Shown here piece after piece: positions 1 through 64,000 of a DNA stretch of 64,000 bases. Position 1 is the first letter of the stretch; every line of letters starts with the position of its first letter. A program made the position numbers and the translations under genes. This DNA comes from Actinopolymorpha pittospori (lineage in GTDB: Bacteria > Actinomycetota > Actinomycetes > Propionibacteriales > Actinopolymorphaceae): positions 4,836,001 through 4,900,000 of the forward strand of contig NZ_JADBEM010000001.1 in assembly GCF_014873875.1 (NCBI RefSeq), read 5' to 3'. Under the pieces are notes generated by a model. It searched no databases. It saw only the letters and a list, made by a program, of their open reading frames with translations, and was not told where the DNA came from.

Positions 1-50
1 AGACAGTCCGCGAAATATCTGATGGCGCGACCCGCGTAGGCTTGGGCACC

Positions 51-1160
51 GTGGCTGGACCCGACTTCGACGCAGAACTCAAGGCTCTCGACTCGACGCT
101 GCGCAGCATCGAGACGGTGCTCGACCTCGACCGACTCCGCAAGGAGATCGCCGAGCTGAGCGAGCAGGCGGCTGCGCCCAACCTGTGGGACGACCAGGCC
201 AACGCGCAGCGGATCACGAGCCGGCTCAGCGGGCGCCAGGCTGACCTGGACCGGGTGACCAGCCTGCGGTCGCGGCTCGACGACCTCGGGGTGCTGGTCG
301 AGCTGGCGGAGGCGGAGAACGACGCGGCCACCCTCGCCGAGGCCGAACGCGAGCTCACGGACGTGCGCAGGTCGATCGAGGCGCTCGAGGTGCGCACGCT
401 GCTCTCCGGCGACTACGACGCCCGGGAGGCGCTGGTCACCATCCGCGCCGGCGCGGGCGGGGTCGACGCGGCCGACTTCGCCGACATGCTGATGCGGATG
501 TACCTCCGCTGGGCGGAGCGGCACAAGTACTCCAGCGAGGTCTACGACACCTCCTACGCCGAGGAGGCCGGCATCAAGTCGGCGACCTTCGCGGTGAAGG
601 CTCCCTACGCCTACGGCACCCTCTCCGTCGAACAGGGCACCCACCGGCTGGTGCGGATCTCGCCGTTCGACAACCAGGGCCGCCGGCAGACCTCGTTCGC
701 CGGCGTCGAGGTGGTTCCGGTCGTCGAGCAGTCCGACGACGTGGACATCCCCGAGGACGAGCTCCGCATCGACGTCTACCGCTCCTCCGGCCCGGGTGGC
801 CAGGGCGTCAACACGACCGACTCGGCGGTCCGCATCACCCACCTGCCGACCGGAGTCGTCGTCGCCTGCCAGAACGAACGCAGCCAGCTGCAGAACCGCG
901 CCACCGCCATGGGCATCCTCAAGGCGAAGCTGCTGGTCCTGCGCCAGGCGGAGGAGCAGGCGAAGATCGACGACCTGCGCGGCAACGTCACGAGCTCCTG
1001 GGGCGACCAGATGCGCTCCTACGTCCTGCACCCCTACCAGATGGTCAAGGACCTGCGTACCGAGCAGGAGACCGGCAACCCGCAGGCGGTGTTCGACGGC
1101 GAGATCGACGACTTCATCGAGGCCGGCATCCGCTGGCGGCGCACCCACGCCAGCCAGTAG
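51..1160 (+). CDS. prfB: Peptide chain release factor 2 (RF2)
   Basis: This class I release factor recognises UGA and UAA stop codons and triggers peptide release on the ribosome. The product is about 369 residues, the usual length. The GGQ peptidyl-transfer motif is at residues 249-251 and the SPF tripeptide that marks RF2 rather than RF1 is at 204-206. The coiled N-terminal domain is present. I chose GTG at 51; an in-frame TTG at 42 would add three residues. The frame is open throughout, so the programmed +1 frameshift seen in many bacterial prfB genes is absent. The gene heads the classic actinobacterial order prfB-ftsE-ftsX-peptidase-smpB. The 177 bases that follow hold no gene, so ftsE probably has its own promoter there. 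Confidence 0.97.
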
Positions 1161-1337
1161 CGACCCGCGGGCACCCCGCCGCCCTGGCGACGCCATAGGT
1201 GCAGAGGGTGATATTTACGCTCTCATGGGGAGTCGGGCGCTTGGCGTGGATTGGCGTCGTACACTCAACGACTGGCCGATCCATGCCGGCGTCCGCGCAA
1301 GATGCCCGGTGCCCCGACCGAGGTCAGGAAGCATGCC

Positions 1338-2027
1338 GTGATCCGCTTCGAGAACGTCAGCAAGGTCTACGACGGACAGACCCGGCCCGCGCTCGCCGAG
1401 CTGTCCATCGAGGTCGACAAGGGCGAGTTCGTGTTCCTGGTGGGCACCTCGGGCTCGGGCAAGTCGACCTTCCTCAAGCTCGCGCTGCGTGAGCTGCAGC
1501 CCTCGCGAGGCCGGGTGTTCGTGGCCGGTAGGGAGCTCAACCGGCTGTCCTCCTGGAAGGTGCCCCGGCTGCGCCGTCAGATCGGCACGGTCTTCCAGGA
1601 CTTCCGGTTGCTGCCCAACAAGACGATCTTCGAGAACGTCGCGTTCGCGCTGCAGGTCATCGGCCGGCCCCGGACCCTGATCGCCAAGGAGGTCCCGGCC
1701 GTGCTCGAGCTGGTCGGCCTCGACGGCAAGGAGGGCCGGATGCCAGACGAGCTCTCAGGTGGCGAGCAGCAGCGGGTCGCGATCGCCCGCGCGTTCGTCA
1801 ACCGCCCGAAGATCCTGATCGCCGACGAGCCGACCGGAAACCTCGACCCGTCGACCTCGGTCGGGATCATGAAGCTGCTGGACCGGATCAACCGCACCGG
1901 CACCACCGTCATCATGGCCACCCACGACGCCAACATCGTCGACCAGATGCGCAAGCGGGTCATCGAGCTCGAGGGCGGCAAGCTCGTCCGTGACCAGTCC
2001 CGCGGCGTCTACGGCTACCAGAGCTAG
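1338..2027 (+). CDS. ftsE: Cell division ATP-binding protein FtsE
   Basis: FtsE is the cytoplasmic ATPase of the FtsEX complex, which uses ATP hydrolysis to drive cell-wall hydrolase activity at the septum. The Walker A motif GTSGSGKST is at residues 36-44, followed by an LSGGE signature and a Walker B motif followed by DEPTGNLD. The GTG at 1338 gives 229 residues, the normal FtsE length. It has an upstream AGGAAG, and the first residues [11 protein letters not shown] match the family start. Longer in-frame starts upstream would add a non-homologous leader. ftsX follows after 44 bases and is surely co-transcribed. Confidence 0.96.
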
Positions 2028-2071
2028 GCCGGGCCGCCGCCCGACGTCACGCACTCGACCCCTAGGACACC

Positions 2072-2971
2072 ATGCAGATCAGATACGCCTTCTCCGAACT
2101 CGGCACCGGACTACGCCGCAACGTCACGATGACGGTGGCGGTGATCGTCACCGTCTGGATCTCGCTCGTCCTCTTCGGGCTGGGCATGCTCATCCGCTCC
2201 GAGGTCGGGATCGTCAAGGGCTTCTGGTACGACAAGGTGGAGATCGCGGTCTTCATGTGCAACGGCGTCTCGTCCGCGCCGCAGTGCGCCGACGGTGCCG
2301 TGAGCGCCGGGCAGCGAGGCGACATCCAACAGGCGCTGGAGTCCAACCCCGAGGTGCGCAAGATCTTCCACGAGACCCAGCAGCAGGCCTTCGCGCGCTA
2401 CCAGGAGATCTACAAGGACGCGGCCACCGCGAAGGTCGTCGAGGCGAAGGACCTGCCCGAGTCGTTCCGGGTGAGCCTGAAGAACCCCGAGGACTACCAG
2501 GGCGTCGTCTCGGCCGTCCAGGGCCTGCCCGGCGTGTTCAGCGTCCAGGACTCCCGCCAGTTGCTCGAGCCGCTGTTCAAGGGACTCAACGGCCTGCAGT
2601 GGATCTCGATCGGGCTCGCCGGCGGCCTGCTCGTCGCGGCGGTCCTGCAGATCGGCAACACGATCCGGCTCACGGTGTTCAGCCGCAGACGTGAGATAGG
2701 CATCATGCGCTTGGTCGGGGCGTCGAACTTCTACATCCAGTTGCCCTTCATCGTGGAGAGCGTGGTCGCCGCGCTCGTAGGCGCCGCGCTGGCCTGCGGA
2801 ACGCTGGCGTTCACTCCGCTGCTGACGGCCAGGCTCCGCACCGACATCCGGGCCATCCCGTGGATCGGCTGGGACGAGACGCTCACCACGATGCCGATCC
2901 TGTTCGGACTTGGGGCGCTTCTGGCGATCCTGGCTTCTTTTGCGACGCTGAGGAAGTATCTGACGGTCTGA
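2072..2971 (+). CDS. ftsX: Cell division protein FtsX, permease-like subunit
   Basis: FtsX is the membrane partner of FtsE and passes the conformational signal across the membrane to a peptidoglycan hydrolase. The 299-residue product has the family layout: a short cytoplasmic start, one membrane segment near residues 20-42, a large extracellular domain to about residue 170, then three further membrane segments. The conserved stretch RRREIGIMRLVGAS lies between segments two and three. The extracellular domain carries two cysteines (around CNG and QCADG) that could form a disulfide. The next gene, an M23 peptidase 49 bases downstream, is the natural candidate for the hydrolase it controls. Confidence 0.95.
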   Translation: MQIRYAFSELGTGLRRNVTMTVAVIVTVWISLVLFGLGMLIRSEVGIVKGFWYDKVEIAVFMCNGVSSAPQCADGAVSAGQRGDIQQALESNPEVRKIFHETQQQAFARYQEIYKDAATAKVVEAKDLPESFRVSLKNPEDYQGVVSAVQGLPGVFSVQDSRQLLEPLFKGLNGLQWISIGLAGGLLVAAVLQIGNTIRLTVFSRRREIGIMRLVGASNFYIQLPFIVESVVAALVGAALACGTLAFTPLLTARLRTDIRAIPWIGWDETLTTMPILFGLGALLAILASFATLRKYLTV

Positions 2972-3020
2972 TGGGTATCTCCCACTCTCGTGAGGTAGTT
3001 CGCGAGAGAAGGGGAGACCT

Positions 3021-4415
3021 GTGGTCCGACACCTTCGCCTCGCCCGGGTCTCGGGCGAGTCCCAGCAGACCGCGCAGGCACCGGATGCCGCGGGTCGGAG
3101 TCCCGACCGGCCGCCCGCTCGGCGTCGAAGGCGGGGCCGCGGCCTCCTGGCTCGACCCAGGGTGGCGGGCTCGCTCGTCTGCGCCGGTCTCGCGATCGCG
3201 CTGACCGCGACGCTCGGCCCCGGCCTGCCACGCGCGCAGGCCGATCCGGAGGAGGACAAGCGGCGGGTCGAGGACCAGCTCGACGGCGCGAGACACGACC
3301 TGGACGAGTCGTCCGCCGGACTGCGCGCGGCGACGCAAGCCGTCTCCGCGGCCGAGGGCCGCCTGCGGACCGCCCGCGACCGGCTCGCCGTGGTCCGCGG
3401 CCAACTCACGGCCGCCAGGGCCAGGGACGCCGCGGTGGCGGCTGACCTGGAGCGGGCGCGGGCGGCGGTGAGGAGTAGCCGGTCGGCGGTCAGCCGCGCC
3501 GACGGGCAGGTACGCGTTCAGCGGCAGGAGATCGGGGCGTTCGCCAGCGCGACGTACCGGAACAGCGGTCTCGACGAGATCGCCGCGATCCTGCGGAGCG
3601 AGACGACCGGTGAGCTGCTGGGTCGGTTCCAGCTGGTGCGCAGCGTCGCGGATTCGCAGAAGTCGGCGCTGGACGGACTGAACGCCGCTCGGGCGCGCTC
3701 GGTGGCCGAACGCGACGTCTTGGCCACGGCCGAGGAGGAGGTCGCGCGCCAGCGTCAGGCCGCGGCCGCCCACCTGAGCCGGGCGCGCGCCCTGGCCGAC
3801 CAGGCTCGGGCGGCGGCCACCTCGATCCAGCGGCTCGTCGCCGAACGCAGGTCGGCGCAGATGGCCGCCACCCGCGCGCGGGCAGACGATCTGCGCCGTT
3901 ACCAGCAGCTGGTGGCCGAACGGGCCCGGATCCAGGCGATGCTGAAGGTACTCGCCTGCCGGGAGGCGGAGGAGGAGCGTCGACGCCGCGGCGGTGGCGG
4001 CGGCGGTGGCGGCGGTGGTGACGGCAGGCTGTCCCGACCGCTGGAGGCGCGGATCACCTCGCCGTACGGCATGCGTTTCCACCCGATCCTGCACCGCTGG
4101 AAGCTGCACGACGGGACCGACTTCGGGGCCTCGTGCGGAACCCCGATCCGCGCGGCCGCGGCCGGCCGGGTGGTCGCGCGCTACTACAACAGCGGGTACG
4201 GCAACCGCGTGCTCGTCTCCCACGGACGGATGGGTGGGGCGTCCATCGTGACGGCGTACAACCACATGTCGTCCTACGCCGTGCGCAAAGGCGACCAGGT
4301 GAGCAAGGGCGAGGTCGTGGGCTACGTCGGCACGACGGGCTACTCGACCGGCTGCCACCTGCACTTCATGGTCTATCGCAACGGCGCCACGACAGATCCG
4401 ATGAAGTGGCTCTGA
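3021..4415 (+). CDS. Secreted M23 (LytM-type) peptidase with coiled-coil domain
   Basis: This is a predicted exported peptidoglycan endopeptidase of EnvC-like architecture. An arginine-rich start (about residues 32-45) precedes a hydrophobic stretch and an AQA-D cleavage site near residue 73. Residues from about 77 to 310 are rich in Arg, Ala and Glu and look like long coiled coils. A run of ten glycines then leads into the M23 domain. The zinc ligands look intact: HDGTDF and HLHF are both present, so the domain is probably catalytic, unlike E. coli EnvC, which only activates other enzymes. The GTG start has a GGGGAGA ribosome site. Position directly after ftsX suggests FtsEX controls it. The glycine run is coded by a GGC/GGT tract that could slip. 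Confidence 0.9.
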   Translation: MVRHLRLARVSGESQQTAQAPDAAGRSPDRPPARRRRRGRGLLARPRVAGSLVCAGLAIALTATLGPGLPRAQADPEEDKRRVEDQLDGARHDLDESSAGLRAATQAVSAAEGRLRTARDRLAVVRGQLTAARARDAAVAADLERARAAVRSSRSAVSRADGQVRVQRQEIGAFASATYRNSGLDEIAAILRSETTGELLGRFQLVRSVADSQKSALDGLNAARARSVAERDVLATAEEEVARQRQAAAAHLSRARALADQARAAATSIQRLVAERRSAQMAATRARADDLRRYQQLVAERARIQAMLKVLACREAEEERRRRGGGGGGGGGGDGRLSRPLEARITSPYGMRFHPILHRWKLHDGTDFGASCGTPIRAAAAGRVVARYYNSGYGNRVLVSHGRMGGASIVTAYNHMSSYAVRKGDQVSKGEVVGYVGTTGYSTGCHLHFMVYRNGATTDPMKWL

Positions 4416-4535
4416 GGCCGCGAAAGAACGGCGTTTCCGGACGTTCCGGGCGGCCAGGGGGCGGGTGCGCCATAAGATCCGCGCCGATCCATCCCGGTGG
4501 GAAACCTGGTTGCGGCGATCCGCGAAGATAGAGGG

Positions 4536-5024
4536 ATGGCTAAGGAGCAAGGGCGCAAGGTGATCGCGCAGAACCGCAAGGCTCGGCACGACTACCACAT
4601 CGACGAGACGTTCGAGGCTGGTCTCGTCCTCACCGGTACCGAGGTGAAGGCACTTCGGGCCGGGCGCGCGTCCCTCGTCGACGGGTACGCCGTCGTGATG
4701 GACAACGAGGTGTGGCTGCAGGGTGTGCACATCCCCGAATACACCGAGGGCACCTGGACCAACCACGCTCCGCGGCGTTCGCGCAAGCTCCTGATGCACC
4801 GCAAGGAGATCGACGAGATCGGGTCGGCGACCCGGGAGAGCGGCATCACGATCGTCCCGTTGTCGCTGTACTTCAAGGACGGCCGGGCGAAGGTCGAGAT
4901 CGGGCTCGCCCGAGGCAAGCGGGAGTACGACAAGCGGCAGACGATCGCCAAGCGGGAGGCCGATCGGGACGCCGCCCGCGCACTCGCGACACGTAACGCC
5001 CACGGTCGCTCCCGGGGTCGTTGA
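4536..5024 (+). CDS. smpB: SsrA-binding protein SmpB
   Basis: SmpB binds tmRNA and delivers it to stalled ribosomes for trans-translation. The 162-residue protein has the family OB-fold start ([15 protein letters not shown], then GTEVKALR) and the basic C-terminal tail ([22 protein letters not shown]) that enters the decoding centre. I chose ATG at 4536 because MAKEQGRKV is the usual actinobacterial start; an in-frame ATG at 4497 would add 13 non-conserved residues. Its RNA partner ssrA is present in this window, but about 27 kb away. Confidence 0.97.
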
Positions 5025-5078
5025 TCTCCGGGCGGCACTTTCCTTCACCTTCGCCCGTAAGCCGGTAAAGTCCGGCGA

Positions 5079-6323
5079 ATGAGTCGCCTGGGCACGCGAT
5101 GGTTGGCCCGGCGAGACACCAGAGCGGCGGCCCCGCTCTCGCGGCCCTTCTGGTTGGTGTGGACCGCCTCCGCGGTGTCGTTCCTCGGCGACGGTCTGGT
5201 GGCGGGGGCCCTGCCGCTGTTGGCGGCGAGCCTCACCCGCGACGCCCGGGTGGTGTCCCTCACCGAGGCGGCCACGCAGGCGGGTTGGCTGCTGCTCGGT
5301 CTCGTCTCCGGCGTCCTCGTCGACCGGTGGAGCCGCATCACGATGATGTGGCGCTCCGACGTCGTCCGGGCGCTCATCGCGGCGGCGTTCGCGGCTCTGG
5401 TGCTGACCGGGCACGCGAACGTGCCGCTGGTGGTCGGCGTGGCGTTCGGGCTGGGGCTGGTCGCGCCGTTCTTCGACAACGCCTCGTCGTCGGTGGTCCC
5501 GCAGCTGGTGCCGAAGGGGTCCCTCGAGCGCGCGAACGCGCTCAACCAGACGGCGATCCTGCTCGGCGCCAACCTGATCGGTCCGCCGGTGGGCGCGGCG
5601 TTGTTCGTGGTCATGCCGGGCCTGCCGCTCGGCCTGAACGCCGTGTCGTTCGCCGTCGCGGCCGGACTGGTCTGGTGGGTCCGGACGTCGGTGCCGGCGC
5701 CGGTCCCACCGCAGCGGCGGCGGGTCAGCTCCGAACTTCTCGAGGGTCTCGCGTTCCTGTGGCGGAACCGCCTGCTGCGTGCCCTCTGCCTTCTCCTCGG
5801 CGTGATGAACGGCGTCTCGTCCGGGATCGTCGCCGTCCTAGTGCTCTACGTCCTCGAACTGCTCCGCCTGCCGGAGGCGGCGTACGGCTGGCTGATCGCG
5901 GCGTTCGCCGTCGGCGGGCTGGTCGGCGCGGCGCTCACCCCCGCTGTCATCGCCCTCCTGGGGCGGCGGTGGGCGATGATCGGCTCGGCGGTGGCGCTCG
6001 GCTCGTCGATCCTCGGCCTCGGCGCGTTCCCGGTGCCGGCCGCGGCCGCCGGCTTCGTCGTCGTGGCGGGGCTCGCGTCGGTGCTGTGGAACATCGTGAC
6101 CGTCTCGATCCGGCAGCGGCTGGTGCCCGCGGAGTTGCTGGGCCGGGTCACCAGCATCTACCGCGTCGTCGGCTTCGTCGCGACGCCGTTCGGAGCGGTC
6201 GCGGCCGGTCTGCTCGCCCACGAGGCCGGGCTGCGTGCACCGTACCTCGTGGGCGGAGCCATCACGCTCGTGGCGAACGCGCTCGCGGTGCCCTCGATCC
6301 GGGCCGCCGGCACCGCGAGCTGA
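5079..6323 (+). CDS. MFS transporter (MFS_3 / EntS-like exporter)
   Basis: This 414-residue protein is a 12-segment major facilitator permease. The start region (PFWLVWTASAVSFLGDG) and the loop DRWSRITMMWRSDVVRAL after segment 2 match the MFS_3 group, which includes enterobactin exporters and macrolide efflux proteins. Efflux of a small molecule is the likely role, but no substrate can be read from sequence. ATG at 5079 follows smpB by 54 bases. The gene converges on a quinone oxidoreductase gene with only 16 bases between the stops and no clear terminator hairpin. Confidence 0.85.
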   Translation: MSRLGTRWLARRDTRAAAPLSRPFWLVWTASAVSFLGDGLVAGALPLLAASLTRDARVVSLTEAATQAGWLLLGLVSGVLVDRWSRITMMWRSDVVRALIAAAFAALVLTGHANVPLVVGVAFGLGLVAPFFDNASSSVVPQLVPKGSLERANALNQTAILLGANLIGPPVGAALFVVMPGLPLGLNAVSFAVAAGLVWWVRTSVPAPVPPQRRRVSSELLEGLAFLWRNRLLRALCLLLGVMNGVSSGIVAVLVLYVLELLRLPEAAYGWLIAAFAVGGLVGAALTPAVIALLGRRWAMIGSAVALGSSILGLGAFPVPAAAAGFVVVAGLASVLWNIVTVSIRQRLVPAELLGRVTSIYRVVGFVATPFGAVAAGLLAHEAGLRAPYLVGGAITLVANALAVPSIRAAGTAS

Positions 6324-6339
6324 GCGGTTGGCCCGACCG

Positions 6340-7314
6340 TCAGCGGGTGTCGATCACGAGCTTCCCGGTCGTACGCCGCGCCGCGAGATCCGCGTGCGCG
6401 CGGGCCGCGTCGTCGAGGGAGTAGCGCCCGCCGATCCGGACGTCGAGGCGTCCGTCCCGGATCCACCCGAAGAGGTCCTCGGCCCGCTGGAGGAGTTCGG
6501 CCCGGTCGCGGGTGTAGTGCCCGAGGCTCGGCCGGGTCAGGAAGAGCCCACCCTTGGCGTTGAGAATCTGCGGGTCGAACGGGGAGACCGGACCGCTGGC
6601 GCCGCCGTAGAGCGCCATGGTGCCGCGCACGCGAAGCGCGTCCAGGCCCCGGTCGAACGTCGCCTTGCCCACACCGTCGTAGACGACCGCCACGCCCTCG
6701 CCGCCGGTCAGCTCGCGGGCGCGTTCGACGAAGTTGTCGTAGGACGCGATCTCGTCGGCCCCGGCGCCACGGGCGAGTTCGGCCTTCTCCGGGGTGGAGG
6801 TGGTGGCGAGGACGTGCCCGCCGCGCAGCTTGATGATCTGGGTGAGCAACAGGCCGACACCGCCGGCGGCCGCGTGCACGACCGTCCAGTCGCCGGGCCG
6901 AACCGGGTAGGTGGACGTCGCGAGGTAGTGCGCCGTCATCCCCTGGAGCAGGACCGAGGCGGCGGCCTCCTCCGATACGCCGTCGGGAACGCCGATCGCC
7001 TCGGCCGCGGGCACCACGACCTGCTGGGCGTAGGAGCCGATGGTGTCCTTCCAGCCGACCCGATCGCCGACATTCACATCGGTGACTCCGGCCCCCACCT
7101 GCCGGACGGTCCCGGCGCCCTCGCTGCCCGCGACGAACGGCGTCTTCATCGGGTAGACGCCAGCGCGCCGATAGATGTCGATGAAGTTCACCCCCGCGGC
7201 GGCGACGTCGACGAGCACCTCACCGGGCCCGGGTTCGGGGGTCGGCAGATCGACGACGCGGAGCACCTCCGGGCCGCCGGCTTCGCTCACCTCGACTGCT
7301 CGCACGCGCGCCAC
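6340..7314 (-). CDS. Zinc-independent quinone oxidoreductase (MDR family)
   Basis: The 324-residue product is a medium-chain dehydrogenase/reductase of the NADPH:quinone oxidoreductase type. The N-terminal GroES-like half includes GVNFIDIYRRAGVYP, typical of the Qor group. The Rossmann half carries HAAAGGVGLLLTQ, the nucleotide-binding AAxGGVG motif. Structural and catalytic zinc cysteines are missing, as expected for Qor. It probably reduces quinones or enones with NADPH in the cytosol. The start used is a GTG at 7312-7314. Confidence 0.88.
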   Translation of the reverse strand: MARVRAVEVSEAGGPEVLRVVDLPTPEPGPGEVLVDVAAAGVNFIDIYRRAGVYPMKTPFVAGSEGAGTVRQVGAGVTDVNVGDRVGWKDTIGSYAQQVVVPAAEAIGVPDGVSEEAAASVLLQGMTAHYLATSTYPVRPGDWTVVHAAAGGVGLLLTQIIKLRGGHVLATTSTPEKAELARGAGADEIASYDNFVERARELTGGEGVAVVYDGVGKATFDRGLDALRVRGTMALYGGASGPVSPFDPQILNAKGGLFLTRPSLGHYTRDRAELLQRAEDLFGWIRDGRLDVRIGGRYSLDDAARAHADLAARRTTGKLVIDTR

Positions 7315-7610
7315 CTCTTCCTGGTCGTTGCTGCTGTTCTGATCGTTTCGAACCGCTCGTCGACCAACCTAGAGCCTGTCCACGAATCTCGACCGGGTGC
7401 CCGTGGGCGTGACCCGTCCCGGTCTGGTGCGCGACTCCCGTGCCCGAACTCCGGTGCGATCCGGTATCCCGTCACCTTCTGAGTAGCCCCCCAGGCCAGG
7501 TTGGGTCGGCGTACTCAGGTGGACGCCGACCACGAAGGTGCAGGCTGTTGGCGTGCAGATCCCTTTGTGGAGCGGGTGACCACTCTCGTCACAGAAGACG
7601 GAGGACACCG
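7315..7610. other. Intergenic region between divergent genes
   Basis: These roughly 300 bases separate the 5' ends of the quinone oxidoreductase gene and the membrane-protein gene, so they should hold two promoters. I see no palindrome, repeat or open frame with believable coding character. A weak CCTAGAG block near 7370 is the only A/T-containing stretch and is not a convincing promoter. Confidence 0.4.
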
Positions 7611-8450
7611 ATGCGGGACGCGATCCTGACGGCAGTGATATGCGGTGGCGCGGTGCTGTGTGTGCCGCACCTGTGGACGACGCTGGCCGACCTGGCCGAC
7701 AACCGCGTCCTGTCGCTTCGGGTCGACAACGACGTCCTGCGGGTCGTGCTGGTGCCCGCCGGTGCCTACGCCGCCTCCACGCTCGCGCTGTGGTCACTCG
7801 GGGTGTGGCGGTTCTGGCTCGCTCCGCTGCTCGTCGCGGGGACGGTGCTGCTGGCCAGCGTCCTGCTGGAGCGGCTGATCTACCTCGCCTCGACGACGGT
7901 CGGGCTCGCCGGGCTGCCCGCCCTCGTGCTGGTCGCCACGGCGGCCGGTGGTTGGTGGGCCTGGGCCGTCATGCCCGGCCGACCGTGGAAGCTGCGAGTC
8001 GCGGGCATCGCGGTTCTCGGTGTCATGGCCATGATCGAGCGGGCTTTCGCCGGGCCGCTCGACGTGGCCGTGAAGCGTCTGGAGATCATCGCCACCGGCC
8101 TGCGCCCACTGTTGGTCGACGACCCGTCCTGGCGGCTCGACTACGTCTACGTCGCGCCGGACGGGCGGTCGATCAGTGTCGGGTACGAGAACCCCGTCGC
8201 GGACAACTCCCTGTCGGTCGACCTGTTGAGCACCGACCAGGCCGCCGTACCGGCGGGTGGTGTGAGGACCGGCCTGCGCCGGCTCGGCGGCACCGCGTCC
8301 CTGCGCTATCTCACCCGGGTGGAGGACCAGTGGGTACGCATGGAGTTCGACCACGGCGAGGCCCAGGAGGCGGAGGTGAAGCGCCTCGCGGACGGGTTGC
8401 GTCTGGTCGACCCCTGGGAGCTCGCCCAGCGAGAGGCGGAGCTGCGCTGA
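7611..8450 (+). CDS. Membrane protein of unknown function
   Basis: I do not recognise this 279-residue protein. The first half has about five hydrophobic segments (roughly residues 3-20, 45-65, 67-88, 95-118 and 127-145). The second half is a soluble domain of about 130 residues with the phrases WRLDYVYVAPDGRSISVGYENP and LRYLTRVEDQWVRMEFDHGEAQEAEVKRLADGL. I chose ATG at 7611, since the upstream extension is Arg-rich and lacks a ribosome site, while GGAGGAC precedes 7611. The acyl-CoA dehydrogenase-like gene follows on the same strand after about 100 bases. Confidence 0.7.
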   Translation: MRDAILTAVICGGAVLCVPHLWTTLADLADNRVLSLRVDNDVLRVVLVPAGAYAASTLALWSLGVWRFWLAPLLVAGTVLLASVLLERLIYLASTTVGLAGLPALVLVATAAGGWWAWAVMPGRPWKLRVAGIAVLGVMAMIERAFAGPLDVAVKRLEIIATGLRPLLVDDPSWRLDYVYVAPDGRSISVGYENPVADNSLSVDLLSTDQAAVPAGGVRTGLRRLGGTASLRYLTRVEDQWVRMEFDHGEAQEAEVKRLADGLRLVDPWELAQREAELR

Positions 8451-8554
8451 GCGGCGTCGCGAGGGTGCGGCTCGGCGCCTGCCCGGCTCCCGGTTCACGC
8501 CACACGCGGGGACGGTGCCGGATCGGTCGACCTGGATGGTGGGAGGATCCTGGT

Positions 8555-9640
8555 GTGACCGCCGAGGCATCCGCGACGTCCCCCGAACCCTCCCCGTTGC
8601 TGCGCGCCGCCCAGGAGTTGGCCGCCGACCTGCTCGAGCCCCACGCCGCCGAGGTCGACGCCACGACCGTGCCGCGGACCCACCTAGACGCACTCGCCAA
8701 GGTGGGGCTGATGGGCCTCGCGGCGCCCGTCGAGGACGGCGGCAGCGCGGCACCACCCCGCCTGCAGCGCAGGATCCAGGAGGTTCTGTCCGGAGCGGAC
8801 GCCGCCACGTGGTTCGTCAGCGCCCAGCACCACGGCCCGGTCCGCATGGTCGCGGAGAGTTCCGCACCGGTCCGCTCCGACCTGCTGCCGCGACTGGCCC
8901 GGGGCGAGTTGGTCGCGGGTACGGCGTTCGCCCACCTGCGCCGCTGGCCCGACCGGCCCGTCCAGGCCGTCCGGACCAGGGGCGGTTGGCACTTCAGCGG
9001 TCTGGCGCCGTGGTTCACCGGGTGGGAGCGCAACGACGTCTTCTCCCTCGGCGGCGCCACCCCGGGCGGTGAGGTGGTCTTCGCCATCGTCGACGCCCGC
9101 CCGCAACCGGGCCTCACCGCGTCGGAGCCGATGAGCCTGGCCGCGATGACGGCCACCCGGACCGTACGCCTGACCTTCGACCAGCTCTTCGTCCCGGACT
9201 CCCACATCGTGGCCGTGCAGCCGGTCGAGGAGTGGCTGCACAACGACCGACGCAACACCGTCATGCCCAGCCCGGCCACGTTCGGTGTGACCGAAGCGGC
9301 GATCCGGCGGCTGCGTGAGATCGGTCAGCGCTCGGAGCTCGTGCCCGGTCTCGCGGCTGCGAAGCGGCTGGAGGAGCGGCTGGCAGGCCTTCGGGCGCAC
9401 GCCGACCGGTTGTTCGACGACGTACCTCCCGACGAGCGTCACGACGAGCGCCTGGCCGTGCGGGCCGACGTCGCACGGCTGATGGTCGACGCGACCACGG
9501 CGCTCGTGGTGGCTGGGGGCGGGCGTTCCATGGCGATGGCAGATCCGGCCCAGCGCCACGCGCGCGAGGCGGCCTTTCTCCTCGTCCAGGCCCAGACCCG
9601 ACCAGCACGGGAGACCTTGCTCGGGCAGTGGGCACAGTGA
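8555..9640 (+). CDS. Acyl-CoA dehydrogenase-like flavoprotein
   Basis: The 361-residue product has the acyl-CoA dehydrogenase fold: an all-helical N-terminal domain (AAQELAADLLEPHAAEVDATTVP), a middle beta domain (GTAFAHLRRWPDRPVQ and FSGLAPWFTGWERNDVF), and a helical C-terminal FAD-binding domain. The middle domain departs from canonical fatty-acyl enzymes, so the substrate may not be a straight-chain acyl-CoA; some relatives are monooxygenases. The GTG start at 8555 is preceded by GGGAGGA. Longer in-frame extensions overlap the upstream membrane-protein gene and were rejected. Confidence 0.78.
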   Translation: MTAEASATSPEPSPLLRAAQELAADLLEPHAAEVDATTVPRTHLDALAKVGLMGLAAPVEDGGSAAPPRLQRRIQEVLSGADAATWFVSAQHHGPVRMVAESSAPVRSDLLPRLARGELVAGTAFAHLRRWPDRPVQAVRTRGGWHFSGLAPWFTGWERNDVFSLGGATPGGEVVFAIVDARPQPGLTASEPMSLAAMTATRTVRLTFDQLFVPDSHIVAVQPVEEWLHNDRRNTVMPSPATFGVTEAAIRRLREIGQRSELVPGLAAAKRLEERLAGLRAHADRLFDDVPPDERHDERLAVRADVARLMVDATTALVVAGGGRSMAMADPAQRHAREAAFLLVQAQTRPARETLLGQWAQ

Positions 9641-9787
9641 GGACGGTCGACGACTCACCGGACCCATGAACGAAGGTCTGCGTTGGGGCCGAAGCCGACG
9701 AAGGTGACCGACAGATCCTGTTGCCACACGCCATAGGCTGACGGTTTCGCCCGCGAGACGAGCGTCGCCCGTGAGAAGGGAGCCTGC

Positions 9788-12409
9788 ATGCAGCCGACCC
9801 GATTCCGAACCGCCGACGGAACGGAGGCGGTGCCGCCTGTTGGCGGTGGATGGCTGCGGCACCTGCGCCTGCGGGCCCGCGAGAGTGTCTTCGACCGGAT
9901 CCGCGCGCTGAACGGGTCGTTCCAGCTGGTCGGCTGGGAGAACAGCCTCCGGGCCGTCCGCTACGCGCTCTACCGGGGCTGGCTGGACCGCCAACTTCCC
10001 GAGGCCACGCCGCGGCCCGCCCGGATGCCGGGCCGGTTGGAGAGCGCCGTCGAGATACCGGGTGGTGCACGTTTCTCGTTCACCGTGGTCCAGTCCGGTA
10101 CCGCCGAACCTGCCGTCGAACCTCGGCCGATCTGGGCCGGCGGGACGTCCCGGCCCACGGCGGGCCGAACACCGGCCACGCCCCGGTCTGCGGCCCTGCC
10201 GCGCTCGGCCGACCGCGTGACCCTGGAGGTCCAGTTCCTCTCCGGCGGCGGAATCTTCGTGGGCTGGAACGGCGCCGCGCCCACACCGTCGTACGCGCTC
10301 GGGGTCTTCGGCGAGCGGTCCACGCGAGGCAAAGGGCCGGCGCCGGCCGAGGACAGCCGGCTCGGTCGGGCGGGGGAGGGCTGGTCCGTGGGTGCGGGTG
10401 ACCTGACCGTCACCGTCGACCACGGTGGCGGTCTGACCTTCCGGACGACCGCGAACGTGGACACCGGGGGATCAGGCGCCGGGGGATCAGGCACCGGGGG
10501 ATCGGACGTCGGCGGGACCGAGGCGCGCGCACTGCGCTACGACCCGCCACCGCGCTGGGAGGGCGACACCTGGGCGCACCGCAGCGTGCTCGACAGCGAC
10601 GCGGCGGTCCTCGGGCTCGGCGGGCGCAGCGCCCGATCGGACCGGCAGGGGCGCACGTACCGGCTCTGGAACTCCGACCCGGGCGGCACCTACGCCCTCG
10701 GCGACGACCCGCTCTCGTTGTCGGTCCCGGTCTACCTCGTGGCCGCCGACTCAGGCGGCCACCTGGTGTTCTACGACAACAGCCACGACGGCTCGATCGA
10801 GGTCGGCGAGGAGGTCACGACCCGGCTGAGCGGCGGTCCACTGCGCTACTACGTCTTTCCGGGGACGCCCGCCCAGGCGCTCGACGCCTACACCGCGCTG
10901 ACCGGGCGCCCTGCCCTGCCGCCTCGATGGGCCCTGGGCTACCAGCAGTCCCGTTGGGGCTATGGCAGTCAGGAGGCGGTGCGCGACGTCGCCGCGGAGT
11001 TCGCCGCGCACGACCTGCCGTTGTCCGCGATGTGGCTCGACATCGACCACCTGGACCGGCACCGTCCGTTCAACGTCGACACCCGCCGCTACCCCGACGT
11101 CGGCGGTCTCGCCGCCACCCTCGGCGAACGCGGCGTCCACGTGGTCGTCATCGCCGACCCCGGCGTCGCGAAGGACCGGCGGGACCCGGTCTACCGGAGC
11201 GGGCTCACGGCTGATGTGTTCTGCCGGGATGCCCACGGCCATGTGGTGACCGGGGTGGTCTGGCCCGGCGCGACGGTGTTCCCCGACTTCACGGCGCAGC
11301 GGACCAGGGACTGGTGGAGCGGGCTCTACCGCACCTACACCGAGATGGGTGTCGACGGTTTCTGGCACGACATGAACGAGCCGTCGGTGTTCGCGGCCTG
11401 GGGCGACGGGACGCTGCCGTTGTCGACCCGGCACGACCTGGACGGCCGGGGCGGCGACCACCGGGAGGCGCACAACCTCTACGCGCTGCTGCTCAACCAC
11501 GCGGGGTTCGAGGGCGTCCACCGGCTCCGCCCTGAGCGGCGTCCCTTCCTGCTCTCGCGGTCGGGTTTCGCCGGGCTCCAGCGGTACGCGGGCACCTGGT
11601 CCGGCGACATCGGCACCTCGTGGGAGGGGTTGCGGATGAGCCTCGCCTTCACGATCGGGCTGGGCTGTTCCGGCATCCCGTACTCCGGTCCCGACATCGG
11701 AGGCTTCGACGGGCACCCCGGCGACGAGTTGTACGTCCGCTGGTTCGAGCTCGGCGCCTACCTGCCGTTCTTCCGGGTGCACTGCGCGGCGTCGCTGCCG
11801 CGGCGGGAGCCCTGGGCGCTGGGGCCGGAGGTCCTGGCGCAGGTCCGCCCCGCGCTGCGCGAGCGGTATGAGCTGATGCCGTACTGGTACACGTTGGCGT
11901 GGGAGGCGCACCGCAGCGGGGCGCCGTACGTCCGACCCATGTTGTGGGCGGATCCGGTCGACGCCGGGCTGCGCTGGGAGGACGACCAGTTCCTGCTCGG
12001 CGACGCCTTGTTGGTCGCGCCGGTGCTCGCCGAGGGCGAGCGGGAGCGCAGGGTCCGGCTGCCGCGCGGCCGGTGGTACGACCGGCGTACCGGAGTCGCC
12101 TACGACGGCCCCGGGCACGTGAGCGTGCCCGCGCCACTCGATGCGACCCCCGTCCTGGTCCGCGGGGGAGCCGTGGTTCCGACCGAACGGGACGGGCAGA
12201 TCACCCTCGAGGCCTACCTGCCCGGCCCCGACGACGATGCCGAACCGGGTGGCCTGCTCGTCACCGACGCGGGGGACGGATTCGATGAGCCGGTTCGCGA
12301 GCGGTTCAGCGTCGACCATGCCACGGACGGGACGCCGGTCGTCCGCTACGACGGCCCCGCGCCGGCGCTGCCCTACGACGTGCGGTGGTGTGGGACCGAC
12401 GGCTCCTGA
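9788..12409 (+). CDS. Glycoside hydrolase family 31 alpha-glucosidase
   Basis: This 873-residue enzyme should release glucose (or xylose) from the non-reducing end of alpha-linked oligosaccharides by a retaining mechanism. The nucleophile motif is DGFWHDMNEPSVF, with Asp at residue 528. The likely acid/base is in TWSGDIGTSWEGL. The signature WLDIDHLDRHRPFNVD is upstream of these, and the C-terminal beta domains follow (FLLGDALLVAPV). There is no signal peptide, so it is probably cytoplasmic. The N-terminal region holds a glycine/serine linker coded by 15-base repeats (10464-10508). ATG at 9788 has a GAAGGGAG ribosome site. Confidence 0.93.
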   Translation: MQPTRFRTADGTEAVPPVGGGWLRHLRLRARESVFDRIRALNGSFQLVGWENSLRAVRYALYRGWLDRQLPEATPRPARMPGRLESAVEIPGGARFSFTVVQSGTAEPAVEPRPIWAGGTSRPTAGRTPATPRSAALPRSADRVTLEVQFLSGGGIFVGWNGAAPTPSYALGVFGERSTRGKGPAPAEDSRLGRAGEGWSVGAGDLTVTVDHGGGLTFRTTANVDTGGSGAGGSGTGGSDVGGTEARALRYDPPPRWEGDTWAHRSVLDSDAAVLGLGGRSARSDRQGRTYRLWNSDPGGTYALGDDPLSLSVPVYLVAADSGGHLVFYDNSHDGSIEVGEEVTTRLSGGPLRYYVFPGTPAQALDAYTALTGRPALPPRWALGYQQSRWGYGSQEAVRDVAAEFAAHDLPLSAMWLDIDHLDRHRPFNVDTRRYPDVGGLAATLGERGVHVVVIADPGVAKDRRDPVYRSGLTADVFCRDAHGHVVTGVVWPGATVFPDFTAQRTRDWWSGLYRTYTEMGVDGFWHDMNEPSVFAAWGDGTLPLSTRHDLDGRGGDHREAHNLYALLLNHAGFEGVHRLRPERRPFLLSRSGFAGLQRYAGTWSGDIGTSWEGLRMSLAFTIGLGCSGIPYSGPDIGGFDGHPGDELYVRWFELGAYLPFFRVHCAASLPRREPWALGPEVLAQVRPALRERYELMPYWYTLAWEAHRSGAPYVRPMLWADPVDAGLRWEDDQFLLGDALLVAPVLAEGERERRVRLPRGRWYDRRTGVAYDGPGHVSVPAPLDATPVLVRGGAVVPTERDGQITLEAYLPGPDDDAEPGGLLVTDAGDGFDEPVRERFSVDHATDGTPVVRYDGPAPALPYDVRWCGTDGS
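10464..10508 (+). repeat. Three 15-bp tandem repeats inside the GH31 gene
   Basis: The unit CCGGGGGATCAGGCG occurs three times in a row with a few substitutions (10464-10478, 10479-10493, 10494-10508). It adds Gly-Gly-Ser-type pentads to the N-terminal domain of the alpha-glucosidase. Repeat number could vary between strains without a frame change. Confidence 0.85.
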
Positions 12410-12568
12410 GGGGTGCCTGCTGGCTCGCGGTCGACGTGGGAGTCCGCTGGGCCCGGGACGTCGGAAAGGCTCGTTCCGGCGCGCGGATTGAGGACAGAAA
12501 CTGGCCGCTTGGCTGGACAGCTTCGTGGTTGTCGCACACAGCGACTCCGACGACGAAAGGCCAGACCG

Positions 12569-13111
12569 ATGCCTTGGACCCTCGTAGACCAGGAAGCCCA
12601 CGGCGACGAGGCCGGAGCGCTGCTCGGCTTCCTGGATGCACAGCGCCGTGCCATCCGCCGCACGCTCCACGGCCTCACCGACGAGCAGGCCGGCACGAAG
12701 CCGTCGGCGAGCGAACTCTCCCTCGCCGGGTTGCTCAAGCACGTCGCCGAGGTCGAACAGGGCTGGGTCGAGGACGCCAAGGGCGTCCCGCACTCGATCC
12801 ACCGAGACACGACGAACTGGCACCTGAGCTTCGAGTTGGAGGGTGAGCAGACGGTCGCGTGGGTGCACGACTTCTGGGACGACGTGGCGGCCGAGACGGA
12901 GAAGTTCATCCGCTCCCTGCCCGACCTGGACGGCACCTTCCCGTTGCCTCCCGCCCCGTGGTTCCCGCCGCAGAGCGTGCGATCCGTGCGTTTCATGCTG
13001 CTCACCCTGATCCAGGAGATGGCCCGGCACGCGGGCCACGCCGACGTGATCCGGGAGTCGCTCGACGGCGCGACGGCGTACGACCTCATGGCGCGTACCA
13101 ATGCCGGCTGA
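12569..13111 (+). CDS. DinB-family (DUF664-like) protein
   Basis: The 180-residue protein has the four-helix DinB/YfiT layout: helix 1 ALLGFLDAQRRAIRRTLHGLTDEQA, the phrase SLAGLLKHVAEVEQGWVED with a conserved His, and a late HAGHADVIRESLDG block with two more His residues. Together these could form the metal site. In actinobacteria such proteins include mycothiol- or bacillithiol-dependent transferases, and that role is possible here but not shown. ATG at 12569 gives the family start MPWTLVDQEAHGDE. A strong terminator follows, shared with the convergent serA gene. Confidence 0.82.
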   Translation: MPWTLVDQEAHGDEAGALLGFLDAQRRAIRRTLHGLTDEQAGTKPSASELSLAGLLKHVAEVEQGWVEDAKGVPHSIHRDTTNWHLSFELEGEQTVAWVHDFWDDVAAETEKFIRSLPDLDGTFPLPPAPWFPPQSVRSVRFMLLTLIQEMARHAGHADVIRESLDGATAYDLMARTNAG

Positions 13112-13170
13112 GGCGTCAACCAGGTCTGGACACGAGGACAGGTCTGGCGCGAGGAACGGATCTGGACACG

Positions 13171-13205
13171 AAGAAGGAGCGGGCCGAGGAAGCCCGCTCC
13201 TTCTT
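13171..13205. terminator. Bidirectional terminator between DinB gene and serA
   Basis: A perfect 14-bp inverted repeat (AAGAAGGAGCGGGC and its complement, loop of 7) lies between two convergent stop codons. Its outer A/T-containing base pairs give a short T-run in both directions. Confidence 0.88.
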
Positions 13206-13239
13206 CGCGCCGTGTCCCGGAGGAGATCCGGGCCGGCCC

Positions 13240-14460
13240 CTAGGAGAGCTGTCGGAGCCGGATGGTCTCCGGCATGTCGGTGAGGATGCGCGTCACCTGA
13301 GCCGAGGCCGGCGCGCCGATGTCGGTGATGACGTAGCCGATCTGGCCGCGGGTGCCGAGGTACTGACCCTCGATGTTGACCCCGTGCTCGGCGAGGAGGC
13401 CGTTGATGGTGGCGAGCACGCCGGGGGTGTTGACGTGGACGTGCGCGAGCCGGTGCGTGCCCACCCGCTCCGGAAGGGCGAGGGCCGGCAGGTTGACGCT
13501 CAGGGACGTGTTGCCGTCGTCGGCGTAGTGGCGCAGCTTGGACGCCACGAAGCGGCCGATGTCCTGCTGTGCCTCTTCGGTCGACCCACCGACGTGCGGG
13601 GTGAGGATGACGTTGGACAAGCCACGCAGCTCGGACTCGAAGGCCTCGCCGCGCCGCTTCGGCTCCTGCGGGAACACGTCGACCGCCGCGCCGGCGAGGT
13701 GGCCGGACTCGATGTGCCGGCGCAGCGACTCGTGGTCGACGAGGAACCCGCGGGAGAGGTTGAGGAAGATCGCGCCCTGGCGCATCCGGGCGAACTCCGC
13801 CTCGCCGAACATCCCCATGTTTCCGGGCCGGCCGTCGACGTGCAGCGTCACGATGTCGACGGACTCGAGCAGCTCCTCCATCGACGAGCAGCGGACGGCG
13901 TTGCCCAGCGCGAGCTTGTCGTCGATGTCGAAGAAGTGGACCGACATGCCGAGCGTCTCGGCGAGGACGGACAGCTGGCTGCCGATGTTGCCGTAACCGA
14001 CGATGCCGAGCCGGCGGCCGCGGACCTCGTGGCTGCCGGTGGCCGACTTGTCCCAGATGCCGGCGTGCATGTCGCGGCTCTTGTCGGTCAGCCGCCGGGT
14101 GAGGGCGATGATCTCGGCGATGGCGAGCTCGACGACGCTGCGGGTGTTGGAGAAGGGGGCGTTGAACACCGCGACACCCCGGTCGGTCGCGGCTGGGAGG
14201 TCGATCTGGTTGGTGCCGATGCAGAAGGCACCGACCGCGAGCAGGCTGTCTGCCTTGTCCAGGACCGCGCTCGTGAGGTGCGTGGTCGATCGGATCCCGA
14301 GCAGGTGGACACCGCCGACCCGCTCGGCGAGGTCGTTCTCGCCCAGCGCTCCGTCGTGGGTCTCGACCTGGAATCCCGCGCCCGAGAGCAGCTCGGTCGC
14401 GTCGGGGTGGATGTTTTCCAGGAGCAGGACTTTGATCTTGTCCTCTGCGATCGGGGCCAT
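13240..14460 (-). CDS. serA: D-3-phosphoglycerate dehydrogenase, short ACT form
   Basis: SerA catalyses the first step of serine synthesis, oxidising 3-phosphoglycerate with NAD. At 406 residues it matches the E. coli type, not the longer mycobacterial type with an intervening domain. The NAD motif GYGNIG is at residues 155-160. A single C-terminal ACT domain (about 335-406) should bind serine as feedback inhibitor. I used ATG at 14458-14460 (MAPIAEDKIKVLLLENIH). An upstream start would add 16 residues that do not look like the family. It may coexist with a long-form SerA elsewhere. Confidence 0.93.
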   Translation of the reverse strand: MAPIAEDKIKVLLLENIHPDATELLSGAGFQVETHDGALGENDLAERVGGVHLLGIRSTTHLTSAVLDKADSLLAVGAFCIGTNQIDLPAATDRGVAVFNAPFSNTRSVVELAIAEIIALTRRLTDKSRDMHAGIWDKSATGSHEVRGRRLGIVGYGNIGSQLSVLAETLGMSVHFFDIDDKLALGNAVRCSSMEELLESVDIVTLHVDGRPGNMGMFGEAEFARMRQGAIFLNLSRGFLVDHESLRRHIESGHLAGAAVDVFPQEPKRRGEAFESELRGLSNVILTPHVGGSTEEAQQDIGRFVASKLRHYADDGNTSLSVNLPALALPERVGTHRLAHVHVNTPGVLATINGLLAEHGVNIEGQYLGTRGQIGYVITDIGAPASAQVTRILTDMPETIRLRQLS

Positions 14461-14574
14461 GCACACGATGGTGCCCCCTCGCCTTCGAGAAGGCACACCC
14501 GGGTCCACCGTGCAGAACGCCCGTGATCGACCCGGCTGAGCGTAAACCTGGGGTTAACGGTCAGGATATGGGCG

Positions 14575-16107
14575 ATGACGTCATTTCGGTGGTGGATCGT
14601 CGCGGCCCTGGCCGTGACGACGACCGCGGGGTACGGCGTCCTGTCGTACGCGTTCGCAGTCTTCCTCGTCCCGATGCAGCACGACCTGGGAGCGGGCCGG
14701 ACCGCGATCACCGCGGCGCAGACGCTCAGCCTGCTGGCAGCCGCCGTGGCGGCGGTCCCGGCCGGACGCTTTCTGGACCGGCACGGCGGTCGGGCCCTCA
14801 TGGTGTGCTGCTCCCTCGCCGCGACGGGCCTGGTGCTGGCCTGGTCGCGGGTCGAGAACGTCCTGCAGTTGTACGCCGTCTCGATCGGGCTCGGCCTCGC
14901 GACGGCCGGAGTGCTCTACGAGGCGGCCTTCGCGGTCGTGGTCACGTGGTTCCAGGACCAGCGGCGTGGGACGGCGATGCTCGCCATCACGATCGTCGGC
15001 GGGTTCGCCTCGACGATCTTCATCCCGCTGTCCGGACTGCTGGTGGAGTGGTACGGCTGGCGGCGGGCGCTCGTCGTCCTCGCGCTGGTCTACGGCTGCC
15101 TCACGGTTCCGCTGCACGCACTGGTGCGCTCGCCCCGCTCACCCGACCGGGTGAGGGGCCGGTCGCCACGTGGGGCGCGCCGAGGCCGTCGGGCCGATCG
15201 CGCGCACCCACCAGCGACGGCGGACCGTCGGCGCACCCTTGGAATGGCGCTGCGTGATCCGGCGTACTGGATGATCGGCGCGGCCTTCGTCACCCAGGGC
15301 GTCGGCGTCTTCGTGATCGGGGTGCACCTGGTCGCCTACCTGCACGAGCTCGGCCACTCGCCGACGGTCGCGGCCGGCGTCGCCGGGCTGCTCGGCGTCT
15401 TGTCGGTCGCCGGCCGGGTCGCGACCACGGCGGCGCAGCGGCGGTTCGCCGTCACCTCCGTGGTCGCGGTGATCTTCGTCGTCCAGGCGGCCGGCCTGGC
15501 GCTGCTGCCGATCGCCGGCCGCGACCTGATCGGTGCGGTGGCCTGCGTGCTCGCGGTCGGGCTCGGCTTCGGTGTGAGCACGATCGCCCGGCCGGCGATG
15601 GTGGCCGAGCGGTACGGCGTCGCCGACTACGCCACCCTCGCCGGGCTGCTCGCGGCGTTCCTCATGGTCTCGAAGGCGCTCACACCGCTCGGCGCGGCCT
15701 GGCTACGCACCACTTCCGGCAGCTACACGCCCGTCATGGCCATCTGTGCCCTCACCAGCCTCGTCGGTGCGTTCGCCCTGGTCCTCGTCGGTCGGCGACC
15801 GGCTCGACAGCCCGATGGACGCGGCGGCGGCGACGAAGCAGAGCAGGCCCGCGCCGGTGAAGGCGAGGGTGTAGCTGCCCATGTCGTCCCGGATCACCCC
15901 GGCGGCGGTGGCCGCGACGGCGGCGCCGAGTTGGTGGGCGGCGAAGACCCAGCCGAAGACGATCGGCCCGGCCGTTCCGAAGTGCGTACGGCACAAGGCG
16001 ATGGTCGGCGGCACCGTGGCCACCCAGTCCAGGCCGTAGAACACGATGAAGATCAGCAGGCTCGGGTGCGCGGAGGCGTCCAGCAGCGAGGGCAGCAGGA
16101 GCAGTGA
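14575..16107 (+). CDS. MFS transporter with antisense-coded C-terminal extension
   Basis: The first about 408 residues form a complete 12-segment MFS permease (oxalate/formate antiporter-like group), ending with a last membrane segment GSYTPVMAICALTSLVGAF near position 15798. No stop codon follows. The frame runs on for about 100 more residues of low-complexity Gly/Glu/Arg/Gln sequence that is simply the complement of the neighbouring MFS gene, and stops at 16105-16107. The overlap with that gene is 405 bases. The extension is unlikely to be functional sequence by design and suggests a deletion joined two 3' ends. ATG at 14575 has an AGGA site. No substrate is predictable. Confidence 0.78.
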   Translation: MTSFRWWIVAALAVTTTAGYGVLSYAFAVFLVPMQHDLGAGRTAITAAQTLSLLAAAVAAVPAGRFLDRHGGRALMVCCSLAATGLVLAWSRVENVLQLYAVSIGLGLATAGVLYEAAFAVVVTWFQDQRRGTAMLAITIVGGFASTIFIPLSGLLVEWYGWRRALVVLALVYGCLTVPLHALVRSPRSPDRVRGRSPRGARRGRRADRAHPPATADRRRTLGMALRDPAYWMIGAAFVTQGVGVFVIGVHLVAYLHELGHSPTVAAGVAGLLGVLSVAGRVATTAAQRRFAVTSVVAVIFVVQAAGLALLPIAGRDLIGAVACVLAVGLGFGVSTIARPAMVAERYGVADYATLAGLLAAFLMVSKALTPLGAAWLRTTSGSYTPVMAICALTSLVGAFALVLVGRRPARQPDGRGGGDEAEQARAGEGEGVAAHVVPDHPGGGGRDGGAELVGGEDPAEDDRPGRSEVRTAQGDGRRHRGHPVQAVEHDEDQQARVRGGVQQRGQQEQ

Positions 16108-17112
16108 CCCGCCACGCAGCGCGTAGTAGAGGCCGAGCAGCAGGGGTGCGGGTACCCGGTCGGTGAGCCAGCCGGAGATGACCGTTCCGACGACGTCGAG
16201 GACCCCGATCAGGGCGAGCAGGGACGCCGCCACCGGCTCGGGCATGCCGTGATCGTGGGCGGCCGGGATGAGGTGGATCTGGATCAGTCCGTTGGTGGAG
16301 ATGCCGCAGATCGCGAAGCCCACGGCCAGCAGCCAGAAGGCCTTGGTGCGGGCGGCGCCCGCGAGGACCGCGAGGGCGCGGCCGGCCGCGGGATGCGGCG
16401 TCGGTTCGTCGGGCTCGTCCTCGGAGGCGCCGTAGGCCCGGACGCCGACGTCACGCGGATGGTTCCAGAGGAAGAACACCACGAGCGGTACGACCGCGAG
16501 CGCCGCGATCGTGACCGTCCACGACGCCGTGCGCCAGCCGGAGCCCACCGCGAGTGTGGCGAGGATGGGCAGGAAGATGAGTCGCCCGGTCGCCCCGCCC
16601 GCGGTCAGCACCCCGGTGACGAGGCCGCGCTGCTTCACGAACCACCGCCCGGTGATGATCGCGACGAAGCCGAGCGCCATCGAGCCGGTGCCGAGGCCGA
16701 CCAGGATTCCCCAGCACAGGACCAGCTGCCAGCTCTGCGTCATGAAGACCGTCAGCCCGCTGCCGAGTGCGATCAGCAGCAGGGCGCAGGCGAGGACCCG
16801 GCGGATGCCGAACCGGTCCATGAGGGCCGCGGCGAACGGCGCCGTGAGCCCGTAGAGGACGAGGTTGATCGAGATGGCCAGGGAGATCGTGCCGCGGGAC
16901 CAGCCGAACTCCTCCTGCAGCGGGGTCACCAGGACGCCCGGTGTGGCGCCGAACCCCGCGGCGCCCACGAGCGCGAGCAGGGCCACCGCCGCGACGATCC
17001 AGGCACGGTGGATCCGCGGGAGGCCGCGGCGCGGCGCGGACGGGGTGGTGGAGCGAGTGGGCCGGGGCGGTGGGTGGGGAAGGGAACCGGACGTGTCGAC
17101 GGGCTCAGGCAC
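15703..17112 (-). CDS. MFS transporter (monocarboxylate/oxalate-type)
   Basis: This 469-residue protein has a Pro-rich cytoplasmic start, then 12 membrane segments beginning with the family phrase FGWSRGTISLAISINLVLYGL. It is related to the convergent transporter downstream; both final segments begin with GSYT. The MFS fold ends near 15803 and about 33 further residues (Asp/Glu/Gly rich) follow to a TAG at 15703. I chose GTG at 17110-17112 because it leaves 70 bases to the divergent GlxA-type regulator; longer starts overlap that gene. The regulator is a good candidate to control it. A CGAAG/CTTCG inverted repeat sits in the shared promoter at 17130-17143. Confidence 0.85.
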   Translation of the reverse strand: MPEPVDTSGSLPHPPPRPTRSTTPSAPRRGLPRIHRAWIVAAVALLALVGAAGFGATPGVLVTPLQEEFGWSRGTISLAISINLVLYGLTAPFAAALMDRFGIRRVLACALLLIALGSGLTVFMTQSWQLVLCWGILVGLGTGSMALGFVAIITGRWFVKQRGLVTGVLTAGGATGRLIFLPILATLAVGSGWRTASWTVTIAALAVVPLVVFFLWNHPRDVGVRAYGASEDEPDEPTPHPAAGRALAVLAGAARTKAFWLLAVGFAICGISTNGLIQIHLIPAAHDHGMPEPVAASLLALIGVLDVVGTVISGWLTDRVPAPLLLGLYYALRGGSLLLLPSLLDASAHPSLLIFIVFYGLDWVATVPPTIALCRTHFGTAGPIVFGWVFAAHQLGAAVAATAAGVIRDDMGSYTLAFTGAGLLCFVAAAASIGLSSRSPTDEDQGERTDEAGEGTDGHDGRVAAGSGA

Positions 17113-17182
17113 GGGACCAGCCTGGCGGACGAAGCCGACTTCGACGAGTGGCCCGAAGGCCAACCTGTGCAAGGATCGGGCC

Positions 17183-18196
17183 ATGGCAGCTGCTGGATGG
17201 AGCGATGACCAGCGGCACCGGATCGCGGTGCTCGCCCTGGACGGCGTCGTGGCCTTCGACCTGGGCGCGGCCACCCAGATCTTCCAGTCCGCCCGCGACG
17301 ACGCCGAACGCCGGCACTACGTCGTCCGGGTCGCGACCCCCGGCGGGGAGCCGGTCCGCGCGAGCGCGGGCTTCACGGTCCAGCCCGACCATGGGCTGGA
17401 GATCCTCACCGAAGCGCACACGGTCCTGGTCCCGGGCACCCACACCGGATCACCGTTGTTCGACGGCGCCCTGGACCCGGAGGTGGGGGAGGCGTTGCGG
17501 CAGGTGCTCGCGGCGGGTCGGCGGCTCATGTCGACCTGCACCGGGGCGTTCGTGCTCGCCGCGGCGGGCGTGCTGGACGGGCGGCCGGCGACCACGCACT
17601 GGGCGCATGCCGACCGGTTCCGCGAGCTCTACCCCAAGGTCCGGCTCGACCCCGAGGTGCTGTTCGTCGACGACGGCGACGTCCTGACCTCCGCCGGTGT
17701 CGCCGCCGGGATCGACCTGTGCCTGCACGTCGTCCGCCGCGACCACGGCGCCGAGGTCGCCAACCGGGTCGCTCGCAGGTGCGTGGTCCCGCCGTGGCGG
17801 GACGGCGGCCAGTCGCAGTACATCGAGCGCCCCGTTCCCTCGCCGACCGACACCACCACCGAGCCGACCCGACGGTGGATGGTCGAGAACCTCGGTGACC
17901 GGCTGGACCTGCCGGCGATGGCCGCGCACGCGCGGATGAGCGTGCGCACCTTCACCCGCAGGTTCCGGGAGGAGACGGGCCTGAGCCCGGGCAGCTGGCT
18001 CACGGGACAGCGGATCGAGCGGGCCCGGCACCTGCTGGAGCGGACGGAACTCCCTGTGGACCAGGTGGCGCGCGTCGCGGGCTTCGGCACGGCGGCCTCC
18101 CTGCGCCAGCACCTGCAGACCGCGCTCGGTGTCTCGCCGCAGGCCTACCGGCGGACCTTCCGCGGCTCGGCCCAGGACGCGACCCAGGAGTCCTGA
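17183..18196 (+). CDS. GlxA-family (DJ-1/PfpI-AraC) transcriptional regulator
   Basis: The 337-residue protein joins a DJ-1/PfpI-like ligand domain (about residues 8-185, with STCTGAFVLAAAG including the nucleophile-elbow Cys) to a C-terminal AraC-type domain with two helix-turn-helix units (MAAHARMSVRTFTRRFREETGLSP and VARVAGFGTAASLRQHL). Such proteins regulate neighbouring transport or catabolic genes. It is divergent from the MFS gene at 15703-17112, its most likely target. ATG at 17183 was chosen; the open frame extends further upstream but into that gene. Confidence 0.9.
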   Translation: MAAAGWSDDQRHRIAVLALDGVVAFDLGAATQIFQSARDDAERRHYVVRVATPGGEPVRASAGFTVQPDHGLEILTEAHTVLVPGTHTGSPLFDGALDPEVGEALRQVLAAGRRLMSTCTGAFVLAAAGVLDGRPATTHWAHADRFRELYPKVRLDPEVLFVDDGDVLTSAGVAAGIDLCLHVVRRDHGAEVANRVARRCVVPPWRDGGQSQYIERPVPSPTDTTTEPTRRWMVENLGDRLDLPAMAAHARMSVRTFTRRFREETGLSPGSWLTGQRIERARHLLERTELPVDQVARVAGFGTAASLRQHLQTALGVSPQAYRRTFRGSAQDATQES

Positions 18197-18223
18197 CCGA
18201 GTACGCCATGACCGGAGTACGCC
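18194..18223 (+). repeat. Short direct repeat between convergent regulators
   Basis: TGACCGAGTACGCC (18194-18207) is followed directly by TGACCGGAGTACGCC (18209-18223), a near-perfect direct repeat overlapping the stop codon of the GlxA-type gene. No function is evident. Confidence 0.6.
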
Positions 18224-18233
18224 GCCAGTGGCG

Positions 18234-19253
18234 TCAACGCTGGCTTTCGGTACCCCGGGGCCGTTTGAGTGAGCTCGCCCGCACGTGCAGGTGGGTGGGC
18301 AGGACGCTGAGCGTCGGCGGCCTGGACGGGTCGGCGATCCGGCGCAGCAGGAGTTCGGCCGCGGTCCGGCCGATGTCGTAGGTGGGCTGGGTGATGGTGG
18401 ACAACGGTGGGCGGATGAGCGTCGCGCTGGGCACGTCGTCGAACCCGAACACCCCGACGTCGTCAGGAACCCGCACGCCCCGGTCGACCATGCACTCCAG
18501 CGCCCCGACGGTGAGCAGGTTGTTCGTCGCGAAGACCGCGTCGGGGCGCGGCGTGTGGTCGAGGAGTTCGGCCATCGCGGTGTAGCCACCCTGCTCGCGG
18601 AAGTCGGCGTAGCGGACCAGCCGTGGGTCGTACTCCCGGCCCGCCGCCCGCAGCGCCTGCCGGTATCCCTCGAGCCGTTCCTCGGCGGTGCTGATGTCGC
18701 GCGGCCCGGTGATGCAGGCGATCCGAATGAACCCCTCCGACAGGAGGTGGTTCGTGGCGAGTTCGGCGGCCTCGGTGTTGTCGACGGTCACGGTGTCGAC
18801 GCGGGCGCCCCGTGCCTTCCGGTCGATCGCCACGATCGGAACGTCGGCGTCCAGCAGTTGGCGCAGATGGCCGCTGCGGTTGGTCGGGGAGATGATGACC
18901 CCCGCGATCTGCTCGGCGAGGATCGCCGCGATGTAGCTCGCCTCCTTGTCGGGGTTCTCGTCGCTGTTGCAGAGCACAACGGAGTACCTCGACCGCTGGG
19001 CGACGTCCTCGACGCCGCGGACCAGCGCCGTGAAGAACGGGTTGTTGATGTCGGAGACCAGGACGGCCCACAGATGGGTCTGGCTCCGGCGCAGGCTCCG
19101 GGCGAGCGCGTTCGGCCTGTAGTCGAGGTCGCGGGCGGCCTCCCGAACACGCTCGGCGAGCGTCGCGTCGACCGACTGTTTGCCGTTGAGCACCCGGGAG
19201 ACGGTCGAGGCGGACACCTTCGCCCGACGGGCGACGTCGTAGATCGTGGCCAT
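18234..19253 (-). CDS. LacI-family transcriptional regulator
   Basis: The 339-residue protein starts with a textbook LacI helix-turn-helix and hinge (IYDVARRAKVSASTVSRVLNGK, then YRPNALARSL) and continues with a periplasmic-binding-protein-like sugar domain (FGFDDVPSATLIRPPLSTITQPTYDIG). It should repress a sugar-use operon and release DNA on binding a sugar. No sugar gene is adjacent: the neighbours are the GlxA-type regulator and an acyl-CoA dehydrogenase, so its target is probably elsewhere. It may be autoregulated. Confidence 0.92.
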   Translation of the reverse strand: MATIYDVARRAKVSASTVSRVLNGKQSVDATLAERVREAARDLDYRPNALARSLRRSQTHLWAVLVSDINNPFFTALVRGVEDVAQRSRYSVVLCNSDENPDKEASYIAAILAEQIAGVIISPTNRSGHLRQLLDADVPIVAIDRKARGARVDTVTVDNTEAAELATNHLLSEGFIRIACITGPRDISTAEERLEGYRQALRAAGREYDPRLVRYADFREQGGYTAMAELLDHTPRPDAVFATNNLLTVGALECMVDRGVRVPDDVGVFGFDDVPSATLIRPPLSTITQPTYDIGRTAAELLLRRIADPSRPPTLSVLPTHLHVRASSLKRPRGTESQR

Positions 19254-19296
19254 AGTGAGAGGTCAGCGTAGGCCACCGCCGGCGGACAGCAGAGCA

Positions 19297-19323
19297 CCCT
19301 GGTCCGTCCCGGTCGGACCAGGG
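19297..19323. terminator. Hairpin terminator after the acyl-CoA dehydrogenase gene
   Basis: CCCTGGTCCG and its exact complement are separated by a 7-base loop. The hairpin lies downstream of the acyl-CoA dehydrogenase stop and upstream of the LacI gene on the same strand, so it should isolate the two. There is no T-tract, as is common in actinomycetes. Confidence 0.75.
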
Positions 19324-19375
19324 CACCCCGGCACGGCGGCCCGGCGCCTCGAGGGCGCCGGACCACCAGGTCGGT

Positions 19376-21292
19376 TCAGATCATTCGACGGGCGAGGTTC
19401 TCCTTACGGGTGGGGCCGTTGTTGACGTGCGCGATCCACGGGCCGTCCGGATAGAGGTGGAGGACACCGTCCTCGAGCCAGGTGTACCGGCCTTCGAGAA
19501 TCCGCCGGGCCAGCGTGTCGTCACTGCTGTCGGAGTTGAGCCAGAGCCGCCGGAACAGCTCCCGGACCCGGACCTGCGCCTGCGCGCAGAACGCCGCCGC
19601 CAGCTCGTAGGCCGCCTCGCCGCGTTCGGGGTCGTCCTGCCGGAGCCGTTCGGCCCGCACGCAGGCCGCCGTCATCGCGAACAGTTCCGCACCGATGTCG
19701 ACCACGCGGGCAAGGAAGCCTTGACGTTGCTCCAGCTTCGCCTGCCAGCGGCTCATGCCGTAGAAGGTGTTGCGGGCGAGCTTGCGCGAGGACCGCTCGA
19801 CGAAGCGCAGGTACGGCGCGAGATCGCCGAACTCCGCGAAGGAGGACGGTCGGGTTCCCTTGCCCGCGACCAGCCTGGGCAGCCAGCGGGCATAGAACCC
19901 GCTCGCCTTCGCCGCGGCCTTCGCCTTGGTCGTCCGGTCGGCGTGCACGTCGGCGAGTGCGCCGGCCGCCTGCAGGTGGGTGTCCACCGCCTCGCGGGCG
20001 ATGAACAGGTGCATGATCTCGGTGGATCCCTCGAAGATCCGGTTGATCCGCAGGTCGCGCATCATCTGCTCGACCGGCACGGCGCGTTCGCCGCGGGCCG
20101 CGAGCGACTCCGCGCTCTCATATCCTCGACCGCCCCGGATCTGGACCAGTTCGTCGATCATCTGCCAGGACTTCTCGCTGGCGTACAGCTTGGCGATCGC
20201 CGCCTCCAGCCGGATGTCCAACGCACCCTCGTCGGCCATCTCCGCGGAGAGTTCGAGGATGCTCTCGAGCGCGTACGACGTGGCCGCGATGAACGCGATC
20301 TTGTGCGCGATCGCCGCGTGCCGCGCGATGGGCCGGCCCCACTGCTCGCGCTCGGCCGACCACTCCCGTGCCACCTTCAGGGACCACTTGCCCGCTCCCG
20401 CGCACATGGCCGGGATCGAGAGCCGTCCGGTGTTGAGGGTGGTCAGCGCGATCTTGAGGCCCTGACCTTCCTCGCCGAGCCGGTTCTTCGCCGACACCCG
20501 CACGTTGTGGAACCTGGTGACGCCGTTCTCGATGCCGCGCAGGCCCATGAAGGAGTTGCGGTTCTCGACCGTGACGCCGGGCGAGTTCGCCTCGACCACG
20601 AACGCGGTGACCCCGCCCCGGTGGCCTTCGGACTTCGGGACCCTCGCCATCACGACCAGGAGTTCGGCTACGACGCCGTTCGTCGTCCAGAGCTTGACGC
20701 CGTCCAGGATGTAGGAGCCGTCCTCGCTCGGCACGGCGGCCATCGACAGCCGGGCCGGGTCGGAGCCCACGTCCGGCTCGGTCAGGAGGAACGCGCTGAT
20801 GGCCCCCCGCGCGCAGCGGGGGAGGTACTCGCGCTTCTGCTCCTCGGTCCCGAACATCTTCACGGGTTCGGGCACACCGATCGACTGGTGGGCCGACAGC
20901 AGCGCTCCGATGCTCGGGTGCACCGAGGCCGCGAGCATCAGGCCGCGCCCGTAGTCGGCCATCGAGAGTCCGAGGCCGCCGTACTCCTCGGGGATCTTCA
21001 TGCCGAATGCGCCGAGCGCCGCGAAGCCCTTGGCGTACTCGTCGGGGATGCGCGACTCCCGCTCGATCACCTGACCGTCGAGCGTCTCGCAGTAGGCGCG
21101 TAGGCGCTGCAGGAAGTCCTCACCCTTGACGGCCTTGTCCGCGGGGGTGCGGGGAGCCGGATGGATGAGGTCGAGGCGCAGGTGGCCGAGGTAGAGGTCC
21201 TTCGCGAAGCTCGGCTTTGCCCAGGCAGCCTCACGGGCCGCCTCGGCGACCGCGCGAGCTTCCACTTCCGTGACGCGTCCGGTCTGGCTCAT
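19376..21292 (-). CDS. Acyl-CoA dehydrogenase, large form
   Basis: This 638-residue flavoprotein should oxidise acyl-CoA to trans-2-enoyl-CoA in fatty-acid degradation. The core spans about residues 80-450 with EEYGGLGLSMADYGR, LTEPDVGSDPARL, DGVKLWTTNG and the C-terminal RIFEGSTEIMHLFIAREA block. An extra domain of about 180 residues follows, as in the very-long-chain enzyme/ACAD9 type. It has no membrane segment. A perfect palindrome TACTCGCGAGTA lies 39 bases upstream of the ATG and is a likely regulator site. The gene is monocistronic and ends in a clear hairpin. Confidence 0.92.
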   Translation of the reverse strand: MSQTGRVTEVEARAVAEAAREAAWAKPSFAKDLYLGHLRLDLIHPAPRTPADKAVKGEDFLQRLRAYCETLDGQVIERESRIPDEYAKGFAALGAFGMKIPEEYGGLGLSMADYGRGLMLAASVHPSIGALLSAHQSIGVPEPVKMFGTEEQKREYLPRCARGAISAFLLTEPDVGSDPARLSMAAVPSEDGSYILDGVKLWTTNGVVAELLVVMARVPKSEGHRGGVTAFVVEANSPGVTVENRNSFMGLRGIENGVTRFHNVRVSAKNRLGEEGQGLKIALTTLNTGRLSIPAMCAGAGKWSLKVAREWSAEREQWGRPIARHAAIAHKIAFIAATSYALESILELSAEMADEGALDIRLEAAIAKLYASEKSWQMIDELVQIRGGRGYESAESLAARGERAVPVEQMMRDLRINRIFEGSTEIMHLFIAREAVDTHLQAAGALADVHADRTTKAKAAAKASGFYARWLPRLVAGKGTRPSSFAEFGDLAPYLRFVERSSRKLARNTFYGMSRWQAKLEQRQGFLARVVDIGAELFAMTAACVRAERLRQDDPERGEAAYELAAAFCAQAQVRVRELFRRLWLNSDSSDDTLARRILEGRYTWLEDGVLHLYPDGPWIAHVNNGPTRKENLARRMI

Positions 21293-21330
21293 GGCTTGCT
21301 CACCCTTTCGCCGTTGCTACTCCTCAGTGT

Positions 21331-21342
21331 TACTCGCGAGTA
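21331..21342. promoter_or_regulatory. Perfect 12-bp palindrome upstream of acyl-CoA dehydrogenase
   Basis: TACTCGCGAGTA, with a TT before it, lies in the 5' leader of the acyl-CoA dehydrogenase gene. Its symmetry and length fit a TetR-family operator, a common way to control fatty-acid genes in actinobacteria. The identity of the regulator is unknown. Confidence 0.6.
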
Positions 21343-21497
21343 GGGAGCTGCCAACGCATTCCAGAAACAGCCCGACCGGCTTGGTGGGAGCGGTCCGAAA
21401 GGTCAGGTTGACGACGTCGGGAGAAAGGACCGTCCGGATTGCCGACAAGCCCGGCCGGACGGTGCGAATGCGATGAGGTGTGCGCCGCACCGGGCGG

Positions 21498-22424
21498 TCA
21501 GGCGCTGGCGCCGACCCGGGCCCGCGCCTCGGGTGGACGGGCGCCGCGCAGCCGGCGGGGGACCACCCGGTGCACGGTCACCAGGGCGAACATCATCATC
21601 AGGCAGGCGGTGCCGGCGATGCCGACCGCGCTGCCGGCGTAGGCGGCGACCATCCGCCGCCGGCTCAGGCCGGCGACCTGCGCCCCGACGCCGGGGTCGG
21701 CGAGCCACACCGCGGCGAGGCCGACGGCGAGCAGCGCGAGCCCGGCGAACGCGAGCAGCGAGACGGCGTACGGGTGCGCCTCGTCCGAGGTCACCACGGC
21801 GTGGTCGTCCTGCGCGAGCACCAGCAGGAGCCCGCCGCCAGCCGCCCAACCGCCGACGATGATCAGGGCCGCGACGGCGTCGCTGGGGCGGTGCCATCCG
21901 GCAGACAGGGTCGCGACCGCCGTCAGGGCGGCGTAGCAGGCGCCGAGCAGGGCGGTCGTCCCGCGCAGCCGGGGCGGCAGCACGAGGACCAACGCCACAG
22001 CGACCGAGGCGGCGACAGTCGTATGACCGCTCGGCAGGCTGTTGACGCCGACGACGTCACTGTCGATGCCGAGATCGGGCCGGTGGATCAGGGCGTGTTT
22101 GAGCGCCTGGGTGGTGAGGTTGGCTCCCGCGACGAGTAGCGTCGCGACCATCGCGAGCATCACCCGGCGGCGAGCCAGCGCGATGAAGCCGATGATGCCG
22201 GTGGCGAGCGCGAGCGACAGGACCGAGATCACGTCCAGCACCCGCGTGACCAGCCCGTGGACATGGGTCTGACCGAGCACGTTGCCGCTGAACGCCACCG
22301 TGTCGAGCAGCTGGCCATGGCGGGTGCGGATGAAGATCCACCAGACCAGGACCAGAGCGCCGACGTGAGCGAGGGTGAGCCCCAGCAACCACGACGCGGT
22401 GAGTCCTCTTGAGCGGCTCGGCAT
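21498..22424 (-). CDS. PAP2-superfamily membrane phosphatase
   Basis: The 308-residue protein has about eight membrane segments and the three phosphatase motifs of the PAP2 superfamily: KHALIHRP (109-116), PSGH (131-134), and a third motif with His178 and Asp182 (GWHRPSD). The Arg of the third motif is not in the usual place. The substrate is probably a lipid phosphate such as phosphatidate or an undecaprenyl or polyprenyl phosphate. I chose ATG at 22422-22424, which puts the first membrane segment just after a short basic start. It lies downstream of the GH35 gene on the same strand but behind a hairpin. Confidence 0.88.
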   Translation of the reverse strand: MPSRSRGLTASWLLGLTLAHVGALVLVWWIFIRTRHGQLLDTVAFSGNVLGQTHVHGLVTRVLDVISVLSLALATGIIGFIALARRRVMLAMVATLLVAGANLTTQALKHALIHRPDLGIDSDVVGVNSLPSGHTTVAASVAVALVLVLPPRLRGTTALLGACYAALTAVATLSAGWHRPSDAVAALIIVGGWAAGGGLLLVLAQDDHAVVTSDEAHPYAVSLLAFAGLALLAVGLAAVWLADPGVGAQVAGLSRRRMVAAYAGSAVGIAGTACLMMMFALVTVHRVVPRRLRGARPPEARARVGASA

Positions 22425-22456
22425 GCGATCACGGTAGCCGGTCAACCGCGTTTCCG

Positions 22457-22489
22457 GGTGCAGGGCGGGGCGTCCCCGGGGGCTGCACC
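22457..22489. terminator. Hairpin downstream of GH35 gene
   Basis: GGTGCAG and CTGCACC flank a GC-rich loop that itself contains GGGG/CCCC pairing. It sits between the beta-galactosidase stop and the PAP2 start on the minus strand and could terminate the first. Confidence 0.5.
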
Positions 22490-22494
22490 GGGTC

Positions 22495-22540
22495 TGACCT
22501 GGGGACTGATCCGGGGAGTGACCTGGGGACTGATCTGGGG
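22495..22540. repeat. Two 22-bp direct repeats after the GH35 stop codon
   Basis: The unit TGACCTGGGGACTGATCCGG plus GG occurs at 22495-22516 and again at 22519-22540 with a single base change. The repeats end five bases before the GH35 stop codon. The purpose is unknown; replication slippage is one origin. Confidence 0.75.
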
Positions 22541-22544
22541 GGAG

Positions 22545-25049
22545 CTAGTCCCCGGAGACCGGATCCCAGGCGACCGTGTGGACCTGCCCACTCCCGCCGG
22601 TGGAGGCCGGGATCCGTACCAGCCACAGTCCGTCCCGCCCGTCTCCTGCCACGCCGTCGCGCGTGAAGGTGGCGTCCGACCAGTCGCCGTGCAGGAGTCG
22701 GTCGGTCTCGAACGCCGCGACGCACTCACCCGGACCGGACCGGAACGCGACCCGCCCGGGCGAGAGCGCGGCGATCTCGGCGGTCGCCCAGGCGAGCCGA
22801 ACGGGGGAGTGGCCGACCCGCGGTTCGAGGTCCGAGCCCACACCGGGGTCCAGGTCTAGGTCGATCGGGAGCATGACGCCGCTGCGCGCGGGAAGCGCGA
22901 CCGGGTGGCCGCCGAACAGCGTCCGGTCGTCCTCGGTGAGCCGGAAGTCGGCGTCGTAGCCGTCCAGGTTGAGGGCGTGGACAAAGCGTTCCCCGCGTTC
23001 GTTCCTCGTCGAGGTCACCAGCAGGCCGGCCCTGGGAGCGTCGTGGCGCAGCCTGGCCCGGACGCCGAGGGTCTCCAGGGCGGTGCGGTAGAAGGCGACG
23101 TCGTTGCCCGGATAGTCGGTCGTGAGGACGACGGCCCGCCCGGCGCCGACCCGGACGTCGAGTCCGCACGCGTCGCCCGAGGCGTACTCCCGCAGCAGCA
23201 CGGTGCCGGTGCCGGGTTCGAGGAGTTGGGTGGAGGAGACCCGTACCTCCGGCCGCGGCGCGGCCCATCCGGAGGCGCACACGGACAGGAAGAACCCGTG
23301 GTCGCCGTGGCGCACTCCGAGGGGCCGCACACCGAGCGCGTCCTGGAGGGTCGTGCAGGGCCGTCCCTCGAGGTCGTACGCCGGGACCTCCCCGCACAGC
23401 AGGAGCCGGCCGCCGGCGCGCAGGTAGGACACGAGACGGCTCTGCACGGGGGCGGCCAGGTAGCGCGCCGACGCGAGCATCAGCACCGGCGTGGTCCGTG
23501 GGGCGAGCGCCTCGCGATCCTGCAGGTCGACCGCGCCGAAGCGGTAGCCGGCGGCGAGCGCCGCCCGCGCCATCAGCTGACCGGGTCCGCCGAAGCGGTG
23601 GCGTTCGAGGTTGCCGACGATCTCCCGCACGAGGGTGCTCTTCGGGTAGGCCGTCTCGGTCATGAAGTAGTCGGGCACGAACCCCATGGCGAGGTCGTCG
23701 TGCTCCTCGTCCATGGTGGCGAGCTTTCCGCCGACGGCGCGGACGGCGTGCATCACCGCGGCGGTGCGGGAGTAGGTCAGGCCCAGCTCGCCCAGCGCCC
23801 CGACCGGGGCGCCGGTGCCGTGCCGCTCGCCGGTGAAGGCGATCCGGTCGTTGCCGTCACCGACCGGTGTGTCGAGGCGCGGGTTGATCCCGCCCGCGAA
23901 CAGGTAGTAGTTGAGCAGCCGGTTTCCCTGTGCGACGCACAACCTGGTCTTCAGGTCGACCGCGGACGGGTCGTAGCGGGTAGCCTGGTCGCGGGCGTAG
24001 TCGCCGTCGCCCGCCTCGAACTCCACGGAGGTCAGCGGCTGGTCGGCGTCGTGGACGGCGTCCATGAAGGCGTTCATGAGGTACAGGTCCGCGGCGTTGC
24101 GGGTGGTGAGGTCGCCGAAGTAGTGGTCGGAGCCGGAGAGCATGCCGGGAACGCCGCGGTAGGTGTCCATGAGCTGGCTGATACCGATCGGGAACGGCGT
24201 ACCCCGGCCGTCGGCCGTCCCGTGGATGTTGACGAGGAACGGCACACCGCTCACCCCGGCCGCCTCGGCGAAGCCGCGCAGCGCGGCGACGTAGCGGGCG
24301 AAGCGGGCCCGCATGTAGCGGCCGAGGTCGTGCAGCAGGGCGGCGGCGTACTCCTCCCGTGGCGACCGGATCCCCGCCGCGCGTGCCGCCGGGTCCTCGA
24401 GTGCCAGTCCCGGGTAGCGTGCGGCCAGCGCGTCGGCGTCATAGCGCTCGCGCAGCCAGCCGTCGAGGTCGGCAAGCAGGTGGTCGGTGAGGTCGGGACG
24501 ACCGGTGACCCAGGAGAGCATGCCGATCTCGTTGTCGAGCTGGACGGCCACGACGTTGCCGCCCCTGGAGACCAACCGGTTCGCGAGCACCGGCATCACC
24601 GCGGCGTACCACCGCTCGACCTCGGCGAGGTAGGCCGGCGCGAGGTAGTCGACGGTGCGGGTCGGCACCGGCTCGCCGTCCCAGCTGACCGGGTGGATCT
24701 CCGGATGCTCGTCGTAGAGCCGGTACGGCAGGCCCTCGTTCTTCAGCTCGGCCATCACGAACGGGCCGGGCCGGGCGAGGAAGTAGAGCCCACGCTCGCG
24801 GGCCAGGTCGACGAAGGCGCCGAGGTCGAGCTCTGGCCGGGTCCGGCCGGTGACGTCGATGCCGCCGTCCTTGTCCTCGTGGCAGAGCCAGGGGATGTAC
24901 GACGCCACGGTGTCGGCGCCCGCGGCGACGAGCTTGTCGAGCCGGTCGGCCCAGTCGTGGCGAGCGAGCCGGAAGTAGTGGACCTCACCGCTCAGCAGGA
25001 TGCGGGGCGAGCCGTCCACCACGAGGCGTTTGCTGCGAACGTCGATCAC
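22545..25049 (-). CDS. Glycoside hydrolase family 35 beta-galactosidase
   Basis: The 834-residue protein should hydrolyse terminal beta-galactosides by a retaining mechanism. It opens with the GH35 phrase LLSGEVHYFRLARHDWADRL. The acid/base Glu is residue 174 in VQLDNEIG, and the nucleophile is probably Glu343 in SVEFEAG. RPGPFVMAELKNEGLP is the conserved substrate-site segment. C-terminal beta-sandwich domains follow. No signal peptide is visible, so it acts inside the cell on imported sugar. It is divergent from a LacI regulator and an Opp-type importer, with an operator-like palindrome between them. Confidence 0.92.
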   Translation of the reverse strand: MIDVRSKRLVVDGSPRILLSGEVHYFRLARHDWADRLDKLVAAGADTVASYIPWLCHEDKDGGIDVTGRTRPELDLGAFVDLARERGLYFLARPGPFVMAELKNEGLPYRLYDEHPEIHPVSWDGEPVPTRTVDYLAPAYLAEVERWYAAVMPVLANRLVSRGGNVVAVQLDNEIGMLSWVTGRPDLTDHLLADLDGWLRERYDADALAARYPGLALEDPAARAAGIRSPREEYAAALLHDLGRYMRARFARYVAALRGFAEAAGVSGVPFLVNIHGTADGRGTPFPIGISQLMDTYRGVPGMLSGSDHYFGDLTTRNAADLYLMNAFMDAVHDADQPLTSVEFEAGDGDYARDQATRYDPSAVDLKTRLCVAQGNRLLNYYLFAGGINPRLDTPVGDGNDRIAFTGERHGTGAPVGALGELGLTYSRTAAVMHAVRAVGGKLATMDEEHDDLAMGFVPDYFMTETAYPKSTLVREIVGNLERHRFGGPGQLMARAALAAGYRFGAVDLQDREALAPRTTPVLMLASARYLAAPVQSRLVSYLRAGGRLLLCGEVPAYDLEGRPCTTLQDALGVRPLGVRHGDHGFFLSVCASGWAAPRPEVRVSSTQLLEPGTGTVLLREYASGDACGLDVRVGAGRAVVLTTDYPGNDVAFYRTALETLGVRARLRHDAPRAGLLVTSTRNERGERFVHALNLDGYDADFRLTEDDRTLFGGHPVALPARSGVMLPIDLDLDPGVGSDLEPRVGHSPVRLAWATAEIAALSPGRVAFRSGPGECVAAFETDRLLHGDWSDATFTRDGVAGDGRDGLWLVRIPASTGGSGQVHTVAWDPVSGD

Positions 25050-25113
25050 GGGGCACTCCCTGGTCTGCTACTTGCGGGCCGGTTCCGCCGTCGTTACGAT
25101 CCAGAAAAATCTC

Positions 25114-25127
25114 TGCAAACGTTTACC
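25114..25127. promoter_or_regulatory. LacI-type operator between GH35 and lacI-family genes
   Basis: TGCAAACGTTTACC contains the CG-centred core AAACGTTT, the classic form of LacI/CcpA-type operators. It lies 65 bases from the GH35 start and 58 bases from the divergent LacI start, so one bound repressor could block both promoters. A second partial element, AACACGTTAC, follows at 25130-25139. Confidence 0.72.
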
Positions 25128-25184
25128 GCAACACGTTACACCGATGATCACGGTGCCGGAACGGCGTGAGACGACGGGACTTCG

Positions 25185-26189
25185 ATGGGCAGAAAAGGTC
25201 CGACGCTGCACGAGATCGCTCGTGACGCGGGCGTCTCCACGGCGACCGTGTCCCGGGTCGCGCGTGGCGTCGGCCAGGTCTCGCCGGAGACCCGTGCGAA
25301 GGTGCTCGAGGCGATCGAGAAGCACCACTTCCGGCCCAGCCACCTGGGCCGGGCACTGGTCGAACGCCGCCACGCCGCCCTCGGCATCGTCTTCCCGGGC
25401 CTGTCCGGCCCCTACTACTCCGAGGTCATCAACGGCTTCGAGCAGGAGGCGCTGGAGGCCAGCGTCAGTGTCCTCATCATGGGCACGCACCTGTTGAAGC
25501 AGTCCGGCGACCTGGTGCTCGGCATGGCCGACCGGGTCGACGGTCTCGCGGTGATGGGTGGTGCGCTCCCCGACGACGTCGTACGCCGGCTGCAGGACTA
25601 CGGCGACCCGGTCGTCCTGCTCGCCAGTCGGCCGCTGGTGGGCGTACCCACCGTGCGGATCGAGAACGCCGCGGCGATGGCGCGCCTGACCGCCCACCTG
25701 CTCACCGACCACGGTTACGAGCACCTGGCGTTCGTCGGCAACCCCGACGGATCGCCGGACGCGACCTACCGCTGGCAGGGCTTCCTGCAGGCGCACCAAC
25801 GAGCGGGAGTCGAGCCGCCCGCCGAACCGATCCGGGTCGGGCTCCAGCAGTCCGACGGGTTCATCGCGACCAGCCGACTCCTGGACGATGGCAGGCGGCC
25901 GCGTGCCATCGTCTGCGCCAACGACGAGACCGCGCTCGGGGTCGTGGTCGCGTTGATGGACCGCGGCCTGCGGGTCCCGCACGACATCGCGGTGACGGGG
26001 TTCGACGACATCCCGATGGCCACCCTGATGGCCTCCGGACTCACCACCGTCCACCAACCCATGCGCGAGCTCGGGCGGGAGACCGCGCGGCTGTTGTTGC
26101 GCCACGTCGACGGTGAGGTCGACGCCGCACTCGACCGCGTGCTCGAGACGCAGGTGGTGATCCGCGGCAGCTGCGGCTGCGGCGGGTGA
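25185..26189 (+). CDS. LacI-family regulator of the beta-galactoside locus
   Basis: The 334-residue repressor has the LacI head (LHEIARDAGVSTATVSRVARG) and a sugar-binding body (VTGFDDIPMATLMASGLTTVHQPM). The hinge region is somewhat divergent (HFRPSHLGRALVERR). Position next to the palindrome at 25114-25127, a GH35 gene on one side and an importer on the other, makes it the local switch for galactoside use. The transporter gene starts 68 bases downstream. It ends with a Cys/Gly-rich tail (SCGCGG). Confidence 0.92.
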   Translation: MGRKGPTLHEIARDAGVSTATVSRVARGVGQVSPETRAKVLEAIEKHHFRPSHLGRALVERRHAALGIVFPGLSGPYYSEVINGFEQEALEASVSVLIMGTHLLKQSGDLVLGMADRVDGLAVMGGALPDDVVRRLQDYGDPVVLLASRPLVGVPTVRIENAAAMARLTAHLLTDHGYEHLAFVGNPDGSPDATYRWQGFLQAHQRAGVEPPAEPIRVGLQQSDGFIATSRLLDDGRRPRAIVCANDETALGVVVALMDRGLRVPHDIAVTGFDDIPMATLMASGLTTVHQPMRELGRETARLLLRHVDGEVDAALDRVLETQVVIRGSCGCGG

Positions 26190-26257
26190 CCCACACAGCA
26201 GCAGTTCAGCACCTCACGGGGGAACCATGACCGGCACTTCCAGCCAGGAGGTTCGAC

Positions 26258-27973
26258 GTGTGGACAGCGCTTGCCCAAAGGGGTTCACCCCGCACATCCG
26301 CGAGGCGGAGGAGGATCGCGGCGGTCGCGTCGCTCCTCGTGGTGGTCGCCGGTACGACCGCGTGTCAAGGCGGCCCTGACGGTACGTCGGGCGAGGGTCA
26401 GGCCTCGGCCGGTATGGTTCGCCGGCTCAACATGGGCGACTTCGGCGGCGGCAACGCCCCGCAGCGCAACTTCAACCCGTTCTCGCCCACCGCGCTGACC
26501 TATGGCTTCACCTTCGAGCCGTTGTTCGTCGTGAACGACTTCGACTGCGAGGTGACGCCGTGGCTCGGCACGTCCTACACCTGGGAGGGCCCGCGGAAGC
26601 TGGTCGTGAAGACCAGGTCCGGTGTCACCTGGTCCGACGGTAAGCCCTTCAGCGCCAAGGACGTCGCGTTCACCTTCAACATGTTCAAGAAGTCGCCCGC
26701 GCTCGACGTCAACGGCCTGTGGGGCAAGCTCAGCAGCGTCGAGGCGCAGGGGACCTCCCAGGTGACGTTCAGCTTCAAGGAACCCGCGGTCCCGACGCTG
26801 ACCCAGATCGCCGACATCCTGATCGTGCCCGAGCACGTCTGGTCGAAGGTGCCCGACCCGGCGAAGTACACCAACAACGACGCGATCGGCACCGGCCCCT
26901 ACACCGTGAAGAGCATGAACGGCCAGCAGCTCCTGCTGGAGCGCAACCCGAAGTACTGGCAGGCGGACAAGGTCAAGGTCCAGGAGCTGATGTTCCGCAA
27001 GTCCACCGGCGGCGCCGAGGTCGACAAGCTCCGGCTCAGCCGCGGTGAGTACGACTGGAACGCGATGTTCGTGCCGGAGATCGACAAGACCTACGTCGCG
27101 AAGGACCCCGAGAACAACCACTACTGGTTCCCGCCGGGCGCCTCGATCAGCATCTACATGAACCTCACCAAGGCGCCGTTCGACGACCGGGAGTTCCGGC
27201 GCGCGGTCGCCTACGCGATCGACCGCGACGAGATCCGGAACAAGGCGCAGTTCGGGTACGTCGAGACCGCGAGCCAGACCGGCCTGGTGCTGCCGGGGCA
27301 GAAGGACTGGCTCGCCTCCGGCATCCAGAACTCCGGCAAGATCCCCTACGATCCGGCGGAGGCCAAGCGGATCCTCGCCGCGGCCGGCTACCGGACCGGC
27401 GCGGACGGCAAGCTGCTCGGCAAGAACGGCCGGCCGTTGCCCGCCTTCTCCTACAAGGTGCCGAACGGCTGGGTCGACTGGATCCAGGCGGCGCAGATCA
27501 TCCAGCGCAACCTCGCCGCCATCGGTGTCACCATCGACGTCCAGACGCCCTCGGCCGAGGTGCACGACGCCGACCGTAACTCGGGCCACTTCGACATGCT
27601 CTTCGGCGTCCACGGCGGCGGCTGCAACATCTACCAGGCCTACGACCACCCGCTCGCGAGTGACCAGACGGCCCCGATCGGCAAGCCCGCGCCGACCAAC
27701 TACGTGCGCTGGAAGGACCCGAAGACCGACGAGCTGCTGACCCAGCTCGCCGGCGCTGAGGACGAGGCGACGCAGAAGCGGATCGTGGGCGAGCTGGAGC
27801 AGATCATGGTCGACCAGTTCCCGGTCGTCCCACTCTGGTACGGAGCCCAGTGGTTCCAGTACCGCAGCGAGAAGGCGGTCGGCTGGCCGAGTGCGAAGGA
27901 TCCGTACGCGGGTCCGGGTGACGCCCTGCTGATCATGACCAAGCTGCGGCCCAACCCGAAGTACCACGGCTAG
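26258..27973 (+). CDS. ABC substrate-binding lipoprotein (SBP_bac_5, Opp/Dpp type)
   Basis: The 571-residue protein is the extracellular receptor of the importer that follows. A basic start and hydrophobic stretch end in a likely lipidation Cys at residue 36 (AGTTAC-QGG). The body is of the oligopeptide-binding family (FNPFSPTALTYGFTFEPL, WSDGKPFSAKDVAFTFN, GTGPYTVKSMNG). In this family peptide and oligosaccharide receptors look alike. The GH35 and LacI neighbours favour an oligosaccharide. The GTG start is placed six bases after a strong AGGAGG. A hairpin follows the stop. Confidence 0.9.
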   Translation: MWTALAQRGSPRTSARRRRIAAVASLLVVVAGTTACQGGPDGTSGEGQASAGMVRRLNMGDFGGGNAPQRNFNPFSPTALTYGFTFEPLFVVNDFDCEVTPWLGTSYTWEGPRKLVVKTRSGVTWSDGKPFSAKDVAFTFNMFKKSPALDVNGLWGKLSSVEAQGTSQVTFSFKEPAVPTLTQIADILIVPEHVWSKVPDPAKYTNNDAIGTGPYTVKSMNGQQLLLERNPKYWQADKVKVQELMFRKSTGGAEVDKLRLSRGEYDWNAMFVPEIDKTYVAKDPENNHYWFPPGASISIYMNLTKAPFDDREFRRAVAYAIDRDEIRNKAQFGYVETASQTGLVLPGQKDWLASGIQNSGKIPYDPAEAKRILAAAGYRTGADGKLLGKNGRPLPAFSYKVPNGWVDWIQAAQIIQRNLAAIGVTIDVQTPSAEVHDADRNSGHFDMLFGVHGGGCNIYQAYDHPLASDQTAPIGKPAPTNYVRWKDPKTDELLTQLAGAEDEATQKRIVGELEQIMVDQFPVVPLWYGAQWFQYRSEKAVGWPSAKDPYAGPGDALLIMTKLRPNPKYHG

Positions 27974-28000
27974 AACCCGACCTGAGCCCGATCTGAGGCG

Positions 28001-28034
28001 GCAGGGATCGCGGCACCGCCGGCGCGATCCCTGC
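28001..28034 (+). terminator. Intercistronic hairpin after the binding-protein gene
   Basis: A perfect 12-bp stem (GCAGGGATCGCG with its complement, 10-base loop) lies between the receptor gene and the first permease gene. In ABC operons such hairpins often protect the receptor mRNA or reduce read-through, so that receptor exceeds permease. It could act as a partial terminator. Confidence 0.7.
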
Positions 28035-28068
28035 TCCGCCCAGCGCAACGCCTAGGGAGCGCCAGACC

Positions 28069-29064
28069 ATGCGCTACTTCGTCAGTCGGGTGATGTTCTT
28101 CGTCCTCACCCTGTGGGCCGCGGTCACCCTGAACTTCATCATCCCGAGGTTGCAGCCCGGTGACCCCGCACAGAGTATGGTGGCCCGGCTCGCCGGTCAG
28201 AACGAAGCCATCGACCCCGCCACGATCCGAGCCGTCCGACTCATGCTCGGGCTGCCGAACGGGAGCGTCTTCTCGCAGTACGGCGACTACCTGGTGGCCG
28301 TGCTGCACGGCGACTTCGGGGTGTCCTACACCTACTTCCCCTACACCGTCACGCACATGATCGGGCAGGCCCTGCCGTGGACGATCGTCCTGGTCGGTGT
28401 CACCCACGTGCTCGGCTTCGTCATCGGCACCCTGCTCGGCGCGGCGGCCGCCTGGAAGCGCAACGGTCCGTTCGACACCGTGGTCAGCCTCGGTTCGACG
28501 TTCCTCGGCACGCTGCCGTTCTTCTGGATCGCCCTGATCCTCATCTACCTGCTCGCGTTCACCCTGCGCTGGTTTCCCGAGTCGGGCGGCTACAGCGGGG
28601 AGATCGAACCGTCGCTGTCCCTTGCATTCCTCGGCGACGCGGCCTACCACAGTGCCCTGCCGGCCCTGTCGTTGCTGATCACGGCGCCGATCGGCTGGAT
28701 CTTGGGGATGCGCAACAACATGGTCCACACCCTCGGGGAGGACTACACCCGCCTTGCCGAGGCGAAGGGGCTGCCGACGAGGAGAGTCGCGCTTGCCTAC
28801 AGCGCCCGGGTCGCGATCCTGCCGAACGTCACGGGCTTCGCGATGGGACTCGGCACGATCCTGGGCGGAACGGTGCTGGTCGAGATGATCTTCGGCTATC
28901 CCGGCATGGGCAAGCTGATGTTCGACGCCATCGCCAACCGCGACTACCCGTTGATGCAGACGATCTTCCTGTTCACCACCATCGGCGTCCTGCTCGCCAA
29001 CCTGGCTGCCGACATCCTCTACGGCGTACTGGATCCCCGGGTCCGAAGGGAGACACAGGCATGA
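28069..29064 (+). CDS. ABC importer permease (DppB/OppB type)
   Basis: The 331-residue protein begins MRYFVSRVMFFVLTLWAAVTLNFIIPRLQPGDP, the usual OppB/DppB opening, and has six membrane segments. The coupling-helix region is EDYTRLAEAKGLPTRRV, matching the EAA loop, and it ends with the typical ILYGVLDPRVR. It forms half of the transmembrane channel with the next gene, whose start codon overlaps this stop (ATGA). Confidence 0.93.
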   Translation: MRYFVSRVMFFVLTLWAAVTLNFIIPRLQPGDPAQSMVARLAGQNEAIDPATIRAVRLMLGLPNGSVFSQYGDYLVAVLHGDFGVSYTYFPYTVTHMIGQALPWTIVLVGVTHVLGFVIGTLLGAAAAWKRNGPFDTVVSLGSTFLGTLPFFWIALILIYLLAFTLRWFPESGGYSGEIEPSLSLAFLGDAAYHSALPALSLLITAPIGWILGMRNNMVHTLGEDYTRLAEAKGLPTRRVALAYSARVAILPNVTGFAMGLGTILGGTVLVEMIFGYPGMGKLMFDAIANRDYPLMQTIFLFTTIGVLLANLAADILYGVLDPRVRRETQA

Positions 29065-29987
29065 GCGCCCCCCTCGGCCAGGTACAGAAGCCGACCGAGA
29101 CCGCGACGGAGATGGAGTCGGAGGTCGCGACCGCGCGGCGCTCGCGGCTGCCGAACTGGTTCGCCATCCTGTGGGCCAACCGGAAGAGCCGGCTCGGACT
29201 GGTGCTGCTCGCGGTGTTCGTCCTCGTCGCGGTGTTCGCTCCGCTGATCGCGCCGCACGACCCGAAGTCCACCGGCTTCGAGCAGTCCCTGCCGCCCAGC
29301 GCCGACCACCTGATGGGGACGACGGCGTCGGGCCAGGACATCTGGTCGCAGTTGGTCCACGGCGCGCGTACGTCGCTCATCGTCGGTGTCGTCGCCGGCC
29401 TGCTGGTCACCCTGATCGCTCTGCTGGTGGGACTGGTCGCGGGGTACATGCAAGGCTGGGTTGACGAGGTGCTGTCGTTCCTCATCAACCTCGCGCTGGT
29501 CGTGCCGGTGCTGCCGCTGATGATCACGCTCGCGGCGTACTCACCGGTGCGTGGTCTCGGCCTGATCATCCTCGTGATCAGCATCACCGGGTGGGCATGG
29601 GGCGCGCGGGTCAAGCGGGCCCAGATCCTCACCCTGCGGGCCCGCGACTACATCACCGCCGCGAGGTTCGCCGGCGAGAGCACGATCCGGATCGTCTTCG
29701 CCGAGATCATGCCGAACATGATGTCGCTGGTCGTCGCGGGATTCCTGGGCGCGGCGGGTGGCGCGATCGGCGCTGAGGCGGGCCTTGAGTTCCTCGGTCT
29801 CGGCGACCCGACGACCATCAGCTGGGGCACGATGCTCTACTGGGCCAACAACAACGGCGCCATGCTCACCGGCCAGTGGCTGTGGCTGGGTGCGCCGGGG
29901 CTCGCCATCGCGCTGCTGCTGACCTCGCTGACCCTGATCAACTTCGGCGTCGACGCCCTGAGCAACCCGCACCTGCGGGAGAGGTGA
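29061..29987 (+). CDS. ABC importer permease (DppC/OppC type)
   Basis: The 308-residue protein has the OppC layout: a long cytoplasmic start, a first membrane segment (LVLLAVFVLVAVFAPLIAPHDP), the phrase LMGTTASGQDIWSQLVHGARTSL, four to five further segments and the EAA loop ARDYITAARFAGEST. The start ATG overlaps the previous stop by four bases, showing translational coupling. The next gene begins three bases after its stop. It is the second half of the importer channel. Confidence 0.93.
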   Translation: MSAPLGQVQKPTETATEMESEVATARRSRLPNWFAILWANRKSRLGLVLLAVFVLVAVFAPLIAPHDPKSTGFEQSLPPSADHLMGTTASGQDIWSQLVHGARTSLIVGVVAGLLVTLIALLVGLVAGYMQGWVDEVLSFLINLALVVPVLPLMITLAAYSPVRGLGLIILVISITGWAWGARVKRAQILTLRARDYITAARFAGESTIRIVFAEIMPNMMSLVVAGFLGAAGGAIGAEAGLEFLGLGDPTTISWGTMLYWANNNGAMLTGQWLWLGAPGLAIALLLTSLTLINFGVDALSNPHLRER

Positions 29988-29990
29988 GCC

Positions 29991-31820
29991 ATGCCAGACC
30001 AACCCCTCGTGGACGTACGGGACCTGCGCGTGTCCTACGGCGCCACCCAGGCGGTGCGGGATGTGTCGTTCCAGCTCAACCATGGCGAGTTCGTCGGCCT
30101 GCTGGGGGAGTCCGGCAGTGGCAAGACGACGCTGGGCAACGCGCTGCTGCGCCTGCTGCCCCCGCCGGGCCGGATCGCCGGCGGCACGGTGCGCTTCGAC
30201 GGCCGGGACATCACGACCGCGGGCCGGGAGGAGTTGCGCGGGCTGCGGTGGCGGGAGATGTCGACCGTCTTTCAGAGCAGCATGAACTCCCTCAACCCGG
30301 TACTGAGCATCCAGACGCAGTTCCGGGACGTGATCGAGCACCACACCTCCCTGCGTGGTGCGGCGGTTCGCGGCCGCGTCGCCGAACTCCTCGAGATGGT
30401 CATGATCGACCCGTCGTACATGCGGTTCTATCCGCACGAGCTGTCCGGTGGTATGAAGCAGCGGGTCGCGCTGGCCCTGGCGCTCGCGCTGCGGCCGCGC
30501 TTCGTCCTGCTCGACGAGCCGACCACCGGTCTGGACGTCATCGTGCAGCGCTCGATCCTGGACAACGTTCGCGCCCTGCAACGCGAGCAGGGCTTCGCGG
30601 TCCTGCTGATCAGTCACGACCTCGGCACCGTGATGGAGGTCTCGGACCGGGTGATGGTGATGTACGCCGGCCGCATCGTCGAGGACCAGCGTTCGGCCAC
30701 CATGCTCGCCGAGCCGCTCCATCCCTACACCCGCGGACTGCTGGGCGCCTACGCCGATCCGCGCGCCGAGACCGTGGAGATCGCCTACATCCCCGGCCGT
30801 CCGCCGGACCTGTCCCCGCCGGGGCAGGGGTGCCTGTTCGCGGCCCGGTGTCCGGAGGTGATCGACGTCTGCCGGGTGGAGGACCCCGCCCTGGTGCCCG
30901 TCGGTCCGGGCGAGACGGCCTGCCATGTCGCGCGCGCGGCCCACGCCGACGGTGGTACGCGTGTTCGCTCCGCGCGTACCGGTGAGGTGTTCACCACCTC
31001 GACGGGGAGGGAACGGCCGACCGGATCGGGTGCGGACGTCCTCACCGTCGACGGCGTCCACCGGACCTACCGCACCCGCCGCGGGCTGCGGGTCGCGGAG
31101 GTGCGGGCGGTCCGGGACGTCTCGTTCACCCTGCGGGCCGGTACGGTCACCGCGCTGGTGGGGCAGAGCGGCAGCGGGAAGACCACCCTCGCCCGGATGG
31201 TGACCGGCGTCGAGCGACCTGACCAGGGCGCGGTGACCTTCGGCGACCTGCGAGTGGACCGGCTGCGTGGCCGCGGGCTGCGGTCCTACCGTCGCCATGT
31301 CCAGCTCGTCTTCCAGGACCCGTTCGCGGCTCTCAACCCCGCCCGGACGATCGGCTACACGCTCGGCCGCCCGTTGGTCAACTACCAGGGCGTCTCCCGC
31401 GGCGAGCTCCGTTCGCGGGTGGAGGGGCTGCTGGAGAGCGTCGGGTTGTCGCCGGCGGCGGCGTTCGTCGAGAAGTTCCCCCACCAGCTGTCCGGTGGCC
31501 AGCAGCAGCGGGTCGTGGTGGCGCGCGCGCTCGCGCCCGAGCCGGAGATCATCGTGGCCGACGAACCGATCTCGATGCTGGACGTCTCGATCCGCGCGGA
31601 GATCCTGGAGCTGCTCGACGGGCTCGTGCGCGACCGGGGGATCGCCATGCTCTACGTCACCCACGACCTGTTGAGCGCGCGGGTGCTGGCCGACGAGGTG
31701 CTGGTCCTGCACCGCGGCGAGCTCGTCGAGAGAGGGCCGACGGTGCAGGTCATCCGCGCGGCGCGGGACGACTACACGAGACGGTTGCTGGACGCCGTTC
31801 CCAACCCCTTCGGCCGCTGA
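29991..31820 (+). CDS. Fused ABC importer ATPase (DppD-DppF fusion)
   Basis: One 609-residue chain carries both nucleotide-binding domains. Walker A of the first is GESGSGKTT (39-47), followed by the ELSGGMKQR signature, DEPTTGLD, and the Cys-rich Opp C-terminal region (GCLFAARCPEVIDVCR) that may bind an iron-sulfur cluster or zinc. The second domain, from about residue 355, has GQSGSGKTT near 390, QLSGGQQQR and ADEPISMLD. The fused form removes the need for two ATPase genes. It is the last gene of the transporter operon; ssrA follows after 149 bases. Confidence 0.92.
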   Translation: MPDQPLVDVRDLRVSYGATQAVRDVSFQLNHGEFVGLLGESGSGKTTLGNALLRLLPPPGRIAGGTVRFDGRDITTAGREELRGLRWREMSTVFQSSMNSLNPVLSIQTQFRDVIEHHTSLRGAAVRGRVAELLEMVMIDPSYMRFYPHELSGGMKQRVALALALALRPRFVLLDEPTTGLDVIVQRSILDNVRALQREQGFAVLLISHDLGTVMEVSDRVMVMYAGRIVEDQRSATMLAEPLHPYTRGLLGAYADPRAETVEIAYIPGRPPDLSPPGQGCLFAARCPEVIDVCRVEDPALVPVGPGETACHVARAAHADGGTRVRSARTGEVFTTSTGRERPTGSGADVLTVDGVHRTYRTRRGLRVAEVRAVRDVSFTLRAGTVTALVGQSGSGKTTLARMVTGVERPDQGAVTFGDLRVDRLRGRGLRSYRRHVQLVFQDPFAALNPARTIGYTLGRPLVNYQGVSRGELRSRVEGLLESVGLSPAAAFVEKFPHQLSGGQQQRVVVARALAPEPEIIVADEPISMLDVSIRAEILELLDGLVRDRGIAMLYVTHDLLSARVLADEVLVLHRGELVERGPTVQVIRAARDDYTRRLLDAVPNPFGR

Positions 31821-31969
31821 CCGAGCCTGGCACGGCCCAGGACAAGGCGGGCATATGGGGCAGTCCGGGGCATGCCCGGGAATGCGGATGACTGACACGG
31901 GCGTTGGGCAGTACAGTGGTCAAGCCGGACGGGGAAGCCCGCCTGGGCGACTGTTTGACAACTCAACAT

Positions 31970-32340
31970 GGGGGTGATCGGTTTCGACTTCGGATGATCG
32001 CTTCAGGAGAAGCGGGCCGAGGACCCAGGGTTGTCTCGTTAACGATCCCTGGAAACCAATAAGTGCCGATTCCAAGCGCACTAACTTCGCTCTCGCCGCC
32101 TGAGGCGAGCTGACGAAGGGTCAGTCCGGGAGTGCCTTCGGCCCGGGTTCTGATCTCATCTAGAGGGCTTACCCGCACGGAGCGGCCACAGGGCCGTGCG
32201 GGAAAATCAACTGTGGCTGGGCCTGTCGGCGACTTGCCTGTATGAGCGCCGGGGCCGAGTAGAACGTCAAACAGGCTGCGCCCGGAGAAGCCCTGAAACA
32301 TCGACGAAGGACGCGGGTTCGATTCCCGCCACCTCCACCA
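31970..32340 (+). ncRNA. ssrA: tmRNA (transfer-messenger RNA)
   Basis: This 371-base RNA rescues stalled ribosomes with SmpB and tags the nascent chain for proteolysis. The 5' end GGGGGUG pairs with CACCUCC just before the encoded ACCA 3' end, forming the alanine-type acceptor stem. The T arm is GCGGG-UUCGAUU-CCCGC at the 3' end. The tag frame starts at GCC 32065 and reads ADSKRTNFALAA, ending at TGA 32101-32103. The C-terminal ALAA is the protease signal. The CCA end is encoded. A strong terminator follows within six bases. smpB lies about 27 kb upstream on the same strand. Confidence 0.97.
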
Positions 32341-32345
32341 ACAGC

Positions 32346-32381
32346 AAAGCCCCTGGTCAGAGCCATCCGACCAGGGGCTTT
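32346..32381 (+). terminator. Rho-independent terminator of ssrA
   Basis: AAAGCCCCTGGTC and its complement form a perfect 13-bp stem with a 10-base loop directly after the mature tmRNA end; the stem closes with a T-run. Confidence 0.92.
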
Positions 32382-32654
32382 CGCCTTGATGCGACCACTT
32401 TGTGGACGGTCAGTCGCACGTCGCTCAGGTCGAACAGAGAGCGTCGAGGAGCCGCCGAGCTCATCGGTGCAGCACCTTCGCAGCCTCCGCCGAGGCGACG
32501 ACGCGCCCCATGCGTCTGTCTTGGTGCGACGCGGGAGGACAGGTCCCTGCCCAGCGAGCCGGATCGCCGCTGGGAGTTCGCTGGCACGAACCGGCGGGCC
32601 ATGACCGTACTGAGATGACGTCTGGGGCGAGGCGCCCGAGCAGATCGTGTGCTC
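32382..32654. other. Gene-poor stretch downstream of ssrA
   Basis: About 270 bases without a supported gene. Several short open frames exist, but none has a ribosome site and typical actinomycete third-position bias together. The base composition looks less GC-rich than the surroundings. It may be debris of an element that once used the ssrA 3' end; no integrase fragment is recognisable. Confidence 0.4.
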
Positions 32655-32969
32655 CTAGAAGTCGATCACTGGCCCATGCTCGGGACGCGGGATGAGAACC
32701 CATACGACCGTGACGACCTGAAGCGCAGCCGACGCCACGAGCAGCGGCCAGAGTTGGTTTCCCAGGACGAGTAGCACGACTGAGAGGACGAAGGCGAGCC
32801 CAGACGTGACAGCGCTCGCCATCCGGGCGAAATCCCCAATCGGCGAGGAGAAGACGCTCCTGAACGGCAGGACGATGTTCCAGACCGCCGTGACCAGGCT
32901 CCCGGCGAGAAGGAGGACAGTCACCCAGAAAGTCACAGTGTCGATGTCGATGGTCACGTTGACAGACAC
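32655..32969 (-). CDS. Small membrane protein of unknown function
   Basis: This 104-residue protein has three hydrophobic segments: residues about 12-35 (VTFWVTVLLLAGSLVTAVWNIV), 49-69 and 72-90. A short C-terminal tail is PRPEHGPVIDF. I chose GTG at 32967-32969, seven bases after a strong GGTGGAGG; a longer start at 33035 would add 22 hydrophilic residues. I do not recognise a family. It stands alone in the sparse ssrA-proximal region and may be a strain-specific cargo gene. Confidence 0.6.
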   Translation of the reverse strand: MSVNVTIDIDTVTFWVTVLLLAGSLVTAVWNIVLPFRSVFSSPIGDFARMASAVTSGLAFVLSVVLLVLGNQLWPLLVASAALQVVTVVWVLIPRPEHGPVIDF

Positions 32970-33258
32970 GTTGAGCCTCCACCTTGCGCCTGGTGCACGA
33001 TCGGGACTACGGCTGCCATTCGGTTGCTCAGCCAAGATACGCGTCTTCGCCCTGATGGGTTCTCAACCTGCGTCGGCCGTCGTCCAGCCGCATCTACGGG
33101 CCATCAGTCCAGGGCCGAACAGGGCACTCCAGGTCACTTATGGACGTCGCCTCACGCGTGGGGCTTACGCGGCCGCAGATGTACGTTGCCAAGCTGGCGG
33201 TCCGGTGGGCGGCGCTGCTCTCAGTTGCACTGGTCAGGGCGAGCCGTTGTGCTCGAAG
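32970..33258. other. Intergenic region between small membrane protein and ABC-2 permease
   Basis: These about 290 bases hold no believable gene. The composition is again lower in GC than the flanks. No promoter, repeat or fragment of a known gene could be identified. Confidence 0.4.
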
Positions 33259-34173
33259 TCAGCCGCGGCCGTACTTCACCTCGCCCGCCCAGAAGTACCA
33301 GAAGCCTAGACAAAACGCCACGACGGCCCAGCCGATGGCGAGGTACCACGCGTACGACGGCGCGGTGTGGCTGTCCATGAGTCCGTCCCGGACAAGCTCG
33401 ATGTAGACCGCCGCCGGGTTGGCCATCATGACGTCCCGGAGCGGGCCCGGGGAGGTCCGTTCGGGGATGGAGTAGAGGACACCGGACAGGTACAGCCAGG
33501 TGCGGGTGACGAACGGCAGGAGCTGGCTGACGTCGGGTATCTTCGCGCCGACGCGCGCGAGCACCAGGGCAAGCCCGGTGTTGAAGAGTGCTTGCAGCAG
33601 GACGGCCGGGACGACCAGCAGCCACATCCCGGTGAGTGGTTCACCAGTGATGAGGACGATCCCGCACAGCACCACCATCGAGACGAGTAGCTGCTGCAAC
33701 TCCACGATCGTCAGAGAGAGCGGGAGCGCTGCCCTCGGGAAGTGCAGCGCCCGGATCAGGCCCAGGTTGCCTGAGATCGCGCGTGCGCCCACCGCCACCG
33801 AGCGTTGAGTGAAGGCGAACACGAAGACGCCGGTGACCAGGAAGGCCTCGAAGTTCTCGATGTTTCCCCGCGTCTGGAACAGGACTCCGAAGATGAAGTA
33901 GTAGACGGCCGCGTTCATCAATGGCGTCAGGACCTGCCACACCTGGCCCAGCCGGGCGCCGGAGTACTGCGTGGCAGCGCGGGAGGTGGCGAAGGCTGCG
34001 ATGAAGTGCCGCCGCTGCCAGAGCGCCTTGACGTAAGTATCGAACGATGGACGAGCAGAACTCGGCACCAGCCCGTACCGTGCGGCCAGCTGCGCGGCGG
34101 GGACAGCGCTGGCAGTGGTACTCACCGCGCGTGCCCACGAGATCCCGGAGTCATTGGCAGGAGAGTACGGCAT
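33259..34173 (-). CDS. Orphan ABC-2 type permease (Wzm/TagG polysaccharide export type)
   Basis: The 304-residue protein resembles permeases that export teichoic acid or O-antigen-like polymers: an amphipathic start, SRAATQYSGARLGQVWQVLTPLMNAAVYYFIFGVLF, six membrane segments and the family ending FWYFWAGEVKYGRG. Such permeases need a Wzt/TagH ATPase, normally the next gene, but none is present within this window nearby, nor any glycosyltransferase. The gene could use an ATPase coded elsewhere, or be the remnant of a displaced cluster. The frame is intact from end to end. Confidence 0.85.
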   Translation of the reverse strand: MPYSPANDSGISWARAVSTTASAVPAAQLAARYGLVPSSARPSFDTYVKALWQRRHFIAAFATSRAATQYSGARLGQVWQVLTPLMNAAVYYFIFGVLFQTRGNIENFEAFLVTGVFVFAFTQRSVAVGARAISGNLGLIRALHFPRAALPLSLTIVELQQLLVSMVVLCGIVLITGEPLTGMWLLVVPAVLLQALFNTGLALVLARVGAKIPDVSQLLPFVTRTWLYLSGVLYSIPERTSPGPLRDVMMANPAAVYIELVRDGLMDSHTAPSYAWYLAIGWAVVAFCLGFWYFWAGEVKYGRG

Positions 34174-34216
34174 GAGCCGTGCACACAGAGGCTGATTCGC
34201 CCCCGGTGATCAACGT

Positions 34217-34254
34217 GAAGCGGCCGGCCAGAGACGACTCTGGCCGGCCGCTTC
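34217..34254. terminator. Strong hairpin between TetR gene and ABC-2 permease
   Basis: A perfect 17-bp stem with a 4-base ACGA loop lies downstream of the TetR stop codon on the minus strand and ahead of the permease gene. It should end TetR transcription and insulate the permease. Confidence 0.88.
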
Positions 34255-34318
34255 GTCGTCTCCGGATGCGGGTTGCTCCGCCGCCAAAGCATGCGGTCGC
34301 GGGCTAGGACGCGACCGC

Positions 34319-34912
34319 CTAGCCGGCGGCGCGGTCACGCAGGAGGGCGGCGGCGCTCTCCTCGGCGAGGTCCTCGGCGTAGCGTGGAATCCGCTTACCC
34401 GAGCGGTAGTAGCGGCGTACGACGGAGTAGGGCACGTCGACGACGGCGATGCGGACCAACTCCTGGTCGGCCGCACTGGCGCAGCCCATGTTGGCCGCGA
34501 GGTCGCGAATCGCCCGGGCGACGCTGCGGTTGCCGCGCCTCAGGTGCTCGCGTGCCTGCGCCGGCCACTCGGACTCTTCGAAGTCGGCGGCGTTGTAGAG
34601 CAGGATCGCGGCGTCGTGCGGGTTGGCTCGGCACCAGGCGACCACGTGCCGGGCGGCCGCGCGCGCGATGTCGAGTGGCGGCTCGTCGCCGAAGGTGTGC
34701 AGGAAGCCCGCGTGGAACCGGTCGAGCGCGCGCAGCCACAACGCCGCGAGCAACGCCGGACGGCTCGGGAAACGGTGGTAGACGGATCCGCTCGGTGCGC
34801 CTGCCGCCCGGGCGACAGCAGACATCGTGACACTGCGCGGCCCGGCGTCGATGACGAGGCGAGCGGCCGTGTCGAGCAGACTGTCGATGTCGTGTTGGGG
34901 TGGCCGACCCAT
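34319..34912 (-). CDS. TetR-family transcriptional regulator
   Basis: The 197-residue protein has a TetR helix-turn-helix near residues 25-45 (VTMSAVARAAGAPSGSVYHRFPSRPAL) followed by a helical ligand domain that is not informative. ATG at 34910-34912 (MGRPPQHDIDSLLDTAARL) was preferred to an upstream in-frame start because it matches the family opening. A palindrome TAGAGG-N4-CCTCTA lies about 80 bases upstream and may be its own operator. Its target is unknown; the flavodoxin genes upstream are on the same strand. Confidence 0.9.
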   Translation of the reverse strand: MGRPPQHDIDSLLDTAARLVIDAGPRSVTMSAVARAAGAPSGSVYHRFPSRPALLAALWLRALDRFHAGFLHTFGDEPPLDIARAAARHVVAWCRANPHDAAILLYNAADFEESEWPAQAREHLRRGNRSVARAIRDLAANMGCASAADQELVRIAVVDVPYSVVRRYYRSGKRIPRYAEDLAEESAAALLRDRAAG

Positions 34913-34989
34913 GGCCGGTGAGTGTATAGCCCCGGGAGCCGCCGCGGCGCCCACTCGACCAAGGTGCCCGCGCGGGGTTCCGCCGGCTT

Positions 34990-35005
34990 TAGAGGGTTTC
35001 CTCTA
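34990..35005. promoter_or_regulatory. Palindrome upstream of the TetR gene
   Basis: TAGAGG and CCTCTA are separated by four bases (GTTT). The site lies 16 bases beyond the flavodoxin stop and upstream of the TetR start. It fits an autoregulatory TetR operator, though it could instead be a weak terminator for the flavodoxin gene. Confidence 0.5.
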
Positions 35006-35021
35006 TTTGGCGGTGCTCGAG

Positions 35022-35540
35022 CTAGTCACTCGCGAGTTCGCGGGCGATGTCGTCGGCCCAGGCGTCGAGCTCCTTGCCGTCCCGGAAGTCGCCGTAGCGC
35101 CCCCGGACCACCCGGAAGGCCAGCCGCTGGGTGCGGGACAGGTGCCCGGCCTGGATCACGCCGGCGAAGACGCGGTGCTCCCGGGGACGGAGTATGCCGG
35201 AGAAGCCGCCGAGGATCTTCGTGCCCTGGCGCTCCATCAGCCCGGCCAGCCGAAACCCCTGGTCGGCGGCCGCGGGGCCGAGGCCAACGCTGAACAACCA
35301 CACCGGGCGGCGGGTCAGCGCGTCGACGTGGCGGCGTACGAACCGCACCGCGTCCGGCGACCAGGCACCGCCGTAGATACCGCTGCCGAGGACGACGGCG
35401 TCGTAGCCACCCGGATCGGGGGCGTCGGCGATCGCGTGGACCTCGACCAGGTTGCCGTATTCGTCCAGGCTGGCCGCGATCCGGTCCGCGATGGCGCGGG
35501 TGGATCCGTGCCTGCTGGCATACCCCATCAGTACGACCAT
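35022..35540 (-). CDS. Flavodoxin domain protein (HemG-like), copy 1
   Basis: The 172-residue protein has the flavodoxin fold with the FMN phosphate loop at the start (GYASRHGSTRAIADRIA) and the phrase DAVVLGSGIYGGAW, typical of the menaquinone-dependent protoporphyrinogen oxidase (HemG-like) subgroup. In this subgroup the C-terminal region includes RDGKELDAWADDIARELA. The true substrate is uncertain, and actinobacteria usually make haem with other enzymes. A second copy sits 53 bases upstream on the same strand. Confidence 0.85.
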   Translation of the reverse strand: MVVLMGYASRHGSTRAIADRIAASLDEYGNLVEVHAIADAPDPGGYDAVVLGSGIYGGAWSPDAVRFVRRHVDALTRRPVWLFSVGLGPAAADQGFRLAGLMERQGTKILGGFSGILRPREHRVFAGVIQAGHLSRTQRLAFRVVRGRYGDFRDGKELDAWADDIARELASD

Positions 35541-35593
35541 GTGCGGGAACCCCCCGTGGAGCCGGCCGGCGGTGACATCGATGCGGTTGACCC

Positions 35594-36130
35594 TCAGGAC
35601 GGTGGTTGCCGCCCGGACGGGCTGGACGCGTCTCCGAAGCCGAGTTCGGCCGCGACCTCGTGCGCCCAGTTGTCGATCTCCTGCTCCTCACGGTCGCCGG
35701 TGTGGCCCCGGTGCCGCGTACGGCGGACGAGGCCGAGCAGACCTTCCGGGTCCGCACGGAGCCGCCCACCGAACCGTTTGAGGTCCCGAGCGTGTACCCG
35801 GCCGGCGGGGACGTCCGCGGCCCCGCCCGGTTCGTCGTCGTGGTTGCCCGCCGGTCGCCCGGCCGGACCGCTGCTGAGCAGCCACACCGGTCGGTCCGCC
35901 AGTTGGGGGCCGAAGCGTTCGGCGAAGCTCCGTGCGTCGTGCGCCCACCGACCGCCGTGCATCGCACCACCGAGGACGAACGCGTCGTACCCCGCGACGG
36001 AGTGCACGGCCTTCGCGGGCGCCACCTTGACCTCGAGACCCTCGGAGATCAGGTCGGCGCCGATCCGCTCCGCGATGCCGGCGGTACCTCTGTTCCTCGT
36101 CGCGTAGGCCACGAGCACGCGCGTCGTCAC
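35594..36130 (-). CDS. Flavodoxin domain protein (HemG-like), copy 2
   Basis: This 178-residue protein is a paralogue of the next gene on the same strand. It has the FMN loop YATRNRGTAGIAERIG and the phrase DAFVLGGAMHGGRW, and the shared ending EEQEIDNWAHEVAAELG. The middle part is Arg-rich and longer. The two genes are probably co-transcribed and could act as a pair of FMN-dependent electron carriers or oxidases. ATG at 36128-36130 has a GGGAGGT site. Confidence 0.84.
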   Translation of the reverse strand: MTTRVLVAYATRNRGTAGIAERIGADLISEGLEVKVAPAKAVHSVAGYDAFVLGGAMHGGRWAHDARSFAERFGPQLADRPVWLLSSGPAGRPAGNHDDEPGGAADVPAGRVHARDLKRFGGRLRADPEGLLGLVRRTRHRGHTGDREEQEIDNWAHEVAAELGFGDASSPSGRQPPS

Positions 36131-36382
36131 CGCGTACCTCCCTGTCGGATGGCCCCCTGGTCGGGTGGCCTCCCTTTCGGCACCCTCCGAACCATGGGAG
36201 CGCGGCCATCCGTCCGCTGGGCAGGGGCAGAGGTCCCATCGGAACGGAAGGGTGGGACGAATGTCGGCTCTGGGCGGACCGGAACGAACAGATCATCCCT
36301 GCCGGGTGGTGCTGGGGCGAACGGGGCTGGACAGCCTGAAGTGTGCAGCGCCATGTCAGTCCCGGCGAGGGGAGCGAGTGTG
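36131..36382. other. Promoter region between flavodoxin pair and DUF308 gene
   Basis: About 250 bases separate the divergent starts. No open frame, repeat or clear operator stands out. Confidence 0.4.
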
Positions 36383-37285
36383 ATGCCGTCTGATCCGCAC
36401 GCGGCCAGTTCGGGCCCGAACGGCCCGATCGGCGGGTCGGCACAACCGCCCACGTCACCGCAGCCGACACCGCCGCCGCCGATGCCGCCCATGCTGCCCG
36501 TCCCGCCGCCGACCCAGCCACCCGGCCAGCACCCGCCCAGCCAACCGCCCAGCCAACCGCCGACCGAGGAGCACCTGCCCACCCAGCAACCGCCGACCGA
36601 GCAGCACCCGCCCAGCCAGCCGCCGACCGAGCGGCCCGGTTCGGAGGCGAGTGGGGCGTCCGCACGACGTCGCGCGGCGGCACGAGCCGCCGCCCGAGGC
36701 AGTCGGACCGAGATCAGGCGGAGCCGCGGCGCGGCGACCGTGCTACTGGCCCTCGGCGACAGCTGGGGCGCGTTGCTCGGCTTCGGGTGCGCGAGCCTGC
36801 TCCTGGGTACGGCACTGCTGGCCTGGCCGGGCGGCGCGACGATCAAGGTGCTCGGCGTCCTCGCCGGTGCCCAGATCCTGCTGGCGGGGTTCTTCTCGCT
36901 GCTGCAGGCGATGGTCGCACCCGACGTCGACGGCGGCCGACGGATCCTGGTGGCCCTGCTCGGCGTGCTCGCGTTGGTGATGGGCGTGCTCCTGGTACGC
37001 CAGATCGCCTCGACGGTGTGGACGGTCGGCCTGATGCTCGGCCTGTTCCTCCTCGTCGGGGGCGTGCTCGTGGCGCTCTCGGCGTTCGTGGGACGGGTGC
37101 GACCTGGCCGCGGCCCGGCACTGCTGTGCGGGTTGCTCGCCCTCGTCACCGGCATCGTCGTCCTTTCCTACCCGGGTGTGTCGCTCGGCGTGCTGGCCGC
37201 CATCCTCGGCGGCTACCTCGTCGCGTACGGCGGGCTGACGATCTGGATGGCGTTCGAGGTCGACCGCGCACGCTCAGCCGACTGA
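36383..37285 (+). CDS. DUF308/HdeD-like membrane protein with Pro-rich N-terminus
   Basis: The 300-residue protein has a disordered start of about 90 residues rich in Pro and Gln (repeats of PPSQPPT type), a basic linker, then six membrane segments of the DUF308 (HdeD) family arranged as pairs. E. coli HdeD is linked to acid resistance at high cell density; the role in actinomycetes is not known. ATG at 36383 follows GAGGGGAG; an in-frame ATG at 36353 is also possible. A second DUF308 gene converges on it from the right, with a shared terminator. Confidence 0.8.
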   Translation: MPSDPHAASSGPNGPIGGSAQPPTSPQPTPPPPMPPMLPVPPPTQPPGQHPPSQPPSQPPTEEHLPTQQPPTEQHPPSQPPTERPGSEASGASARRRAAARAAARGSRTEIRRSRGAATVLLALGDSWGALLGFGCASLLLGTALLAWPGGATIKVLGVLAGAQILLAGFFSLLQAMVAPDVDGGRRILVALLGVLALVMGVLLVRQIASTVWTVGLMLGLFLLVGGVLVALSAFVGRVRPGRGPALLCGLLALVTGIVVLSYPGVSLGVLAAILGGYLVAYGGLTIWMAFEVDRARSAD

Positions 37286-37306
37286 GGGACCACGTACGAC
37301 ACCGAG

Positions 37307-37332
37307 CGCGTGACCCGGCTCCGGGTCACGCG
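37307..37332. terminator. Bidirectional terminator between the DUF308 genes
   Basis: CGCGTGACCCGG and its complement form a 12-bp stem with a 2-base turn, and further pairing outside (ACACCG with CGGTGT) lengthens it. It lies between two convergent stops. Confidence 0.85.
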
Positions 37333-37351
37333 CCCGGTGTCATCGAGCAGG

Positions 37352-38071
37352 TCAGGTGTTCGCGGGCCGCCGCCCGTCGTGGTTCGCGTCGAGCATCTCC
37401 GGGAGTTTGCGCACTCCGAACGCCGCGAAGATCTCGGTGACGCCGTAGAGCACCATCCCGAACCCAATCAGGTTGACGAGCAGTAGGAGCTCACGGCCGG
37501 GCGAGCCGATCGCCCAGACGCCGAGGACGATCTCCAGGGCGCCGATGAGGAGCGGGATCCACCACATTCGCAGCTTGGGTCCCATGAGGCTCGCGATGAT
37601 GCTGAAGACCCCGCTGATGGCGAGGTACCACGCCACGAACATGGCGATGACCATCAGCGTGGGCCCTGGCCACAGGATCGCCACGATTCCCGCCGCGATC
37701 CCGAGCACGCCCGCGGCCACCCACAGCGACGGCCAGCGCTCGACGCGCGTCGCGTGGAAGATCTGCGAGATCCCGCCGAGGATGAACGCGATCCCGGCCA
37801 GCAGGGCGAGGGAGGCGACCGCAGCCGGGCGCAGGCTCAGCACCAACATGCCGTACAGCACCCACAGGATGCCGGCCGCGAGGTAGAGACCCCACATCCT
37901 GCTGAGCGCGGTCGCCTCTGCGGCTGGACCCTCCGCACGGGCGCCCCGGGTTCCTTCCGCTCGGACGGCTTCGCCGGTTCGCATGTTCTCGGGCGTGGTC
38001 TGTTCCGGGACGCGTGCCCCCGGGGCTACGGGGGCGCCCCGCTGCGGGCTCTCTGGCTTTTCGGTGGACAT
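37352..38071 (-). CDS. DUF308/HdeD-like membrane protein
   Basis: The 239-residue protein has a charged soluble start of about 55 residues and six membrane segments (MWGLYLAAGILWVLYGMLVL, then LALLAGIAFILGGI, LWVAAGVLGIAAGIVAIL, and so on). The DUF308 hallmark is the repeated helix pair with WP or RP at turns (LWPGPTLMVIAMFVAWYLAISG). I chose ATG at 38069-38071 because GGAGGGG precedes it; longer forms run into a region with no homology. It is the convergent paralogue of the gene at 36383-37285. Confidence 0.85.
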   Translation of the reverse strand: MSTEKPESPQRGAPVAPGARVPEQTTPENMRTGEAVRAEGTRGARAEGPAAEATALSRMWGLYLAAGILWVLYGMLVLSLRPAAVASLALLAGIAFILGGISQIFHATRVERWPSLWVAAGVLGIAAGIVAILWPGPTLMVIAMFVAWYLAISGVFSIIASLMGPKLRMWWIPLLIGALEIVLGVWAIGSPGRELLLLVNLIGFGMVLYGVTEIFAAFGVRKLPEMLDANHDGRRPANT

Positions 38072-38333
38072 CTGCACCCCTCCGGTCCGTGCCCGGCGGT
38101 GCCCGTGAAGGCGGCCGCTGTCCGGGCGGTTCCGTTTCTGGGTACGCCGAGGCAGGCGTGCCCAACCCCGACACGATGCAGGTTGGGTCGGGCAGATGGA
38201 GTCACCCGGACGGGGTGAACCCGTTACCGGAGGCGTGGCGGCCGGTAGACGTCGGGCAGGCGTCGTGGGCGTGTCGGGCAGACGTCGACTCCGGCGTCTG
38301 GATGGTCGGGTTGGAGCGTTTCCGGTTGGATGA

Positions 38334-39593
38334 ATGCCCATGGGAACCCCCACCTCACTCCTCCTGCGCGGCGCCGCGCTGGCCACCGCACTGGTGGCCG
38401 GCTCGGGTGTCCTCGCGTCCGCGGCCGGCGCCGTGCCGGCACCTGTTCACGACGCCGCGTCCGCGGCCCGGGCCGCCGCCGGCCCGGATCGTGGTCGTCC
38501 GGACCGGCCCGAGGGTCCGGCCCGGCCCTCGGACCCGACTTCGGCCGAGCAGGTGCGCGTGCTGGGCGAGCAGGTCATCCCGAAGGGGCTGTCGTTCGCC
38601 GGCGCGCCCGTCGGTGAGCTGTCCGGCATCGACTACGACCAGCGTGGCAACCAGTGGTACCTCCTCTCCGACGACTCCGAGGAGGGCCCGGCCCGCTACT
38701 ACACCGCCCGTTTCTACGTCACCCAGTCCGGCGTGACCCCTGTTCAGTTCACCAGCGCCCAGGACATCCTGCGCAGCGACGGATCGACGTTCCCGCCGCT
38801 CGCCACGAACGACCCCGAGGTCGCGGACCCGGAGGCGATCCGGCTCGACCCGAGCGACCGGACGCTGTACTGGTCCAGCGAGGGCAAGCGCGAGGTGCCG
38901 GCCGACGGTTCGGCCCCCGCGTTGGTCGACCCCTGGGTGCGCCAGATGACGACCACCGGGCGGAACCTCCGCGAGTTCACCCAGCCGTCGATCTTCACGA
39001 TGAGCGCGGCCGAGCAGGGCCCGCGCCGCAACGCCGTCTTCGAGGGCCTGACCCTGACGACCGACGGCAAGGAGATCGTGACGTCGATGGAGGGTTCTCT
39101 CTACCAGGACGGTCCGCTGCCGACGCCGACCTCGCCGGCGGTCAACCGGCTGACGTGGTACGACAAGGCGTCCGGCCAGCCGGTCCGGCAGGTGGCCTAC
39201 CCGCTCGACCCGATCCCGGTGGCGCCGATCCCGCCGACCGCCGCCGCCGACAACGGCATCAGCGAGATCCTCGCGGTCGACAAGGACCACTACCTCGTCC
39301 TGGAGCGGTCCTTCGCGACCGGCGTGGGCAACAGCATCCGGCTCTACGAGATCGACCTGCGCGGTGCCAACAACATCCTGCGCGACCCGAGCCTGGCCGA
39401 CGGCGCCTACCGTCCGGTGACGAAGCGGCTCGTGGCCGACTTTGCCGACCTCGGCCTCTCCCACATCGACAACGTGGAGGGGATGAGCTGGGGACCGCAG
39501 TTGCGCGCGGGTGAGCGCAGCCTGGTGTTCGTCTCCGACGACAACCTGAGCTCGAGCCAGGTGACGCAGGTCATCGCGCTCGGCCTGCGCTGA
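38334..39593 (+). CDS. Secreted phytase-like (esterase-like activity of phytase) protein
   Basis: The 419-residue protein carries a signal peptide (hydrophobic residues about 9-32, cleavage after AGA) and a Pro/Arg-rich linker, then a beta-propeller domain of the family named esterase-like activity of phytase. Family phrases include GELSGIDYDQRGNQWYLLSDD, DPEAIRLDPSDRTLYWSSEG and ISEILAVDKDHYLVLERSF. The protein should be exported and may act on phosphate or carboxyl esters; the activity is uncertain. Either ATG at 38334 or 38340 could be used. Confidence 0.88.
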   Translation: MPMGTPTSLLLRGAALATALVAGSGVLASAAGAVPAPVHDAASAARAAAGPDRGRPDRPEGPARPSDPTSAEQVRVLGEQVIPKGLSFAGAPVGELSGIDYDQRGNQWYLLSDDSEEGPARYYTARFYVTQSGVTPVQFTSAQDILRSDGSTFPPLATNDPEVADPEAIRLDPSDRTLYWSSEGKREVPADGSAPALVDPWVRQMTTTGRNLREFTQPSIFTMSAAEQGPRRNAVFEGLTLTTDGKEIVTSMEGSLYQDGPLPTPTSPAVNRLTWYDKASGQPVRQVAYPLDPIPVAPIPPTAAADNGISEILAVDKDHYLVLERSFATGVGNSIRLYEIDLRGANNILRDPSLADGAYRPVTKRLVADFADLGLSHIDNVEGMSWGPQLRAGERSLVFVSDDNLSSSQVTQVIALGLR

Positions 39594-39657
39594 GCAGGCG
39601 CCGACCAGCACCTCGGCGAACCTCGCCGGGCGTCGAGCAGAAGCTCACCCGGCATGC

Positions 39658-39698
39658 CCGAAGCGGGCGGCCGGCCACGTGCCGGCCGCCCGCTTCGG
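39658..39698. terminator. Bidirectional terminator between phytase-like gene and sulfatase
   Basis: A perfect 18-bp stem (beginning CCGAAGCGGGCGGCC) with a 5-base CACGT loop lies between convergent stops at 39593 and 39734. Confidence 0.9.
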
Positions 39699-39733
39699 CG
39701 TTCTCACCCGTTCCGCGCCCGTCGTCGCCTCCC

Positions 39734-41506
39734 TCAGGTGGCCGCGAGGGCCGTGGCGAGCGAGCGGAGACGTACGCCGTCCAGCACCGCGGGCGCCACG
39801 GCGGCCAGTTCGAGCAGCGACAGGTGTCCGAACGTCGCCACCCGGGGATTGTCGAGCAGCCCGGGCACGGCCGACTGGATGGCATCGACGGCGGTGGGTT
39901 CGGCCAGCAGTTCCGACACCGGTGTGCGCAGGGTGAACCTGCCGGCCGGCTGCTCGTCGGGGTCGGGCAGCGTCGCGGTCGCGGCGCGCGCCTGCTCCTG
40001 CTGCCGGCGGAGCAAAAGGTGTTCGGGGCCGACCGGACCCTGCGCGGGCAGGCCGAGCCGGGTGAACTGTTCCGGCGGGGTGTCGCTGGCCCGCATGGAC
40101 GCGACCATCGCCTCGGCGAGCCGAGTCTCGACCGCGTCGTCGAGGAGCGGGTGCTCCTGACCCGGATCGGTCGCCAGGTCGAACAGTAGTGAGCCGTGGG
40201 CGAAGGTGTTGGCCGACGGTTCGGCCGGCACCCGCAGCACCGGCACGCCCTTGGCGAAGTCGAAGGGCGGTGCGAGGGTCGCGTCGAGGAGATGTTCGGG
40301 GGCGAACCGGCTCCGCATCCGGGTGGGCATCAGCGTGTACTCGAACAGGGGCTGGTTGGAGGCCTCGGCGCAGGCGCGCATGTAAACGTAGCGGCCGTCG
40401 GTCACGTTGACGTGGCCGCCGAAGCTGCCGAACAGCCCGGCCTCCCGGACCGGGGTGTCGTCGACGACGGTCTGGTGCAGGGGGACGCCCTGCATGTCCG
40501 GCGGCCGGGGGACCTGGAAGTACTCCAGCAGCGTCGGGGCGAGGTCGATCGTCTGTACCAGGCTGGTACGGCGTTCGCCCGCGGCGTCGGGCACGCGTGG
40601 ATCCCAGACGAACAGCGGGTTGTGGATGAGCTCGTCGTACCACGGCTGGATGTTCTTGCCCCACCACCCGTGCTCCCCGAGCAGGAACCCGTGGTCGGTG
40701 GCGACGATCAGCATAGTGTCGCGCCACAGGTCGTGCGCGTCCATCGCGTCGAGGACCCGGCCGAGGGAGTGGTCGCACATGCTGAGCAGGGAGGCGTACT
40801 CGTACTTCACGTGCTCGACGACCTCGGGCCGCTCGGTCACCCGCTTGTAGTCGGGCCAGTCGTGGTGCGGCCCGTCGTAGGAGTGCGGATAGAGGTCCTT
40901 GTACTGCTTGTAGGTGAAGAACGGCTCGTGCGGGTCGAACGTCTCGAGGTGCAGGAACCAGTTGTCCTGCGCGTGGTTGGTGGTGATGAACTCCAGGCCG
41001 GCGTCGAAGGTCCGGGTCTGCGGGTGGTCCTCCTCGTGCCGCAGGTGGTCCCGGTTGACCCAGTCCTGGCGCCAGTTGGCGCCTCGGGAGAGCTTCACCG
41101 CCTCGGGGATCAGCGGGTCGGCCACCTGCCCCTTCCAGGCGTCGCCCTCCTGACCGCGGAAGAACTCCCAGGTGTCGTAGCGGCCGTGGTAGGTGGCCCC
41201 ACCGTCCTCCCAGTAGTGCTGGTGGTCGCTCGTGAGGTGGGTGTAGACGCCGTTGCCGCGAAGGAGCTCGGGCATCGAGTCGTCGAACGGCTCGAGCGGC
41301 CCCCAGCTGCGGTGCAGGAAGTTGTGGCGGCCGGTGTGCAGCTCGCGGCGCGCGGGGATGCACGGCATGCTGCCGCCGTAGCAGCGGTCGAAGGTCGTGG
41401 TGCGACGAGCCAGCCGGGCGAAGTTCGGTGCGTGCACCCAGTCGTTGCCGTACGGCGGGAGGAAGCGCCGGTTCAGGGTGTCGAACAGGACCAGGATCGC
41501 CTTCAT
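39734..41506 (-). CDS. Type I sulfatase
   Basis: The 590-residue enzyme is an alkaline-phosphatase-fold sulfatase. The maturation motif CIPAR is at residues 49-53; Cys49 should become formylglycine if a formylglycine-generating enzyme is present elsewhere. Metal-site phrases LFDTLNRRFLPPYG at the start and VATDHGFLLGEHGWWGKN further on match the family. There is no signal peptide, so it is cytoplasmic or exported in another way. The substrate could be a sulfated sugar or aryl sulfate; no carbohydrate genes are adjacent. ATG at 41504-41506 was preferred to upstream starts because MKAILVLFDT is the usual opening. Confidence 0.92.
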   Translation of the reverse strand: MKAILVLFDTLNRRFLPPYGNDWVHAPNFARLARRTTTFDRCYGGSMPCIPARRELHTGRHNFLHRSWGPLEPFDDSMPELLRGNGVYTHLTSDHQHYWEDGGATYHGRYDTWEFFRGQEGDAWKGQVADPLIPEAVKLSRGANWRQDWVNRDHLRHEEDHPQTRTFDAGLEFITTNHAQDNWFLHLETFDPHEPFFTYKQYKDLYPHSYDGPHHDWPDYKRVTERPEVVEHVKYEYASLLSMCDHSLGRVLDAMDAHDLWRDTMLIVATDHGFLLGEHGWWGKNIQPWYDELIHNPLFVWDPRVPDAAGERRTSLVQTIDLAPTLLEYFQVPRPPDMQGVPLHQTVVDDTPVREAGLFGSFGGHVNVTDGRYVYMRACAEASNQPLFEYTLMPTRMRSRFAPEHLLDATLAPPFDFAKGVPVLRVPAEPSANTFAHGSLLFDLATDPGQEHPLLDDAVETRLAEAMVASMRASDTPPEQFTRLGLPAQGPVGPEHLLLRRQQEQARAATATLPDPDEQPAGRFTLRTPVSELLAEPTAVDAIQSAVPGLLDNPRVATFGHLSLLELAAVAPAVLDGVRLRSLATALAAT

Positions 41507-41799
41507 GGACAGACCTCTCGGGGGCTCGCTCGGGCGCGGGGTCCGGCGTACGCGGTGGGCGTGCCGCCGGGCGGTTTCGATCCTTCCTACCAGTCGGGGA
41601 CTCCCACGCATTCACGGTGATTTCGACCGGGACCGGCGCGGTGCCGGCGCGGCGGAACGCGCCGACTCCTCCCGCAGGTGCCGTTGCCCCCCGGAGGAGG
41701 GGAAGGCGGGGGCCGAAGTCCCCTGGGGTGATCCGGGCGCGGCCGTCATCGTGGGAGCTGCTGGGAGCCCCCCGCTGACCGTGGCCAGGAGGGGGCACT
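41507..41799. other. Intergenic region between divergent sulfatase and poxB
   Basis: About 290 bases that should carry two promoters. No palindrome or repeat was found, and no believable gene. AGGAGGGGG at its right end is the poxB ribosome site. Confidence 0.4.
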
Positions 41800-43542
41800 G
41801 TGGCGAAACGCACGGTCGCCGACCAGCTGGTCGAGATCCTGCTCGCCGGTGGTGCCCAGCGGGTGTACGGCGTCGTGGGCGACAGCCTCAACCCTGTCGT
41901 CGACGCCGTCCGGCGACACGACGGACTCGACTGGGTGAGTGTCCGCCACGAGGAGGCCGGCGCGTTCGCCGCGGGCGCGGACGCCCAGCTGACCGGACGG
42001 CTCGGTGTCTGCGCGGGCAGCTGCGGCCCGGGGAACCTGCACCTGATCAACGGCCTGTACGACGCCCACCGCAGCATGGCGCCGGTGGTGGCCGTCGCGT
42101 CGCACATCCCGAGCACCGAGATCGGGACGGGGTACTTCCAGGAGACCCATCCCACGGCGATCTTCCAGGAGTGCAGCCACTTCTGTGAGCTCGTGTGCCG
42201 GCGCGAACAGCTGGCGAGGGTCGCCCAGATCGCGATCCAGCAGGCGATCGGACGTAACGGCGTCTCCGTGATCGTCCTGCCCGGCGACGTCGCGGAGGAG
42301 GAGGCCACCGGCGAGGAACTGGAGCACACCTACCGCCTGGACCAGCGCCCCACCTCCCAGCCCGCCGACACGGTCGTCGGCGAGTTCGCCGACCGGCTGG
42401 ACGCGGCGACCCGGGTCACGTTGTTCTGCGGCAAGGGCGTGGCCGGGGCGCACGACGAGGTGCTCGCCCTGGCCGAGCGGGTCAAGGCGCCGGTCGGGCA
42501 CGCGCTCGGCGGCAAGGACTGGATCCAGTACGACAACCCCTACGACGTCGGCATGTCCGGGCTGCTCGGCTACGGCGCGTGTTACGAGGCGATGCACAGC
42601 TGCGAGTTGCTCGTCCTGCTCGGCACCGACTTCCCGTACGTGCAGTTCATGCCCACCACGCCGCGTGTCGTACAGGTCGACACCCGGCGGGAACGCCTCG
42701 GCAGCAGGTCCCGGCTCGACCTCGGTGTCTGGGGCGATGTCAAGGAGACCTTGCACGCGCTGCTGCCGCGGGTCGCCGACAATCCTGACCGGTCCTTCCT
42801 GGACCGGATGCTGCGCCGTCACCGCGAGCTCGTCGCCCAGATGCGCGCCTACACCGACGACACCCGCGCTCGCCGTCCAGTACGGCCGGAGTTCGTGGCC
42901 GCCACCCTCGACGACCTCGCGGCCAGGGACGCGATCTTCACCGTCGACACCGGTATGTGCAACGTGTGGGCCGCGCGGCTGGTGCACGCGACCGCCGGAC
43001 GCCGCATCCTCGGTTCGTACGCGCACGGCTCGATGGCGAACGCGCTGCCGCACGCGATCGGGGCGCAGTGCGCCGAACCGGACCGCCAGGTGATCGCGAT
43101 GTGTGGGGACGGTGGGTTCTCCATGCTGATGGGCGACATCCTCACCCTGGTCCAGCACGAGCTGCCGGTGAAGCTCGTCATCTTCAACAACGGGTCGCTC
43201 GGCATGGTGGCCCTGGAGATGATGGTCGAGGGTTATCTCCCGTACCAGACGGCGTTGAAGAATCCCGACTTCGCGGCGGTCGCCCGCGCCGCCGGGATGA
43301 CCGGCATCCGGATCGAGGATCCCGCCGACGTACGCGAGGGTCTGCGGGAGGCGCTCGCGACCCCCGGGCCCGTCCTGGTCGACGCGCTCACCGACCCGAA
43401 CGCGCTGTCCATGCCGCCCCGGATCACCAGCGAGCAGACCAGGGGCTTCGCCCTGGCGGCCACCAAGCTGGTGCTCGCGGGAGACGCGGAGGAGTTGCTC
43501 AACCTGGCGCGAAGCAACCTGCGGAACCTGCCGCGTCCGTGA
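41800..43542 (+). CDS. poxB: Thiamine-diphosphate enzyme, pyruvate dehydrogenase (quinone)/pyruvate oxidase type
   Basis: The 580-residue protein resembles PoxB, which converts pyruvate to acetate and CO2 and passes electrons to quinone using TPP and FAD. The catalytic Glu is at residue 51 (VRHEEAG). The TPP motif GDGGFSMLMGD followed by NN is near residues 436-466. The start (ADQLVEILLAGGAQRVYGVVGDSLN) and FQETHPTAIFQECSHFCE match PoxB better than acetolactate synthase. The C-terminal membrane-binding peptide known from E. coli cannot be confirmed. GTG at 41800 follows AGGAGGGGG. The next gene starts 59 bases on. Confidence 0.88.
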   Translation: MAKRTVADQLVEILLAGGAQRVYGVVGDSLNPVVDAVRRHDGLDWVSVRHEEAGAFAAGADAQLTGRLGVCAGSCGPGNLHLINGLYDAHRSMAPVVAVASHIPSTEIGTGYFQETHPTAIFQECSHFCELVCRREQLARVAQIAIQQAIGRNGVSVIVLPGDVAEEEATGEELEHTYRLDQRPTSQPADTVVGEFADRLDAATRVTLFCGKGVAGAHDEVLALAERVKAPVGHALGGKDWIQYDNPYDVGMSGLLGYGACYEAMHSCELLVLLGTDFPYVQFMPTTPRVVQVDTRRERLGSRSRLDLGVWGDVKETLHALLPRVADNPDRSFLDRMLRRHRELVAQMRAYTDDTRARRPVRPEFVAATLDDLAARDAIFTVDTGMCNVWAARLVHATAGRRILGSYAHGSMANALPHAIGAQCAEPDRQVIAMCGDGGFSMLMGDILTLVQHELPVKLVIFNNGSLGMVALEMMVEGYLPYQTALKNPDFAAVARAAGMTGIRIEDPADVREGLREALATPGPVLVDALTDPNALSMPPRITSEQTRGFALAATKLVLAGDAEELLNLARSNLRNLPRP

Positions 43543-43601
43543 CGGCGTCCGCGGGCCCCTGTCCCCGAAGGAGAAGCGGCCCTACTGACCGAGGAGATGT
43601 G

Positions 43602-44567
43602 ATGGTGAAGTTCGGGTACTCGATGTTATGCGAGCAGGCGGGTCCGACCCAGCTCGTGCACGACGTCCGGCTGGCCGAGGACGCCGGCTTCGACTTCGCG
43701 GTGATCAGCGACCACTACTTCCCCTGGCTGGACGCGCAGGGCCACTCGCCGAACGCCTGGTCGGTGCTGGGCGCGGCCGCACAGGCCACCAACCGGATCC
43801 CGCTGATGACCTACGTCACCTGCCCGACCCGGCGTTACCATCCGGCGGTCGTCGCGCAGATGGCCGCCACCGTCGCCCTGCTGAGCGAGGGCAGGTTCAC
43901 CCTCGGCCTCGGCGCGGGGGAGAACCTCAACGAGCACGTCGTGGGTGGAGGGTGGCCGCCCGTCGACGTACGCCACGAGATGCTGGTCGAGGCGGTCGAG
44001 ATCATCCGCGAGCTCTGGGAGGGCGGCTACGTCCGCTACGACGGCGCCCACTTCGAGGTGGAGGCGGGCAGGCTGTGGGACCTGCCGCCGACGCCGCCGC
44101 CGATCGGCATCGCGGTGTCCGGCGCGCGTTCCGCGCGGATCGCCGGTGAGTTCGCCGACGCCCTCATCGCGATCGAGCCGCGCGCCGAGCTGGGCCGGAT
44201 GTTCGACGAGCACGGTGGCGCGGGCAAGCCGCGGGTCGGCCAGGTGGCCGTGTGCTACGACACCGACACCGACGAGGCGCAACGCCGTGCCCACGAACAG
44301 TTCCGCTGGTTCACGGGTGGATGGAAGGTCAACTCCGAGCTGCCCGGACCCACGGCGTTCGAGCAGGCGTCCCGCTTCGTCCGTCAGGAGGACGTGGCGC
44401 GCCAGATCCCCTGCGGCCCGGACCTGGAGACCCACGTCGAGGCGGTCCGGACGTTCGTGGACGCGGGCTACACCCACGTCGCCCTGGTGCAGGTGGGTGG
44501 CGGCAACCAGAACGAGTTCGTGGCGTGGGCGGACAAGGAGTTCCTGCCCGCGCTTCGCGCGCTGTGA
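43602..44567 (+). CDS. LLM-class F420-dependent oxidoreductase
   Basis: The 321-residue protein is a luciferase-like TIM-barrel oxidoreductase of the G6PDH-related F420 group. Typical phrases are GYSMLCEQAGPTQLVHDVRLAEDAGFDFAVISDHYFPW, MTYVTCPTRRYHPAVVAQMAATVALLSEGRFTLGLGAGENLNEH and the C-terminal FVDAGYTHVALVQVGG. It should use reduced or oxidised F420 with an unknown organic substrate. ATG at 43602 has GAGGAG. It probably shares a transcript with poxB. Confidence 0.88.
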   Translation: MVKFGYSMLCEQAGPTQLVHDVRLAEDAGFDFAVISDHYFPWLDAQGHSPNAWSVLGAAAQATNRIPLMTYVTCPTRRYHPAVVAQMAATVALLSEGRFTLGLGAGENLNEHVVGGGWPPVDVRHEMLVEAVEIIRELWEGGYVRYDGAHFEVEAGRLWDLPPTPPPIGIAVSGARSARIAGEFADALIAIEPRAELGRMFDEHGGAGKPRVGQVAVCYDTDTDEAQRRAHEQFRWFTGGWKVNSELPGPTAFEQASRFVRQEDVARQIPCGPDLETHVEAVRTFVDAGYTHVALVQVGGGNQNEFVAWADKEFLPALRAL

Positions 44568-44577
44568 CGGGCGAGAC

Positions 44578-45405
44578 CTACGGGTCGCGCCGGCTGGGGA
44601 CGGCCTGGTCGGTGCGGTCGAGGGGAGTCCACCCCAGCACCTCGCGGGCCCGGGTGAGGGTGACGAGGCGCTCGCCGCCGTCACCACTGATCGCGAACGC
44701 CTCGAATCCGTGGCCGCGCCGGGAGAGGGCGGCGAGCAGGGCGCTGGCCACGTCGCGCGCGGAGGTGCAGATGGCGCGGACCCGGGGATGGTCGGTGCGA
44801 GGGAAGTCGGCGTCGGCGACCGGGTGGCACAGCCGAAGGGCGACGACGCTCATCCCCCATGCCTCGGCGGCGTTTCGGCAGACCTCCTCACCGAGCCGCT
44901 TGGCGAGGCCGTAGAAGTCGGTGGCGTCTGGTGGTACGGACTCGTCCGGGTAGCGCGTGCGTGACCCGGACGCCTCGATGGGCGCACCGTCGTGGAGGAC
45001 CACGGCGTGGGTTCCGGACGCGGCCTCCGGATCGTCGGGCACCCCGGCGGGCGGTTCGCCGTAGACCGACATGCTGCTGGTGTAGACGGCGTGGGTGATA
45101 CCGGCGTCGTGCGCGGCGCGCAGCGCGGTGTGCAGCCCCGGCACCGCGACCTCGAGGTGGGTCCTGGCGTTGTCGGGGGTTCCCCACCCGGCCATCGGCC
45201 CCATCGCCATGAAGAGGACCGCGTCCATGCCCTCGACCGCGCGCGCCACCAGGGCGACGTCGCGAAGGTCACCCGGGACGTAGTCGACGGCCACGTCGTC
45301 GCGTGGCGGCTTGAGGTCGAAGACGCGCAGGTCGTGGTGCTCGGCGAGATAGGGGAGCACCAGCCCGCCCACCAGGCCGGAACCGCCGATGACCAGGAGC
45401 CGCAT
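44578..45405 (-). CDS. NAD-dependent epimerase/dehydratase family protein
   Basis: The 275-residue protein is an extended short-chain dehydrogenase with a Rossmann start (LLVIGGSGLVGGLVLPYLAEHHDLRVFDL), the phrase YTSSMSVYGEPP and the catalytic YGLAKRLGEE (YxxxK). It could act on a nucleotide sugar or another hydroxyl substrate; the specificity cannot be read. It converges on the F420-type gene with 10 bases between stops. GAGGAGG precedes its ATG. Confidence 0.87.
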   Translation of the reverse strand: MRLLVIGGSGLVGGLVLPYLAEHHDLRVFDLKPPRDDVAVDYVPGDLRDVALVARAVEGMDAVLFMAMGPMAGWGTPDNARTHLEVAVPGLHTALRAAHDAGITHAVYTSSMSVYGEPPAGVPDDPEAASGTHAVVLHDGAPIEASGSRTRYPDESVPPDATDFYGLAKRLGEEVCRNAAEAWGMSVVALRLCHPVADADFPRTDHPRVRAICTSARDVASALLAALSRRGHGFEAFAISGDGGERLVTLTRAREVLGWTPLDRTDQAVPSRRDP

Positions 45406-45573
45406 GGCGTACCTCCTCGGATGGGCACCGCGGCGCCTGCGAGCCGACCGCCGTGCGGGGACCGACCAGAACCCGGCCAGAATCCTGCGGAAACCAACCA
45501 GAACCGCATCATGCAGGTTTTCGGCGCGGTGCGCGACCGCCCGGACCGGCGGTGGACAGGCTTGCCGAAGCGT

Positions 45574-46365
45574 TCAGGGAATGATGGTGCTGACCAGGCC
45601 GCCGTCCACCCGCAGTGCCCCACCGGTCGTGCCGGCGGCGTTCTCGGAGGCGAGGTAGGTGATCATGTTCGCCACCTCCGCGGGGCGCAGCAGCCGGCGG
45701 ATGAGTGAGGTCGGCCGATGCTCGGCGATGAAGACCCGCTCGGCCGCCTCGAAGGGCATGTCCCGGCCGACCTGGTCCTGGATGAACTCGCGGACTCCCT
45801 CGGTCAGCGTCGGTCCGGGCAGGACGCAGTTGACGGTGACGCCGGTGCCGGCCACGGTCTGCGCCAGGCCGCGTGACACCGACAGTTGGGCCGTCTTGGT
45901 GACCCCGTAGTGGACCATCTCGGTCGGGATCTGCAGCGCCGAGTCGCTGCTCACGAACAGCACCCGGCCCCACCCGCGGTCGACCATCCGCGGCGTGTAG
46001 TGCCGGGCCAGCCGGATGGCGGAGAGGAGGTTGACCTCGAAGATGCGTTGCCACTCCTCGTCCGGGATGTCGAAGAAGCCCATGCCGCTGAAGATCCCGG
46101 CGTTGTTGACCAGGATGTCGACGTCCGGGACGTCGGCGATGATGCGGGCCGCTCCTTCGGCGTTCCCGAGATCGGCGGCGACTCCGCCGACGTCGGCGCC
46201 GGTGGCCTCCCGGATCCTTCGTACGGCACCGGAGACGCGTTCGTCGCCGCGTCCGTGGACGAGCACCGTGGCACCGGCCCGCGCGAGGGACTCCGCGGCC
46301 GCGTAGCCGATTCCGGAGGTCGAGCCCGTCACCAGCGCGGTGCGGCCACCCAGATCGATCTGCAT
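45574..46365 (-). CDS. Short-chain dehydrogenase/reductase (SDR)
   Basis: The 263-residue protein has the classical SDR motifs: TGSTSGIGYAAAESLARAG, NNAGIFSGMGF, the catalytic Ser in VSSDSALQ, and YGVTKTAQL (YxxxK). The C-terminal phrase GALRVDGGLVSTIIP is typical. It reduces or oxidises an unknown alcohol or ketone with NAD(P). It is separated by about 170 bases from the epimerase gene on the same strand. Confidence 0.9.
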   Translation of the reverse strand: MQIDLGGRTALVTGSTSGIGYAAAESLARAGATVLVHGRGDERVSGAVRRIREATGADVGGVAADLGNAEGAARIIADVPDVDILVNNAGIFSGMGFFDIPDEEWQRIFEVNLLSAIRLARHYTPRMVDRGWGRVLFVSSDSALQIPTEMVHYGVTKTAQLSVSRGLAQTVAGTGVTVNCVLPGPTLTEGVREFIQDQVGRDMPFEAAERVFIAEHRPTSLIRRLLRPAEVANMITYLASENAAGTTGGALRVDGGLVSTIIP

Positions 46366-46450
46366 TCGAACTCACCTGCCCATCGGCGGGGACGTTTCTC
46401 GTCTGCAGCGAACCAAGTTCTCGACCCTACCCGGTGACCGCACCGGGGCC

Positions 46451-46486
46451 GGGGCGGTGACCGGGGCCGTGACCGGGGCGGTGACC
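46451..46486. repeat. Three 12-bp tandem repeats after the methyltransferase gene
   Basis: The unit GGGGCGGTGACC occurs three times (46451-46462, 46463-46474, 46475-46486) with one base change in the middle copy. It starts just past the methyltransferase stop codon. It may be a slippage product. Confidence 0.8.
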
Positions 46487-46490
46487 GGGC

Positions 46491-47192
46491 TCACGCGGAG
46501 GTGAAGAACACCATCGGGTTGTCCCGCCCGGTGTGGATCGGTTCGGCGAGGCCCCAGTTCGTCCTGCGCCGCTCCAGCTCTCGACAGACCGTGGGTGACT
46601 TCGCGGCGGCGGTCGTGAACGAGGAGTGGCCGCGCGCGCCGAGCCACTCCAGCAGGACCCTTCCCTCGGAGAACGGCAGCGGGTTCGCGCGGTGGTGGAC
46701 GTCGTGCACGCTCACCGGTGTGCCAGGCGCGAGCGTCGGCAGCACCGTACGGACGTACCAGCGGGCGAACCGCGAGGTGTGCGCGGCGTCGACGAACAGG
46801 TAGTCGATGGCGTCCGGAAACTCCCGAAGCCGGATACGCACGTCGCCGTGGGTGAAGCGCCACCGGTCCACGGACAGCTCCGGCGGCACCCGGCGGGTGG
46901 CGGCGTCGACCCGGTCGAAGGAGTGCAGCGTCCCCCTTCCGTTGTCGCGGAGCGCCCGCAGGATCCAGCTGGTCGACCACCCGTGCAGGCAGCCGATCTC
47001 GACCACGTTGCGTGGTCGGGCCGCGCGCAGCAGGAGATAGGTGATCTCGGCCTCGAGATCGTCGAGCTGGGCCTTGCCGCCCGCCTGCCGATGGTCGACG
47101 TAGAGCTCCCGCTGCTCCTTGCGCACCACGCGCAGGTCGTCGAGGTGGTCCTCGTACAGCTCGGACACCAACGCGAACGTGATCTCCCGCAT
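46491..47192 (-). CDS. Class I SAM-dependent methyltransferase
   Basis: The 233-residue protein has a Rossmann methyltransferase core with the motif I stretch NVVEIGCLHGWSTSWILRAL, followed by SFDRVDA (acidic residue near motif II) and IDYLFVDAAHT. It resembles the methyltransferases that follow glycosyltransferase or rhamnosyl operons (TylF or cephalosporin-hydroxylase-like group), but the substrate is unknown. ATG at 47190-47192 has a GGAGGGG site. Longer in-frame starts were rejected as Arg/Pro-rich. Confidence 0.85.
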   Translation of the reverse strand: MREITFALVSELYEDHLDDLRVVRKEQRELYVDHRQAGGKAQLDDLEAEITYLLLRAARPRNVVEIGCLHGWSTSWILRALRDNGRGTLHSFDRVDAATRRVPPELSVDRWRFTHGDVRIRLREFPDAIDYLFVDAAHTSRFARWYVRTVLPTLAPGTPVSVHDVHHRANPLPFSEGRVLLEWLGARGHSSFTTAAAKSPTVCRELERRRTNWGLAEPIHTGRDNPMVFFTSA

Positions 47193-47438
47193 GTCCCCTC
47201 CAGTGAGTTCGCGGCCGGCACCTGTCCGGCCGCCGGTGGGGGAGGCGGATCCGCCGCGGCCCCCGAACCTGGAGGGGAAGGTAGGCCGGGGACGGGTGGG
47301 CGGGCGTCGTGCGACGGGGCCAGCTTCGTCGCCGTACCGCGGGGGCAGGAACGATCGTCCATAGCACCGCACCGCGATCCGGGACGTAGCACCGTGGTGT
47401 GATTCGCACGGCCGGGACAGAACCTAGGCTGACCCCCG

Positions 47439-48740
47439 ATGACGGACGAGGCGCGCGGCGACGACTCCGGTGGCCTTCGCGCCACCGGATGGCTCCGCGT
47501 CGCCCTCCTGGTGGGCGCCGTCGCGTTGACGGCCATCCTGGCGTCCAGCGGCGCGGTGTTCACCAGCACCAACTACCGCGTCGTGGGTTATACGGCCGGA
47601 TTCGGGACACTCTTCGCGTTCTGGCAGGCCGCGCCGGTCGTCATCGCGATCTTCCGCCCGCTGCTCGCCTGGTGTGTCCTGGTGCCGTCGTTCGTGGTGT
47701 CGCTGGTGGTCCGGCCGATCGATCCCTCCGAGCCGTGGCCGCTGCTCCCGACGGCGTTGATCGCCTATCTCGTCGTCCAGCTCGCGGTGTCGTTGCGCCG
47801 CTCGCTCCTGGTCGCCGTACCCGCGTGGCTGCTCGCCAGTGCTGCCCTCGTCACCCTCGCGGTGAGACACCAGCCACGCGTGGCCCCCGGCCCCGACATC
47901 ACTCTCTTCGTCCTGCTGTCGGCGCTGATGCTGGTGGCCGGCACGTCGATACGGCTGGTCTCCCAGGCGCGGAACCGGCTCGCGGAGGAGGAACACCTCA
48001 CCGCCGAGGAACGCCACCGCCGCCGGCTCCTGGAGGAGCGGGCCCGGATCGCCCGCGAGATGCACGACATCGTCGCCCACCACATGTCGATGATCGTCGT
48101 GCAGGCGTCGACCGCGGAGTACCGCCTGGAGGGCCTCAACGCCGCCGCGAAGGAGGAGTTCACCTCGATCAGCGAGACGGCGCGGGAGTCGCTCACCGAG
48201 ATGCGCCGCCTGCTGAAGGTCCTGCGGGAGGAGGGCACCGATCCCCAACGCGTGCCGCAGCCCGGCCTGGAGCGCATCCCTTCGCTGGTGGAGTCGACCG
48301 AGCGGGCCGGTACGCCGGTGCGGCTCCACCTGGGGCAGGTGCCGGACCGGATACCCGAGCTGATCGGGCTGACGGCGTACCGCGTCGTGCAGGAGTCGTT
48401 GAGCAACGTGGTCCGGCACGCGTCGGGCGCGCCGACGGAGGTGACGGTGAGCGCCGAGGACGCCCGGCTCACCGTCCGGATCGTCAACGACGCGCCGAAA
48501 GGCAAGCCCGCACCGGTCGAGTCGACGGGCGCCGGACACGGCCTCGTCGGCATGCGGGAACGCGTCCGCCTCGCCGCCGGCGAACTCGTCGCCGGTCCGC
48601 GCCCCGAGGGTGGCTTCGGTGTCTGGGCGAGCCTGCCGCTCGCGCCCGCGTCGGCGGGACAGTCGGACGGACCGTCGGCGGGACAGACGAACGGACGGTC
48701 GGTGGGACAGTTGGACGGACGGTCGAAGGGACACGCATGA
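47439..48740 (+). CDS. Sensor histidine kinase (HisKA_3, NarL-type partner)
   Basis: The 433-residue protein has about five N-terminal membrane segments, then the dimerisation and phosphoacceptor helix IAREMHDIVAHHMSMIVVQA with the conserved His. The ATPase domain shows RVVQESLSNVVRHASG and GHGLVGMRERV. There is no obvious extracellular sensor domain, so it may sense membrane or internal signals. The last about 25 residues are coded by three 24-bp repeats. The response-regulator gene overlaps its stop (ATGA). Confidence 0.93.
   Translation: MTDEARGDDSGGLRATGWLRVALLVGAVALTAILASSGAVFTSTNYRVVGYTAGFGTLFAFWQAAPVVIAIFRPLLAWCVLVPSFVVSLVVRPIDPSEPWPLLPTALIAYLVVQLAVSLRRSLLVAVPAWLLASAALVTLAVRHQPRVAPGPDITLFVLLSALMLVAGTSIRLVSQARNRLAEEEHLTAEERHRRRLLEERARIAREMHDIVAHHMSMIVVQASTAEYRLEGLNAAAKEEFTSISETARESLTEMRRLLKVLREEGTDPQRVPQPGLERIPSLVESTERAGTPVRLHLGQVPDRIPELIGLTAYRVVQESLSNVVRHASGAPTEVTVSAEDARLTVRIVNDAPKGKPAPVESTGAGHGLVGMRERVRLAAGELVAGPRPEGGFGVWASLPLAPASAGQSDGPSAGQTNGRSVGQLDGRSKGHA
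48656..48727 (+). repeat. Three 24-bp tandem repeats at the 3' end of the kinase gene
   Basis: Units at 48656-48679, 48680-48703 and 48704-48727 share GGGACAG-N-CGG-type sequence with few changes. They add 8-residue units rich in Gly, Gln and Ser to the kinase tail and end just before the overlapping start of the response-regulator gene. Confidence 0.85.
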
Positions 48741-49420
48741 CAATCCGGGTACTGGTCGTCGACGACCAGGCAATGGTCCGCGCCGGCTTCGCCGCGTTGC
48801 TCGCCGCCCAGCCCGACATCGAGGTCGTGGGTGACGCCGACAACGGCCTGGCGGGTGTGGAGACGTCCCGACGGCTGCACCCGGACGTCGTCCTGATGGA
48901 CGTCCGGATGCCCGAGTTGGACGGCCTGGAGGCGGCCCGCCAGCTGCTCAACCCACCACGCGGCGTGGAGCACCGACCGCGCGTGCTGATGCTCACGACC
49001 TTCGACATCGACGACTACGTGTACGAAGCGCTCCGCGCCGGCGCGAGTGGCTTCCTGCTCAAGGACGCACCACCCGCCGACCTGATCGCGGCGGTCCGCG
49101 TGGTCGCGGCCGGTGACGCCCTGCTGGCGCCGTCGGTGACGCGGCGGCTGATCGAGGAGTTCGCCCGGACCCGGCCCGCGGTCAGGGCCCGCTCGCCCCG
49201 ACTGAACGCCCTGACCGCGCGCGAGGTCGAGGTGCTCACCCTGATCGCCCGCGGCCTGGCGAACGCCGAGATCGCGCAGGATCTGGTCGTCGCCGAACAG
49301 ACCGTGAAGACCCACATCGGTCGAATCTTCACCAAGCTCGACCTGCGGGACCGCGCACAGGCGGTGATCTTCGCCTACGAGACCGGCCTGGTCACGGTGG
49401 GCGCCGAGCCCGCCTCCTGA
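48737..49420 (+). CDS. Response regulator, NarL/LuxR type
   Basis: The 227-residue protein has a receiver domain with the acidic pair DD, the phosphoacceptor Asp in VVLMDVRMPELDG, and the Lys of FLLKDAPP. A C-terminal LuxR helix-turn-helix follows (LTAREVEVLTLIARGLANAEIAQDLVVAEQTVKTHIGRIFTKL). The start ATG overlaps the kinase stop by four bases, so the two proteins are made together. Its target genes are not evident. Confidence 0.96.
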   Translation: MTIRVLVVDDQAMVRAGFAALLAAQPDIEVVGDADNGLAGVETSRRLHPDVVLMDVRMPELDGLEAARQLLNPPRGVEHRPRVLMLTTFDIDDYVYEALRAGASGFLLKDAPPADLIAAVRVVAAGDALLAPSVTRRLIEEFARTRPAVRARSPRLNALTAREVEVLTLIARGLANAEIAQDLVVAEQTVKTHIGRIFTKLDLRDRAQAVIFAYETGLVTVGAEPAS

Positions 49421-49629
49421 CCCCTCCGAAGGCGGGGAGACGTTCGGGTCGGGCCGGCCGCACTGGCCCCCGGTTCGGCGCACTTTGCCTACGCTGGGTG
49501 ACTTGGAGCAGGTCTCTCCCGCCCCAGCCTTCCTTGGATGAACGTCGGGCCATCCAGACGTTCCCTCCGGTCCCGGTGCGGGTAGAACTCCCCGGCTGGC
49601 AACGAGGTAGGAGGAAGGACGGAGACCGG
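49421..49629. other. Intergenic region after the two-component system
   Basis: About 210 bases. The GGAG site for the next gene is at 49620-49623. No terminator hairpin with strong pairing was identified. Confidence 0.35.
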
Positions 49630-50706
49630 ATGGTTCGTGCCAGGCAGGTCATGGTCGCGACGTTCGGGGCCCTGACGACGCTGAGCGGACCGCGGGCCCG
49701 CCTCGAGTCGCCGGGTGCCGCCTGGGGCCGGATCGGGCCCCCAGGGGTCGCCGCCTGGCAGGCCGCGCGTTCCACCGGGCGCCTCCTTCCCGATCCGCTG
49801 ACGACCGCACCAGCCTCCGTCGCGGCGTTCTTCGCCGGCCTGCCGCGCCGTGAGCGGGTCGACCTGGCCCGGGCGTTTCCCGCTCTCGTGGGAAACCTGG
49901 ACGGCGTACCACCGACCCTGCGCTTCGCCGCGAACCGGTACGAGGTGGTGGTCTCGAAGGTCGCGGCGGGAGTGAACCTGCGTGGCCGCCGGATCCTCGC
50001 CCTCGACCCGCGCGACCGCGGCCTGGCCGTCGAGGTGTTCGGCGACCTCCGGACGGCCACGAGGGTCGCGGTGATCGTCCCGGGAGCGGGCGCGGATCTC
50101 CACCACCTGGACGGCGAGGGTGGCGTCGCGACCGCCGGCCGGGCGCTGCTCGCCGAGGCGGAACGCCAGCGCCCCGGTTCCCGGCTGGCGGTGATCGCCT
50201 GGGCCGGGTACACCACGCCGACCGCGCCCGTGCCCTCCGGAGCACAGGGCGGCCTGGCGCGGCACGGTGCCGCCCGTCTGCAGCGGTTCCTCTCCGGGCT
50301 CACGGCGTACACGTCCGCACCGATCGGGCTCCTGTGCCACAGCTACGGATCGGTCGTGTGCGGTCTCAGTCGGCTGCCCAGACAGGTGAGCGACATCGCG
50401 GTGTTCGGAAGTCCGGGCGTCCGGGCCGAGAGCGCACACGCGCTGTCCTCGACCGCACGGGTCTGGGCCGGGCTCGCGGCCGGCGATCCCGTCCGGTGGC
50501 TGCCGACCATGCGGTTCGGCGACTACGGACACGGGCGCAACCCCGTCGAACCCGCCTTCGGCGCGCGCGTCTTCGCGACCCACGGCGCCCGTGGACACAG
50601 TGGCTACTTCGCCACCGACACCGACTCACTGCGCAACCTGGCCCGAATCGCGCTGGGCCACTGCGAGGCCGTCACCGTCGCGCCCGCGCCACCCTTCCGG
50701 ACCTAG
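49630..50706 (+). CDS. DUF1023 alpha/beta hydrolase
   Basis: The 358-residue protein belongs to the actinobacterial DUF1023 hydrolases. The nucleophile elbow is CHSYGS, and a conserved His probably lies in HGARGHSGYF near the C-terminus. It starts with a helical region of about 120 residues and has RVAVIVPGAGADLHHLDG as the oxyanion strand. A weak hydrophobic N-terminus gives no clear signal. It may be a lipid or ester hydrolase. I chose ATG at 49630 with an upstream GGAG; a longer start at 49498 lacks support. Confidence 0.83.
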   Translation: MVRARQVMVATFGALTTLSGPRARLESPGAAWGRIGPPGVAAWQAARSTGRLLPDPLTTAPASVAAFFAGLPRRERVDLARAFPALVGNLDGVPPTLRFAANRYEVVVSKVAAGVNLRGRRILALDPRDRGLAVEVFGDLRTATRVAVIVPGAGADLHHLDGEGGVATAGRALLAEAERQRPGSRLAVIAWAGYTTPTAPVPSGAQGGLARHGAARLQRFLSGLTAYTSAPIGLLCHSYGSVVCGLSRLPRQVSDIAVFGSPGVRAESAHALSSTARVWAGLAAGDPVRWLPTMRFGDYGHGRNPVEPAFGARVFATHGARGHSGYFATDTDSLRNLARIALGHCEAVTVAPAPPFRT

Positions 50707-50819
50707 CGATCCGCAGGACACGCCCAGGGCACACGTCCGGGACGGTACGGGTCCGGCCGGGGAAACGGTCAGGGTCTTACCTGATGAGGATGCCGTGCCC
50801 GGCGAGTCATCATCTCCGC

Positions 50820-51419
50820 ATGAGCCCAGTCACTGGCACTTCTCCGCAGGGCGCCCCTTCGTCGGGTGCCGTTCGAGTCTCCGACGCCGAACGCGATCGG
50901 GCCGTCGAGATGTTGCAACTGGCGTACACCGAAGGCCGCATCGACCACCACGAACTCGACCAGCGGATCGAGGCCGCGCTCGGCGCCCTCGACCGCGCCG
51001 ACCTCGCCCAGGCGCTGCGCGGCCTGCCGCTGCCCGCCATGTCGAGCGAGCGGGTCGCGCCCTCGACCGCGGTCGCACCCAACGCAGGGACGCTCACCAG
51101 TTCGGAGCGGAGCTGGGCCATGGTCGCGCACTGGTCCGGGATCGCCACCCTCTTCGTCGGACCCGCGGTCATCGCGGCGACGAAGGGGAAGGAGTCGGCG
51201 TACGTCCGGACGCAGGCGTACGAGGCGATCAACTTCCAGCTCAGCTTCCTCGGCGTGATCATCGCGCTCGGCATCCTGACCGGGATCACCTTCGGTGTCA
51301 CCGGGATGCTGTTCGGCCCGCTGACCCTGGTCTGGTTGCTGTTGTCGGGGCTCGGCGGTCTGTCGGCGGCCGGCGGCAACCGCTTCCGCTACCCCTGGTC
51401 GTTCCGGCTGCTCGGCTAG
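50820..51419 (+). CDS. DUF1707-DUF4870 membrane protein
   Basis: The 199-residue protein joins a DUF1707 domain (about residues 19-75: VRVSDAERDRAVEMLQLAYTEGRIDHHELDQRIEAAL) to a DUF4870 membrane domain (about 95-199) with three hydrophobic segments. DUF1707 is common in actinobacteria and often sits at the start of membrane or signalling proteins. The function is unknown. ATG at 50820 was chosen; the long upstream extension overlaps the previous gene in another frame. Confidence 0.85.
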   Translation: MSPVTGTSPQGAPSSGAVRVSDAERDRAVEMLQLAYTEGRIDHHELDQRIEAALGALDRADLAQALRGLPLPAMSSERVAPSTAVAPNAGTLTSSERSWAMVAHWSGIATLFVGPAVIAATKGKESAYVRTQAYEAINFQLSFLGVIIALGILTGITFGVTGMLFGPLTLVWLLLSGLGGLSAAGGNRFRYPWSFRLLG

Positions 51420-51565
51420 GACACGACCCGGTCCCTGGGGCCCGGCGTCGGGACGAAGCTGGGTCCGCCCGTGCACCTCGCGGCACGTGCCGCTCGGGCG
51501 GCCGCGGGTGGCCGTGATGCGGACAGGACGCCACGCCGATCACCCGACCGGCTAGGGTCGCGGTG

Positions 51566-52840
51566 ATGCGCGCTTCCTCGCCGTCCCGCGAGATACGGCG
51601 GGCCCGCCTCGCGGTGGCCGTCACATTCCTCGTCCATGCGGCCATCTTCGCCACCTGGGCTCCTCGGATCCCCTCGATCAAGCAGGCCCTCGATCTCGAC
51701 ACGGGTTCCCTCGGCATCGCCCTCGGTGGCATGTCCGTCGGCCTGCTGATCGGCACCCGGCTGACCGGCCGGATGGAGAAGCGAGGTCGTACCGGGCTGG
51801 CCATGCGGATCATCGTTCCGCTGCAGGCGGTCGCGCTGCTCGGCCCGGCGTTCGCGACCAACCTGCTGACCCTGACCATCGCGCTCGCCGTCCTCGGCCT
51901 TCTCGGCGGCATGCTCGACGTCGCGATGAACGCGCACGCGGTCGCCGTCGAGCGTCTGTACGGCAGACCGATCATGTCCGGCTTCCACGGTCTGTGGAGC
52001 CTGGGTTCTATGGTGGGCTCGGCCGTGGCCGCCCTGGTCGCCCGGATGAGTGTCGACGTGCACGTGCACTTCGCGGTGGCCGGCTTCGTCTGCGCCGCCG
52101 CGAGCGCGCCGGTGCTCGCCTGGCTGCTCCGGCCCGAACGCGAGTCCGCCATCACCGGCCACCACGTGGAGACTCCGCACAGCGCGCGCCCGCCCGTCGG
52201 GCTGGCCATCGTGGTGGTGATGGCCGTGATGGGGTTCGGCTCGTTCCTGGGGGAGGGAGCGATCGCCGACTGGAGCGCGGTCTTCCTGAACGAGGACCGT
52301 GGTGCCTCCGTCGGCTTCGCGGCCCTCGGGTTGTCCGTCTTCTCCGGTGCCATGACGGCCTCCAGGCTGATCGCGGACCGCGTCGGAGCCCGGCTCGGTC
52401 CGGTCCTCGTCGCCCGTGCCGGCGCGGCGCTCGGCGTCCTCGGCTACCTCGTCTTCCTGCTGGTCCCGTCGCCCGGTCTGGCCCTGGTGGGCTTCGCCAT
52501 CGCGGGGTTCGGGATCGGGCCCGCCGTACCCGTCGTCTTCAGCGCAGCCGGCAACACCCGCACGGCCAACCGGGCGTCGGTTCTCGGGCCGGTCGTGTCG
52601 GCCGGCTATCTCGGCTCCGTGCTGGGACCGGTCGTGATCGGGGCCGTCGGCCACCAGGTCGGGCTCACCTGGGCTCTCGCCATTCCACTCGGATTCGTCG
52701 TGCTCATCTTCTTCACCGCCGGGCTGCTCGGCAGCGCGGCCGGTGGGGAGATCGAGGCGAACGTCACCGCCGGCGTCGGAGCGTCGGCCGGTTCCGCACC
52801 CAACGCCGGCGGGGGTCCCTCGTCGCGGTCGGAGCCGTAG
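51566..52840 (+). CDS. MFS transporter (sugar/fucose-permease-like group)
   Basis: This 12-segment MFS permease of about 424 residues has the phrases FLVHAAIFATWAPRIPSIKQAL and MAVMGFGSFLGEGAIADWSAVFL, typical of the YbjJ-like MFS group. It has a short Gly/Ala-rich C-terminal tail. The start could be GTG at 51563 or ATG at 51566. It converges on the SrmL-like gene with 61 bases between the stops; no strong terminator is visible. Confidence 0.87.
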   Translation: MRASSPSREIRRARLAVAVTFLVHAAIFATWAPRIPSIKQALDLDTGSLGIALGGMSVGLLIGTRLTGRMEKRGRTGLAMRIIVPLQAVALLGPAFATNLLTLTIALAVLGLLGGMLDVAMNAHAVAVERLYGRPIMSGFHGLWSLGSMVGSAVAALVARMSVDVHVHFAVAGFVCAAASAPVLAWLLRPERESAITGHHVETPHSARPPVGLAIVVVMAVMGFGSFLGEGAIADWSAVFLNEDRGASVGFAALGLSVFSGAMTASRLIADRVGARLGPVLVARAGAALGVLGYLVFLLVPSPGLALVGFAIAGFGIGPAVPVVFSAAGNTRTANRASVLGPVVSAGYLGSVLGPVVIGAVGHQVGLTWALAIPLGFVVLIFFTAGLLGSAAGGEIEANVTAGVGASAGSAPNAGGGPSSRSEP

Positions 52841-52901
52841 AACGCTCGACCGGCCGAGGGCGGCGGCGCGCGCGGCACACGCCACCGCCCCCACGACCGG
52901 G

Positions 52902-54185
52902 TCAGGCGCGCGGTCGGTGTTCGCACGCGGCCCACTGCGCCGCGGCGCCCTCGTGCAGCGCGGCGTACACGTCGTCGCGCAACCGGTTGGCGTCGGCGTC
53001 GGTGAGCGTGCGGTCGAGCGCCCGCAGCAGCAACCGGACCAGCACGTTGCGTTGTCCCGGCGCGATCCCGAGGCGGGCCCGCGCGCTGTCGGGCAGGTCG
53101 TCGTACGCCGTCTCGCTCAACACCTCAACGGTCTCCGCGACGTCGGCGTCCTCACCCAGCGCCGCCCGTACGCGGTCGCCGAGCACCTCGGCGGAGGTGT
53201 CCGCCCGGGGGCCGACGACCACCGACAGGTCCCGTCGTACCGGTGGCATGTGCGACACCGCGCGGTACGGCGTCCGGTCCAGCATCTGGGTGGCGACCCG
53301 CGGATCCGCCGACCGCAACAGCCGGATGTCGGGGATCCCCTTGCCCAGCATGAGCAACCGGTCCAGGCCGAGCCCCATCGCGAGCCCGGTCCAGGCGGGC
53401 ACCGGAAGCCCGGCACCGGCGAGGACGTCCGGCGCGGCGAGTCCGCACTCGCCGATCTCGATCCACTGGCCGTCCCACCACACGTCGACCTGGCGGCCTC
53501 GTTCGGTGTAGGGGTGGACCTTCGGTTCGGTCCGCCACCGGCTGCCGGGCAGGGCCGACTCGACGACGAGCGCGATCATCTCGGTGAGGTCGTCCTCGTC
53601 GCAGGGCCGGTCGTGCCGGAGTCGCCACAGGTCCATCTGGTGCGGCGTACCCGTGTGCTGCCAGTCGACGCTGTCGCGCCGGTAACAGATGCCGGGACAG
53701 GCGAGGAGCAGGTCGGCCGGTGCGTCCGGGTCACCCGCCAGCGCTCGGAGCGCGCCCGGAACCATCGCGCTGCTGTGGCTGCGCAGCACGTGCCCGGCGT
53801 CGACGTAGCGCGTGTAGCGCTCCTCCCGGGTCACCGCTCCGGGTGGGTAGCCCAGGTTGTCGTAGTTGTCGGCGAGCGGAACGACGGGATGGGCCCGGAC
53901 GATGCGCACACCACAGTTCCACGCGGTACGCAGCCCCTGGACCAGGTCGTCGACCACGGACTGCAGGGCGTGCGGCCCCTGCGCCGGATCGGCGAGGTCC
54001 CGGACCGCGAGACAGGCCTGTGCCTCGGCGGCCGACAGGGCCACGGGTGGGCGTTCGTCGCGTTCGTCCACCACATGGGCGGGGGAGGGCGTGGTCGGGG
54101 TCGGACCGTGCCCGGTCGGGGCAGCGTGCTGGGCCGCGGCAGCGGTGTGCGGGGTCGGGGCAGGAGGGTGCAGAGGGTTGGACAT
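52902..54185 (-). CDS. PheS-related ligase-like protein (SrmL type) with FDX-ACB domain
   Basis: The 427-residue protein is a class II aminoacyl-tRNA-synthetase paralogue. The motif 2 region GICYRRDSVDWQH is at 166-178 and motif 3 GLGLDRLLML at 271-280, followed by the PheS-like GKGIPDIR (281-288). HTGTPHQMDL and LRSHSSA also match PheS. A C-terminal domain (about 313-412, MPPVRRDLSVVV to VYAALHEG) is the FDX-ACB fold normally found at the end of PheT or in monomeric mitochondrial PheRS. The tRNA-binding coiled coil of PheS is missing; the first 45 residues are low complexity. It is therefore probably not the housekeeping enzyme. A relative, SrmL, is named from the spiramycin cluster. ATG at 54183-54185 has GAGGAG. 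Confidence 0.87.
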   Translation of the reverse strand: MSNPLHPPAPTPHTAAAAQHAAPTGHGPTPTTPSPAHVVDERDERPPVALSAAEAQACLAVRDLADPAQGPHALQSVVDDLVQGLRTAWNCGVRIVRAHPVVPLADNYDNLGYPPGAVTREERYTRYVDAGHVLRSHSSAMVPGALRALAGDPDAPADLLLACPGICYRRDSVDWQHTGTPHQMDLWRLRHDRPCDEDDLTEMIALVVESALPGSRWRTEPKVHPYTERGRQVDVWWDGQWIEIGECGLAAPDVLAGAGLPVPAWTGLAMGLGLDRLLMLGKGIPDIRLLRSADPRVATQMLDRTPYRAVSHMPPVRRDLSVVVGPRADTSAEVLGDRVRAALGEDADVAETVEVLSETAYDDLPDSARARLGIAPGQRNVLVRLLLRALDRTLTDADANRLRDDVYAALHEGAAAQWAACEHRPRA

Positions 54186-54575
54186 CGAGGTCTCCTCGCG
54201 CGGGTTGGCTGCGGAAGGTGCGGAAGGACTCACACACCCCGACCGGCCGCGGAGGTCCGCACGGGAGAACGCCGTCAGCGCTCGACGGTGACGATCAGGT
54301 TCGCGGAAGGGAACCGGTCACCACGGGCATACGCGGCAATCCACCCCGACGGCACCGCTGTGCCGGTCGGGGCGACGAAATCGCCGTACGTACATACCCA
54401 CGGACGCAACGGTACGGCCTTCTCACCACCCACCGCCACTCCCGGCGGGGGTCGCCTCCTCCTCAGGACGGACACCGAGGCGCCAGAAAACCCACCCATG
54501 GGGCGACACCTCGCGAGACGTGGACCCCGTACGGTGAGCATCGTCAATCAGTCCCTTGCGTCCAGGGAGGCACCG
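54186..54575. other. Divergent promoter region of srmL-like gene and ABC transporter
   Basis: About 390 bases without a firmly supported gene. A minus-strand frame at 54275-54547 (90 codons, ending SANLIVTVER) is open but has no ribosome site and I could not place it in a family. No T-box, riboswitch or operator was recognised. AGGGAGG before the ABC ATPase start lies at the right end. Confidence 0.4.
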
Positions 54576-55736
54576 GTGGGACGGATCGAGGCGACCAACC
54601 TCTCCAAGACCTACGGCGCGAAACGAGCGGTCGACGATCTGTCGTTCACCGTCGAGCCGGGGGTGGTGACGGGGTTCCTCGGCCCGAACGGCGCGGGCAA
54701 GTCGACGACCATGCGGCTGATGCTCGGCCTCGACCACGGCGGCGGCCGCACCCTCTTCGACGGCAAGCCCTACTCGCGGCTCACCCACCCGATGCGGCAT
54801 GTCGGTGCGGTCCTCGAGGCCAAGGCGTTCCATCCGACCCGGACCGCCCGCAACCATCTGCTGATGCTCGCGGCCGCCAACGGCATCCCTCGGCAGCGCG
54901 TCGACGAGGTGCTCGAGTACGTCGGACTCAGCGATGTCGCCGGCAAGAAGCCGCGGACGTTCTCCCTCGGTATGGGGCAGCGGCTCGGGCTCGCCTGTGC
55001 GCTCCTCGGAGATCCGCACACGCTGATCCTCGACGAGCCCGCGAACGGTCTCGACCCCCAGGGCATCACCTGGCTGCGTAACTTCCTGAAGACCTACGCC
55101 TCCACCGGCAAGACGGTCTTCGTCTCGAGTCACCTGTTGGCCGAGATGGGGCTGATGGCCGACCGGCTGGTCGTCATCGGTCGCGGCCGGCTGATCGCCT
55201 CCGGCGCCGTCGACGACTTCGTCCGGTCGGCGTCGCGGACGACCGTGACGGTGCGAACGCCGCAGCCCGACCGGCTGGTCGAGGCCCTCCGGGCGGCCCA
55301 TGCCGGCGTCCAGCCGGCACCCGACGGTGCCCTCATGGTCACCGGCCCCGACCAGGCGAAGGTCGGCGAACTCGCGTTCTCCGCGGGCGTCGTCCTCCAC
55401 GAACTCTCCACCCGGACAGCGACGCTGGAAGAGGCCTTCCTCGAGGCGACCGGTGGATCCGAGGAGTACATCGCCCAGATCGGTGGCCCACCCGGACCCC
55501 CAGGGGCGGCCGGCCAGTTCGGTGCACCCGGGCAGTTCGTCCCATCCGGTGGAGCGCCTGGGCAGTTCGGTCCGCCGGGTGGTCCGCCCGGTCAGTACGC
55601 CGCGCCGGGTCAGTACCCCCCGCCGGGCCAGTACGGCGCACCCGGTCAGCACGGCGCACCCGGTCAGCACGGCGCACCCGGTCAGCACCAGGGCCCCCCG
55701 CCCGCTTCCTCGTCATCCGCCGGAGGCAACCGATGA
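54576..55736 (+). CDS. ABC transporter ATPase with collagen-like C-terminal tail
   Basis: The 386-residue protein is an exporter-type ATPase of the DrrA/bacitracin (BcrA) group: Walker A GPNGAGKST, FSLGMGQRLGLACALLGDP in place of LSGGQ, then LDEPANGLDPQG. A C-terminal about 75 residues after EEYIAQIGG is made of Gly-Pro-Pro-Gly, GQF, GQY and GAPGQH units, collagen-like and unrelated to known ATPase parts. GTG at 54576 follows AGGGAGG. The permease gene overlaps the stop (ATGA). Export or self-protection is likely. Confidence 0.9.
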   Translation: MGRIEATNLSKTYGAKRAVDDLSFTVEPGVVTGFLGPNGAGKSTTMRLMLGLDHGGGRTLFDGKPYSRLTHPMRHVGAVLEAKAFHPTRTARNHLLMLAAANGIPRQRVDEVLEYVGLSDVAGKKPRTFSLGMGQRLGLACALLGDPHTLILDEPANGLDPQGITWLRNFLKTYASTGKTVFVSSHLLAEMGLMADRLVVIGRGRLIASGAVDDFVRSASRTTVTVRTPQPDRLVEALRAAHAGVQPAPDGALMVTGPDQAKVGELAFSAGVVLHELSTRTATLEEAFLEATGGSEEYIAQIGGPPGPPGAAGQFGAPGQFVPSGGAPGQFGPPGGPPGQYAAPGQYPPPGQYGAPGQHGAPGQHGAPGQHQGPPPASSSSAGGNR

Positions 55737-56524
55737 TCGACGCACTGCGCTTCGAATGGGTGCGGATCCGCACGCTGCGTTCGACCTACTGGCTCACCGT
55801 GCTGCCGCTCGTCCTCAGTGGGGCGGTCGCCGGGATCATCTCCTACGTCTCCCGTAACGATCCGATCCAGCCCGACCTGGCCGGCGTGGTCCTCACCGGT
55901 GGCTCGGCGTTCAGTCCGCTGCCGTTCACCGCCGTCTTCATGGGGATCATGGGCGTCTTCGCGTTCGGGCACGAGTACCGCCACGGGACGATCCTGCCCA
56001 CCCTGACCGCGGTGCCGAAGCGCGGTTCCCTGGTTTTCGCCAAGGCGCTCGTGATCGCCGTGTGGGCGCTGGTCCTCGCGGTCGTGAGCGTGCTGATCAA
56101 CTGGGGCCTGGCGAAGCTGCTGTCCGGCGACTCGCTGCCGATCACCTCCGACCAGATGGGCCCGGCGCTGCTGGGCTACCTCGGCTTCGTCGTCCTGTGG
56201 GGACTGCTCGGCCTCGGCCTGGGTTCGCTGTTGCGCAACCTTCCGGCCGCGATGGTGCTGCTGTTCGTCGTGCCCCTGGTGGTCGAGCCCCTGCTCGGCG
56301 CGCTGACGATGATCCCCGCGCTCGAGTCGCTCCGTGAGTACGTCAACTACCTGCCGTTCACGGCTGGTAACGCGATGTCGCAGACGGTGTCGACGGAGGC
56401 GGTGGCCCCGGGTGCGTCGTTCGGGGACCAACCGAGCCGGGCCGTGAGCAGCCTGACCTTCACCGCCTGGGTGGCCGCGTTGTTCGCCCTGGCGACCACG
56501 CTCTTCCACAAGCGCGACGCCTGA
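55733..56524 (+). CDS. ABC transporter permease (ABC-2 type)
   Basis: The 263-residue protein has six membrane segments with a starting phrase LRFEWVRIRTLRSTYWLT and FGHEYRHGTILPTLTAVPKR, typical of ABC-2 exporter permeases paired with BcrA-like ATPases. The start overlaps the ATPase stop by four bases. It forms the membrane part of a small exporter and has no other gene in its operon. Confidence 0.9.
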   Translation: MIDALRFEWVRIRTLRSTYWLTVLPLVLSGAVAGIISYVSRNDPIQPDLAGVVLTGGSAFSPLPFTAVFMGIMGVFAFGHEYRHGTILPTLTAVPKRGSLVFAKALVIAVWALVLAVVSVLINWGLAKLLSGDSLPITSDQMGPALLGYLGFVVLWGLLGLGLGSLLRNLPAAMVLLFVVPLVVEPLLGALTMIPALESLREYVNYLPFTAGNAMSQTVSTEAVAPGASFGDQPSRAVSSLTFTAWVAALFALATTLFHKRDA

Positions 56525-56621
56525 CCGCACCCCGGCAGGGCCCCTCTCGCGCTTGGGTGTGGAACAGTGAGACGATCGGACCACATCTGGATATCGTTTG
56601 ACCTGATTCCAAGGAGTGGCC

Positions 56622-58016
56622 GTGACGTCGGCACCGAGCGTTTCGTACTCGATCACTGTGCGGCTCGAGGTGCCCGCGGGAGGCCGGGCGGTGAGCGAGC
56701 TCACCGCGGCTGTCGAACACGCCGGTGGCACTGTCACCGCGCTCGACGTGACCGCCTCGGGACACGAGCGGCTGCGCATCGACGTGACCTGTGCCGCCAC
56801 CGACACCGCGCATGCCGACCGGTTGGTGGAGGTGCTGCGGCAGGTCCCCGACGTCATCATCCACAAGGTCTCCGACCGCACGTTCCTCATGCACCTCGGC
56901 GGCAAGATCGAGATGCAGGCCAAGCACCCGATCCGCAACCGTGACGACCTGTCGATGATCTACACCCCGGGTGTCGCGCGGGTGTCGCTGGCGATCGCCG
57001 CCAACCCCGACGACGCGCGGCGGCTCACCATCAAGCGCAACAGCGTCGCCGTGGTGACAGACGGGTCCGCGGTCCTGGGGCTGGGCAACATCGGGCCGCA
57101 GGCGGCCCTGCCGGTCATGGAGGGCAAGGCGGCACTCTTCAAGCGGTTCGCCGGCATCGACGCCTGGCCGATCTGCCTCGACACCCAGGACGTCGACACC
57201 ATCGTCGAGGTCGTCCGCAGCATCGCCCCGGGGTTCGCCGGCATCAACCTCGAGGACATCTCCGCGCCACGCTGTTTCGAGGTCGAACGCCGACTGCGCG
57301 ACCTGCTCGACATCCCGGTCTTCCACGATGATCAGCACGGCACCGCGATCGTCGTCCTCGCCGCGCTCACCAACGCGCTCCGCATTGTCGGCAAGGACAT
57401 CGGGCACGTCCAGATCGTCATGTCGGGCGCCGGTGCCGCCGGCAGCGCGATCCTGCGTCTCATGCTCGCTGCCGGCGCCAAGGACGTCCTGGTCGCCGAC
57501 GTCGACGGCGTGATCCACCCCGAACGGCAGGGGCTTTCTCCCGAGCTCGCCTGGATCGCCGAACAGACCAACCACGCGCACTACACCGGCGACGTGCGCG
57601 GTGCGGTCGCCGGTGCCGACGTGTTCATCGGGGTGTCCGCGCCCAACGTCCTGACCGGCGCCGACATCGCGACCATGAATCCCGGATCGATCGTCTTCGC
57701 GCTCGCCAACCCCGAGCCCGAGGTCGACCCGGCGGAGGCCCGTGAGCACGCGAGCGTCGTCGCGACCGGACGCAGTGACTACCCCAACCAGATCAACAAC
57801 GTGCTCGCGTTCCCCGGCGTCTTCCGCGGTCTGCTCGACGCGCACAGCCATCACGTCGACGACAGCATGCTGCTGGCGGCGGCGCAGGCGATCGCCGACG
57901 TCGTGAGCGAGGGTGAGCTGAACGCCAACTACGTGATCCCCAGCGTCTTCCACCCCGACGTGCACAACGCCGTCGCCGCGGCGGTGCGGGAAGCGGTCTC
58001 GGCGGCCAGCGATTGA
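56622..58016 (+). CDS. NAD(P)-dependent malic enzyme with N-terminal ACT domain
   Basis: The 464-residue protein decarboxylates malate to pyruvate. An N-terminal ACT domain (about residues 5-85) precedes the malic enzyme body (LSMIYTPGVARVSLAI, DGSAVLGLGNIGPQAALPVMEGKA, FHDDQHGTA and the NAD-site MSGAGAAGSAI). The short bacterial form without the PTA-like domain is seen. The ACT domain suggests amino-acid or other small-ligand control. I chose GTG at 56622, six bases after AAGGAG, because a GTG at 56616 overlaps that site. VanZ follows with overlapping stop and start. Confidence 0.92.
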   Translation: MTSAPSVSYSITVRLEVPAGGRAVSELTAAVEHAGGTVTALDVTASGHERLRIDVTCAATDTAHADRLVEVLRQVPDVIIHKVSDRTFLMHLGGKIEMQAKHPIRNRDDLSMIYTPGVARVSLAIAANPDDARRLTIKRNSVAVVTDGSAVLGLGNIGPQAALPVMEGKAALFKRFAGIDAWPICLDTQDVDTIVEVVRSIAPGFAGINLEDISAPRCFEVERRLRDLLDIPVFHDDQHGTAIVVLAALTNALRIVGKDIGHVQIVMSGAGAAGSAILRLMLAAGAKDVLVADVDGVIHPERQGLSPELAWIAEQTNHAHYTGDVRGAVAGADVFIGVSAPNVLTGADIATMNPGSIVFALANPEPEVDPAEAREHASVVATGRSDYPNQINNVLAFPGVFRGLLDAHSHHVDDSMLLAAAQAIADVVSEGELNANYVIPSVFHPDVHNAVAAAVREAVSAASD

Positions 58017-58417
58017 TGAGACGCGTCACGGGGGCGGGCTCCGCGGCCTGGTGGGTGGCGTTCCTGCTCGCCTGCGCGATCAACCTGTTCGGGATCTACT
58101 CCCCACGTCAGCCTGGTCCCGAGGCGACTTTCGCGTACGAGGACAAACTCGCCCACATGCTGATCTTCGCCGCGGTTGCGTGGACCGGACGTCAGGTCAG
58201 GCTGCCCACCGGGTGGCTCGTCGGGATCCTGGCGCTGCACGCGGTGGTCAGTGAGACAGTCCAGGCGACCCTGCTGCCGCAGCGTTCCGGCGACGTCTTC
58301 GACGCCGCGGCGGACCTCTTCGGCGTGCTGCTCGGCATCGGGTTGGCACAGATCTTGTCGGCGCGGGGACGAAGACCGCGAGAAGGTCGTGAGGCGAGGC
58401 AGGACGCGGGATCATGA
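58016..58417 (+). CDS. VanZ-family membrane protein
   Basis: The 133-residue protein has four hydrophobic segments and the VanZ-like phrases YEDKLAHMLIFAAVAWTGR and RSGDVFDAAADLFGVLLGIGLA. VanZ relatives affect teicoplanin resistance in enterococci, but here the role is unknown. The start ATG overlaps the malic enzyme stop (TGATG). A basic tail ends the protein. YqgE begins five bases after its stop. Confidence 0.86.
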   Translation: MRRVTGAGSAAWWVAFLLACAINLFGIYSPRQPGPEATFAYEDKLAHMLIFAAVAWTGRQVRLPTGWLVGILALHAVVSETVQATLLPQRSGDVFDAAADLFGVLLGIGLAQILSARGRRPREGREARQDAGS

Positions 58418-58421
58418 GACT

Positions 58422-58985
58422 ATGAGCGGGCCGTACTTCACCGGGCAGTTGCTCGTCGCGACACCGGCACTGAGCGACCCCAACTTCGCTCGCAGTGTCG
58501 TACTCATCCTCGATCACGACGGCGATGGCGCCCTCGGCGTGGTGGTCAACAAGCCCACCGACCTTCCGGTCACGTCCGTGCTCGCACCCTGGACCGACAT
58601 GGTGTGCCAGCCAGACGTGTTGTTCCACGGTGGTCCGGTGGCGACCGACTCCGCGCTGGCGCTGGCGGAGGTGCCCGACGGTCTGGACGCCGAACCCCTC
58701 GGCTGGCGCCGGCTCTACGGCCGGCTCGGGCTGGTCGACCTCGACACCCCACCGGAGCTCCTCGCGGGCGGTGTGCGTGGAATGCGCGTGTTCGCCGGCT
58801 ACTCCGGATGGTCACCCGGCCAGCTGGAGGCGGAGGTCAAGGAGGGCGGCTGGTACGTCGTCGACTCCGAACCCGCTGACGCGTTCACCCTTGACCCCAC
58901 CACGCTGTGGCGCCGGGTGTTGCGCCGCCAACCTGATGAGCTCGCCCTTGTCGCCACCTTCCCCGACGACCCCACGCTGAACTAG
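58422..58985 (+). CDS. YqgE/AlgH family protein (DUF179)
   Basis: The 187-residue protein matches the YqgE/AlgH family: GQLLVATPALSDPNFARSVVLILDHDGDGALGVVVNKP, then LFHGGPVATDSALAL and the ending FAGYSGWSPGQLEAEVKEGGWYVV. The cytosolic function is unknown; AlgH is tied to alginate control in Pseudomonas. ATG at 58422 is chosen because MSGPYFTGQLL is the usual start. Confidence 0.92.
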   Translation: MSGPYFTGQLLVATPALSDPNFARSVVLILDHDGDGALGVVVNKPTDLPVTSVLAPWTDMVCQPDVLFHGGPVATDSALALAEVPDGLDAEPLGWRRLYGRLGLVDLDTPPELLAGGVRGMRVFAGYSGWSPGQLEAEVKEGGWYVVDSEPADAFTLDPTTLWRRVLRRQPDELALVATFPDDPTLN

Positions 58986-59126
58986 GTTCGCGACCCCCCG
59001 CATGTGGACGCCCCGCATCCATGCTGGCTGCGTTGTCGTCGGCGCGGCCGGTGCCGGGCTCGCCGGTTCGGCGATCACGTGTTCACATGTCGGCATGATC
59101 CACCGGACCCGCCTAGACTTGCGCGG

Positions 59127-59396
59127 GTGAGTACGCAGCTGAGTCCTGGTGCCCAGACGATCGAGGAAACCCGTGCGCTTCCCTCGCACGGTGACGACGG
59201 CGATCACGAGCGCTTCTCCCATTACGTGCCGAAAGAGAAGCTTGTCGAGGCGATGGTCACCGGTACGCCGGTCATCGCGTTGTGCGGCAAGGTGTGGGTG
59301 CCCAGCCGGGACCCGGAGAAATACCCGGTCTGCCCGGAGTGCAAGGAGATCTGGGAAGGTCTGCCGCCTGGCGGCGGCGGTGAGGACGGCGACTGA
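59127..59396 (+). CDS. DUF3039 protein, small zinc-finger-like
   Basis: The 89-residue protein belongs to the actinobacterial DUF3039 family. Likely metal ligands are Cys53 (in ALCGKVWVP) and Cys69-x2-Cys72 (CPEC), with His32 as a possible fourth. The start region includes HGDDGDHERFSHYVPKEKL. The function is unknown; members are often found near helicases such as the one at 60708-62465. The GTG at 59127 gives VSTQLSPGAQT. Confidence 0.85.
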   Translation: MSTQLSPGAQTIEETRALPSHGDDGDHERFSHYVPKEKLVEAMVTGTPVIALCGKVWVPSRDPEKYPVCPECKEIWEGLPPGGGGEDGD

Positions 59397-59432
59397 CCGG
59401 TCCGCCTGTCGGTCCCTCGGTCCACCCTTCGT

Positions 59433-59462
59433 CCCGGGCCGTGCTTTACGGCACGGGCCGGG
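59433..59462. terminator. Terminator between DUF3039 gene and small protein gene
   Basis: CCCGGGCCGTGC and GCACGGGCCGGG pair at 11 of 12 positions with a 6-base loop. The loop contains the stop codon of the minus-strand small gene, so it serves both convergent genes. Confidence 0.75.
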
Positions 59463-59715
59463 TCCGCGGAAGCTGACGCCCTCGCGGCGGCTCGATGGTC
59501 TCGTTCCACTGGCGACGGCGTTCCTGGTCGACGCAGACGGCCTCCCAGGCGTTGCGTCGCGCGGCGTCAGGACCGTGGATGAGTGACGCGAGCCGCCCCA
59601 CCATCGATCGCGCGCTGCCGACGAGCGTGCGCGGTCGCGAGGGTGCGACGTTCGGTGGCTGGGCGTCGGACGTGGTGGACTCGGCGGACTCGGCGGACGT
59701 GGTGGAGATGGCCAT
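59446..59715 (-). CDS. Small protein A of a paralogous pair (RNAWEAVC motif)
   Basis: This 89-residue protein has a Ser/Thr/Glu-rich start of about 30 residues, a possible helix (ARSMVGRLASLIHG), then RNAWEAVC at 54-61 and RRRQWNETIE, and a basic tail ending in RTRPVP. I do not recognise it. It shares its core with the gene at 59920-60234 (23 residues, about two thirds identical). It begins at ATG 59713-59715 with GAGGAG. It has no signal peptide. Confidence 0.68.
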   Translation of the reverse strand: MAISTTSAESAESTTSDAQPPNVAPSRPRTLVGSARSMVGRLASLIHGPDAARRNAWEAVCVDQERRRQWNETIEPPRGRQLPRTRPVP

Positions 59716-59919
59716 GGCGTCTCCTCATCGGGTGTCCCACCGAAAGAAGCGGTGAGACACGCTGTCCTCGGATCTGCGGTCTCTCTTTCCGAGGATGCGG
59801 ACGCGGTGTTGCCGCCAGGTTGCCGGCGAGTCAAACCTCTTCGACGAGTGCGCGCCCCGACGTGGACGGCGATCGGCCCGGCCGGCGGACGGTGATCGGC
59901 GTCGGCCGTGGGAGAGGGA

Positions 59920-60234
59920 TCAGGTCTGAGCCTGCGACTTGCCGGACGAACGAGGTGGCCGGGACGCGTCACGGGTGGCCGGCGCGCTGGTCCGGCGACG
60001 CCTCGTCGGACGGCGACCGGCGTTCACCGCCAGGTCGACCACGTCGTTCCACTGCTGGCGACGCTGCAGGTCGGCGCAGACGGCTTCCCAGGCGTTGCGC
60101 TGGCCGATGTCTCCGTCGAGTCCAGGCATCCGAGCCGCCACCTGGCCGACGACACGACGGGCGGCATCCACAAGGCCCCCTTGCGCCCGCGCAGCCTGCT
60201 TTCCGTCGGACGTGGACGCGGCATCATCGACCAT
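59920..60234 (-). CDS. Small protein B of a paralogous pair (RNAWEAVC motif)
   Basis: The 104-residue protein shares with its neighbour a helix (ARRVVGQVAARM) followed by RNAWEAVC at residues 46-53 and RRQQWNDVVD. It ends in a strongly basic, Thr/Ser/Pro-rich tail (RPTRRRRTSAPATRD). The conserved Trp, Cys and Trp could form a compact fold or a binding face. ATG at 60232-60234 also has GAGGAG. Both genes lie between DUF3039 and a helicase on the opposite strand. The function is unknown; the basic tail could bind nucleic acid. Confidence 0.68.
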   Translation of the reverse strand: MVDDAASTSDGKQAARAQGGLVDAARRVVGQVAARMPGLDGDIGQRNAWEAVCADLQRRQQWNDVVDLAVNAGRRPTRRRRTSAPATRDASRPPRSSGKSQAQT

Positions 60235-60707
60235 CGCTGCTCCTCATCGATTTCCCCGACCGAATCCACGCGTCGCGTGGGTCCGGCACCGCTCTCGATA
60301 TTCCCCACTCTCTGTTGCTCGATAGTTACAGGTTGGTCAAGCCTGCGCCAGGTCTTTGGTTCGGTACCCACGAACCATCCGATTACGGAACAGCCGCTCC
60401 TCACCGTGGAAAAGTCGGGGCCGGGTGCCGACATCCGGTCCTTCCCCACCTGTTCAGCGGGGCTGTCGACCAAACCTCCGGCACGGGCGGAGGGACGTGT
60501 CGCCGCCGCGTTTCCACGTGGGTGCGACTCCGCCTATCACTCACTCGCTCGGTCGCCTCGGCGTGGTCCTTGGTGGGTTTCGCGTAAGAGCAGGCTAATG
60601 TCGCGGGTCGGACGTTCCTCCGGAATGTGGCCCGAAGACACCCGGTTCCGCGACCACTGCGCTCGCGGCCGGCTCGAACGACCATCCCGCCGAGCGGAAG
60701 GGACGAT
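60235..60707. other. Intergenic region between small protein B and helicase
   Basis: About 470 bases with no supported gene. It holds a short inverted repeat GGTTCG-N7-CGAACC at 60358-60376 and a direct repeat CTCGATA near 60293 and 60317 that could be a regulatory half-site. TAATGT at 60596 is a weak -10 candidate for the helicase. These are only suggestions. Confidence 0.45.
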
Positions 60708-62465
60708 GTGAGTACGCCCGCGTCGACGACCGAGACCCGACACCCTCGCGCCGACGGCCCGTGGGGCAGGTTGCGCGCCTGGCAGCAGGAAGCCTTCGAC
60801 GGTTACACGGCCAACAGTCCGCGCGACTACCTCGCGGTCGCGACGCCCGGTGCCGGCAAGACGGCGTTCGCCCTCACGATCGCGGCCGACCTGCTGGCTC
60901 GCCGGGTCATCGAGCGGATCATCGTGGTGACCCCGACCGAGCACCTGAAGCGGCAGTGGGCAGACGCGGCCGCACGCGGTGACGTCGCGCTCGACCCGGC
61001 GTTCGCCGGCCGTGGCGGACGCACGAGCCGCGACTTCCACGGTGTCGTCGTGACCTACGCGGGTGTCGCCGCCGCGGCGCTCGCCTTGCGGGTGCGCTGC
61101 GAGCGGTTCAAGACGCTGGTCATCCTCGACGAGATCCACCACGCGGGCGACGCGCTCACCTGGGGTGAGGCGGTGCGGGAGGCGTTCGAGCCGGCCACCC
61201 GCCGGATCTGTCTCACCGGTACGCCGTTCCGCAGTGACGCGAACCCGATTCCGTTCGTGTCGTACGTGGAGGACACCGAAGGCGTCCCACGCAGCGCGGC
61301 CGACTACGGCTACGGCTACGGCCGGGCGCTCGCCGACGGGGTGGTTCGCCCGGTGCTCTTCCTCGCGTACTCCGGCGACATGCGGTGGCGCACCAGCGCC
61401 GGCGACGAGGTGGCCGCCCGACTCGGTACGCCTCTCACCAAGGACATGGCCGCGCAGGCCTGGCGGACGGCCCTGGACCCGGCCGGCGACTGGATCCAGA
61501 CCGTCCTGCGGGCCGCCGACACCCGCCTGACCGAGGTACGCCGCCACGTACCCGACGCGGGCGGGCTGGTGATCGCGACGGACCAGGACTCCGCCCGCGC
61601 CTACGCCAAGACCCTCGGGCAGATCGCGGGGGAGCGACCCACGATCGTGCTCTCCGACGAACCGACCGCGAGCAAACGGATCGGGCAGTTCGCCGAGGGC
61701 GACAGCCGGTGGATGGTCGCCGTACGCATGGTCAGTGAGGGTGTCGACGTCCCCCGACTCGCCGTCGGCGTCTACGCCACCGCGACGCAGACTCCGTTGT
61801 TCTTCCAGCAGGCGGTCGGCCGTTTCGTCCGGGCCCGCCGGCGTGGGGAGACGGCCTCGCTCTTCCTGCCGACCGTGCCGGTGTTGCTGCGGTACGCGGC
61901 CGAGATGGAGGTCCTCCGCGACCACGCGCTCGGTCGCCCGATCCGCGACGAGGACGACATCTTCGCCGCGGAGAACGACCTGCTCGCCGAGGCCGCCCGG
62001 GGCGAGTCCAACGCCGATCTGCTGGAGAAGCCGAAGTTCCAGGCGATCGGGTCGGAGGCGGCGTTCGACCGGCTCGTCTACGACGGCAACGAGTTCGGCG
62101 GTGAACTCGGCGAGGACGAGACCGAGTTCCTCGGTATCCCTGGCCTGCTCGAACCGCAGCAGATGCGGGAACTGCTGCAGCGGCGGCGCAGTTCGCGCGA
62201 TGCCCCCACCGCGGTACCGGCGCCCACCCCGGCGGGTGCCGAGGCCGAACCCGAGGCCGCGGCCTACGAACGGCTCAGCGTCCTGCGTCGCGAGCTCAAC
62301 GGTCTCGTCGGAGCGTGGCACCACCGGACCGGCCAGCCCCACGGCGCTGTCCATGCCGAGCTGCGGCGGGTGTGTGGCGGTCCCCTCGCCGTGCAGGCCT
62401 CGGCCGAACAGCTGCAGGCACGGATCGACATGATCCGCGCCTGGGCGGTGAAGCGGACGTCCTGA
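60708..62465 (+). CDS. DEAD/DEAH-type superfamily 2 helicase
   Basis: The 585-residue protein has the superfamily 2 helicase core: Walker A ATPGAGKTA (45-53), the DEAH-like box DEIHH near residue 141, the SAT-equivalent LTGTPFRSD, and motif VI QAVGRFVRARRRG. A C-terminal region of about 130 residues is not a known domain. In actinobacteria this protein is commonly near DUF3039. It should act on DNA or RNA in ATP-dependent fashion, perhaps in repair. GTG at 60708 gives VSTPASTTETRH with GGAAGGGA upstream. Confidence 0.88.
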   Translation: MSTPASTTETRHPRADGPWGRLRAWQQEAFDGYTANSPRDYLAVATPGAGKTAFALTIAADLLARRVIERIIVVTPTEHLKRQWADAAARGDVALDPAFAGRGGRTSRDFHGVVVTYAGVAAAALALRVRCERFKTLVILDEIHHAGDALTWGEAVREAFEPATRRICLTGTPFRSDANPIPFVSYVEDTEGVPRSAADYGYGYGRALADGVVRPVLFLAYSGDMRWRTSAGDEVAARLGTPLTKDMAAQAWRTALDPAGDWIQTVLRAADTRLTEVRRHVPDAGGLVIATDQDSARAYAKTLGQIAGERPTIVLSDEPTASKRIGQFAEGDSRWMVAVRMVSEGVDVPRLAVGVYATATQTPLFFQQAVGRFVRARRRGETASLFLPTVPVLLRYAAEMEVLRDHALGRPIRDEDDIFAAENDLLAEAARGESNADLLEKPKFQAIGSEAAFDRLVYDGNEFGGELGEDETEFLGIPGLLEPQQMRELLQRRRSSRDAPTAVPAPTPAGAEAEPEAAAYERLSVLRRELNGLVGAWHHRTGQPHGAVHAELRRVCGGPLAVQASAEQLQARIDMIRAWAVKRTS

Positions 62466-62486
62466 GCGCGGGCTCACGACCCGCGC
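62466..62486. terminator. Terminator between helicase and AsnC genes
   Basis: GCGCGGG and CCCGCGC pair as a 7-bp stem with a 7-base loop directly after the helicase stop and before the convergent AsnC stop. Confidence 0.7.
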
Positions 62487-62507
62487 GACGACGATTCGGA
62501 CCAGTCC

Positions 62508-63002
62508 TCAGGGGCGCTCGCGGCCGTCCTCCTCGGCCGTCCGCACCAACAGGGGCACCGCGCGGGAGTGCAGCCGGGTCGCCAACACGATGACCGTCGA
62601 CGTACGCACGATCCCGTCGTAGGCGAGCAGCTCGTCGATGACGCGCTGCAGGTCGGTGTTGGAACGCGCCACCAGCCGGGTCATCATGTCCGCGCTGCCG
62701 CTGATCGTGTGCGCCTCCATCACCTCGGGAATGCCCGCGAGGTGCCGGGTGACCGCCGCGTGCCCGGCGCCCTGCCGGAGTTCCAGCGTGGCGAACGCCG
62801 TCACGCCGAAGCCCAGGGCCGCCGGATCGACCTGCGGTCCCCAGCCGCGGATGACGCCCGACCGCGCGAGCCGGTCGAGGCGGGCCTGGATCGTGCCGCG
62901 CGCCACTCCGAGTCGGCGGGAGGCCTCCAGGACGCCCACCCGCGGCTCCGCCGCGAACAGCTGCACGATCCGCGCGTCGAGCTCGTCCACCGGCGCACCC
63001 AC
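62508..63002 (-). CDS. Lrp/AsnC-family transcriptional regulator
   Basis: The 164-residue protein has the AsnC helix-turn-helix (LDARIVQLFAAEPRVGVLEASRRLGVARGTIQARLDRL) and a C-terminal ligand/oligomerisation RAM domain (GHAAVTRHLAGIPEVMEAHTISGSADMM). Lrp-type proteins often sense amino acids; divergence from hpd suggests tyrosine or phenylalanine catabolism as target. I chose GTG at 63000-63002, five bases after AGGGAGG. A TTG at 63033-63035 would extend it by 11 residues. TTGTACAA lies right there and may be its own operator. Confidence 0.9.
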   Translation of the reverse strand: MGAPVDELDARIVQLFAAEPRVGVLEASRRLGVARGTIQARLDRLARSGVIRGWGPQVDPAALGFGVTAFATLELRQGAGHAAVTRHLAGIPEVMEAHTISGSADMMTRLVARSNTDLQRVIDELLAYDGIVRTSTVIVLATRLHSRAVPLLVRTAEEDGRERP

Positions 63003-63027
63003 GCTGGCCTCCCTGCTGCCGAAAGCG

Positions 63028-63114
63028 TTGTACAAAGTGGACCTTTTGCCCGGTGAATCTTGTCAGGAACCTGGGCACTCTGTACACGCCGGTGAGGGAG
63101 CATTGCACAGAGTG
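63028..63114. promoter_or_regulatory. Operator candidates between asnC-type gene and hpd
   Basis: TTGTACAA (63028-63035) and CTGTACAC (63080-63087) share TGTACA with centres 52 bases apart, about five helical turns. An inverted repeat CACTCTGT (63076-63083) and ACAGAGTG (63107-63114) is perfect over 8 bp. These fit a multi-site AsnC-type operator that could serve both divergent genes. Confidence 0.62.
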
Positions 63115-63140
63115 TCGAACGTGGGAAAGGCTCCAGGTAG

Positions 63141-64000
<860 letters not shown>

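Follow-up and report, generated by a model that had tools for sequence, protein, structure and literature searches.

The SrmL gene of Actinopolymorpha pittospori lies on the reverse strand of a 64,000-nucleotide stretch of DNA, referred to here as the window. It is flanked by an MFS transporter and a divergent ABC exporter, just as the first-pass annotation of this DNA had described.

51563-52840, forward strand: MFS transporter, convergent with SrmL
52902-54185, reverse strand: SrmL gene, 427 aa, class II synthetase (start ATG at 54185, stop at 52902)
54192-54195, reverse strand: Shine-Dalgarno sequence of SrmL (GGAG)
about 54498-56524, forward strand: ABC ATPase and permease, divergent from SrmL

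The encoded protein is a member of the NCBIfam family NF051887, "PheS-related mystery ligase SrmL", a family without a stated activity, with a score of 518.6 bits (cut-off 300) and all model positions from 1 to 349 covered, which upholds its initial classification as a PheS-like ligase of the SrmL type. It falls below the cut-offs of the bacterial PheS model TIGR00468 (89.2 bits, cut-off 237) and the mitochondrial PheRS model TIGR00469 (119.9 bits, cut-off 258). A catalytic domain at approximately residues 72-300 (Pfam tRNA-synt_2d, 106 bits) is followed at approximately residues 311-415 by an FDX-ACB domain, which scores 27.3 bits, slightly below the Pfam cut-off of 31.1, and is confirmed by structure. 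The PheS coiled-coil domain is absent from the Pfam search of the protein, and on both of these points the domain content is as originally read. The ATP-site arginines of class II motifs 2 (R169/R170) and 3 (R276), motifs that had also been recognized at first pass, are invariant in 59 relatives, with no loss of the ATP site seen. Residues 1-47 of the window protein (54045-54185) form a Pro/Ala/Thr-rich N-terminal extension that is predicted to be disordered and does not occur in relatives from the genus.

Both the Pfam domains and the predicted structure place SrmL in the mitochondrial-type single-chain layout, in which the catalytic core is followed by the FDX-ACB domain. Mitochondria are known to have a single-chain PheRS; the bacterial enzyme is (alpha-beta)2 (PMC3275996). 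The AlphaFold model of the window protein, for which 59 sequences served as input, has a mean pLDDT of 88.5 and a pTM of 0.84. A comparison with mitochondrial PheRS had been suggested earlier, and the human mitochondrial enzyme accounts for all seven top PDB matches of the model, above any bacterial PheS; the top match spans the full length over 384 columns (TM 0.66/0.70, E 1e-26). Thus, the best structural match to SrmL is mitochondrial PheRS (FARS2, TIGR00469), which shares its single chain and domain order. In the tree, however, SrmL forms its own clade, with support of 100/99, apart from both bacterial PheS and mitochondrial-type PheRS.

The host genome also encodes a normal pair of PheRS genes at 6.594-6.598 Mb, consisting of pheS (start 6594339) and pheT (6595124-6597601). 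There is no pheT paired with SrmL; pheT adjoins the other pheS at 6.595 Mb. Since a standard pheST pair is present elsewhere, SrmL is not the housekeeping enzyme, a possibility that had been raised at the outset. In addition, pheT was found in 26 of 26 cellular SrmL genomes tested, which makes SrmL an additional copy. Every Actinopolymorpha genome searched (6/6) and every genome of the GTDB family (8/8) carries the gene. Within the order it was found in 49 of 198 genomes sampled, and 38 of these 49 belong to one genus with Kribbella-matching leader sequences; it is rare across the phylum (2/396 sampled genomes above cut-off). In total, 205 relatives were confirmed in genome contigs, including those of Amycolatopsis, Nocardia, Jiangella, Microbacterium, myxobacteria and a Marinagarivorans bin, and SrmL was also found in three plasmid records and five huge-phage genomes. 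SrmL occurs twice (L071:10001-11092 and L059) in a genome labelled "Streptomyces sp. SID13031", which resembles Kribbella in the sequence and synteny of SrmL; the second copy has no recognizable leader.

Gene clustering of 80 loci, with flanks of up to 10 kb, identified no neighbor common to different genera. The MFS and ABC neighbors are kept only within Actinopolymorpha (two loci examined, L050 and L051), and both are replaced in the Jiangellaceae and Kribbella loci; consequently, a reading of SrmL based on the transporters lacks comparative support. Malic enzyme is an older, longer-range neighbor that is common to Actinopolymorpha and Jiangellaceae. It lies at 56616-58016 in the window and near SrmL at L090, L102, L107, L108, L119, L120, L121 and L125, and this proximity is the sole inter-family synteny observed. 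Around bacterial SrmL genes, the search for tRNA genes turned up only a tRNA-Trp in Kribbella, at a distance of about 4-8 kb, and a handful of scattered others. A tmRNA gene with the tag ADSKRTNFALAA is located at 31970-32340 of the window.

Upstream of SrmL, the following elements were found on the reverse strand:

54409-54414, reverse strand: -10-like TACCGT, immediately before the uORF, from which the transcript is probably leaderless
54318-54401, reverse strand: leader uORF, from GTG 54401 or ATG 54395 to TGA 54318, peptide (MG)MYVRRFRRPDRHSGAVGVDCRVCPW then stop; conserved in 81/84 SrmL loci
54378-54380, reverse strand: putative regulatory Phe codon TTT, within CGATTT 54378-54383
54360-54377, reverse strand: segment 1 (CGTCGCCCCGACCGGCAC), just after TTT, partly covered if a ribosome stalls at TTT
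54342-54356, reverse strand: segment 2 (GGTGCCGTCGGGGTG), pairs with segment 1
54264-54269, reverse strand: proposed anti-Shine-Dalgarno core (TTCTCC), complementary to the SrmL Shine-Dalgarno
54235-54250, reverse strand: segment X (GCGGCCGGTCGGGGTG), distal, alternative partner of segment 1

In those 81 loci, which were found across genera by a search anchored on TT[TC], the short uORF that precedes SrmL has its Phe codon 3-10 codons from the start. Among 59 less redundant leaders, 57 have TTT at this codon and 2 have TTC, compared with 4.25% TTT in flanking genes; as the leaders are related by descent, these counts do not represent 59 independent events. The three T's of the codon are among the few invariant columns in a MAFFT alignment of 45 leaders. 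The residue preceding Phe is variable (R 45, L 6, W 5, S 2 and T 1 in the 59 leaders), and those after it fall in a C-rich helix arm. In 53 of the 59 leaders, against 3.8 expected, a TANNNT box lies at a distance of 3-17 nt upstream of the uORF start, the usual spacing being 6-9 nt. A Shine-Dalgarno sequence precedes SrmL in 56/59 and the uORF in only 2/59. The closeness of the -10-like box and the lack of a uORF Shine-Dalgarno in 57/59 suggest that the uORF is probably translated from a leaderless transcript.

Within the host genome, the leader is unique to SrmL. A pattern search found the motif once in the 10.56-Mb host genome, at SrmL. The covariance model R1 missed this leader, probably owing to its longer insert, and gave one match per genome in 10 of 29 related genomes, adjoining SrmL where both coordinates were compared. 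Rfam yielded nothing above the gathering threshold over the window leader, and nothing except a tRNA over six SrmL loci.

The leader RNA can form alternative helices. Because counting of MAFFT columns for the 1:X helix is blurred by register slips in G-runs, with only 2 pairs changed on both sides, pairing was evaluated by swapping partners between loci in 2000 permutations. For the 1:2, 1:X and anti-Shine-Dalgarno:Shine-Dalgarno pairings, each leader's own partners outpaired swapped ones (z of 7.1, 10.9 and 7.8, respectively; 0/2000 permutations each). The anti-Shine-Dalgarno core is well supported family-wide, with a weak z-score in the window copy alone, and some of the alternative covarying hairpins sequester the SrmL Shine-Dalgarno. 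The 2:3 pairing, which would free the Shine-Dalgarno and complete a classical switch, is weak (44/2000 permutations), and equilibrium folding of masked leader transcripts did not reproduce a clean on/off switch. In the gamma-proteobacterial leaders of Marinagarivorans and an Azotobacter plasmid, an intrinsic terminator with a T-run uses segment X as its 3' arm; the Marinagarivorans peptide is MISIRLVLSNLDNRFIGPRGKS then stop, with the terminator after it, and the Azotobacter leader is likewise arranged. By sequence, a Phe-codon leader ORF ahead of mutually exclusive helices has the appearance of a Phe attenuator.

The copies in huge phages also point to Phe. In the 634-kb phage LR745206, the leader peptide is MNTNTTFNFFFSHKMV then stop, in which FNFFF is encoded by TTT AAT TTC TTT TTT. 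A terminator follows, and its 5' arm (CTCAGAC) can pair with the region of the leader stop codon (GTCTGAG), as would be expected of a classical Phe attenuator. A leader was not evident in four of the five phage copies. On one phage contig (L157), a tRNA-Phe(gaa) gene stands on either side of SrmL, and on another (L155) a tRNA-Phe is located close upstream with one tRNA-Val between (permutation product about 0.005 for adjacency on the two contigs). A third contig (L156) carries SrmL after SerRS- and HisRS-like genes. Each of the five phages has 2-5 class II PF00587 matches, with SrmL the only strong match to PF01409, and pheT was not found in them.

Taken together, these observations make it likely that SrmL is an auxiliary single-chain PheRS of mitochondrial-type architecture, without a beta subunit, that lies behind a ribosome-mediated Phe attenuator. 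The first-pass annotation had left the acceptor open among a tRNA, a carrier protein and a small molecule. The leader and phage contexts clearly favor a tRNA, presumably tRNA-Phe. Given a leader with a near-invariant rare Phe codon, SrmL is probably a back-up enzyme that would be induced by a shortage of Phe-tRNA. In the proposed mechanism, the attenuator would keep SrmL expression off. When charged tRNA-Phe becomes scarce, a ribosome would pause at the leader UUU and cover segment 1, which supplies the 5' side of the leader hairpins, and the repressive pairing would be relieved. In actinobacteria this would free the SrmL Shine-Dalgarno, and in gamma-proteobacteria and the phage it would allow the terminator to be avoided; the SrmL that is made would then restore Phe-tRNA-Phe. 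The likeliest occasion would be inhibition of the normal PheRS, or its poisoning by a Phe analogue that is kept out of SrmL by the altered pocket, in which case SrmL may confer resistance to an inhibitor.

Examination of the Phe pocket, which had been proposed as a check, gave a divided answer. In E. coli PheRS, mutation of Ala294 or Thr251 enlarges the pocket; the counterparts of both are retained in SrmL, where the pocket keeps Ala269 (equivalent to Ala294), Thr227 and Gln183. The surrounding motifs, in contrast, differ from those of bacterial and mitochondrial PheRS, with FPFT replaced by HPYT, FHQxE by PHQxD and GCG by ECG. The changed residues H224, Y226, E246, D185 and P181 are invariant in SrmL relatives, and the invariant Glu at 246 is Gly in the aligned bacterial and mitochondrial PheRS. 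These differences are not decisive against Phe, since cytosolic eukaryotic PheRS also has both pocket Phe residues replaced (Asn410/Tyr412) and still uses Phe (PMC3275996). It is therefore plausible from the pocket residues that Phe is the amino acid of SrmL, with another also conceivable, and the altered pocket would likewise suit resistance to a Phe mimic.

An alternative possibility is that SrmL is regulated by Phe-tRNA and makes a different product, using an amino acid other than Phe or an acceptor other than tRNA-Phe, such as a small molecule or a protein. The invariant pocket changes would fit such an enzyme, as would the separation of SrmL from PheS and mitochondrial PheRS by both NCBIfam and the tree. 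Nevertheless, we consider this unlikely: the FDX-ACB anticodon-binding domain is kept, tRNA-Phe genes flank phage copies, no biosynthetic neighbors are conserved, and control through a Phe codon would be odd for a non-Phe enzyme.

Somewhat less likely still is antibiotic sensing, in which the leader would encode a drug-dependent arrest peptide like those of erm and cat, and SrmL would be a resistance or rescue factor against ribosome-targeting drugs. Sequestration of a Shine-Dalgarno is indeed reminiscent of the erm and cat translational attenuators, and two plasmids place SrmL among resistance genes. On the Glutamicibacter plasmid pGnB68, a Cmx/CmrA chloramphenicol exporter immediately precedes SrmL and its full leader (L133:14950-16068), in a region that also holds tet(33) and sul1, and on a Corynebacterium diphtheriae plasmid an incomplete SrmL consisting of the second half only (L134:8001-8645), at which the leader motif was not found, lies near erm(X) and tet(65). 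However, the leader peptide is unconserved save for Phe, as the preceding residue may be R, L, W, S or T and the following ones are set by the RNA helix, and conservation of the rare codon TTT is not needed for nascent-chain arrest. The FNFFF leader and terminator of the phage, and the homology of SrmL to PheRS, also argue for Phe-tRNA as the signal instead.

The more polar pocket makes it conceivable that tRNA-Phe is loaded with an amino acid other than Phe. UUU and UUC would then be reassigned conditionally and in a regulated manner upon Phe-tRNA shortage, in the cell or the phage, which we regard as very unlikely. The weakest case is that for a specialized-metabolite enzyme in an export or antibiotic cluster, as the first-pass annotation had suggested: the MFS and ABC neighbors are real and kept at two loci of the genus, but with no cross-genus neighbor, replacement of both in Jiangellaceae and Kribbella, the gene in every genus and family genome searched, malic enzyme as the conserved longer-range neighbor, and leader and phage contexts that point to tRNA-Phe charging, this reading is highly improbable.

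Attenuators that respond to Phe are familiar from the pheST and pheA leader peptides of E. coli, which combine Phe codons with alternative hairpins or a terminator, and the phage SrmL leader is of the same form. Classical attenuators have runs of regulatory codons. The bacterial SrmL leaders differ from those of E. coli in having a single Phe codon, nearly always TTT, in apparently being leaderless and in controlling an auxiliary enzyme made of one chain. An auxiliary, antibiotic-resistant TrpRS of Streptomyces coelicolor is reportedly under ribosome-mediated transcriptional attenuation, to go by the title of a report by Vecchione and Sello from 2010 (J Bacteriol 192:3565). Auxiliary TrpRS has a role in indolmycin self-resistance (PMC6804068). 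As a second, inducible aaRS in an actinomycete with ribosome-mediated attenuation, the S. coelicolor enzyme is the closest functional parallel to SrmL as proposed here, although it is a class I enzyme with transcriptional attenuation, whereas SrmL belongs to class II and is controlled through a Phe codon, apparently by Shine-Dalgarno sequestration in actinobacteria.

Our literature search found no paper describing the SrmL protein, nor any account of its apparent leader attenuator, of the tRNA-Phe genes around phage copies or of its broader host range. If confirmed, the auxiliary PheRS proposed here would give a function to NCBI's "mystery ligase", one that is testable through its single-codon leader, and would stand beside the inducible TrpRS of Streptomyces as its equivalent for Phe. 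A natural inhibitor of PheRS, or a toxic analogue of Phe, would then await discovery, and SrmL would deserve attention as a resistance determinant in connection with drugs directed at PheRS. Bacteria and huge phages carry a single-chain PheRS-like enzyme of their own, with a Phe-codon leader in many bacteria and one phage. Other huge-phage or viral contigs (91-536 kb) encode a mitochondrial-type single-chain PheRS with canonical FHQx[ED] and FPFT motifs (L148:3872-4939, L149:3863-4909 and L160:2965-3978); two of these score above the TIGR00469 pheS_mito cut-off, and in the tree they group with human mitochondrial PheRS.
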